DNA of 37,934 nucleotides, taken from the NCBI GenBank assembly GCA_027592945.1, contig JAQCJP010000006.1, forward strand, positions 1-37,934, written 5' to 3'. Below are positions 1 through 37,934 of this stretch, piece after piece. The notes under the pieces were generated by a model. That model ran no database searches. It saw only the letters and a list, made by a program, of their open reading frames with translations, and was not told where the DNA came from. The translations under genes and the position numbers were made by a program. The stretch's first letter is position 1. Each line of letters opens with the position of its first letter. The stretch is from Planctomycetota bacterium. Its GTDB lineage: Bacteria > Planctomycetota > Planctomycetia > Pirellulales > UBA1268.

Positions 1-57
1 AGCGTCCGGCGAGATGGCACGGGCCCACCCCGAAGCCCGCGCGAGGAGAACCTTCTC

Positions 58-63
58 TATACT
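58..63 (+). promoter_or_regulatory. possible -10 box (TATACT) placed for a leaderless or very short-leader mRNA
   Basis: TATACT lies 7 nt before the ATG at 71, so a start site about 7 nt downstream of the box would fall on or next to the ATG. No Shine-Dalgarno sequence precedes that ATG. No convincing -35 hexamer is visible, so this is a composition-based suggestion only. Confidence 0.25.
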
Positions 64-70
64 CCTTCCC

Positions 71-1288
71 ATGCGTCCCGTCATTGTCTGCGGTCTCGGT
101 CGGTTTGGGCTCCAAGTGGTGGAGGCCCTGCGGGGCTGCGGCTGCCCGGTGACGGTCGTCTCCGACGGCAACACCAGCCCGGAGCGGGTCGAGCGGGCCG
201 AGGCGGCCGGGGCCCGCTTCGTGCGGGGCGATTTTCGGACGCCGGCCGCCCGTCGGGAAGCGGGCCTCGCCGACGCTCAGGCGGTCGTGATCACGACCGC
301 CAGCGATGTCGACAACCTCGAGGCGGCCCTCGAGGTTCGCGGCGAGGCGGCAGATGTTCGCGTCGTGATGCGACACTCGCAGCCGCGGCTCTCAAAGCGG
401 TTTGAAACCGACTTCGGAATCGTGGCGGCCATGGCACCGGCAGAGCTGGCCGCCGGGGCGTTCGTCGAGGCGGCCATGGCCACGCCCACCTACGCTCCGT
501 CGCTGCCCCGCACGCAGCAGCGGCTGAAAATCCCGCGGCGGCCGATCCGGCCGGAGTTTGTGGCGATCCCGCTGCTGCTGGTGGCGATCTACGCCGCGGC
601 GATTGTGGTCTTCCACATCACGCTCGATCTCAGCTGGGTCGACGCCACCTACTTCGCCACGACCGTCGTCACGACCGTCGGCTTCGGCGACATCAACCTT
701 CACGACGCCCCTGCCTGGGTCAAGCTCTTCGGCGTGGCCCTGATGTTCGCCGGGGTGCTTTTGATCGCGATGACCGCGTCGCTGCTGGCGGTGTTTGTCG
801 TCACCGGGACGGCCGACCATCTCCGCAACGAGTTCCGCGCCCGCAAGCTTCGCAACCACGTGGTCGTCTGCGGGATCGGTTCGGTCGGCACGGCGGTGGC
901 CCGCGACCTGCACGAGCGGGGCAACCTCGTGGTGGTGATCGATCCCGCCGCCGATGACGAACTGCATCGCGAGACCAACCCCCGCTGTCCGGTGATCGTC
1001 GGCGATGCGACCCGGCCGGTCATCCTCCATCGAGCCGGCATCGAGCGGGCCCGGGCCCTCGTCGCCTGCACGAGCAACGACGCCCTCAATCTCGAGATCG
1101 GCCTCACCGCCCAGTCGGTGGCCGAAGCCCGGCGGGCGGAGCGGCCGCTGCGGCTGGTGCTCCGCTGCTTCGACGCCGACCTGGCACGGCGGATTCACGC
1201 CGTGTCTGATAACTACACGCTTCTCTCCGAGGCCAAGATCGCCGCGGAAGTCTTTGTCCAGCGGGCCCTGGCCGAGCCCCCCGCCTGA
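71..1288 (+). CDS. potassium channel protein with RCK (TrkA-N) domains on both sides of the pore
   Basis: A 405-residue protein read as a two-TM ion channel that passes K+ and is gated by nucleotide-binding RCK domains. A first Rossmann-type TrkA-N domain begins at the N-terminus (GLGRFG, residues 8-13). A hydrophobic helix follows (about 164-184), then a pore loop with the K+ selectivity filter TVGFGD (202-207) and a second helix (about 217-245). A second TrkA-N domain starts with GIGSVG (268-273). No TrkA-C domain follows; the protein ends about 130 residues after that glycine motif. I chose the ATG at 71 because the family homology starts there; the in-frame ATG at 14 would add 19 residues unlike the family. 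The next gene starts 10 bp downstream, so the two are probably co-transcribed ion transporters of the inner membrane. Having RCK domains on both sides of one pore is unusual against the common pore-RCK order. Confidence 0.85.
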   Translation: MRPVIVCGLGRFGLQVVEALRGCGCPVTVVSDGNTSPERVERAEAAGARFVRGDFRTPAARREAGLADAQAVVITTASDVDNLEAALEVRGEAADVRVVMRHSQPRLSKRFETDFGIVAAMAPAELAAGAFVEAAMATPTYAPSLPRTQQRLKIPRRPIRPEFVAIPLLLVAIYAAAIVVFHITLDLSWVDATYFATTVVTTVGFGDINLHDAPAWVKLFGVALMFAGVLLIAMTASLLAVFVVTGTADHLRNEFRARKLRNHVVVCGIGSVGTAVARDLHERGNLVVVIDPAADDELHRETNPRCPVIVGDATRPVILHRAGIERARALVACTSNDALNLEIGLTAQSVAEARRAERPLRLVLRCFDADLARRIHAVSDNYTLLSEAKIAAEVFVQRALAEPPA

Positions 1289-1298
1289 CCCGCCCGCC

Positions 1299-2294
1299 AT
1301 GCCCGCTTCTCCCGCCAATGCGTCCCACCTGGGCGACCCGGTCAGCCGCCACATGCGGACTGACTTCGCCCGGCTCCAGCCTGACCACACGGTCGGCGAG
1401 GCGATTGCCGCCGCCCGGGCCGCTCCGCCGGCCGGCCGGATCATCTACCTCTACGTGCTCGACGCCGAGGACCGCCTCGAGGGCATCGTGCCGACCCGGC
1501 GGCTGCTGCTCTCACCCGACGCCACGCCGATCCGCGAGCTGATGGTCACCAGGGTGGTGACGATTCCCGCCGCGGCCACGGTGCTCGACGCCTGCGAGTT
1601 CTTCCTGCTCCATAAGTTTCTCGCCTTTCCGGTGGTCGACGAAGACCGCCGGATGCTCGGGATCGTCGATGTCGATCTCTACACAGAAGAACTGGCCGAT
1701 CTCGATCGTCGTGAAGATCTCGACGACCTCTTCCAACTGATCGGCGTGCATCTCGAAGATTCGCAGGCACGGTCGCCCGTGGCGGCCTTCCGCAGCCGCT
1801 TCCCCTGGCTGGTGGCCAACATCGCCGGCGGGATCGTGGCCGCCTTTCTGTCGGGGCTCTTCCAGGCGGAACTTGAAAAGGCCGTCGCCCTGGCGATGTT
1901 CATTCCGGTGGTCCTGGCCCTGGCCGAGAGCGTGGCGATCCAGTCGGTGAGCATCGCCCTGCAGCGGCTCCACGGCCGCCGCCCGTCGCTGGCGGGCATC
2001 CTCCGGGCGGTGCGGCACGAGTCGCTCACCGGCGTGATGCTGGGCGGGGCCAGTGCTCTGGCCGTGGCGGTGGTGGCCCTGGCCTGGCTCGGGCAGAAGA
2101 CGGTGGCCGTCGCCCTGCTCGGCGGGATCACCGGCGGCGTCGCCTGCGCCGCGGCGATCGGGGTGGCGATGCCCAACCTCCTGCGGCTCTTCGCCCGCGA
2201 GCCGCAGGTGGCTGCCGGGCCAGTCGCCCTGGCCGCCACCGACATGGTCACCCTGACGATCTACCTCTCGCTGGCCCGCCAACTGCTCGGCTGA
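1299..2294 (+). CDS. short MgtE-like divalent cation transporter with CBS pair
   Basis: A 331-residue inner-membrane protein. Residues about 12-135 form two CBS domains (HTVGEAI in the first, IPAAATVLDACEFF and FPVVDEDRRMLGIVD in the second). Residues about 165-331 resemble the MgtE membrane domain, with several hydrophobic segments starting at LVANIAGGIVAAFLSGLFQ (171-189). Canonical MgtE has an N-terminal superhelical domain before the CBS pair; it is absent here. Two usual MgtE motifs are changed: the GGNAGTQ-like stretch reads AESVAIQS, and the DPAVASGP-like stretch reads EPQVAAGP. The acidic residue in the last helix region (TD, Asp315) is kept. The ATG at 1299 is chosen because the CBS homology begins soon after and it lies 10 bp behind the channel gene. 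Mg2+ is the family substrate, but altered motifs make the substrate uncertain. Confidence 0.75.
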   Translation: MPASPANASHLGDPVSRHMRTDFARLQPDHTVGEAIAAARAAPPAGRIIYLYVLDAEDRLEGIVPTRRLLLSPDATPIRELMVTRVVTIPAAATVLDACEFFLLHKFLAFPVVDEDRRMLGIVDVDLYTEELADLDRREDLDDLFQLIGVHLEDSQARSPVAAFRSRFPWLVANIAGGIVAAFLSGLFQAELEKAVALAMFIPVVLALAESVAIQSVSIALQRLHGRRPSLAGILRAVRHESLTGVMLGGASALAVAVVALAWLGQKTVAVALLGGITGGVACAAAIGVAMPNLLRLFAREPQVAAGPVALAATDMVTLTIYLSLARQLLG

Positions 2295-2309
2295 CGCCGC
2301 TCCAGACGG

Positions 2310-3911
<1,602 letters not shown>

Positions 3912-4048
3912 CGGGGGATTCTCCAGGGCCTTCAGGTTGGGGGCGTTCAAGAACCAGTCACCGCAGGGATCCCGACCGAGGCCGAGGCAGAGAGCCACAC
4001 GGGTGGCCGAGAGCATCAGTGAACGGTTCCCCGAAAGGCCGGAGCCTA

Positions 4049-4064
4049 GCCCCTGGGCAGGGGC
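4049..4064. terminator. GC-rich hairpin without a U tract
   Basis: GCCCCTG (4049-4055) and CAGGGGC (4058-4064) are perfect inverted repeats with a 2-nt centre. The hairpin sits just downstream of the TrkA-C remnant stop on the minus strand and upstream of the sulfatase start. There is no T run, so a terminator role is a guess. Confidence 0.3.
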
Positions 4065-4071
4065 GCCGCAA

Positions 4072-4314
4072 TCAGCCGGCGGGAGCGGCTCGGCCGAAGC
4101 GTTCGATGAACCGCGTCTCCGCCTCGGCATCGCCCACCAGCACCAGCTCGCTCTCCGCCGGCAGCGGCTCGAGGGCGTCGGGGTTGGGATCGAAATGATC
4201 GCCGGCCCCGACGGCGACCACCGTGCAGCCGGGGTCGTGGCGAGCAACGCCGCCTGTTCGACGCGGGCGGCCCGTCCGCATCACCGAGGCGAGAATACCG
4301 ACGAGAAATCGCAT
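4072..4314 (-). pseudogene. orphan TrkA-C (RCK_C) domain remnant
   Basis: The last roughly 50 residues of this 80-codon frame read like the end of a TrkA-C domain: CTVVAVGAGDHFDPNPD, then ALEPLPAESELVLVGDAEAE, then TRFIERFG and a stop. In intact proteins this domain follows a TrkA-N domain of a K+ channel or Trk subunit. Here the upstream part (MRFLVGILASVMRTGRPRRT) has no such domain, and reading the frame back to 4530 adds nothing recognisable. I therefore call it the C-terminal end of a lost gene. The intact channel at 71-1288 lacks exactly this domain, but it lies on the opposite strand about 3 kb away, so a direct relationship is not shown. Translation as an 80-aa stand-alone regulator from the ATG at 4314 cannot be excluded. 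Confidence 0.55.
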
Positions 4315-4454
4315 GGCGGGGTCGATCGAATCGCTGAAGCGGTGGTCAAGGCAGTCCCGACCGACTGATCCAAGACACGATATCATGGAGGCGGGCGGGT
4401 GGACGGCACAGCCCGTGGCCTCGCCCGTCTCGCTTCCTCCTGGAGTTGCGCCGT

Positions 4455-4937
4455 ATGCATGCCTGCTTCCCGAAATCCAGCCTCCGCACGCTCTGCCTGG
4501 TTGCAGCGACGGCATCGGCCGCCATGGCAACGGCCGGCCCGCCGGACTTCGGCGACCACACGTCGGCGACGCTCACGAGCAAGGCCTGGGAGGCCTTGAA
4601 CGCGGGTGACCACGATCTGGTCGCCGCCTACACCGACAAGTGCGAGGAACTCTATGCCCGGGACGCTGCCGCCCAGCAGGCCTCGCTGGAAGACTTTGCG
4701 TCTGGCGACGATGCCCATTCTCATTGGGCGGTGAACGACGTCGGCACCTGCCTGTTCATTCGCGGCGAGTCGCTGACCCAGCAGGGCAAGACGGCCGAGG
4801 CGATCGCCGCCTTCAAGACGCTGATCGATGACTACGGCTACGCCCAGTGCTGGGACACGAAGGGCTGGTTTTGGAAGCCGGCCGAGGCGGCGGCCGGCAA
4901 GCTCAAGCAGTTGGAGTTCGATGCGAAACTCGACTGA
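4455..4937 (+). CDS. small secreted TPR-like protein (planctomycete beta-glucanase-precursor-like family)
   Basis: A 160-residue exported protein with a short n-region, hydrophobic core (TLCLVAATASAAMATAG) and mature start near GPPDFG. The mature part is helical, with two tetratricopeptide-like segments: ATLTSKAWEALNAGDHDLVA and, later, LTQQGKTAEAIAAFKTLIDD. It ends with the distinctive QCWDTKGWFWKPAEAA stretch. That ending recurs in planctomycete proteins often labelled beta-glucanase precursor, although no catalytic domain is visible, so I take it as a TPR-type scaffold or partner. Start: ATG 4455 has GGAG nine bases upstream; an in-frame TTG at 4446 is less likely. Its last 17 bp overlap the start of the hydrolase gene, which implies translational coupling and a joint function with that enzyme. 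Confidence 0.75.
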   Translation: MHACFPKSSLRTLCLVAATASAAMATAGPPDFGDHTSATLTSKAWEALNAGDHDLVAAYTDKCEELYARDAAAQQASLEDFASGDDAHSHWAVNDVGTCLFIRGESLTQQGKTAEAIAAFKTLIDDYGYAQCWDTKGWFWKPAEAAAGKLKQLEFDAKLD

Positions 4938-6315
4938 CGCTCGGCGAAGCATTCTCTGTCGGGGCTGGTGGCCGAGGCCCGCCGCCCGTTGGGCAGTTGC
5001 ATGGCTCGCGGCCACCGCGATCGGCCTGCCGGCCTCGCTCGTCGCGGCCGAGCCGCACCATGGCTCCGTCGTGACCGTCGAGGGAAACTCCGAGACCGGC
5101 TTTCGGCTGCTTCGCAACGGCGAGCCCTTCGTGATCCACGGCGTCGGCGGCACCGCCGACCTCGAACTCCTCGCGGCCTGCGGCGGTAACGCGGTGCGGA
5201 CCTGGCATCTCGCCTCGGTCGAGCCGCCCGTGAAGGGGAAGTCGTTCCTCGACCGCGCCCAGGAGCACGGCCTGGCGGTGACTGTGGGGATCTGGCTGGG
5301 CCACGAGCGACACGGCTTTCGGTACGACGACCCCGAGCAGGTCGAACGTCAGCGGGCGATGGTGGAGGCGGCCGTTCGGAAGGTCAAGGATCACCCGGCA
5401 GTCCTCATCTGGGGACTTGGCAACGAGATGGAGGGACCCAGCGGCACCGGCGACTCGGCGCTCGTCTGGCGGGAGGTCGGTCACCTGGCCGCGCTGATCA
5501 AGCGGCTCGATCCGAATCATCCCGTGATGACCGTCGTTGCCAACGTCAACCCGGCCAAGCTCGCGGCGATCACCGCCCACGCACCCGCCATCGACATCCT
5601 CGGTGTCAACGCCTACGCGGGGGCCGCCGGTATCGGGGCCGCGCTGCGGGACCACGGCTGGCAGAAACCGTATTGCGTCACCGAATACGGCCCGCCCGGC
5701 CCCTGGGAAGTGCCTGAGACCGACTGGCAGGCGCCGATCGAGCCCTCCAGCCGGGCGAAGGCCGCGATCTACAACGCGTCGACCAAGGCGATTCTCGCCG
5801 ACACGGCCCGCGGCGGTTCCGCCGACAGGCCACCGCGATGCCTGGGATGTTTCGCGTTTCTCTGGGGCGCCAAGCAGGAGGCGACGGCGACCTGGTTTGG
5901 AATGCTGCTGCCGTCCGGCGAGAAGACCCTCGTCGTCGACGCGATGACCGACGCCTGGACAGGCCGCTGGCCGGCCAACCGGGCGCCGGTGCTTCGACAG
6001 CATGATGTTCCCCTGGCCGGCCGGCGGCTGGAGCCTGGCCAGACGGTGGCAGTGGAGGTGACCTACAAGGATCCCGAGGGAGACCAGCTGACCTACGAGT
6101 GGGAGGTGGTCAAGGAGAGCACCGACCGGCGGGAGGGGGGCGACGCCGAGGCCCGCCCCGATTCGGTGCCCGGCTGCATCAGCGAGGCCGATGACGAGGG
6201 CCGAGCAACGGTCACCCTCCCAGCAACGCCAGGCGGCTACCGGCTGTTCGTGACCGTCCGCGACGGCCACGGCTCCGGCTGCAGCGACAACTGGCCGTTT
6301 TTCGTGAACCCCTAG
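4921..6315 (+). CDS. GH2-like TIM-barrel glycoside hydrolase with C-terminal Ig-like domain
   Basis: A 464-residue exported enzyme of the GH-A clan type. A basic n-region and hydrophobic stretch (AVAWLAATAIGLPASLVAAE, about 25-44) form the signal peptide. FRLLRNGEPFVIHGVGG opens the TIM barrel as in GH2 enzymes. The putative acid/base is E169 in WGLGNEMEG and the putative nucleophile is E255 in TEYGPPGPWE. Residues about 345-462 form a beta-rich domain (VEVTYKDPEGDQLTYEWEV, YRLFVTVRDGHG), like bacterial Ig/PKD folds. ATG 4921 is chosen because it starts the signal peptide and has GGAG four bases upstream; earlier in-frame codons lie inside the previous gene. The 17-bp overlap with the TPR-like gene suggests one operon. 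Substrate is unknown; beta-glucan is suggested only by the neighbour's family name. Confidence 0.75.
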   Translation: MRNSTDARRSILCRGWWPRPAARWAVAWLAATAIGLPASLVAAEPHHGSVVTVEGNSETGFRLLRNGEPFVIHGVGGTADLELLAACGGNAVRTWHLASVEPPVKGKSFLDRAQEHGLAVTVGIWLGHERHGFRYDDPEQVERQRAMVEAAVRKVKDHPAVLIWGLGNEMEGPSGTGDSALVWREVGHLAALIKRLDPNHPVMTVVANVNPAKLAAITAHAPAIDILGVNAYAGAAGIGAALRDHGWQKPYCVTEYGPPGPWEVPETDWQAPIEPSSRAKAAIYNASTKAILADTARGGSADRPPRCLGCFAFLWGAKQEATATWFGMLLPSGEKTLVVDAMTDAWTGRWPANRAPVLRQHDVPLAGRRLEPGQTVAVEVTYKDPEGDQLTYEWEVVKESTDRREGGDAEARPDSVPGCISEADDEGRATVTLPATPGGYRLFVTVRDGHGSGCSDNWPFFVNP

Positions 6316-6348
6316 CCGGCGACGACCCGCCCATCGCCCCGTCGGCTA
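6313..6348 (+). terminator. imperfect hairpin after the GH2-like gene
   Basis: TAGCCG (starting in the stop codon) pairs with CGGCTA at 6343-6348, and inner GACG pairs with CGTC, with a small bulge. There is no T run. TACACT at 6347-6352 within its right arm could alternatively act as a -10 element for the next gene. Weak evidence for either role. Confidence 0.25.
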
Positions 6349-6418
6349 CACTCGTCGGCGGCGGGCTTCGTCGCCAGGGCGTCACGGGCCGCCAGCATCA
6401 TCTGGAGATTGTGTTGTT

Positions 6419-7912
6419 ATGGCCGCGCTCAATCCTGTCCTGCTCCTGATCGGCGGCGAGTGGACGCCCCTGACCGGCCGACCGACCACGCCGGTCCACA
6501 ATCCCTCCAGCGGCGAGGTGATCGCCGAGACGCCGCTGGCCGGTGCCGAGACGGTCGACCAGGCCGTCCAAGCGGCCGCCGCGGCCTTCCCTGCCTGGAT
6601 GGAGACGCCCCCAGTCGACCGGGCCCGGATTCTCTTCCGGCTCAAGGTGATGCTCGAAGACCGCTTCGACGAGCTCGCTCAAAGCGTGACCCGCGAGCAT
6701 GGCAAGACCCTGGCCGAGGCCCGCGGCGACGTCCGCCGCGGCCTGGAAAACATCGAGTTCGCCTGCGGGATTCCGAGCCTCCTGATGGGAGAGTCGCTCG
6801 AGAACGTGGCCCGTGGCATCGACTGCGACACGATCCGCCAGCCGCTTGGCGTGGTCGCGGGGATTACGCCCTTCAACTTCCCGGCGATGGTTCCGCTCTG
6901 GATGTGGCCCCTGGCGATCGCCTGCGGCAACACCTTTGTGCTCAAGCCGAGCGACAAGGTGCCGCTGACGACCAACCTGATCGCCGCAGCCGCCCTCGAG
7001 GCGGGCCTGCCACCCGGCGTGCTCAACGTCGTCCACGGCGGCCGCGAGGCGGTCGACGCGATCATCGACCATCCCACGATCAAGGCGATCTCATTCGTCG
7101 GCTCGACCCCCGTGGCCCGCGAGATCCACGCCCGCGGCACCGCTCGCGGCAAGCGGGTGCAGGCGGCCGGCGGCGCCAAGAACTTCGTGCTCGTGATGCC
7201 CGACGCCGACATCGGCCCGACCGCCACGGGCATCATGGAGGCGGCCTTCGGCTGCGCCGGCGAGCGGTGCATGGCCGGCTCGACCGCGATCGCGATCGGC
7301 ACGGCGGCCGACTCGGTGCTGCCGGAGCTGGTCGATGTCGTCTCGAAGATCAAGGTCGCCCCGACCGACCGCGATCCGGCCGCCGGGATGGGCCCGGTGA
7401 TCACCCGCGAGCACCAGTCGCGGGTCTGCGAGCTGATCAGCCAGGCGGCCGACGCCGGGGCCCAGCCCCTCACCGACGGCCGCACGACCCGCGTCCCCGA
7501 GGCCCCCGGCGGCTTCTTCGTCGGCCCGACGGTCCTCGACCACGTCCGGCCGGAGATGGTAACGATGAAGGAGGAGGTCTTCGGGCCGGTGCTCAACGTC
7601 GTGCGGATGGAAGACCTCGACGCGGCGATCGAACTGGCCAACGCCTCTCCCTACGGCAACGGGGCGGCGATCTTCACCCGCAGCGGCAAGGCGGCTCGCG
7701 AATTTCGCCACCGCATCCAGGCGGGGATGGTCGGGATCAACATCGGCGTTCCTGCCCCGCTGGCCTTCTTCCCCTTCTCGGGCTGGCACGCCTCCTTCTT
7801 CGGCGACCTCCACCTCCAGGGCCGCGAAAGCGTCGCCTTCTTCACCCAGCAGAAGGTGACCACCACCCGCTGGTTCAGCTTCGGCGAGGGCACGATCTGG
7901 GCCGACCGCTAG
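6419..7912 (+). CDS. mmsA: CoA-acylating methylmalonate-semialdehyde dehydrogenase
   Basis: A 497-residue aldehyde dehydrogenase, full length for the MmsA/IolA family. These enzymes oxidise (methyl)malonate semialdehyde with NAD and CoA, releasing CO2 and giving propionyl-CoA or acetyl-CoA. The family signature GITPFNFPAMVPLWMWP starts at residue 148, the catalytic cysteine is C284 in GERCMAG, and KEEVFGPVL is near the C-terminus. No signal peptide: cytoplasmic. ATG 6419 is the first plausible start; GGAG lies 12 bases upstream. Dihydropyrimidinase follows after 22 bp, and this pairing points to reductive pyrimidine breakdown: uracil or thymine yields beta-alanine or beta-aminoisobutyrate, then these semialdehydes. 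Valine and inositol pathways also use this enzyme, so the context decides. The other pyrimidine-pathway enzymes (dihydropyrimidine dehydrogenase, beta-ureidopropionase, transaminase) are not in the window. Confidence 0.93.
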   Translation: MAALNPVLLLIGGEWTPLTGRPTTPVHNPSSGEVIAETPLAGAETVDQAVQAAAAAFPAWMETPPVDRARILFRLKVMLEDRFDELAQSVTREHGKTLAEARGDVRRGLENIEFACGIPSLLMGESLENVARGIDCDTIRQPLGVVAGITPFNFPAMVPLWMWPLAIACGNTFVLKPSDKVPLTTNLIAAAALEAGLPPGVLNVVHGGREAVDAIIDHPTIKAISFVGSTPVAREIHARGTARGKRVQAAGGAKNFVLVMPDADIGPTATGIMEAAFGCAGERCMAGSTAIAIGTAADSVLPELVDVVSKIKVAPTDRDPAAGMGPVITREHQSRVCELISQAADAGAQPLTDGRTTRVPEAPGGFFVGPTVLDHVRPEMVTMKEEVFGPVLNVVRMEDLDAAIELANASPYGNGAAIFTRSGKAAREFRHRIQAGMVGINIGVPAPLAFFPFSGWHASFFGDLHLQGRESVAFFTQQKVTTTRWFSFGEGTIWADR

Positions 7913-7934
7913 CAGTTCCCCGTGAGACCACTCG

Positions 7935-9320
7935 ATGACGCTTCTGATCACGAACGCCGACATCGTCAACGCCGACAGCCGCTACACGGCCGATATCCTC
8001 TGCGAGGGTGACTCGATCGCCAGGATCGACCGCAGGATCACGCCGCCGGCTGGGGCCGAGGTGATCGACGCGGCCGGCCGGCCGGTCTTCCCCGGCTTCA
8101 TCGACCCCCACACCCACATCTACCTGCCCTTCATGGGCACCTTCTCCAAGGACGACTACGAGACCGGCACCAAGGCGGCTCTCGCTGGCGGCACGACCAC
8201 GATCTTCGAGATGGTCTGCCCCGGCCGCGAGATGTCGCACACCGAGGGATTCGCCCTCTGGCAGCGCCAGGCCGAGGGCAAGGCCTGCTGCGACTATTCC
8301 TTCCACCTGGGCGTCACCCACTTCGACGAGCATTCCCCGGCCCAGCTTCGTGAGATCGTGGCGGCCGGCGTGCAGAGCTTCAAGATCTTCCTCGCCTACA
8401 AGGGGGCCCTGGGGGTCGACGACCTCGAACTCTGGGAGACGCTCACGCTGGCGAAGGAACTCGGTGTCGTCGTCACCGCCCACTGCGAGAACGAAACCCT
8501 GATCGCCGCGATGCAGGCGAAGTTGCTCGCCGCCGGCCGGACCGGCCCGGAGGCCCACCACGACAGCCGGCCGCCGGCGGTCGAGGCCGAGGGGGTCCAC
8601 CATCTCTGCGCCTTCGCCGGCCTGACCGGGGCGACGGTCTACGTCGTCCACCTCTCCTGCCGGGAGGCCCTCCGGACGGCGCTGGCCGCCCGGGAGCGAG
8701 GCGTGAAGGTCTTGGTCGAGACATTGATCCAATACCTCCTGCTCGACAAGACCTGGGCGGAGCGGCCCGGCTTCGAGGGGGCGAAATACGTGATGTCGCC
8801 GCCGCTGCGGGACGCCTCGAATCAGGCAGTCCTCTGGAATGCCCTGGCCGCCGGCCTCGTTCAGACGGTGGCCACCGACCATGCCCCCTTCGACTTCGCC
8901 ACCCAGAAGCCGATGGGCAAGGACGACTTCACCAAGATCCCCAACGGGATCCCGGCGATCGAAGACCGGGTCACGCTGCTCTGGACCCACGGCGTCAAGG
9001 CCGGCCGGCTCACGCCCGAGCAGTTCGTGGCGGTGGCGAGCACGAATGCCGCCAAGATCTTCGGCCTCTGGCCGAAGAAGGGGGTGATCCAGCCCGGGGC
9101 CGACGCCGACCTCGTCATCTGGGATCCCGACTACCGCGGCACGATCACGGCCGCGAAGCAGCACCAGGCGGTCGACTACAACGCCTTCGAGGGGATGGCG
9201 ATCGAGGGCCGGCCGGCCGTGGTCACCGTCCGCGGCGAGCCGGTCGTTCGCGACGGCAAGTTCTGCGGGACGGTCGGCCGCGGCCGGTTCCTCAAGCGGT
9301 CGACGGCCGCCGGACGGTGA
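7935..9320 (+). CDS. hydA: dihydropyrimidinase / D-hydantoinase
   Basis: A 461-residue cyclic amidohydrolase that opens dihydropyrimidine or hydantoin rings to N-carbamoyl amino acids. All binuclear metal ligands of the family are visible: H59 and H61 in PHTHIYLPFMG, the carboxylated lysine K150 in FKIFLAYKG, H183 in TAHCENE, H239 in VVHLSCREAL and D315 in TDHAPFDF. The length is normal and no signal peptide is present, so it should act in the cytoplasm as an oligomer. It starts 22 bp behind mmsA and is presumably in the same transcript. An NCS1-type nucleobase/hydantoin permease, the usual transport partner, lies 25 kb to the right rather than next door. Specificity between dihydrouracil, hydantoins and related rings cannot be read from the motifs. 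Confidence 0.93.
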   Translation: MTLLITNADIVNADSRYTADILCEGDSIARIDRRITPPAGAEVIDAAGRPVFPGFIDPHTHIYLPFMGTFSKDDYETGTKAALAGGTTTIFEMVCPGREMSHTEGFALWQRQAEGKACCDYSFHLGVTHFDEHSPAQLREIVAAGVQSFKIFLAYKGALGVDDLELWETLTLAKELGVVVTAHCENETLIAAMQAKLLAAGRTGPEAHHDSRPPAVEAEGVHHLCAFAGLTGATVYVVHLSCREALRTALAARERGVKVLVETLIQYLLLDKTWAERPGFEGAKYVMSPPLRDASNQAVLWNALAAGLVQTVATDHAPFDFATQKPMGKDDFTKIPNGIPAIEDRVTLLWTHGVKAGRLTPEQFVAVASTNAAKIFGLWPKKGVIQPGADADLVIWDPDYRGTITAAKQHQAVDYNAFEGMAIEGRPAVVTVRGEPVVRDGKFCGTVGRGRFLKRSTAAGR

Positions 9321-9390
9321 CCGGGCGACCTGCGGATTTCCATTCCGCCCGCTCGGGCCGAACGCGGCGATGCCCCGAGGGAAGACTGGC

Positions 9391-10611
9391 ATGGCGGAGA
9401 GACGACGCGACCGGAGGGTGACGACCGGCCTCGATCGGCTGGTGGCCCAGGACTTCGACCAGCTCCGGGGCCGCCGCGTCGGCCTGGTGACGCACTCCGC
9501 CGCGATCGACGCCCGCTACCGCGATGCCGCCGGCCACCTGGCCGCGGCCCCGGGCGTGCGGCTGGTGGCGATCTTCGGCCCTGAGCATGGCCTGCAGGGA
9601 CAGGCCCAAGACCTGGAAGCCGTACTGGAAGCGGTGCCGGACAGCCGGCCGGCGGCCCCCTCGGTCCGCCTGCACAGCCTCTACGGGGCCACGGCGGCAA
9701 GCCTCCGGCCCACGCCGGAGCAGCTGGCCGGCATCGATCTGCTGGTGGTCGACCTTCAGGATGTCGGCTGCCGGCACTACACGTTTCAGGCCACGATGAA
9801 ATACTGCCTCGAGGCCGCCGCGGACCTCGCCCTCGAAGTCCTCGTGCTCGACCGGCCAAACCCGATCGGCGGCCTGGCGGTGGAGGGCCCTCGTCTTCAG
9901 CCGGGCTACGAGAGCTTCGTCGGGGCTCACGACATACCCATCCGGCACGGGCTGACGATGGGCGAGCTCGCTCTTCTCTACCAGGAAGACCTCGTTGCCG
10001 CGGGGAAAACGGTGGCGTTGGAGGTGCTGCCCTGCGGCGACTGGGACCGCGGAATGTGGTTCGATGAGACGGGCCTGCCGTGGGTGATGCCCTCGCCCAA
10101 CATGCCCTCGCTCGACACCGCGACGGTCTATCCGGGGCAGTGCCTCCTCGAGGGCACGAACCTCAGCGAGGGCCGGGGCACGACCCGTCCCTTCGAGCTC
10201 TGCGGGGCCCCCTGGCTCGAACCGGAGGCGTGTGCCGCGACCTTGAACGCCACCGGGCTGCCGGGGGTGACCTTCCGGCCCGCACGGTTTCGCCCGACGT
10301 TTCAGAAACATGCCGGCGTGGACTGCGGCGGCGTGCAGCTGCACGTGGTCGACCGGGATGCCTTTCGGCCGGTGCGAACGGGCCTGGCAGTGCTGATTGC
10401 GATGCGGCGGCTCGCCCCCGAGCGGTTCGCCTGGCGGACTGAGACTTATGAGTTCGTCTCCGATCCGATCGCCATCGACCTGCTCTTCGGCTCCGATCGG
10501 GAGCGGCGAGCGATCGAGGGGGGCAGCAGCTGGGAAGCGATCGCGGCGGCTTGGGAGGCAGACGAGGCGACGTTCCAGGAACGACGGCTGCGGATCAAGC
10601 GATACGGCTAG
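9391..10611 (+). CDS. namZ: NamZ-like exo-beta-N-acetylmuramidase family (DUF1343, GH171)
   Basis: A 406-residue protein of the DUF1343/NamZ family, whose characterised members remove terminal N-acetylmuramic acid from peptidoglycan fragments. Family motifs: GLVTHSAAID (31-40), IFGPEHGLQGQ (61-71), DLQDVGCRHYTF (121-132), VLDRPNPIGG (152-161), MPSPNMPSLDTATVYPG (233-249) and GTNLSEGRGTTRPFE (255-269). I prefer ATG 9391 because GAGG lies ten bases upstream; ATG 9370 is also in frame but has no such site. No signal peptide is visible from either start, whereas known NamZ enzymes act outside the cell, so a cytoplasmic role in recycling muropeptides is possible. It lies 70 bp after dihydropyrimidinase on the same strand. 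Link to pyrimidine breakdown is unclear, though MurNAc recycling is a carbon/nitrogen salvage route. Confidence 0.85.
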   Translation: MAERRRDRRVTTGLDRLVAQDFDQLRGRRVGLVTHSAAIDARYRDAAGHLAAAPGVRLVAIFGPEHGLQGQAQDLEAVLEAVPDSRPAAPSVRLHSLYGATAASLRPTPEQLAGIDLLVVDLQDVGCRHYTFQATMKYCLEAAADLALEVLVLDRPNPIGGLAVEGPRLQPGYESFVGAHDIPIRHGLTMGELALLYQEDLVAAGKTVALEVLPCGDWDRGMWFDETGLPWVMPSPNMPSLDTATVYPGQCLLEGTNLSEGRGTTRPFELCGAPWLEPEACAATLNATGLPGVTFRPARFRPTFQKHAGVDCGGVQLHVVDRDAFRPVRTGLAVLIAMRRLAPERFAWRTETYEFVSDPIAIDLLFGSDRERRAIEGGSSWEAIAAAWEADEATFQERRLRIKRYG

Positions 10612-10825
10612 CCGCCAGTCGGGCGGAGAACGGCCAGGCAGTCGGGGCCTCGCAGACCCGCCCCGGCTGTCCAGTCGGCACGACGGGCAGGACGCCTCCG
10701 CTCGGCCCGGTCACAGCCAGGAACGCACCGGGCTCGATCGCCAGGGAGACATTGTCGAGGGCGCGCGCGTCGCCGGCGAGGTAGATCCGACTCACCCCCT
10801 CCACGCTCACCACGGGCGGGCCCAT
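10595..10825 (-). pseudogene. N-terminal remnant of an ABC transporter ATPase (LolD/MacB type)
   Basis: Minus-strand translation begins MGPPVVSVEGVSRIYLAG, then DARALDNVSLAIEPGAFLAV, then TGPSGG. This is the first strand region of an ABC ATPase of the lipoprotein/macrolide exporter class, ending inside the Walker A motif, where GPSGSGKST would be expected. The sequence then turns into VLPVVPTGQPGRVCEAP, with no Walker A lysine, Q-loop, signature or Walker B. It is therefore a truncated gene of about 40 recognisable codons, with homology roughly 10703-10825. It overlaps the end of the namZ-like gene region on the opposite strand and sits between two intact + strand genes. Confidence 0.65.
10612..10626 (+). 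terminator. short hairpin directly after the namZ-like stop codon
   Basis: CCGCC (10612-10616) and GGCGG (10622-10626) are inverted repeats with a 5-nt loop, immediately behind the TAG stop. There is no T run, so termination strength is doubtful. Confidence 0.3.
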
Positions 10826-10911
10826 CGCAGTCTTTTGTCTTGATTCCACGATTCGGTTTCGGGAGGATTGGGGTCTGTGGAGGTGGTCACGCCCCGCTGG
10901 AGGCCCACCGT

Positions 10912-11820
10912 ATGCATCTGCGGCCAGAACGTCCTGCGACTCCGCGTCGACGCGACCGAATGTCGCTCGTCGCGGTGCTGATCGCCCTGGCCTGGCCCGC
11001 TCTCGGGGTCGCCGCGGAGCGTCCGGCAGGCGAGCCGCTGCCGGTGATTCCGCCCGGCACCATCGTCGACGAGCCTACCGCTGCCCGGTTCAACCGCGTG
11101 ATCCTGCTGGCGGTCTCGCGGATCGCCCGCGGCGACACCGAGTCGGTGCCGCTGACGATCCGTGAACGCGTGCCGCTTTTTACCCTCGCCCTGCTGGCGA
11201 CGGTCGTGCCGGGGCGTGAGCACCATCCCCACCGTCTCGTCGAAATCGGCGCGGGCTACGCCCTGCCGATCGATGGCCAGCTCACGGTGGTTTCGGCCAA
11301 CAGCCCGCCGGCCCAGGCCAACCTCGACTTCATGGGCCGACAGGTGCTTTTCGAGAACGGTCGGAACCTCTCGGCTCTGACCTGCGTCGTCGCCACCGAC
11401 ACGTTGCAGGTGGTCGATGTCGAGGCGATCGTCTGGCGAGACGGCCGCCATGCCGACGTCGTGATGCGACACTTCATCTGGGTTGATCCGACCACAGGCG
11501 AGTGTTCGGCCTGTGTCTGGCTCCTCGAGGAGGACGCCGCGGGCGGCTGGCGGGCCACTGCCGACCGGCCCCGCTGGGTGCGTCCTGGCACTCGCGAGGA
11601 CCGGGCAATCCATGTCGATGCCGGGAAGTTCTTTCTCGGTATTCCGACGCGGGAGGCCTTCGCCCTGGTCGATCTTCCACCGGGTGAACCGATCGAATGG
11701 TCCGATTCGCTCCGAGCGATCGCGGCCGCGCCGGCCTACGCCCCGGCCGACGTGACCCGGCTCGCTGCCGAGATCAACGCCTCCCTGGAAACGCTTCGCC
11801 GCCGGCCTCTGGTCCCGTAG
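10912..11820 (+). CDS. secreted hypothetical protein
   Basis: A 302-residue protein that I do not recognise. It begins with a long basic n-region (RPERPATPRRRDR), a hydrophobic core (SLVAVLIALAWPALGVAAE) and a likely signal-peptidase site near AAE, so it is probably exported. The mature part mixes beta-strand-like segments (ALTCVVATDTLQVVDVEAIV, ADVVMRHFIWVDPTTGECSA) with a C-terminal helix. ATG 10912 is favoured by GGAGG eight bases upstream; ATG 10960 would keep only the hydrophobic core. Codon use and GC match genuine genes of the window, and no competing frame looks better. It is convergent with the GH92 gene, 101 bp away. No enzyme motif is visible. Confidence 0.65.
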   Translation: MHLRPERPATPRRRDRMSLVAVLIALAWPALGVAAERPAGEPLPVIPPGTIVDEPTAARFNRVILLAVSRIARGDTESVPLTIRERVPLFTLALLATVVPGREHHPHRLVEIGAGYALPIDGQLTVVSANSPPAQANLDFMGRQVLFENGRNLSALTCVVATDTLQVVDVEAIVWRDGRHADVVMRHFIWVDPTTGECSACVWLLEEDAAGGWRATADRPRWVRPGTREDRAIHVDAGKFFLGIPTREAFALVDLPPGEPIEWSDSLRAIAAAPAYAPADVTRLAAEINASLETLRRRPLVP

Positions 11821-11856
11821 CATCCACCGCTCGTGCAGCCGCCGCATCCATGCGAA

Positions 11857-11882
11857 ACCGGGCCGCGGGATTCTGCCCCGGT
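11857..11882. terminator. hairpin between convergent genes
   Basis: ACCGGG (11857-11862) and CCCGGT (11877-11882) are inverted repeats with a 14-nt loop, in the 101-bp gap between the convergent hypothetical and GH92 genes. Placement fits a two-way terminator, but the stem is only 6 bp and there is no U tract. Confidence 0.25.
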
Positions 11883-11921
11883 GCCCCGGAGGCCTGGCCG
11901 AGAGCCCGGGAACCAGGCGAG

Positions 11922-14198
11922 CTAGTCTGACATCACGACCGACCTGGGTCGGTCGTCTGGTCCACTGCCGAACGCTGTGTTGGGCGTCGGCCCCATCACA
12001 AACCGTAGCGTACCACCGGCCACGATATCGGGATGGGTGATATACGACTTGCTGTAGGGCTGGCCATTCAGCTCCACCGATTGGATGTAGCAGTTTTCGG
12101 GGCCGTTGTTCTCCGCGGTGATGGCGAATGTCCTCCCATCGGGCAGGTTGATCGTCGCCTTGTTGACCAGGGGGCTGCCGAAGACGTAGACGCCCGCCGC
12201 CGGGTTGACCGGATAGATGCCCAGCGCCGAAAAGACGTACCAGGCTGACATCTGGCCGCAGTCCTCGTTGCCCGAGAGGCCGTCTGGCTGATCCGAGTAG
12301 AGGGTGGTGAGGATCTCTCGCACGAGCCTGGCGGTCTTCCACTGCTGCCCGGCGAAGGCGTAGAGATAGGTGGTGTGGTGCCCAGGTTCGTTGCCGTGGG
12401 CATACTGCCCGATCAGCCCGGAGATGTCGGCCGACGCGGCCTCGCTCTTGACCGACTCGACGGAGAAGAGTTTGTCGAGCTTGTCACAGAAGGGCTCGTC
12501 GCCGCCGAGCAGTTCGATCAGGCCCTCGGGATCGTGGGGCACGAGCCACAGGTATTGCCAGCCGTTCCCCTCGCAGTAATCGTCGCGACGGTGTGCGGAC
12601 ACCACGGGGTCGAACGGCTCCCGCCACGTGCCGTCGGCAAGTTTGCCCCGCATAAATTTTGTTTCGGGATCGAAGTACTCCCGATACGCCTTCGCCCGCC
12701 CGGAGAAGTACTCGTAGTCATCCCGTTTGCCAAGCGCCTTGGCCATCTGGGCGATGCACCAGTCGTCGATGGCATACTCCATTGCCTTGGCGACCGACTC
12801 GCCCTCCTTGTCGGCGGGGATGTAGCCGATCGTCTTGATGTATTCGAGGCCGCGATCGTCACGCATCGCAGAACTTCTGATTGCCTCGTAGGCCCGCTCC
12901 GGGTCGGCTTCGAGCAGACCCTTGAAGTAGGCGTCGACCACCACCGGTACGGCGTGGTATCCGACCATCGTGTCGGTTTCGTTGGCCATCAGGTGCCAGA
13001 CCGGCAGTTTGCCCTGCTGGTCGCGGATGGCGAGCATCGTCTGAATGAAGTGGCCGACACGCTCCGGCTGCGTGAGTGTGAACAGCGGGTGCGCCGCGCG
13101 GTATGTATCCCACAGCGAAAAGATCGTATAGGTGTCGAACTGTGCATTGCGATAAACCTTCCCGTCGGCGCCGCGGTAGTCGCCGTTGCGGTCGTTGAAC
13201 AGCGTTGGAGCGATCATCGTGTGGTACAGCGCGGTGTAGAAGATCCGCTTCGTCCGGTCATCGGCCTGGATCTGGATGCGGCCGAGCTCTTCGTTCCAGG
13301 CGGCCTTGGCCGCGACGGCGACGGCATCAAAATCGGCGTTACCAGCCTCCGCCTCGAGATTCGCCAGCGCATTCTCCTCACTCACCGGCGACACGCCGAC
13401 CCGCACCAACACCTCGCCCGGCGAGCCTTCGTACGTGCCCATGGCCCGCAGCCCGCGGCCCTTGGCTGCGGCGGTCGTGGCGGCGGCCGCCCCTTCCCCA
13501 ACTTCCCTGTCACCGAGGAAGATGCGAAACTCAGCGAATGGCTTGGATGACTTGAGCGCAAAGTAGACCCGCTGATCCTTCGCCCAGCCCTTCGACCGGC
13601 GGGAGCCGACGACCGTCGATCCATCGACCCGGCGGATCTTCGTCTCCAAGGCACGACCAGCCCCATTCTCGAACTCGAGATCGATCGCCAGGCGAGCAGG
13701 CTTGTCGGCAGGGTAGCGGAAGCGGTGCAGGCCGACTCGCTCTGTGGCGGTCAGTTCGACGTGCACGTCGTGATCAAGGAGATCGACCGAATAAAAACCG
13801 GGGCGGACCTGTTCCCGGTCGTGGGTGTAGCGGCTGGCATACCCCGCGTCGGGATCCTTGAGCGAGCCGGGGCCGGTCACCAGCCGACCGGTATAGGGCA
13901 TCAGCACGATGTCGCCCAGATCGGCGATCCCTGTGCCGCTAAGGTGCAGCTGCGAGAAGCCCACGAGAATGCTCTCGGAGTAGTGGTAGCCCGAGCACCA
14001 GTCCCAGCCCTGGTGGAAGTTCGTCGGCCCGACCTGCACGGCACCAAACGGCACGCTGGCACCGACGAATACGTGGCCATGTCCGCCGGACCCGATCAAG
14101 GGATCGACGAGACGAGCCACGTCTTCCGCCTCGCACGAAAAAGCAACAACCCCCATCAAGATTGCCAGAAGCCAGGCAGCACGCGGAGAGCAGTTCAT
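11922..14198 (-). CDS. GH92 family alpha-mannosidase, exported
   Basis: A 758-residue exo-alpha-mannosidase of family GH92, Ca-dependent enzymes that trim mannose from N-glycans and mannans. A signal peptide (AAWLLAILMGVVAFSCEAED) precedes DVARLVDPLIGSGGHGHVF, the usual family start. Further signatures: FSQLHLSGTGIADLGD (about 81-96), the central helical barrel with FSLWDTYRAAHPLFTL, GNEPGHHTTYLYAFAGQQWK, and near the end NEDCGQMSAWYVFSALGIYP. Length is normal for the family. It is the last gene of a co-directional set, 39 bp behind the ROK kinase, itself overlapping a FucP-like permease. Together they can liberate, import and phosphorylate a hexose such as mannose. No strong Shine-Dalgarno sequence precedes the ATG; a palindrome occupies that place. 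The linkage cleaved (alpha-1,2, 1,3, 1,4 or 1,6) cannot be assigned by eye. Confidence 0.92.
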   Translation of the reverse strand: MNCSPRAAWLLAILMGVVAFSCEAEDVARLVDPLIGSGGHGHVFVGASVPFGAVQVGPTNFHQGWDWCSGYHYSESILVGFSQLHLSGTGIADLGDIVLMPYTGRLVTGPGSLKDPDAGYASRYTHDREQVRPGFYSVDLLDHDVHVELTATERVGLHRFRYPADKPARLAIDLEFENGAGRALETKIRRVDGSTVVGSRRSKGWAKDQRVYFALKSSKPFAEFRIFLGDREVGEGAAAATTAAAKGRGLRAMGTYEGSPGEVLVRVGVSPVSEENALANLEAEAGNADFDAVAVAAKAAWNEELGRIQIQADDRTKRIFYTALYHTMIAPTLFNDRNGDYRGADGKVYRNAQFDTYTIFSLWDTYRAAHPLFTLTQPERVGHFIQTMLAIRDQQGKLPVWHLMANETDTMVGYHAVPVVVDAYFKGLLEADPERAYEAIRSSAMRDDRGLEYIKTIGYIPADKEGESVAKAMEYAIDDWCIAQMAKALGKRDDYEYFSGRAKAYREYFDPETKFMRGKLADGTWREPFDPVVSAHRRDDYCEGNGWQYLWLVPHDPEGLIELLGGDEPFCDKLDKLFSVESVKSEAASADISGLIGQYAHGNEPGHHTTYLYAFAGQQWKTARLVREILTTLYSDQPDGLSGNEDCGQMSAWYVFSALGIYPVNPAAGVYVFGSPLVNKATINLPDGRTFAITAENNGPENCYIQSVELNGQPYSKSYITHPDIVAGGTLRFVMGPTPNTAFGSGPDDRPRSVVMSD

Positions 14199-14199
14199 T

Positions 14200-14224
14200 G
14201 GTATCGGTCTCTCGAGAGGTATCG
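14200..14224. repeat. palindrome flanked by direct repeats before the GH92 start
   Basis: CTCTCGAGAG (14209-14218) is a perfect 10-bp palindrome, flanked by direct repeats GGTATCG at 14200-14206 and 14218-14224. It fills most of the 39-bp gap between the ROK and GH92 genes, just upstream of the GH92 ATG. It could be an operator, or a hairpin affecting GH92 translation. Function is inferred from position only. Confidence 0.35.
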
Positions 14225-14237
14225 TGGAACAGTTGGC

Positions 14238-15344
14238 TCAGAGTTGATCGAGGGCAAAGGCGCAGGCTCCGACGGCGACCGCGCGGCTTGCCCCGAGCGC
14301 AGAGATGCCCACACCGACTCGTTTGCGAGGGTCGGTGATCACCGTGCGGCTGGAGTTCGGAATCGCGATAGCCTGGGTATCGCCGTGGAGAAACTCCCGC
14401 CGCTGAACAGGATCACCCAGGTCGTAGGCATCCTGAATCAGCCGAGCCGTCTGGCTCCCGTCAGAGCGGCCGATCGTGCCATTGAGCTCCGCCATGGCCC
14501 TCGGCAGGAACAATGGCGCTGCTCCCGCCAGGCCACCACCGATCACGGCCAGACCGTCGATGAGTGTCAGAACATTCGCCAGGACGTCGCCAACCACTTC
14601 GCCCAGTGTCTCGAACGCCTGCCGGGCGGCCCGCGAATCTCCCTCAATCTGGCCGGTCGCGATGTCGTAGATGTCCTTGGGTGAGAGGTCGTCCGCGGCC
14701 AGACCGGCGGCCGCGGCATAGGCGGAGCGAACTGCGCGGATGCTGGCCCCCTCCTCGGCGAAACAATCATTCCGCACCTTGTTTCGCAACAGCCAGAACT
14801 CTCCTCCCGCCGAGTTGTCGCCCGTCACCAGTCGACCGTCGATGACGATGCCGCCCCCCAGGCCGGTGCCGAGCGTCAGCCCGACAAGGTTGCGGTACCG
14901 CTTGGGGCTGCCGGCGGATTCCAGTTCACGGTTGATCGTCGGCAGGAGGCCGGCGATCGTCTCCCCGTAGGCAAAGAGGTCGCCGTCATTGTTCAGGAAC
15001 ACGGGCACCCCGAACCGTTCCTCAAGCAGCGGCCCGACCGCGACGCCCCCGCGATAGGCGGGCAGGTTGCCAACGTTGAAGATCACGCCTTTCGGATAAT
15101 CCGCCGGCCCGGGGAAGGCGAAGCTGATGGCGGCAGGCGACTCATCGATCTGGGTAATCAGTGTCTCGAAGCCGGCAACCAGATTCCGTAGGCTTGCGTC
15201 GAGATTCTCCGGTTCGGCAGGCAGCGTCACCGACCCGCCGATCGGCTGACCGTGCCGCATCGCGGAGAAGACGAAGTTGGTCCCACCGGCGTCGAGCGTC
15301 AGGACCACCCGCGGATCACTGGCAAGCGCCGCCTCCGTGATCAT
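14238..15344 (-). CDS. ROK family sugar kinase
   Basis: A 368-residue cytoplasmic ROK kinase that would phosphorylate a hexose with ATP. The phosphate-binding loop DAGGTN is at 18-23, the catalytic aspartate D120 lies in NNDGDLFAYGE, the second ATP-binding motif GTGLGGG is at 159-165, and sugar-contact GGE is at 180-182. The usual ROK zinc motif (CxCGxxGCxE) is absent; the equivalent region reads RNDCFAEEGAS, as in a zinc-less subgroup. No DNA-binding domain precedes the kinase, so it is an enzyme rather than a ROK repressor. ATG 15344 is preceded by AGGAGG and overlaps the permease stop by 4 bp (ATGA), so translation is coupled. The longer frame upstream lies inside the permease gene. Sugar identity (mannose, glucose or fructose) is not determined. 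Confidence 0.88.
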   Translation of the reverse strand: MITEAALASDPRVVLTLDAGGTNFVFSAMRHGQPIGGSVTLPAEPENLDASLRNLVAGFETLITQIDESPAAISFAFPGPADYPKGVIFNVGNLPAYRGGVAVGPLLEERFGVPVFLNNDGDLFAYGETIAGLLPTINRELESAGSPKRYRNLVGLTLGTGLGGGIVIDGRLVTGDNSAGGEFWLLRNKVRNDCFAEEGASIRAVRSAYAAAAGLAADDLSPKDIYDIATGQIEGDSRAARQAFETLGEVVGDVLANVLTLIDGLAVIGGGLAGAAPLFLPRAMAELNGTIGRSDGSQTARLIQDAYDLGDPVQRREFLHGDTQAIAIPNSSRTVITDPRKRVGVGISALGASRAVAVGACAFALDQL

Positions 15345-16831
15345 GTCGACCCTCCTGCGGCGGCAACCCGGCGGTGGCTCCACCAGCCGTAATAGGCGAT
15401 GTACAGGTAACAGGGAACCACCGTCAGGAACGCCGAGCGAATGCCGACCGCATCGCCGACGGCACCCATCAGGAGCGGCAGCAGAGCCCCGCCGACGATC
15501 ATCATGACCAGGAGTGAGGAGCCCTGCGACGTATGCTCGCCGAGGTCGTCGATCGCCAGCGTGAAGATGTTCGACCACATGATCGAGTTAAAGAGCCCCG
15601 TTCCGAGGGCTACCCACATCGCGACCCGGCCGGTTGAGAACACCGCGAGGACCAGCAGCACGCAGAGGACCATCGAAAACAAGGCCAGCACCGCCGGCGG
15701 CTTGCCGCGGGCGATGGCAAAAGCCCCGAGGCAAAGCGCGATCATCAGCACGAAGGGCCAGAGTTCCACGATCGGCAGGAAGCGGGCCTGCAACTGGCCG
15801 TCCTCGAATCGCAGGGCAGTCACGACGTAGATGATGCCCAGGAGAACCGCGGCTGTCACCAGGATCAGCACGGGCTTGCGAGCCGGTTGCGAGGTGTGGG
15901 CCATGGCGATCGCGCCGCACAGACGACCGATCATCGCCCCGCCCCAGTAGAAGGCGAGGTACAGGCTGGCGATGCCTTCCGACCAGCCCATCACGGCCGG
16001 GTCGCCCATAAAGCTCACGAGGTAGCTCCCAATCGCCACCTCGCCCCCGACGTACATGAAGATCGCCACCATGCCGAGCCTCAGTTGCGGGAAACCCAAC
16101 GCGCTGCCGGCCCCGTCGACGGCCACGGAACGCTGCGGGTTGATCCGCGGCAAGTGGACGAACGCCATCACCACCGCCAGCGCGAGAAACATGCCTCCGT
16201 AAATCAGGTATGGAATCCGGATCGCGTCCAACGTCACTTCCCCACCCCTGGCAAAAACCTCGTAGAGCAGAAGCCCGCCGGCGACAGGGGCGAGTGTCGT
16301 CCCCAGAGAGTTCAGCCCCTGGGCGAAGTTGAGCCGCGCCGAGGCGTTCTCCGGCCTACCGAGAATCGCCGCGTAAGGGTTGGCAGCGATCTGGAGGAGC
16401 GTTACGCCCGTCGCCAGCAGGAACAGCGCTCCCAAGAAGAAGGCGTACGACTCCGAGGCGGCCGCCGGTGCGAACAGCCCGCAGCCAGCCGCGCAGATGA
16501 CCAGCGCGGCAACGATCGTACGCTGATACCCGACGCGATTGATCGGATCGCCGCCACCCACCGAGAAGGCGAAATAGATCAACGAAATGACGAAGAACGC
16601 CCCAAAAAATGCGAACTGCACGAGCCCGGCCTGAAAATAGCTCAGGTCGAAACTCGACTTGAGGAAAGGGATCAGCACGTCGTTCATGACGGTGATGAAT
16701 CCCCAGAAGAAAAAAAGTGCCGTGACGGCGACGAAAGGCCCCGTGCCATCCTGCCTTGGAGCGGCCGCTTCGTTGCGGTGCTCGCTGGGACCTTCGTTGT
16801 CGCGTTTCGACGCGGAGTCGTGACGTTCCAT
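15341..16831 (-). CDS. FHS-type MFS sugar:H+ symporter (FucP/GluP-like)
   Basis: A 496-residue inner-membrane transporter with about a dozen hydrophobic segments. The first helix reads FVAVTALFFFWGFITVMND, which with NPYAAILG and NFAQGLNSLGTTLAP is typical of the fucose/glucose/galactose permease (FHS) group. A 35-40 residue polar N-terminal tail precedes the first helix. ATG 16831 has AGGA upstream and is preferred to GTG 16864. The stop overlaps the ROK kinase start by 4 bp. In context it should import the monosaccharide freed by the GH92 enzyme and other hydrolases. The upstream neighbour on this strand is a decayed GH99-like hydrolase, so the operon may once have started with that enzyme. 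Confidence 0.9.
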   Translation of the reverse strand: MERHDSASKRDNEGPSEHRNEAAAPRQDGTGPFVAVTALFFFWGFITVMNDVLIPFLKSSFDLSYFQAGLVQFAFFGAFFVISLIYFAFSVGGGDPINRVGYQRTIVAALVICAAGCGLFAPAAASESYAFFLGALFLLATGVTLLQIAANPYAAILGRPENASARLNFAQGLNSLGTTLAPVAGGLLLYEVFARGGEVTLDAIRIPYLIYGGMFLALAVVMAFVHLPRINPQRSVAVDGAGSALGFPQLRLGMVAIFMYVGGEVAIGSYLVSFMGDPAVMGWSEGIASLYLAFYWGGAMIGRLCGAIAMAHTSQPARKPVLILVTAAVLLGIIYVVTALRFEDGQLQARFLPIVELWPFVLMIALCLGAFAIARGKPPAVLALFSMVLCVLLVLAVFSTGRVAMWVALGTGLFNSIMWSNIFTLAIDDLGEHTSQGSSLLVMMIVGGALLPLLMGAVGDAVGIRSAFLTVVPCYLYIAYYGWWSHRRVAAAGGST

Positions 16832-16860
16832 GGTTTTCCTGCCGCTTGATGCGTCTGGCC

Positions 16861-17235
16861 TCACTCGGGTCGCGGAGTCTTCGCCTGCAGCCGCCGCCGG
16901 GCGCCAACAGCCGTCGCGCCGATAATCTGCTGATCGAAAAACTTACCACGGAGGCGGGGAATCTGCTCAAGGGGCCCGCCCTTGAGATTCTTCCAACTGA
17001 AGCCCGGAAAGATGACAGGGAGGTATTCGATTCCCCGTGCGCGACACCAGGCCAGGTCGGGGGCCCACCTTGCTGAGGCGTGGGCGCTGACCTGCTCGGG
17101 CGTGCGGTATCGGCCAACCGTCCAAGGACTCACGGCCTGCGCTGAAGCGGCGATCTCCTGAAGCATCGGATCGGGCACGGCGTCGCGGGTACCGGTCCGC
17201 CAGCCCGTGAGGTCATACATCACCGCGTAGACCCG
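16861..17235 (-). pseudogene. decayed GH99/GH71-like glycoside hydrolase
   Basis: Minus-strand codons directly behind the stop of the beta-repeat PEP-CTERM gene read VYAVMYDLTGWRTGTRDAVP, then AVSPWTVGRYRTPEQV, DLAWCRARGIEYLPVIFPGF and SWKNLKGGPLEQIPRLRGKF. These are internal pieces of the secreted GH99/GH71-like family often labelled xylosidase/arabinosidase. The N-terminal part is missing. The step from AVMYDLTGW straight to RTGTRDAVPDP looks like an internal deletion. After RGKFFDQQIIGA the frame becomes non-homologous and stops at 16861, losing the rest of the barrel. The open frame (ATG 17223 possible) is 120 codons against several hundred in intact enzymes. It sits between the PEP-CTERM gene and the permease-kinase-mannosidase operon, consistent with a former enzyme of that operon. 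Confidence 0.7.
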
Positions 17236-20100
17236 TCAACGCCGCCGCAAACGCTTCAGGACCCAGACCAGCCCTGCTCCCGCGAGCACCAGCGAGCACT
17301 CGGCGGGCTCGGGGACAGCCGCAACATCGGCGATGCCCGCCGTGCTCGGCGAGGCAGGAAAGTACCCACCGGCACCATAGGCGCCGCTCGAGTCGATCCC
17401 AATCAGGTCAAACACATTGGAGACGCCGTCGTAGTTGAAGTCACCCTGCCCCCAACTCGCCGGCTGCCCGCTGCCGAACTTCCCTGCCGAGTCGATCGCG
17501 ATCAGGTCAAAGACGTTGACCTGTCCGCTCAGGTCAGTATCGCCAGGAGCGGCGAAGGAGATGATGGCCGACCCGTCGCCATTGACGACATAGCCCACTG
17601 CACGGGTGCCTCCAGATGCGGCAGCGGCACTCGAGGTGATTCCAGCGGCACCATCCCACCCGCCACCGTTGCGGCCGGCCACGATGTCATTGACGAGCGT
17701 TTCGGCGGTGATGCCGCCGGCAGCCACCGAGACTTGTCCTGCACCCAGGTCGAGCAGGCCGCCACCGCTCCCCTCGGCAACGGCCAGGGTGCCCACGCCG
17801 ATACTCACCCGGGCGTCCTGCGGAAGCGCCAGTTCACCACCGGCATCGACCGAAACCGCGGCTGATCCGCTGAGGGTGCCGGCATTGATCGCCAGCGAGG
17901 CAATGCCCGAACTGCCGTCAATCGCCAGCGTCGATGCCGAGAGCGTGCCGCCATCCACGATCACCGAAGGGGAACGCATCGTGGTCGCCGGGTCGACGGA
18001 AAGGGTCGCTCCCGTCGCGACGGTGACAGTCGAGCTGCCGAGGGCGTCGGGATCGACGACCTCGAGCGTCCCGGCTGAAACGGTGGTCGGGCCGGTGAAA
18101 CTGTTGGCCGCGTCAAACACCAGCGTCCCCGCCCCGGTCTTGGTCACCGAATCTGCGACAGCGATCGTCGGATAGCCAGCCTCCGACTGGGTCTGACTGC
18201 CACTGGGCACGTCAATCACGATGTCGTTGGATGCCCCGGGCGTGAACACGAGCTGGAGATCATTTCCCACCAGGTCGACCGCAAACGTGCCCGTCCCGAA
18301 GGGATTGGCGAAGCCATCGGTCCCGTTCGCGGCTGCCGTCTCGATGAGAAACTTGTCTGCGGCAAAGCCGGTCACACCACCAGCCGCCGAGGCGAACGTC
18401 CAGGCGTAAGACTGCGAGGGGTCAAAGTTGGCAGCAGGCCCGCTGACATCGGGCCCCGTGCCCGACAGGGTCCAGAGGTTGAGCGTAAAGGGGTCGAAGG
18501 ACGTGGCATTGATGACGAGACTCCCCCCCACGCTCGCAAGATCCCAGGCATCTTCTCCGCCGGCCGTGCCAGTGCCGGAGAGCATCTGCCAGTTGTAGTT
18601 CCCACCCTCATCGAGCGTGAGATCACCGGCGAAGGTGAGCGTTCCTGGACTTGCTCCAGGCGCGAGGGTGGCGCCGAAACCGACCGCGACATCGCCGGCG
18701 ACCGTGCCCCCGCCAGCCAGTGTCTGATTCGCCGGCACGACGTAGGTGCCGAGGGCCGTCGCGTCGAAGGTGGCGGCCGCGGCCACGGCGACCGCGCTGC
18801 TGGTGGCAATCGATCCGCTCGCGGCCAGGACGAGCGTTCCCGCCTCGATCGTGGTAGCGCCGGTGTAGGTGTTGAAGCCTTCCAGAATCAAGCGGCCCGA
18901 GTCGCCCGTGCCCGTCTTGCCAAGCCCGCCAGCGCCGAAAAACGAACCGCCGAGAGTGACGTCGCCGACCACGTTCGTGGTCTGCTGCGACGTATCAACA
19001 ATCAGATCCCCGGTGAGCTCTCCGCCCGACAGGATGCTGAGTGCCGTCGTTGGCTGATCATCCCTGTTGAAGACGACCGTGCCGGACGAGGGAAACGTCA
19101 CATTGGCGTACGAGGCCTCTCCGCCTGAGGCGCGAGCGGAGATCCCGCCGCCGTCAGCGATGGTGATGGCATTCCCCACCGATCCGATGCCGGTCGCGTT
19201 GTTCTGGCTGACCAGCCGCACACCGCTGCGCACCTCTACGCTGCCCGTTCCGAGGCCATCGAGATTGGTGAAAAAGACTCTCGTGCCACCGCCCGCAAAG
19301 TCCCAGTTCACATCGGACGCCGTTCCGGTCTTGTTGGTCAAGCTAAAGCCGGAAGTGCCCGTGGTCGTGATGGTCTCGCCCGCGCCAGAAAAGCGGCCGG
19401 CATACACGAGATTGCCGCCATTGAGATCGAGCACACCGCCGCCGGCCCCGATCGTGACCCCACGGTTGGCATTCATTGTGAATCCGGCCGTCGTCTTCAG
19501 CGTCGCCCCATTGGCGATGGTGAGCCGGTCGGTAGCGGCCACCGTGTTGCCCAAGTTTCGATCCGCGCTGACCTGCAGGGTTCCCGCCGTCACCTCGAGA
19601 TTCGCCCCAAAGACGTTGACCCCGCCGAGCACCAGCGTGCCGGGGCCGTCCTTGACGATTGCAGAAGACTGGAGAGGAGAGCCCCCGAGGACCAGCCCGA
19701 TGGCCGCCGTTGCATCAGCGCCGAGGTCGCCCACGGTGATCGTGGCGATGCCCCCCAGATTGTTCATGTTGAGTTGGTTTGCACCATCCAGGATCCAGCC
19801 GCCCGACGACAACGGATCGGCGTCACCGAAGACGACGGCCCCGATATCGCGGTTTTGGGTGAGGCTCACCGTACGGGTTGCCGTGATGTCGTTGGCAAAG
19901 GTCGCCGTGGAGCCCCCGGCGGCAGCGGTAATCCCGTCCAACCAGTTGATGCTGTCGACCCACAGCCCGTCCGCATCGACATTCCAACTTCCGCTAGCAG
20001 CCAGCAACGGAGCAGCACACGCCCACGCGGCAATGCTTACGAAAAACCCCAGAACGCCTCGGCCGACCGGCGCACGCCCTCGATATGGTTTGCGACTCAT
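17236..20100 (-). CDS. large secreted beta-repeat protein with dockerin-like loops and PEP-CTERM
   Basis: A 954-residue exported protein. The N-terminus has a basic stretch and hydrophobic core (GVLGFFVSIAAWACAAPLLA) and then WNVDADGLWVDSINWLDG, the usual opening of planctomycete autotransporter-like proteins. Most of the chain is glycine/threonine/valine-rich beta-helix repeats. At least three autotransporter-associated strand repeats are seen (VKDGPGTLVLGGVNVFG; GRLILEGFNTYTGATTIEAG; KTGAGTLVFDAANSFTG). Residues 624-912 are a cassette shared with two other proteins here, ending in paired dockerin-like loops (GDTDLSGQVNVFDLI at 853; GDFNYDGVSNVFDLI at about 886). The PEP-CTERM tail is VPEP (929-932), a hydrophobic helix and KRLRRR. 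A strong ribosome site (AGGAGCAGGAAG) precedes ATG 20100. No catalytic domain is visible: probably a surface or matrix protein, or a binding scaffold for the neighbouring enzymes. Confidence 0.88.
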   Translation of the reverse strand: MSRKPYRGRAPVGRGVLGFFVSIAAWACAAPLLAASGSWNVDADGLWVDSINWLDGITAAAGGSTATFANDITATRTVSLTQNRDIGAVVFGDADPLSSGGWILDGANQLNMNNLGGIATITVGDLGADATAAIGLVLGGSPLQSSAIVKDGPGTLVLGGVNVFGANLEVTAGTLQVSADRNLGNTVAATDRLTIANGATLKTTAGFTMNANRGVTIGAGGGVLDLNGGNLVYAGRFSGAGETITTTGTSGFSLTNKTGTASDVNWDFAGGGTRVFFTNLDGLGTGSVEVRSGVRLVSQNNATGIGSVGNAITIADGGGISARASGGEASYANVTFPSSGTVVFNRDDQPTTALSILSGGELTGDLIVDTSQQTTNVVGDVTLGGSFFGAGGLGKTGTGDSGRLILEGFNTYTGATTIEAGTLVLAASGSIATSSAVAVAAAATFDATALGTYVVPANQTLAGGGTVAGDVAVGFGATLAPGASPGTLTFAGDLTLDEGGNYNWQMLSGTGTAGGEDAWDLASVGGSLVINATSFDPFTLNLWTLSGTGPDVSGPAANFDPSQSYAWTFASAAGGVTGFAADKFLIETAAANGTDGFANPFGTGTFAVDLVGNDLQLVFTPGASNDIVIDVPSGSQTQSEAGYPTIAVADSVTKTGAGTLVFDAANSFTGPTTVSAGTLEVVDPDALGSSTVTVATGATLSVDPATTMRSPSVIVDGGTLSASTLAIDGSSGIASLAINAGTLSGSAAVSVDAGGELALPQDARVSIGVGTLAVAEGSGGGLLDLGAGQVSVAAGGITAETLVNDIVAGRNGGGWDGAAGITSSAAAASGGTRAVGYVVNGDGSAIISFAAPGDTDLSGQVNVFDLIAIDSAGKFGSGQPASWGQGDFNYDGVSNVFDLIGIDSSGAYGAGGYFPASPSTAGIADVAAVPEPAECSLVLAGAGLVWVLKRLRRR

Positions 20101-20310
20101 GAAAACTTCCTGCTCCTGATTGTAAGGCCGCCCAGGGCGACCGACGCGACGAGCTAACGAGCCGTCACGGGACCACCCCGGAACCCCCCAGGGCGTTGGA
20201 CTTTCGCCGCAACTGCCCTGCCGTCATATCTCCTATTTCCGATTCGATTCACAGAAGTGCCAGAATCGGGCCGGCCCGCAACGACCTGCACTGCTGCCCC
20301 CCCCCTGCCG
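20101..20310. other. 210-bp spacer upstream of the beta-repeat gene
   Basis: This gap separates two minus-strand PEP-CTERM genes. It holds the ribosome site of the downstream gene, a C run near 20300, and a possible 20-codon minus-strand frame starting near 20227 that I do not regard as a gene. No clear terminator, promoter hexamers or remnant could be recognised. A transcript start for the beta-repeat gene here is possible. Confidence 0.3.
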
Positions 20311-23223
20311 CTACCGCCTGACCAGAAGATCGTTCGCCAGCAGCCGGATTCCCGTCGGAATCGCTGCTATCACAACAAGCCAGACCGTGGATGGCTCCGG
20401 AACGGCGACCGCTGAGGCTGGCCCAGAAGCGGCATTGTAGGATCCAGCACCGTAGACGCCGCTCGTCGTGATCTCCACCAGGTCGAGAACGTCAACCTTC
20501 CCGTCATCATTGAAATCACCCTCCTCCCAGGAGGCCGCCAGGCCCGAGTTGAACTTGCCGCCAACTGCAATGTTCACGACGTCGAAAATGTCGACCGTCC
20601 AGTCAAGGTTCGTGTCTCCCGCCGCGGCGTAGGCAATCGTAACCGAACCGTCATCATGCTCGACCCATCCCACCGTCCTCGAGTCGCTGCTGCCTGCGAC
20701 GACAGTCGACGTGATGCCTGCCGTGCCGTTCCAGGAACCGTCGCCCCGGCCGCTGCGGAGCGCCGCGACCAGGTCGTCCCGGTCAAGACCGGCAGCCACC
20801 GTGATCGCTCCGCTGCCGATATCGACGAGGCCACCGACCAGCGGCGACAGCCCCCCAAGCCTGGTCTCAAGCCCCGGCGCGACCGTGACCCGGCTGCCCG
20901 CCGCGACAGTCAACTGACTTGCCTGTAGGGCGTTGCTGCTCGCGATCCGAAGTTCTCCCTCCCGGACCGTCACCGTCCCCGTGAAGTCCTTGCCGCGGTC
21001 GACGAGGAGCGTCCCCTTCCCCGTCTTCACGAGGGGCATGGGGCCCGAAAAGATCGGATACCCCACCTGCCCCTGGGTCTGCAGTCCGTCGCCGACATCA
21101 ATCGTGACGACGGATCGATCGACGGCGAGTTCAAACACCAAAGCCGACTGCCGGAACGTGAACGGCGCCGGGTTTGTCGCGCTTGTCGGGGCCTCGATCG
21201 CCGAGATGTCCCAGCCGGCCGTCGCGTCGCCGAGGTCGCGATCCGGATTGAGCCTCACCTGAAGAAACCTGCCTCCCTCGTAATCCGGGTGGGATTCATA
21301 GAACGTACGGAGATAGCCTGCCAGCATGGTCGCCGACTCGTCGCTCGAGAAGGTGCGGGCCAGGTGGTTGCCCATCTTGATGATGTTGTCCTGCAACTTG
21401 AGGTTGTCGGACCGGTCGGCGCGATCGATCTCCACGTCGGCCTCGAGGTGCTCGGTCAGGCGGGTGTCGCCATCCGTGATGCCGATCGCCCAAAGGTCGG
21501 CGTTCACCCGGCTGACGTTCCCGGTCTGCCCCACGATGTGAAAACTCACGAACGCCCGATCGAGCGTGGCGGGATCGGCCAGGGGTGGCAGTTCGTAGGC
21601 AAGCACCGCCGACCGCCCCGAGGCGGTGCCGGGCAGGCTGGTGTCCGACCCGACACGGAGCGCGTCGGCCGCCTGGAGGGCGATGCCCCCCTCCGCCACG
21701 GTCATGTCGAGCAGGCTGCCGGCGATGACCTGTCGCTCAAAGGGATTGACACTGGCCGCCTCCCGCCGCAGCTCTTGCAGGCGAATCTGCATGGTGTCGA
21801 GCACCTGCTGCGTCTCAATGGGCAACGCCGCGACGGAACCTGGCAGGAGCAGATTGTTCACCTGGTACGGATCATTGACCAGGTCATAGAGTTCGTCGTA
21901 TTCCAGACCAGCCTCCGGATGAGTGACGTACATGTGCGTCTCGGTGCGGACCGCGTCCCAGCGTGGAATGGTCGGATGCTTCACTTCCGGGTAGTACTCG
22001 GCAAACACGGCGTCTCGATCGAACCCGCCCGAGCCGCTGAGGAGCCCGTTGAGTGGTTTTCCCTGCATCGCGTCCGGCACGGGAACACCGGCAGCCGTCA
22101 GGATGGTCGGGGCGAGGTCGATGTTGGACACGAGCGCGTCGGACGTCTGCCCTGATGCGATCCCCGGCCCCCGCATCAGCAACGGCACCCGGATCGACTC
22201 GTCGTACGCCAGCCGCTTGTCGCCCCGGCCGTGCTCGCCCCAAAAGAAGCCATTGTCGCTGGTGAAGATGACCAAGGTGTTGTCGTCGAGCCCCAGGGCC
22301 TCGAGGGCGTCGAGCACCCGGCCGATGTTGGCATCGATGTCTCGCATCATCTCCATCTGGCTGATCTGCTGCGGGTTGCCCATCGTGTTGTTGAGCGTGA
22401 GTCCATTCGAGCCGGGCAGGCTGTAGACGGGCTTTTCGTCGTTGATGTCGAATCCGCCATAGCTGGGCTGGGCGTTGGGCGGGCGATCGATCGGCTGGCC
22501 GGCATAGCGGCCGCCAGACTCGGTGTATTCCGGCCCATGGGGGCCATGGACGGCCTTGAAAGAAAGCGTCAGCGCGAACGGCTCGGACCGGAAACCGCCA
22601 GCGCCATGGTCTTGGAGAAAGTCGACGGCATAGTCCGTGAGGATGGTCGTGGTGTAGCCCGCTTCGGTCACGGTTCGCGGGGCGGCATCGTCTTCTTTCA
22701 CGCGGAGCCGGGGATCGGTATGCGTGCCTTGGCCCTGGAATGCCGCCCAGTAATCGAAGCCCTGCCGCGGCTCGAAATAGGAGTCCATGTGCCATTTCCC
22801 CACCATGCCCGTGCGATACCCGGCTTCCTGGAGCGCCCGCTGATAAATCGGGAGCCGCTCGTCCGGCACTGAATTAATGTCGTCATTGACCGTCAAGCCG
22901 TGGGCCACCGCGTATTGCCCGGTCATCAGCGATGCCCGCGACGGTGAGCAGAGCGGGCAGTTCACAAACGAGTTGAGGAAGTTGATGCCCTCGCCGGCGA
23001 CACGGTTGTCAAGATTCGGCGTCTCGACAAACGCATGACCAGTTGCTCCCAGGCCATCATGCCGCAGGTCGTCGACATAGAAGAGCAGGATGTTGGGCGG
23101 GGCGGCTGACTGGGCGTGTGCGCCGCCGCCGAAAGCGGCGTGTAGGGCGAGCAGGAGAAGGACTGCGGTGCTGCGGCACGATCTCGTTCCAGCACGCCAG
23201 ATCGGCTGCATCAGATCACTCAT
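20311..23223 (-). CDS. secreted sulfatase fused to beta-repeat, dockerin-like and PEP-CTERM tail
   Basis: A 970-residue protein, about twice a normal sulfatase. Signal peptide: STAVLLLLALHAAFGGGAHA (18-37). The sulfatase domain (about 42-470) has metal ligands D51-D52, formylglycine site CSPSR (C92-R96), GKWHMDS, KAVHGPHGPEY and TSDNGFFWGEHG. The matching of 450-500 to WDAVRTETHMYVTH and YDELYDLVNDPYQVNN is as in iduronate-2-sulfatase or choline-sulfatase-like enzymes. Residues about 500-700 are a beta-rich linker domain. Residues 704-930 are the shared cassette: one autotransporter-type strand repeat, then dockerin-like loops (GDTNLDWTVDIFDVV at 869; GDFNDDGKVDVLDLV). VPEP (941-944), a hydrophobic helix and a terminal RR form a PEP-CTERM. 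ATG 23221-23223 has AAGGAG seven bases upstream. It follows the FecR-like gene by 45 bp, so the sigma/anti-sigma pair and this enzyme are likely one transcript. It needs a sulfatase-maturing enzyme, not seen here. Confidence 0.92.
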   Translation of the reverse strand: MSDLMQPIWRAGTRSCRSTAVLLLLALHAAFGGGAHAQSAAPPNILLFYVDDLRHDGLGATGHAFVETPNLDNRVAGEGINFLNSFVNCPLCSPSRASLMTGQYAVAHGLTVNDDINSVPDERLPIYQRALQEAGYRTGMVGKWHMDSYFEPRQGFDYWAAFQGQGTHTDPRLRVKEDDAAPRTVTEAGYTTTILTDYAVDFLQDHGAGGFRSEPFALTLSFKAVHGPHGPEYTESGGRYAGQPIDRPPNAQPSYGGFDINDEKPVYSLPGSNGLTLNNTMGNPQQISQMEMMRDIDANIGRVLDALEALGLDDNTLVIFTSDNGFFWGEHGRGDKRLAYDESIRVPLLMRGPGIASGQTSDALVSNIDLAPTILTAAGVPVPDAMQGKPLNGLLSGSGGFDRDAVFAEYYPEVKHPTIPRWDAVRTETHMYVTHPEAGLEYDELYDLVNDPYQVNNLLLPGSVAALPIETQQVLDTMQIRLQELRREAASVNPFERQVIAGSLLDMTVAEGGIALQAADALRVGSDTSLPGTASGRSAVLAYELPPLADPATLDRAFVSFHIVGQTGNVSRVNADLWAIGITDGDTRLTEHLEADVEIDRADRSDNLKLQDNIIKMGNHLARTFSSDESATMLAGYLRTFYESHPDYEGGRFLQVRLNPDRDLGDATAGWDISAIEAPTSATNPAPFTFRQSALVFELAVDRSVVTIDVGDGLQTQGQVGYPIFSGPMPLVKTGKGTLLVDRGKDFTGTVTVREGELRIASSNALQASQLTVAAGSRVTVAPGLETRLGGLSPLVGGLVDIGSGAITVAAGLDRDDLVAALRSGRGDGSWNGTAGITSTVVAGSSDSRTVGWVEHDDGSVTIAYAAAGDTNLDWTVDIFDVVNIAVGGKFNSGLAASWEEGDFNDDGKVDVLDLVEITTSGVYGAGSYNAASGPASAVAVPEPSTVWLVVIAAIPTGIRLLANDLLVRR

Positions 23224-23268
23224 GCCATCTCTCCTTCCGAACCCCGGGCCGGATCGACGCGTTGCGCC

Positions 23269-24855
23269 TCAACGTTCCCGAACAGGCTTTGTCACGCTGT
23301 CCCAGGTCGAGCCGATGCAGATGTCCCCAAACTCGATCCACGTCGCGCTGACGCACTCGAGCGACAGTTGATCAACCACCATGTCGGTCGACACGCTTTC
23401 GCTGACGACCGACCACTCCGTCGGCTCCTCGGAGTCGGCGAGTCGGTCCGCCGACATCAGCCGAACAAGCACCTGCTCGGGATTGGTGCGACCCGAGACG
23501 ATCTTGGCCACCACCGCGTAGGTCTCTCCCGGCGACTGGGGAAACGAGACCCGGGTCAACGCATCCGCGACCCGGACCATCGCTGCATCGTCTTTCCGGA
23601 GCATGATTTGAATCAATGCCCCCTGCTCAAGCTCCTCTTCGGTGGACAGGCCTCGAGCGCGGAGCACAACGGTCGCGCGGTGCTCGTCATTCCCAGGCTG
23701 CGGGCCACGCCTGACGAAAAACCGGAGGTAATGGATACCGTCTTGCGACAGATCGAGTGGCTTCTTGAACTGCCGGTGCGCGGCAGACCGACGCTCGCCT
23801 GGCGGCTTGCCCGACCCGTCGTGCCGGACAGCGACCGAGCCTGGGCCGGCCAGACCGGGCCGGACGATCCGCATCGCTCCCCGCCGCGACCGCCAGGCCT
23901 CGCTCCACCCGCTCCCAGATTGAAGCTTGGCGATCTCGTGTTCCTCGCCCCGGAAGTCATCAACCACGACCGGAACGTCGTCACGGACCTCAGGCGACGC
24001 GGTCTCGAGCGGGCGGGCCACCAGCGCGGCATCGATGGGAATTGACTCCCGCACCCCATTGCCGGCCCCAAATCGCATGCCGGCACCAGCCGCGATCCAC
24101 TCCTCCGTTCCCGAGCGGGCGGTTGGGCCGGACGTCCGCCGCACCGCACCCTCCGCCACGTGCAGTTCTTCCCCGTCGGCGTCGACCACGGCGGCGTATC
24201 GCGTCCCGATGTTCTTGAAGACGGAGTGCGGGGTCACGATCTCGATCGATTCGCTGAACTGATCACCACGAAACACGAACGTCCCGCGATGCACGGCCAT
24301 CGTCCGCCGCGACCGCAGGGTGAAAGCCGCCGGGCCGTCGAAAAAGACCCTCGCACCGCCGTCGAACTGAACCGTTACCGTGCCGGCCCTCAAAACGCAG
24401 GGCCCGGGCAGCATTCTTGTGCCTGTCGAGACAGGCCGATCGTTGAGCAGGGTGTTATCGCTGACCGCGACGATGGTCGCGACGTACCCGAGCGACCGCG
24501 TGGCTTCAGCCGCATCGGTCACGAGCGAAACAGGGCCGCCGCCGCCATTGCGGAGGCCGCCTCCCGGCCCACCGCCCGCCCCGACCCAGAGAAGAAGCAC
24601 GGCTGCCAGCAGCGACAGCGCCGCGACGGAAGCTCCCACCGCGGCCCACAGGCCCCTCGGTCGATCGGCAACGGCCGGCAGCGGCCCGGCATCAGAGAGC
24701 GCCGCGGTCATGTCCAGGTAGCGAATGTAGAACCGACGAACTTCCTCATCGGACCGGAGCAGCCCGGCCAGTTCGGTCGTCTTTTCCTCGGTGAGCGTCC
24801 CGTCGACCGTGGCCGAGAGCAATGCGTGAAGGTCCCGTCGATCAGACAGCTTCAT
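23269..24855 (-). CDS. FecR-domain anti-sigma-like membrane protein
   Basis: A 528-residue single-pass membrane protein. Residues 1-60 (LHALLSATVDGTLTEEKTTE, then LRSDEEVRRFYIRYLDMTA) form the short cytoplasmic helical region seen in planctomycete anti-sigma partners. A membrane helix follows (about 69-93). Outside lies a FecR domain (about 150-255: VQFDGGARVFFDGPAAFTLR, IVTPHSVFKNIGTRYAAVVD, LHVAEGAVRR). The C-terminal half (VVVDDFRGEEHEIAKLQSG, GWSEAWR) resembles the beta-sandwich start of planctomycete secreted proteins and may sense a ligand. ATG 24855 has GGAAGG upstream and overlaps the sigma gene stop by 4 bp (ATGA), so production of the two is coupled. Expected role: hold the sigma factor until an outside signal arrives. 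Without a TonB receptor nearby the signal source is unknown. Confidence 0.85.
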   Translation of the reverse strand: MKLSDRRDLHALLSATVDGTLTEEKTTELAGLLRSDEEVRRFYIRYLDMTAALSDAGPLPAVADRPRGLWAAVGASVAALSLLAAVLLLWVGAGGGPGGGLRNGGGGPVSLVTDAAEATRSLGYVATIVAVSDNTLLNDRPVSTGTRMLPGPCVLRAGTVTVQFDGGARVFFDGPAAFTLRSRRTMAVHRGTFVFRGDQFSESIEIVTPHSVFKNIGTRYAAVVDADGEELHVAEGAVRRTSGPTARSGTEEWIAAGAGMRFGAGNGVRESIPIDAALVARPLETASPEVRDDVPVVVDDFRGEEHEIAKLQSGSGWSEAWRSRRGAMRIVRPGLAGPGSVAVRHDGSGKPPGERRSAAHRQFKKPLDLSQDGIHYLRFFVRRGPQPGNDEHRATVVLRARGLSTEEELEQGALIQIMLRKDDAAMVRVADALTRVSFPQSPGETYAVVAKIVSGRTNPEQVLVRLMSADRLADSEEPTEWSVVSESVSTDMVVDQLSLECVSATWIEFGDICIGSTWDSVTKPVRER

Positions 24856-25388
24856 AGATGACCTTCCAGCAGCACAGAGCGATCGATGCACTCAAACAGG
24901 AGCCGCCGCACCCGCTCCAGGCTGCGGAACAGCGTCCGCCGACTCAGCGTGAATCGGCGAGCGATCTGTTCGGTCGGCACGCGATCGATGTACCGGGCCT
25001 GAATGAGCTTGTGGTCGCTGTCACTCAGCTTTCCAAGGCATTTTTGCAAGGCGACCAGCCGCTCGGCCAGGATCGGCTCCTCCTCCTCGCGAGTTTGAGC
25101 CAACAACTCGAGCAGCTCGGTCGGCAGCCGAACCATGCGGCGGGGCCGCTGCTGCTCGAGAAACTTCAGCACCTTGAGATACGCGAACCGACACGCCCAC
25201 GGCAGGAACGGCCGGGTCCGGTCATACTGGTCGAATTTCTGGGAGATCGCGATACAAACTTCCTGCAGCACATCCTTCGTATCCTCCTCGTGCGGAAGAA
25301 GCGTGTAGATGTAGCGACGCAGGTGGTCGTAGTTGGCGGTGATCAGCGTGACGAACAACTCCTGGTTGCCGTCATTGAACTGCGACAC
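24852..25388 (-). CDS. ECF-like RNA polymerase sigma factor (Rhodopirellula/Verrucomicrobium group)
   Basis: A 178-residue sigma-70 family protein with regions 2 and 4 only. Region 2: ELFVTLITANYDHLRRYIYT, then DTKDVLQEVCIAI and FLPWACRFAYLKVLKFLEQQ. Region 4: ALQKCLGKLSDSDHKLIQAR and the helix-turn-helix VPTEQIARRFTLSRRTLFRS. This is the layout of the planctomycete/verrucomicrobial ECF group usually paired with FecR proteins. The start is a GTG at 25388 with GGGAG eight bases upstream. It heads a run of minus-strand genes (FecR-like, sulfatase-PEP-CTERM, beta-repeat PEP-CTERM and possibly the sugar operon), so it may direct its own operon. The 258-bp region upstream is shared with the divergent DUF1559 gene, which may be another target. 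Confidence 0.92.
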   Translation of the reverse strand: MSQFNDGNQELFVTLITANYDHLRRYIYTLLPHEEDTKDVLQEVCIAISQKFDQYDRTRPFLPWACRFAYLKVLKFLEQQRPRRMVRLPTELLELLAQTREEEEPILAERLVALQKCLGKLSDSDHKLIQARYIDRVPTEQIARRFTLSRRTLFRSLERVRRLLFECIDRSVLLEGHL

Positions 25389-25646
25389 AGAAAACGCTCC
25401 CGGAACGGAGTTTCCCGCCAGGCCAGGGCATCGGATACCTGACTCTTCCTATCAGCATATTCCGCTCGTTACGACACTTGTGCCACCCGCGGCAGAGCCC
25501 CGGGAGCCTCGCGAACGGGCTGCGGGCCAACCCCGGCGTGGAGGCTGCCCCGCCCGGCCGAGTGGCACTTTTGGCCAAATCAGCGGAATAATAAGAGGTT
25601 GGGGGCTGTTCCGGGTGCGGACGGCGCCCCCCGACGCTGATTTTGC
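25389..25646. promoter_or_regulatory. divergent intergenic region with palindrome
   Basis: This 258-bp gap separates the divergent sigma factor and DUF1559 genes and must hold promoters for both. TTTGGCCAAA (25570-25579) is a perfect 10-bp palindrome. GTGCCAC (25480-25486) and GTGGCAC (25562-25568) form a 7-bp inverted repeat pair around the GC-rich middle. An AT-rich patch with TAATAA lies just downstream (about 25588), the most promoter-like spot for the + strand. No hexamer pair with correct spacing was found. These are candidate operators for the sigma/FecR switch; none is proven. Confidence 0.4.
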
Positions 25647-26651
25647 ATGGTGACCATGGTGATGGCGGATGTTTTCCATCGTGCCCCCTGCCCGGGCTGC
25701 TTCCACGCGCACCGGCCACGCCGTCGATCCTGCAGGTGCGGCCAGATCGCTGCCTCCCGGCAGCGGCACGGTTTTACGCTCGTCGAGCTGCTCGTCGTGA
25801 TTGCGATCATCGCAACGCTCATCGGGCTCCTGCTGCCGGCGGTTCAGGGCGCCCGCGAGGCCGCCCGGCGGATGTCGTGTGCTAACAATCTGAAGCAGCT
25901 CGGCCTCGCGATGCACAACTACCACGGTTTGAAGAAGCGGCTTCCGCCGGGCTACCGGTTTACGACAAGCGTCAACGGCTCCAAAATCAGGGTGCCCACG
26001 ATCGTCTACCTGCTTCCGTTCATCGAGGACCGCGCCCGAGCCGAACTGTTCGACTTCAAGCGAAGCTGGCAGGCTCAGCTTCAGATCGTGGGGCAGGTGA
26101 TCCCGAGCCTGCAGTGCGCGAGCGACACGACGCAGGTGATGGATCAGTCTGACGGCCCCGGTGGCGATCGAAAGGGCAGCTACGGGCTGAACTGGGGGCA
26201 GAACAACATTTCGAAGCCCTTCACGACGAGTTCTCTCAAGGCGCCGTTTTCTCACGATTACGGGGCGAAGTTCGGTGAGATCACCGATGGCACAAGCAAA
26301 ACGCTGTTGCTGATGGAGATGATCCAGGCCCCCTCCGACAGCCAGGGCATCGACCGGCGAGCCCGGATCTGGAATCCGACCGGCGGGACCTACCAACTGC
26401 TGACCAGGCAGGGCCCCAACACGGCGGTTCCTGACGTCTCGCGGTGCGTTGATCGAACGGATCGCGGCCTCCCCTGCACCAACAACAACGGCCAGGGCGT
26501 CAGCTATCTAATGTCCCGCAGTCGACACTCGGGCGGCGTGACGGTCGCCCGCTGTGACAGCTCTGTCCAGTTCGTGAGCGATGACATCGACCTTGTCGGG
26601 TGGCAGGCCGCAAGCAGCATCAACGGAAGCGAGACGGTCGGCCTGCCCTGA
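25647..26651 (+). CDS. DUF1559 prepilin-like protein with long leader
   Basis: A 334-residue protein of the very large planctomycete DUF1559 family. The type IV prepilin methylation/cleavage motif [20 protein letters not shown] starts at residue 41 (processing after G42, E at +5). It is followed by [20 protein letters not shown] and [13 protein letters not shown]. The C-terminal [13 protein letters not shown] matches the H-x-G-G-V ending of the family. The product should be a pseudopilin-like surface protein; its real function is unknown. The leader is unusual: 42 residues instead of about 6-15, with [18 protein letters not shown], i.e. four cysteines plus basic residues. In-frame ATG codons exist only at residues 1, 4 and 6, so a short leader is not available without a rare start. 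It is divergent from the sigma factor. Confidence 0.88.
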
Positions 26652-26717
26652 TGCAGTCATGGCAGGGTCGGGGCGCGTAAAGCAGCCCGGCCGCGGTGCG
26701 GTGTCTCGAACCTGATT
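26652..26717. other. spacer between DUF1559 gene and PEP-CTERM remnant
   Basis: No gene, hairpin with T run or promoter could be recognised in this short stretch. With the remnant that follows it makes a 536-bp region without an intact gene between 26652 and 27187. Confidence 0.3.
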
Positions 26718-27141
26718 TTGGTGCAATTGCTTTCCGGTCGGGAAAACCTATTTGTGGCACTTCTCGCTTTTCGATCGGAAGATCCGTTGCGTGGGTGTTT
26801 TGCCGGCGGGGTGGCCAGTTTTGCTGCTCGTGGCAAGCACCTCACTGTCGGGAATCTCACGCTTGACGGTGTTGTCAACGTGGGCGAGGTTGTCTCGAAC
26901 AGTTTTCTCTCGGCCACCGTAGGTAACACCTGGCGGTTGTTCGACTATGCTGGCAGTCTCACGGATAATGGTTTGACACTCGGCACGACTTCAACGCTTC
27001 GTTCGGGCCTTTCCTTCGAACTCGACACCGCCACACCGGGCCAGGTTGATTCGCGGGTTGTGCCTCAACCGAGTGCGGCCGTCTGCTTGAATCAGCTTTG
27101 GTTGACTGGGAATTGCCGCGGTTCGTCGCAGAAGGTCTTGA
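26718..27141 (+). pseudogene. decayed C-terminal part of a beta-repeat PEP-CTERM protein
   Basis: The frame reads LTVGNLTLDGVVNVGE, then TVGNTWRLFDYAGSLTDNGL and LSFELDTATPGQVD, typical of the end of planctomycete autotransporter-like proteins. RVVPQPSAAVCL follows, a PEP-CTERM motif with E changed to Q. The hydrophobic helix is then lost: the frame runs into NQLWLTGNCRG. In a neighbouring frame 27106-27141 reads LGIAAVRRRRS and stop, exactly the helix end and arginine cluster expected of a PEP-CTERM. An indel near 27090-27105 therefore broke the tail. The N-terminal part is absent and no signal peptide precedes it. It lies just before the metalloprotease gene. The stretch looks less GC-rich than its neighbours. 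Confidence 0.7.
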
Positions 27142-27187
27142 TGGCCGCCGGCTGCGGCGGTGCGTTTTCCTGATGAATCGGTGAACT

Positions 27188-30100
27188 GTGAGAAGCCCAG
27201 ACGTCAGGCGAGCGGGCGTGCGGAGGCGTTGCCGGCCGGGCCAGAGCCGATCGCCGTCGGTGCTGACGCTCGAGCGGCTCGAGCCTCGGCTCCCGTTGGA
27301 TGCATCCGACGTCTTGGCCGACTTGTATGTCTGCTCGCTTGACCACGATCACGATGATGACTTCCTGGTTGCCACCGTCGGACACTCCGACGCTCTCCTG
27401 AGCCTATCGCCCGACGACCGGGTTCTCGTGATGGGCGGTTCACTCGACGGCGAACTTCCCGTGCCGTCGGGAACCGCCGCCGGGCTGCCGGAACTCCACA
27501 GCCTGCCCGGTGCCGCCACGTCGATCTACCTTGACTTCGACGGTCACGCGGATCTTGTGGCCTACGACACCGACGGCGACCCCACCAGCTTCAGCGCTGC
27601 CGAGGCTGCCGTGATCACGGAAGCCCACCGGCAGACGTCGGTCTTCTTCGCGATGTTCGATGTCAACGTCACCACGGTCAAGCCGACGGGGCCGTTCGCC
27701 TGGATCGTGATCAGCGGCGACATCGCCGGCGGCAGTAGCAACGTGGGGGTGTTCCCAAACTCGGCACCCAGATCCTGGATCAATGCCGAATCCGCGGAGA
27801 ACCGGGTGTCCGGGATCGTCCACGAAATTGGACACAACTTCGGCCTGCTCCACCAGTCCGATTACGACGACGAGGGCAATCTCACCAGCGAATACAGCAA
27901 CGGGCTCGACGCCCTCCACGGCGCGCTGATGGGGGTGGACTACCGCCGCGATGTCCAGAAATGGTTCATCGGCCATCCGAGCACCTCACCGAGCGTCCTC
28001 CAGGACGACATCGCGGTGATCGCCAACGTGATCAAGCGGTACCAGCCGGCCGGAGGCGACGGGTTTCGGGCCGACGATCACGGCGGCACGTTCGCCACGG
28101 CCACCACCTTGACCGCCATCACCGGCGGTCGATCGGCCTCGGGCATCATCGAGCGGATGACCGATGTCGACACGTTTTCATTTTCGACGTCGGGAACCGG
28201 CACGATCATCTCCGTCGTGCCCACCAAGCCGTCGGGGCTTGACGCAAAGCTGGAGGTGTTTGATGCCGGCGGGGCCTTGATCGCGGCGAGCGACAGCGAT
28301 GCAAACGAGCAGCAGCTCGTCCTGCCACCCGGAACCGGCACCTGGTATGTGTCGGTTTCGAGCCATGGCAACTACGGTGATCTCGGCAGCTACGACCTCT
28401 CGGTGAACGACCTGCCGGCAGGCTGGACCTCGGCTGACATCGGCAAAACCGAGCTCCTGGGCGACGCGGCCTTCGGGGCTGGCGTCTTCACCGTGGCGGG
28501 AGCCGGGGCGGCGGTGGGGGGCACGAGCGACGCCTTCCGATTCGCCTGGCAGACGCTCACCGGCAACGGCTCGATTACGGCTCGCGTGACTCAAAACCAG
28601 AATACCGACCCGCTGGCCAAGGCTGGGATCGAGATCCGTGAGTCACTGGCGGCGAACTCCAAGCACGTGGCGATGGTCACCACGGCCGCGCGGGGGCCGC
28701 AACTGATCTCGCGAAGCACGACCGGGGGCACCTCGTCGATCGTGGGCAGCCCCGCCGCTTCATTCTCCCCGACCTGGCTGCGGCTGGATCGAACTGGGAA
28801 CGTGATCACTGCCTCTCGTTCCCCTGACGGTGTCTCGTGGACCACGGTCGGATCGGTCACGGTCGGGATGAGCGCGACGGTCCGGATCGGACTCCTCACC
28901 TCGGCCCACGATGCCAACGCCGTCAATACGGCACGCTTCGACAACATCTCGCTGACGGGCAACCTCGACCCGCCGGAAGTGGTCAACTCGCTCTCCCCGC
29001 CTGCCGGCGTGACGGTCAGGCAGGGGGGCGGCGCGTCGCTTGTCGTTCGCTGGCAGCCAGTGACGGGCGCGACCGGCTACGTGATCGAGCGGTCGGAGAA
29101 CGGAGTCGACTTCAGCAGCGTCTTCACCGCGGCGCCCGCGGAGACGTCCTGGACAGACATCGGCCTCCCGGGAGCGCTCCGGTATTTCTACCGGGTGCGG
29201 TCCCTCGGCAGCGCGGGCCAGTCGGCGGCTTCAGCGGTCGTCAGCGAAATCAATCGGCCGAGTCCTGTGACCAGTGCATCGATCGCGCCGCTCTCCGATA
29301 CCCAGCTGATCCTCAACTGGCGGGACACCAACGGTGAGACCGGATACCGGATCGAGCGGTCCACCGACAACGCGACCTACACGCAGATCTCGACGGTGGC
29401 TGCCAATGTGCCCAGCTACACGGCGGGCGGTCTCGCCGCGGGCACGCCCTACTGGTTTCGAATCTCGCCGATCACCGCGACCGGTGACGGCAATCCTGTG
29501 ATGGTCACCCGCAGGACCACCGGGCAGCAGGCCGTCGGTGAACTCTGGTTTGCCTCGAAGACCTCGTCGTCGCTCGGCATCGAATGGTCGGCGACCGCGA
29601 CGGCGACCAGCTACCGCATCGAGCGGTCGCAAAACGGCACGAGTTTCACGACGCTCGCATCCGTCCCGGCTGGCACGCTCACCTATCTCGACACGTCCGT
29701 CAACGTGATCGGAAGGTATTACTATCGGGTGGTTGCGATCGTGAGCGGCACTGCCGCTGATCCCTCGCCGACGATCTTCACGGCGGTGCCGGCGGTCGCC
29801 ACGCTGCCAGCGCCATGGACCACGGCCGATGTCGGAGCTGCAGCAGGCGAGGGGGCGACCGGGCTGCAGAGCGGCAAGTTCATCCTCATTTCCAGCGGCA
29901 CGGCCATCGGCGGGCCGGCCGACTCCTTCCGGTTCGTTTCCCAGACCCTCGTTGGTGACGGAACGATCGTCGCCCGCGTTGCTTCGCTCGAGAACACGGG
30001 AAGCTGGCCGAAGGCGGGCCTGATGATCCGGGAGTCGACCGACGTCGACGCACGACAGGCAGCCTTGGTCGTCTCGCCGGCCAACGGGATCACTTGGCAC

Positions 30101-31168
30101 TATCGGCACAACATCGGCGGCGCCGGGGTCGTTGTCGCCGGCCCGACCGGCCAGGCCGCGCCGGTGTGGCTGAAGCTCGTCCGGGAAGGCAGCCGGTTCA
30201 CCGGTTTCTGGTCGACGGACGGCGTTTCCTGGACGGAAGCCGGCAGCACCACGATTGCGATGGGCACAACGGCGGTGATTGGACTGGCGGCGACCAGCGA
30301 CACGGCCACCCGTCTCGGTCGGGCTGAGTTCACCGATGTCGCCGTCACGATTCCAACGACCGACCAAGTGGTGACCGTTGCTGCCGGGCAGACGGCGACC
30401 GAGCCGGGAGGCCGCACGCACGCTGGTGCATTGATCAAGCGGGGAACCGGCCAGCTCATATTGTCAGGCGGCAACACCTACACCGGTGGCACCATCGTCG
30501 AGGGCGGCGAACTGGTGATCCGCGATCCCGCCGCCCTCGGGGCTGGCAATCTCGAGATCCGGGCGAATGGCCGCGTGACGCTGGATCTCGGCACCGGCCA
30601 ACTGGCCCTTGCCCAGATGGCGATCCTCGGCACGGGCGTTCTCGATCTCGCCAGCGGCTCGATCAGGCTCACCCCGGGCACCTACGACCTTGCCGAGATC
30701 CGCGACCAGATCCTCTTGGCACGCGGCGGCGGCAGTTGGACCGGGCCTGGAATCACGACATCGACCAGTGATCTGGGGAACTCCCGGGCAGTCGGGTATC
30801 GGCTTCTCCAGGACGGCTCGCTCGTCGTGGGCTATGCCGCCATCGGCGACGCAACCATGGACGGTAGCGTGAATGTGCAGGACCTGATCGCGATCTCGAC
30901 CTCCGGTGCGTATGGCGCGGGGGCTGGCGACGCCGGCTGGTGGCAGGGAGACTTCAATTACGACGGCCTGGTCAACGTCAGCGACCTGATCGGTCTGTCG
31001 ACGTCGGGCCTGTATGGCAGCGGCTCCTACCTCCCGATCGCCAGCGACCCGACGACCGCGGCCGAGGGCCTGGGCCAGCTGGCATGGATGGCCTACGCTG
31101 AAGAGATCTCCGAGGACTCTACCACGGAGGAGAAGAGGGCCGGCGACATCGTCGGCGGTGGATCGTGA
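27188..31168 (+). CDS. giant secreted zinc metalloprotease with LEPR-XLL motif, PPC, FN3 and dockerin-like modules
   Basis: A 1326-residue protein. Order seen: N-terminal LEPR-XLL motif (LEPRLPLDA, 31-39), a planctomycete export-associated signature without a classical signal peptide; a metzincin-like protease domain with HEIGHNFGLLH (212-222), the HExxHxxGxxH zinc site; a PPC-type domain (about 295-406); a beta-sandwich DUF1349/LamG-like module (about 411-592); three fibronectin III repeats (about 603-868), each with a YxIERS motif (YVIERSENG, YRIERSTDN, YRIERSQNG); a second copy of the beta-sandwich (about 876-1056); and the shared cassette (1059-1283) with one autotransporter-type repeat and paired dockerin-like loops (GDATMDGSVNVQDLI at 1220; GDFNYDGLVNVSDLI). 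It ends in an acidic tail without PEP-CTERM. The start is GTG 27188. Its stop overlaps the next sulfatase start (GTGA), so they are coupled. Confidence 0.88.
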   Translation: MRSPDVRRAGVRRRCRPGQSRSPSVLTLERLEPRLPLDASDVLADLYVCSLDHDHDDDFLVATVGHSDALLSLSPDDRVLVMGGSLDGELPVPSGTAAGLPELHSLPGAATSIYLDFDGHADLVAYDTDGDPTSFSAAEAAVITEAHRQTSVFFAMFDVNVTTVKPTGPFAWIVISGDIAGGSSNVGVFPNSAPRSWINAESAENRVSGIVHEIGHNFGLLHQSDYDDEGNLTSEYSNGLDALHGALMGVDYRRDVQKWFIGHPSTSPSVLQDDIAVIANVIKRYQPAGGDGFRADDHGGTFATATTLTAITGGRSASGIIERMTDVDTFSFSTSGTGTIISVVPTKPSGLDAKLEVFDAGGALIAASDSDANEQQLVLPPGTGTWYVSVSSHGNYGDLGSYDLSVNDLPAGWTSADIGKTELLGDAAFGAGVFTVAGAGAAVGGTSDAFRFAWQTLTGNGSITARVTQNQNTDPLAKAGIEIRESLAANSKHVAMVTTAARGPQLISRSTTGGTSSIVGSPAASFSPTWLRLDRTGNVITASRSPDGVSWTTVGSVTVGMSATVRIGLLTSAHDANAVNTARFDNISLTGNLDPPEVVNSLSPPAGVTVRQGGGASLVVRWQPVTGATGYVIERSENGVDFSSVFTAAPAETSWTDIGLPGALRYFYRVRSLGSAGQSAASAVVSEINRPSPVTSASIAPLSDTQLILNWRDTNGETGYRIERSTDNATYTQISTVAANVPSYTAGGLAAGTPYWFRISPITATGDGNPVMVTRRTTGQQAVGELWFASKTSSSLGIEWSATATATSYRIERSQNGTSFTTLASVPAGTLTYLDTSVNVIGRYYYRVVAIVSGTAADPSPTIFTAVPAVATLPAPWTTADVGAAAGEGATGLQSGKFILISSGTAIGGPADSFRFVSQTLVGDGTIVARVASLENTGSWPKAGLMIRESTDVDARQAALVVSPANGITWHYRHNIGGAGVVVAGPTGQAAPVWLKLVREGSRFTGFWSTDGVSWTEAGSTTIAMGTTAVIGLAATSDTATRLGRAEFTDVAVTIPTTDQVVTVAAGQTATEPGGRTHAGALIKRGTGQLILSGGNTYTGGTIVEGGELVIRDPAALGAGNLEIRANGRVTLDLGTGQLALAQMAILGTGVLDLASGSIRLTPGTYDLAEIRDQILLARGGGSWTGPGITTSTSDLGNSRAVGYRLLQDGSLVVGYAAIGDATMDGSVNVQDLIAISTSGAYGAGAGDAGWWQGDFNYDGLVNVSDLIGLSTSGLYGSGSYLPIASDPTTAAEGLGQLAWMAYAEEISEDSTTEEKRAGDIVGGGS

Positions 31169-32538
31169 GACGTTCGGTCGATCACCCGTTCGGATTTGCC
31201 CTGGCTGCGGTCCTCTTGGGGCTCGTCTCTTCCGGCGGCACATCTCAGGCGGAATCCCTGCAACCGAATCTCGTGGTGATTCTTACGGATGACCAGGGAT
31301 ATGGCGACGTGTCGGCCTACGGTGCGACGGATGTTCAGACGCCAAATATCGACAGGATTGGCACCGAGGGCATGCTGTTCACGGCGATGCGGGCCAATGC
31401 CACGGTCTGCTCGCCATCTCGGGCGGCCCTGCTCACCGGACGCTTTGCGGATCGCGTCGGCGTGCCCGGGGTGATCCGTACAGATCCATCGGACTCCTGG
31501 GGATGGTTCGATCCGCATGTGCCGACCCTGGCGGACGTTCTCGGCGAGGCGGGCTACGAGACCGCCCTGATCGGGAAGTGGCACCTCGGCCTCGAGTCCC
31601 CAAACACCCCCAACGAACGGGGCTTTGCCTACTTCTACGGTTTTCTCGGCGACATGATGGACAGTTACACGACCCATCGTCGACATGGGCAAAACCTGAT
31701 GCGACACAACAGCGCCGAGATAGATCCGCCGGGGCACGCGACCGATATTTTCTCGGACCAGGCCGTCGCCTACATCCGCGACCGGGCTGCGGGTAAGGGC
31801 CGGCCCTTTTTTCTCTACCTGGCCTACAACGCGCCGCATTTTCCCATCGAGCCGCCAGCGTCCTGGCTGGCCGACGTGCGGCAGCGATTGCCCGCCCTTG
31901 AGGAGAAGCGGGCCAAAGCGGTCGCCCTGATCGAGCATCTCGACGCCGGCATCGGGCGGGTGCTCGCGGCGCTTGACGAAACAGGGCTGGCGGACCACAC
32001 GGTCGTGGTGTTTTCCTCCGATAATGGCGGCTCGCTGCGACACGCCCAGTGCAACGCCCCTTGGCGGGGTGGAAAACAAGACCACTACGACGGAGGGCTC
32101 CGGGTTCCGTTCATGGTCCGCTGGCCGGCACGAATCCCTGTCGAATCTCGAACCGATCACGCCGGGCTGCTGTTTGACGTCTTTCCGACGTTCACCGAGC
32201 TCGCAGGGATCGCGCCAGGCGAGGGGCTCGATGCCCTCAGCCTCGTGCCCGTGCTCACGGGGACAGAGGCTTCATCCGCTCGTGAACTCTACTTCGTTCG
32301 CCGCGAGGGAGGCCTCCGCTACGGCGGCAACGCGTACGAAGCGTTGATTCACGGCGACTGGAAGATCCTGCGCAACGATCCATACAGCCCGCTCGAGCTC
32401 TACAACATCGCCGCTGACCCCTCCGAGCAACGCAACCTCGCAGCGGAGCATCGCGGCAAGCGTGAAGAACTCGCTGCAAGACTTCGCCGTCACGTTCAAC
32501 GCGGGGGCGGCACGCCGTGGCAGCCACCAAATCACTAG
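31165..32538 (+). CDS. secreted type I sulfatase (CSPSR), coupled to the metalloprotease
   Basis: A 457-residue arylsulfatase-type enzyme. Signal peptide: FALAAVLLGLVSSGGTSQAE (11-30). Metal ligands D42-D43 are in VVILTDDQGYGD, the formylglycine site is CSPSR (C82-R86) followed by AALLTGR, then GKWHLGLES, FLYLAYNAPHFPIEPP and SSDNGGSLRH. The C-terminal sub-domain has LIHGDWKILRNDPYSPLELY. Length is normal for the family. The GTG start at 31165 overlaps the protease stop by 4 bp, and the next sulfatase begins 17 bp after its stop, so protease and both sulfatases form one operon. Likely acts in the periplasm or outside on a sulfated glycan of the same substrate that the protease attacks. The exact sulfate position is not predictable here. 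Confidence 0.93.
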   Translation: MRRSVDHPFGFALAAVLLGLVSSGGTSQAESLQPNLVVILTDDQGYGDVSAYGATDVQTPNIDRIGTEGMLFTAMRANATVCSPSRAALLTGRFADRVGVPGVIRTDPSDSWGWFDPHVPTLADVLGEAGYETALIGKWHLGLESPNTPNERGFAYFYGFLGDMMDSYTTHRRHGQNLMRHNSAEIDPPGHATDIFSDQAVAYIRDRAAGKGRPFFLYLAYNAPHFPIEPPASWLADVRQRLPALEEKRAKAVALIEHLDAGIGRVLAALDETGLADHTVVVFSSDNGGSLRHAQCNAPWRGGKQDHYDGGLRVPFMVRWPARIPVESRTDHAGLLFDVFPTFTELAGIAPGEGLDALSLVPVLTGTEASSARELYFVRREGGLRYGGNAYEALIHGDWKILRNDPYSPLELYNIAADPSEQRNLAAEHRGKREELAARLRRHVQRGGGTPWQPPNH

Positions 32539-32555
32539 CCCCTCCAGGTGCCGCA

Positions 32556-34118
32556 ATGCAAATCACGTTCTGCCGGGCTCTGCTCACCTGCATCCTGACG
32601 CTTGCTCCGACCCTGCTCCGCGCAGCGGCCCCTGTTCCCGCGTCGATCGTCCCGGAACGAATCCCCGGGGCGACACCGCGGAATGTCGTGTTCATTCTTT
32701 CGGACGATCATCGCTATGACGCGATGAGCTTCCTGGGCCATCAGTTTGCGAAGACGCCGGTGATGGATTCAATGGCCCGGAACGGTGCCTATGTCCGCAA
32801 CGCACTTGTCACGACGTCGCTCTGCTCCCCCAGCCGGGCCTCGATCCTCACCGGGCTCTATACCTTCCGCCATCGGGTGATCGACAACAACCGGCCCATA
32901 CCGCCGGGGACGGTCTATTTCCCGGAATACCTCCAGCGGGCCGGGTATGCGACCGCGTTCATCGGCAAGTGGCACATGGGCGGAGAGAGCGACCGACCTC
33001 AGCCGGGCTGGAATCACTGGGTGAGTTTCGTCGGCCAGGGGCATTACCTGCCGCCAAAGCCCGGCTACACGCTCAACGTCGACGGGAACCGCGTGCCCCA
33101 GAAGGGCTACATCACCACGGAACTCACCGACTATGCGATCGATTGGCTGAAGCGGCAGAAGCCGGCTGAGAAGCCGTTTTTTCTCTACCTCTCGCACAAG
33201 GCCGTGCACGCCAACTTCACACCCGAAGAAAAGTACGAGGACAGCGTCAGAGACTTGCCCTTCACGAGGCCGCCGTCCGAGGCGTCAACCACCGCCGACC
33301 GTCACAAGCCCCGTTGGCTCCGCGACCAGCGGAACTCCTGGCATGGCGTCGATTTTCCCTACCACAGCGAACTCGACATCGAACGTTACTACAAGCGGTA
33401 TTGCGAGACGCTCCGGTCGGTCGATGACAGCATCGGACGCGTACTTGGGCAACTCGAGGAGATGGGTATCCTCGATGAAACGCTCGTGATCTACATGGGC
33501 GACAACGGCTTCATGTTCGGCGAGCACGGCCTGATCGACAAGCGGGTCGCCTACGAGCCGTCAATGCGGGTGCCGATGCTCGTGCAATGCCCCGCATTGA
33601 TCCCAGCGGGGCTTGTTGTGGACCAGATGATCGCGAATATCGACATCGGCCCGACCATCATGGAAGCGATGGCCTTGAAAACACCGCCTCACATGGATGG
33701 CAAGAGCTTTCTGCCGCTGCTGCGCGGTGCCGACACGCCATGGCGAGAGAATTTTCTCTACGTCTACTACTGGGAAAAGAACTTTCCGCAGACGCCGACC
33801 ACGTTTGCGCTCCGGACCCCAACACACAAATACATTACCTACTACGGCCTCTGGGATGCCGACGAACTCTACGACCTGCGGGACGACCCTGAGGAGACAA
33901 CCAATCTGATCGCTGACCCTGCCCAGCAATCCATGGCCCGGGCCTTGGAGAATGAACTCTACCGCCTCATGGGTAAACTCGGGGGCATGGAGATTCCGCT
34001 CAATCAGCCCAAGGGAGGCGTCAACAACCTCCGGCTGCGGGGCCGCGGCGGCGATGATGCCGCGGCCTTTCCGGCACCGCTGGTGACCGACGAGCCTCTC
34101 AATACCGACGCCAACTAG
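32556..34118 (+). CDS. secreted type I sulfatase (CSPSR), second of the pair
   Basis: A 520-residue sulfatase. A signal peptide (FCRALLTCILTLAPTLLRAA, 5-24) precedes the mature chain. D50-D51 in VVFILSDDHRYDA bind the metal; the active site is CSPSR (C90-R94); GKWHMGGES, FFLYLSHKAVHANF and MGDNGFMFGEHGLIDKR follow. The pattern GEHGLIDKRVAYEPSMRVP is close to the one in the sulfatase-PEP-CTERM fusion, and resembles N-acetylglucosamine-6-sulfatase/iduronate-2-sulfatase-like enzymes, so the two may share substrate class. ATG 32556 starts the signal peptide and is chosen over in-frame GTG 32517, which lies inside the previous gene. It follows that gene by 17 bp. A low-complexity glycine/aspartate-rich tail (about 493-520) ends the protein. 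Confidence 0.92.
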   Translation: MQITFCRALLTCILTLAPTLLRAAAPVPASIVPERIPGATPRNVVFILSDDHRYDAMSFLGHQFAKTPVMDSMARNGAYVRNALVTTSLCSPSRASILTGLYTFRHRVIDNNRPIPPGTVYFPEYLQRAGYATAFIGKWHMGGESDRPQPGWNHWVSFVGQGHYLPPKPGYTLNVDGNRVPQKGYITTELTDYAIDWLKRQKPAEKPFFLYLSHKAVHANFTPEEKYEDSVRDLPFTRPPSEASTTADRHKPRWLRDQRNSWHGVDFPYHSELDIERYYKRYCETLRSVDDSIGRVLGQLEEMGILDETLVIYMGDNGFMFGEHGLIDKRVAYEPSMRVPMLVQCPALIPAGLVVDQMIANIDIGPTIMEAMALKTPPHMDGKSFLPLLRGADTPWRENFLYVYYWEKNFPQTPTTFALRTPTHKYITYYGLWDADELYDLRDDPEETTNLIADPAQQSMARALENELYRLMGKLGGMEIPLNQPKGGVNNLRLRGRGGDDAAAFPAPLVTDEPLNTDAN

Positions 34119-34297
34119 CCCAGCGGCAGTTCCAGGTCGCCGAGCGAGGGGCCGGCCACCGGATTGCATCTGATGGGCTTCATAACGACTCGACTCGCTC
34201 CCCAGGACCCCGCGATAGCCCGCCTCCCAAACCAGTGACAACCGACGCGGTATCATGCCTGCCAGCGGTCCCCACCTGCCTGGAGCATCCTGTCGGC
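34119..34297. other. 179-bp spacer upstream of the NCS1 permease
   Basis: No terminator is evident behind the sulfatase. TATCAT at 34251-34256 is a possible -10 box about 40 bp before the permease ATG, but TGACA at 34236-34240 is too close to serve as its -35. A 22-codon minus-strand frame (34115-34183) is present and unassigned. Confidence 0.3.
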
Positions 34298-35746
34298 ATG
34301 AATGCAGTACCCGACCCCCGGCTCTGGAACGAAGACCTCGCCCCGGTCTCCCCCGAGCAACGCACCTGGACCTGGGCCAACGTGGCGGCCCTCTGGGTCG
34401 GGATGGCCGTCTGCATCACCACCTACACCCTGGCCGCCGGGCTGATCGAGCAGGGGATGAACTGGTGGCAGGCCACGCTCACGATTCTGCTGGGCAACCT
34501 GATCGTGCTGGTCCCGATGACGCTCAACGCCCATCCCGGCACGAAGTACGGGATCCCCTTCCCCGTGCTCCTGCGGGCCCCCTTCGGCACCTTCGGCTCG
34601 AACATTCCGGCCCTGATGCGGGGGCTGGTCGCCTGTGGATGGTTCGGCATCCAGACCTGGGTCGGCGGAGCGGCGATCTATGCGACCGCAGCGGTCCTGC
34701 TCGGCTTCGATGCCGCCGCGGCCGAGCCGCTTCCCTGGCTGGGCATCTCGGCGGGAGAGTTTCTCTGCTTCATGATCTTCTGGACGGCGAACGTCTGGTT
34801 CATCCTCCGCGGGATGGAGTCGATCAAGTGGCTCGAGTCACTGGCCGCCCCCTTCCTGCTGCTGGTCGGCGTGGGCCTGGTGGCCTGGGCCTGGAAGGCG
34901 GCCGACGGCTTCGGACCGATCTTCTCGCAGCCGGCCCGGTTTGCCTCGGCGGCCGAGTTCTGGCCGGTCTTCGGGGCGGGGCTGACCGCGATGATCGGCT
35001 ACTGGGCGACGCTCTCCCTCAACATCCCCGACTTCTCCCGCTTTGCCCGCTCCCAGCGGGACCAGATCCTCGGCCAGTCGCTCGGCCTTCCCGCCACGAT
35101 GACCTTCTACTCCTTCATCGGAATCGTCGTGACGAGCGCCACGGTCGTGATCTTCGGCGAGCCGGTCTGGGATCCGGTCCAGGTGATCGCCCGATTCGGC
35201 ATCCCCTGGCTCTCGGCGGTCGCCCTGGTGACCCTTGCGGTCGCGACGCTCTCGACCAACATCGCCGCCAACGTCGTCTCGCCGGCCAACGACTTCGCCG
35301 CCCTCGCCCCGCGACTGGTCAGCTTCCGGACCGGCGGGCTGATCACCGCCGTGCTCGGGATCCTGATCCGGCCCTGGAAGCTCTACCAGGATCCCAGCGG
35401 CTACATCTTCACCTGGCTGATCGGCTACAGCGGCCTGCTCGGCCCGATCGCCGGGATCATGATCGCCGACTACTTCCTCTGGCGGCGGACGAGGCTCGAC
35501 GTGGCCGGGCTCTATCGCCAGGACGGCCCCTACCGCTACAGCGGCGGCTTCAGCCTGGTCGGCTTCGGCTGCCTCGCCCTGGCGGTGCTTCCCAACGTGC
35601 CGGGCTTCCTGGCGACGATTGAAGCGGTCCCGGCAGGCACGTTCCCGGCCTGGCTGGTCGCCGGCTACCACTACGCCTGGTTCGTCGGCTTCGCCCTCGG
35701 CCTGACGCTCTACAGCCTGCTGCGGCCGATCTTTCCCGATCGCTGA
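34298..35746 (+). CDS. NCS1 family nucleobase/hydantoin:cation symporter
   Basis: A 482-residue inner-membrane permease with about twelve hydrophobic segments. NCS1 hallmarks: RTWTWANVAALWVGMAVCIT in the first helix, GTKYGIPFPVLLRAPFGTFG, ALMRGLVACGWFGIQTWVGG, TLSLNIPDFSRFARSQRDQI, and STNIAANVVSPANDFAALAP. These occur in uracil, allantoin and hydantoin transporters (Mhp1, PucI, FurE types). ATG 34298 is chosen since the next sequence (PDPRLWNEDLAP) matches the family start; GGAG lies 12 bases upstream. Cytosine, uracil or hydantoin cannot be told apart by eye. Its functional partners mmsA and dihydropyrimidinase lie 25 kb to the left on the same strand. The base composition and style of codon use look like those genes rather than the intervening block. 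It is convergent with the amidohydrolase gene, with a 34-bp gap. Confidence 0.92.
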   Translation: MNAVPDPRLWNEDLAPVSPEQRTWTWANVAALWVGMAVCITTYTLAAGLIEQGMNWWQATLTILLGNLIVLVPMTLNAHPGTKYGIPFPVLLRAPFGTFGSNIPALMRGLVACGWFGIQTWVGGAAIYATAAVLLGFDAAAAEPLPWLGISAGEFLCFMIFWTANVWFILRGMESIKWLESLAAPFLLLVGVGLVAWAWKAADGFGPIFSQPARFASAAEFWPVFGAGLTAMIGYWATLSLNIPDFSRFARSQRDQILGQSLGLPATMTFYSFIGIVVTSATVVIFGEPVWDPVQVIARFGIPWLSAVALVTLAVATLSTNIAANVVSPANDFAALAPRLVSFRTGGLITAVLGILIRPWKLYQDPSGYIFTWLIGYSGLLGPIAGIMIADYFLWRRTRLDVAGLYRQDGPYRYSGGFSLVGFGCLALAVLPNVPGFLATIEAVPAGTFPAWLVAGYHYAWFVGFALGLTLYSLLRPIFPDR

Positions 35747-35754
35747 GGGCGACC

Positions 35755-35774
35755 GCTACGGCCTGCCTCGTAGC
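35755..35774. terminator. hairpin between convergent permease and amidohydrolase genes
   Basis: GCTACG (35755-35760) and CGTAGC (35769-35774) form a perfect 6-bp stem with an 8-nt loop in the 34-bp convergent gap. An alternative longer stem pairs GCGACC (35749-35754) with GGTCGC (35786-35791). Position fits a two-way terminator; no T run is present. Confidence 0.4.
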
Positions 35775-35780
35775 CTCGCG

Positions 35781-37535
35781 TTAGTGGTCGCAGCCCTGGC
35801 CGCCGTGCGAGCAGACGTGCCGGCCGGCGGCCTTCTCCGCTAAGCCGGCGTGGGCCGCGGGGTCGATCGCCTTGACCTGCTCGAGGAAGGCGTCGAGATC
35901 GAGGCGTCGCCCGCCCCGCCAGGTACCCTGCACCGCGACCGCCTCGGTGAGCTTGTTGACGTCGACGGTGAAGGGATCGGCCGAGAGTTCGACAAAGTCG
36001 GCCGCCTTGCCCACCTCGATCGAGCCGAGATCGTGGTCGCGGCCGATCTGGAAGGCGGCCTGCCGGGTGTGGGCCAGAAACGCGTCGTGGAGCGTCACGG
36101 CCTGATTGGCGGCATGAATCCGGCCCGAGGCGGTCCGGCGGGTGACCATCGCCTGCACGTTGAGCAGCGGGATCGGCGGGCTGACGCAGCCGTCGTTGTG
36201 AAACGAGACCGAGGCCCCCGCCCGGATCGCGTCGCCGGCCCGCACCCACTGGCTGCCGATCTCGGGGGCAAACATCGTGCCGTCCAGCAGGTCGCCCCAG
36301 TAGATGAACTGGGCCGGCAGGAGCGACACGGCCACGCCCATCCGGGCGGCCCGGGCAAACTGATCACCTCGGCCGCCGCCGCAGTGCTCCAGCCGCCAGC
36401 GGTGATCCTTGCCGAGCAGCTGATTGGCCGCCAGGGCCCGCTCGTAGGCGTCGAGCACGACATCGATGCCGACGTCGCCATTGACGTGGAAGGCCATCTG
36501 CCAGCCCTCGGGGGCATGGGCCGCGAGGATTTTGTCGAGCGCGCTGCGGGGATAGTTGAGCATCGTCTCGCCGGCCGGCCCGAGCGGAATCTCGGCCCGC
36601 CGGGTCGTCTCGTTGTCGAGATAGGGAAACGAGGCGGCGATCGTGCCGACCCAGGGCGATCCGTCCGCCCAGAGCTTGATCCCCTGCTTCCAGAGCAGCT
36701 CCTCGGGTATCGGCGTCTTGACCTTCTCACCGCAGGTGGGATCGATCGACATGTGGTAGAGGGCCAGCCGCAGCGGACAGTCAGGCACCCCCGCCAGCGC
36801 CACGTAGCCCGCCAGGAGCGACGACTCGTAGGTGTGCTCGGTGGTGGTGGTGACGCCGTTCCGCGCCATCAGGGCATACCACCGCGCCGCCGAGAGCAGC
36901 GGGTTGGGAACGGCCGCCTTCATCAGCTTGCTCGCAGCCGCCACGATCGCGGCCGTCTCATAGGCGCGGCCGTTGGAGCTGCCGTCGGGGTTGCGGCCGA
37001 ACCGGGCCCCTGCCGGGTCGGCCGGCGGCTTGCCCTCCGCCCAGCCGTTCAGGGCGATCACGGCCGAGTTGAAATAGATCTCGTGGCCGGAGTTGTCGAT
37101 GATCAGGGCCGGCCGCTTGGGGAAGTAGCCGTCGAGCTGGCGGTTTGTCAGCTCGGGGGCGCCTTGAAGCAGCCGATCGAGGCCGTTGCAGAGAACCGGC
37201 TGGCCCGGGGGCAGTTCCGCATCGAGTTTCCGCCAGAGCGCCTCGACATCGGCGAAGGTCGCGTAGCCGCGGTAGGGCGAGATCCAGTGGGCGGGCTCCT
37301 GGGTGACGATCCCGCCGAGCAGGGGATGACTGTGGGGGTCGATGAAGCCGGGCATCAACACCGTCGCCCCCAGATCGCGGACGGCCGCGGCCGGGGCGGC
37401 CTGCTGGCAGGCCTCCAGGCTGCCGACCGCCGCAATCCTGCCAGTGGTCGTGTCGACGGCCACCGCCTCGGCGCGGGCCGCCGCGGGATCCATGGTGATG
37501 ATGGTGAGGGCCTTAAGAATGAGATTCGCGGGCAT
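35781..37535 (-). CDS. amidohydrolase of the amidohydrolase-3 (YtcJ/NfdA-like) family
   Basis: A 584-residue metal-dependent hydrolase. It starts with the small beta-sandwich (LILKALTIITMDPAAARAEA), then MPGFIDPHSHPLLGG with metal ligands H68 and H70. Later: IIDNSGHEIYFNSAVI, KLWADGSPWVGTIAASFPYL, FHVNGDVGIDVVLDAYE, RLEHCGGGRGDQFARAARMG and SFHNDGCVSPPIPLLNVQA, which match the amidohydrolase-3 pattern; where many members have S-D, the terminal metal motif reads N-D-G. The C-terminus ends in a Cys/His-rich tail (GRHVCSHGGQGCDH). ATG 37535 begins the homology; no signal peptide, so cytoplasmic. No Shine-Dalgarno sequence is visible. Substrate unknown: an amide or imide, possibly nitrogenous given the neighbouring nucleobase permease. 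It is the only minus-strand gene of this end region apart from the remnant upstream. Confidence 0.87.
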   Translation of the reverse strand: MPANLILKALTIITMDPAAARAEAVAVDTTTGRIAAVGSLEACQQAAPAAAVRDLGATVLMPGFIDPHSHPLLGGIVTQEPAHWISPYRGYATFADVEALWRKLDAELPPGQPVLCNGLDRLLQGAPELTNRQLDGYFPKRPALIIDNSGHEIYFNSAVIALNGWAEGKPPADPAGARFGRNPDGSSNGRAYETAAIVAAASKLMKAAVPNPLLSAARWYALMARNGVTTTTEHTYESSLLAGYVALAGVPDCPLRLALYHMSIDPTCGEKVKTPIPEELLWKQGIKLWADGSPWVGTIAASFPYLDNETTRRAEIPLGPAGETMLNYPRSALDKILAAHAPEGWQMAFHVNGDVGIDVVLDAYERALAANQLLGKDHRWRLEHCGGGRGDQFARAARMGVAVSLLPAQFIYWGDLLDGTMFAPEIGSQWVRAGDAIRAGASVSFHNDGCVSPPIPLLNVQAMVTRRTASGRIHAANQAVTLHDAFLAHTRQAAFQIGRDHDLGSIEVGKAADFVELSADPFTVDVNKLTEAVAVQGTWRGGRRLDLDAFLEQVKAIDPAAHAGLAEKAAGRHVCSHGGQGCDH

Positions 37536-37600
37536 GGCGGGAGCAGATCCAGAAAGGGTGAATGGGATGAGAGAGGCTGCCCTGGACGAGGGCCCGGAGG

Positions 37601-37891
37601 TCAGCCGGCCGCCGGCAGCATAACGCCGCGGGTGAAAACCATCGCAGCTCCCTCCGAAACGAGGTCGCAGGCGAAGTCTTCCAGACTGCCACCGAGAGCG
37701 TTGGAGAGGCCGCCGACCTGCTTGGCGAGATCCTTGACAGCTCACTCGGTGCGGGCCATCAGGTCGGCCTGCGAGCGGGCCTGCAGCGAGAGCAGCTGAT
37801 CGAGCGTGCTCCAGCGGGCTTCCGCGGGCCGGTTTCGCCCAACGGCCCGCCGTCCCGCCCGGCTCGCGCCGGGGGGCGTCTCTTGCGTCAT
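37601..37891 (-). pseudogene. disrupted coiled-coil/nuclease-type gene (DUF3782-like) with in-frame stop
   Basis: From ATG 37891 the minus strand reads MTQETPPGASRAGRRAV, then WSTLDQLLSLQARSQADLMA and RTE, and hits TGA at 37742-37744. The same frame continues as AVKDLAKQVGGLSNALGGSL, then EDFACDLVSEGAAM and stops at 37601. The two halves together resemble the N-terminal coiled-coil of DUF3782/PD-(D/E)XK-type proteins (a helix rich in MARTE-like repeats, then KxLAKQLGGLSNxxG). The nuclease domain that should follow is missing. So both a nonsense codon and a C-terminal truncation are present. The gene lies directly upstream of the amidohydrolase, close to the window end. Only 49 residues would be made. 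Confidence 0.5.
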
Positions 37892-37934
37892 CGCTCGCGG
37901 CGGCGGCAGAGCAGGCAGAGGGCCGCCGCCATGC
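37892..37934. other. window edge
   Basis: The last 43 bases show no recognisable feature. An open minus-strand frame (ATG at 37933-37931) stops after about a dozen codons. Confidence 0.3.

Follow-up and report, generated by a model that had tools for sequence, protein, structure and literature searches.

A sulfatase joined in one reading frame to a PEP-CTERM-like tail in an aquatic planctomycete and its relatives

Does a sulfatase that ends in a PEP-CTERM-like sorting signal stay with the cell that makes it, and is it a single protein in the first place? The question is raised by one open frame in the window (the whole stretch of 37,934 nucleotides that we analysed), which derives from an aquatic planctomycete bacterium. 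In the encoded protein, a signal peptide is followed by the sulfatase, an unnamed domain, one beta repeat, a dockerin-like pair of calcium loops and, at the C-terminus, a VPEP motif, a hydrophobic stretch and basic residues. We refer to the following features:

20311..23223, minus strand: coding sequence of the sulfatase fusion protein, 970 aa (Pfam matches and orthologs)
23110..23223, minus strand: predicted signal peptide, aa 1–38, with hydrophobic core and AHAQ (from sequence and hydropathy)
21814..23097, minus strand: catalytic sulfatase core and SGSH_C, aa 43–470, with the presumed formylglycine cysteine C92 in CSPSR (Pfam and motifs)
21079..21768, minus strand: unnamed domain, aa ~486–715, present in this genus (probe searches; distant relatives in another planctomycete)
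20944..21033, minus strand: single autotransporter-type beta-strand repeat, PATR/TIGR02601, aa 731–760 (borderline profile match)
20482..20619, minus strand: dockerin-like pair of calcium-binding loops, aa 869–914 (motifs; under the Dockerin_1 cut-off)
20314..20406, minus strand: PEP-CTERM-like sorting signal AVPEPS...RR, aa 940–970 (profiles and ortholog conservation)
17236..20100, minus strand: neighbouring PATR-repeat/dockerin-like/PEP-CTERM protein (profiles; tail comparison)
23269..24891, minus strand: putative sigma regulator resembling FecR, lying 45 bp upstream of the sulfatase gene (position; Pfam FecR below cut-off)
24852..25388, minus strand: ECF sigma factor of the Rhodopirellula/Verrucomicrobium family TIGR02989 (profile match)

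The 970-aa frame opens with ATG, has GGAGAG immediately 5' of this start, and shows a coding-like base composition by codon position over its entire length. A second assembly (locus L089; JAQBZA010000041.1, isolate casp150-mb.45) matches the window gap-free at 99.87% identity over 12,581 bp, and contains the same 985-aa stop-to-stop frame. Using the unnamed domain as a probe of 60 genomes, we obtained matches in the source genome and in four congeners, G005, G013, G014 and G021; the orthologs belong to MAGs recorded under the names ZE-3NOV15, LaPlata and DEBay. The G021 match is a piece at a contig edge and comprises a tail fragment. In G005, G013 and G014 the unnamed domain and the sulfatase lie in a single open frame (979, 1020 and 1032 aa, respectively), whose products are 67%, 64% and 62% identical to that of the window frame; G005 and G014 share its architecture, and G013 has a changed tail. 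The join of sulfatase and tail is real and common to related species, and the physical fusion that the preliminary description had proposed is thus borne out by three congeners and a second assembly. The window does come from an assembly of 326 contigs, but the gap-free match in another assembly and the three fused orthologs lead us to reject a misassembly or frameshift that joined two genes, the chance of which we regard as negligible.

The catalytic half is complete, as had been claimed from its motifs. Pfam Sulfatase (PF00884) matches aa 43–380 with 181.8 bits and SGSH_C matches aa 329–470 with 98.7 bits, both above the curated cut-offs; the full-length domain, the CxPSR motif and the metal ligands place the protein among the type I sulfatases. 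By motif, the catalytic residues are D51/D52, C92 (in CSPSR), K143/H145 (in GKWH), H226, D323/N324 and K336. The source genome also encodes FGE-type proteins (eight PF03781 matches, the best with 268 bits, 1.2e-79). The length beyond that of a plain sulfatase, put at about 450 residues in the earlier account, measures ~480 aa.

Much of this additional length resists classification. The region aa 486–715 matched no family in a Pfam search, and among 392 genomes of the phylum the unnamed domain retrieved only the window's own copy and two weak matches, both in one other genome. Distant relatives of the domain occur in another planctomycete, at the C-terminus of a FecR-like protein and in a small secreted protein; the relative on the FecR-like protein hints at a shared extracellular module. 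Two AlphaFold runs on the second half (with 3 and 4 sequences) returned mean pLDDT values of 39 and 40.

We turn to the C-terminus, in which VPEP occupies aa 941–944. The TIGR02595 profile (cut-off 16) gives 18.6 bits for the isolated tail and 14.5 bits in context, Pfam PF07589 gives 13.8–17.4 bits versus a cut-off of 20.7, and an Arg interrupts the hydrophobic stretch. Support for a PEP-CTERM signal, borderline for the window copy by its own score, is strengthened because VPEP, the hydrophobic stretch and the basic residues recur in three orthologs with a read-through C-terminus (G005, G014 and G021); to this extent the sorting signal of the preliminary description is supported. The source genome contains ~50 PEP-CTERM tails above cut-off, versus none in 14 control genomes.

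The preliminary description also pointed to an exosortase as the partner to look for. A profile search (PF09721) of the source genome contigs returned no match; the same type of search found an exosortase in 19 of 21 congeners. When the G013 exosortase region was aligned to the source genome, contig C156 covered one side to its end and contig C23 the other. The opening 76 bases of C23 translate into a 25-residue stretch 56–64% identical to congener exosortases, and C156 begins within the gene next to the exosortase, with conserved synteny. We read this as an exosortase gene that is present and broken by the assembly, known from a 25-residue piece without the catalytic residues; the profile match is missing because the contig break falls in the gene. 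Absence of an exosortase is accordingly rejected: despite the PF09721 result, synteny across C23 and C156 places the start of the gene at a contig end.

Bearing in mind these observations, we consider it probable that the protein is a type I (formylglycine) sulfatase, exported by Sec, and that it has gained the surface cassette with which other exosortase substrates of its genome end; it would be found at the surface, in the matrix or released. What we infer of its processing, location, substrate and regulation is as follows. The signal peptide would be removed after Sec export, and an FGE-type protein would convert C92 to formylglycine; the VPEP/hydrophobic/basic tail would lodge the protein in the inner membrane, where exosortase would cleave it at VPEP, and the mature protein would exit the cell. 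The mature enzyme would then act on a sulfated glycan, either on the outer surface of the cell or within the exopolysaccharide matrix, and the unnamed domain, beta repeat and calcium loops would serve as spacers or for attachment. Its expression may be linked to the adjoining ECF sigma/FecR-like pair.

The preliminary description went further: a PEP-CTERM tail was said to keep the enzyme, and with it the product, with its producer. This is unsupported as stated. PEP-CTERM is a signal for processing, and its C-terminal anchor helix has been proposed to be cleaved off (Haft et al. 2006, PMC1569441); in Nostoc, medium passed through a 0.2-um filter contained 12 of 35 PEP-CTERM proteins, several of them being reduced without exosortase (PMC12188702); for these two reasons, retention by the cell can only be inferred. 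The Nostoc data favor a different reading, that PEP-CTERM is a transit step from which exosortase frees the sulfatase into the medium, so that its products are shared. We treat this as a credible, though unlikely, outcome: the Nostoc authors also argue for attachment of PEP-CTERM proteins to the outer membrane or to polysaccharide (PMC12188702), PEP-CTERM proteins of Zoogloea and Aquincola reportedly keep EPS attached to the cell surface (as cited in PMC12188702), and the beta repeat and calcium loops would seem to resemble matrix modules.

The tail is not confined to the sulfatase. Its last part is 48% identical over 149 aa to the tail of the adjacent 17236–20100 protein, and 39% identical over 212 aa to a protein at 27188–31168; on account of these identities, the tail looks like a cassette common to surface proteins of the source genome. 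The 27188–31168 protein (plus strand, 1326 aa) has fibronectin III, PPC, DUF1349 and weak metallopeptidase matches, and shares the repeat/dockerin-like tail of the sulfatase without its PEP-CTERM end. In the G013 ortholog (L073:210-563), an in-frame stop splits the sulfatase and repeats from a 117-aa dockerin-like/PEP piece, and the repeat section differs from that of the window. Since this stop precedes the dockerin-like/PEP part, the tail may be dispensable or the G013 copy may be defective. The kinship with the adjacent gene's tail, the altered G013 copy and the weak score of the window's C-terminus could together be accommodated by an ordinary periplasmic or secreted sulfatase whose tail is a neutral by-product of recombination with the neighbouring PATR/PEP-CTERM gene. 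We find this improbable, as VPEP, the hydrophobic stretch and the basic residues are kept in the window and in G005, G014 and G021, and the second half is 55–62% identical among the window, G005 and G014.

The acquired-cassette reading leaves regulation to be considered. The FecR-like gene overlaps the ECF sigma factor gene; Pfam FecR scores its product at 13.4 bits versus a cut-off of 24, and the label comes mainly from position. A sigma/FecR-like pair also adjoins the ortholog in two congeners, in opposite orientation in G013 and on the same strand but in another order in G014. Proximity of this pair to the sulfatase is conserved; a shared operon is not, because order and orientation differ in these two genomes. 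We give little credence to a more specific proposal, in which an exosortase-displayed, surface- or matrix-linked sulfatase would be controlled by its own ECF sigma/FecR-like sensor, the FecR-like protein sensing the glycan that the enzyme processes. Near the sulfatase, at 11922–16864 of the window (minus strand), are genes for a GH92 glycosidase, a ROK-family kinase and a GluP/FucP-type sugar transporter.

The combination of sulfatase and PEP-CTERM is rare in the source genome and in the sampled congeners. Genome-wide counts, taken from search tables, give 35 sulfatase matches in 29 frames of the source genome, among which the window's frame is the only intact case with a PEP-CTERM match. In a selected sample of other long-frame congener sulfatases, none has a C-terminal VPEP tail, and many are double sulfatases. 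Two sulfatase domains per open frame recur in the genus: L047 (C21), L048 (C178) and L049 (C323), and congener loci such as L095, L097, L106 and L110. A second and different sulfatase/PEP-CTERM case is an open frame of 1486+ aa that runs to the end of contig C7 (L051:2476-6933), in the order PATR-type repeats, dockerin-like loops, VPEP tail, in-frame sulfatase and the start of another repeat segment; in 22 genomes of the genus, matches to it span the sulfatase part only, with no fused tail. At L050:2485-5403 (C234), a sulfatase stands behind a segment that, by eye, resembles an FAD-dependent oxidoreductase. In the part of the literature naming both that we covered, we found no description of a sulfatase with a PEP-CTERM tail; on this scope we make no claim of first description.

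Few PEP-CTERM proteins contain a recognisable enzyme, which makes their fate difficult to follow by assay. A sulfatase whose activity can be measured and which naturally ends in a PEP-CTERM tail would be a handy reporter of the location of exosortase substrates in planctomycetes; it would also allow a test of whether polysaccharides are desulfated on the surface or in the medium.

How does the fusion protein compare with known systems? It is like the dockerin enzymes of cellulosomes in its two calcium-loop motifs near the C-terminus. It differs in scoring 13.0 bits with Dockerin_1 versus a cut-off of 22.9, for which reason we call the loops dockerin-like only, and no cohesin (PF00963) was detected in the source genome assembly at E 0.1; the "dockerin" label of the preliminary description does not hold, and a cellulosome-like dockerin is not supported. 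Like the PATR/TIGR02601 beta-strand repeat surface proteins it has a repeat, of borderline score (TIGR02601, 19.9–23.4 bits versus a cut-off of 19.85; PATR, 14.7–17.1 bits, below its cut-off of 27), plus a tail common to two neighbours in the window; it differs in having one repeat only, and no autotransporter barrel profile matched it. Among solved type I sulfatases, the best matches are the mucin-desulfating sulfatase 7p24 and the GlcNAc-6-sulfatase 5g2v, which have the full catalytic core and motifs in common with it; their chains are 518–534 aa, whereas the fusion protein continues for ~480 aa beyond its catalytic part. This similarity is a lead to the substrate, not an assignment. Finally, the fusion protein resembles the PEP-CTERM/exosortase substrates (TIGR02595, PMC1569441) in having a signal peptide at one end and VPEP, a hydrophobic stretch and basic residues at the other; its genome, too, encodes numerous PEP-CTERM proteins as well as an exosortase. 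The window copy departs from them in its weak score, and in one more respect: PEP-CTERM proteins were reported to show little homology with proteins already known (Haft 2006, PMC1569441), whereas this one contains a known enzyme.
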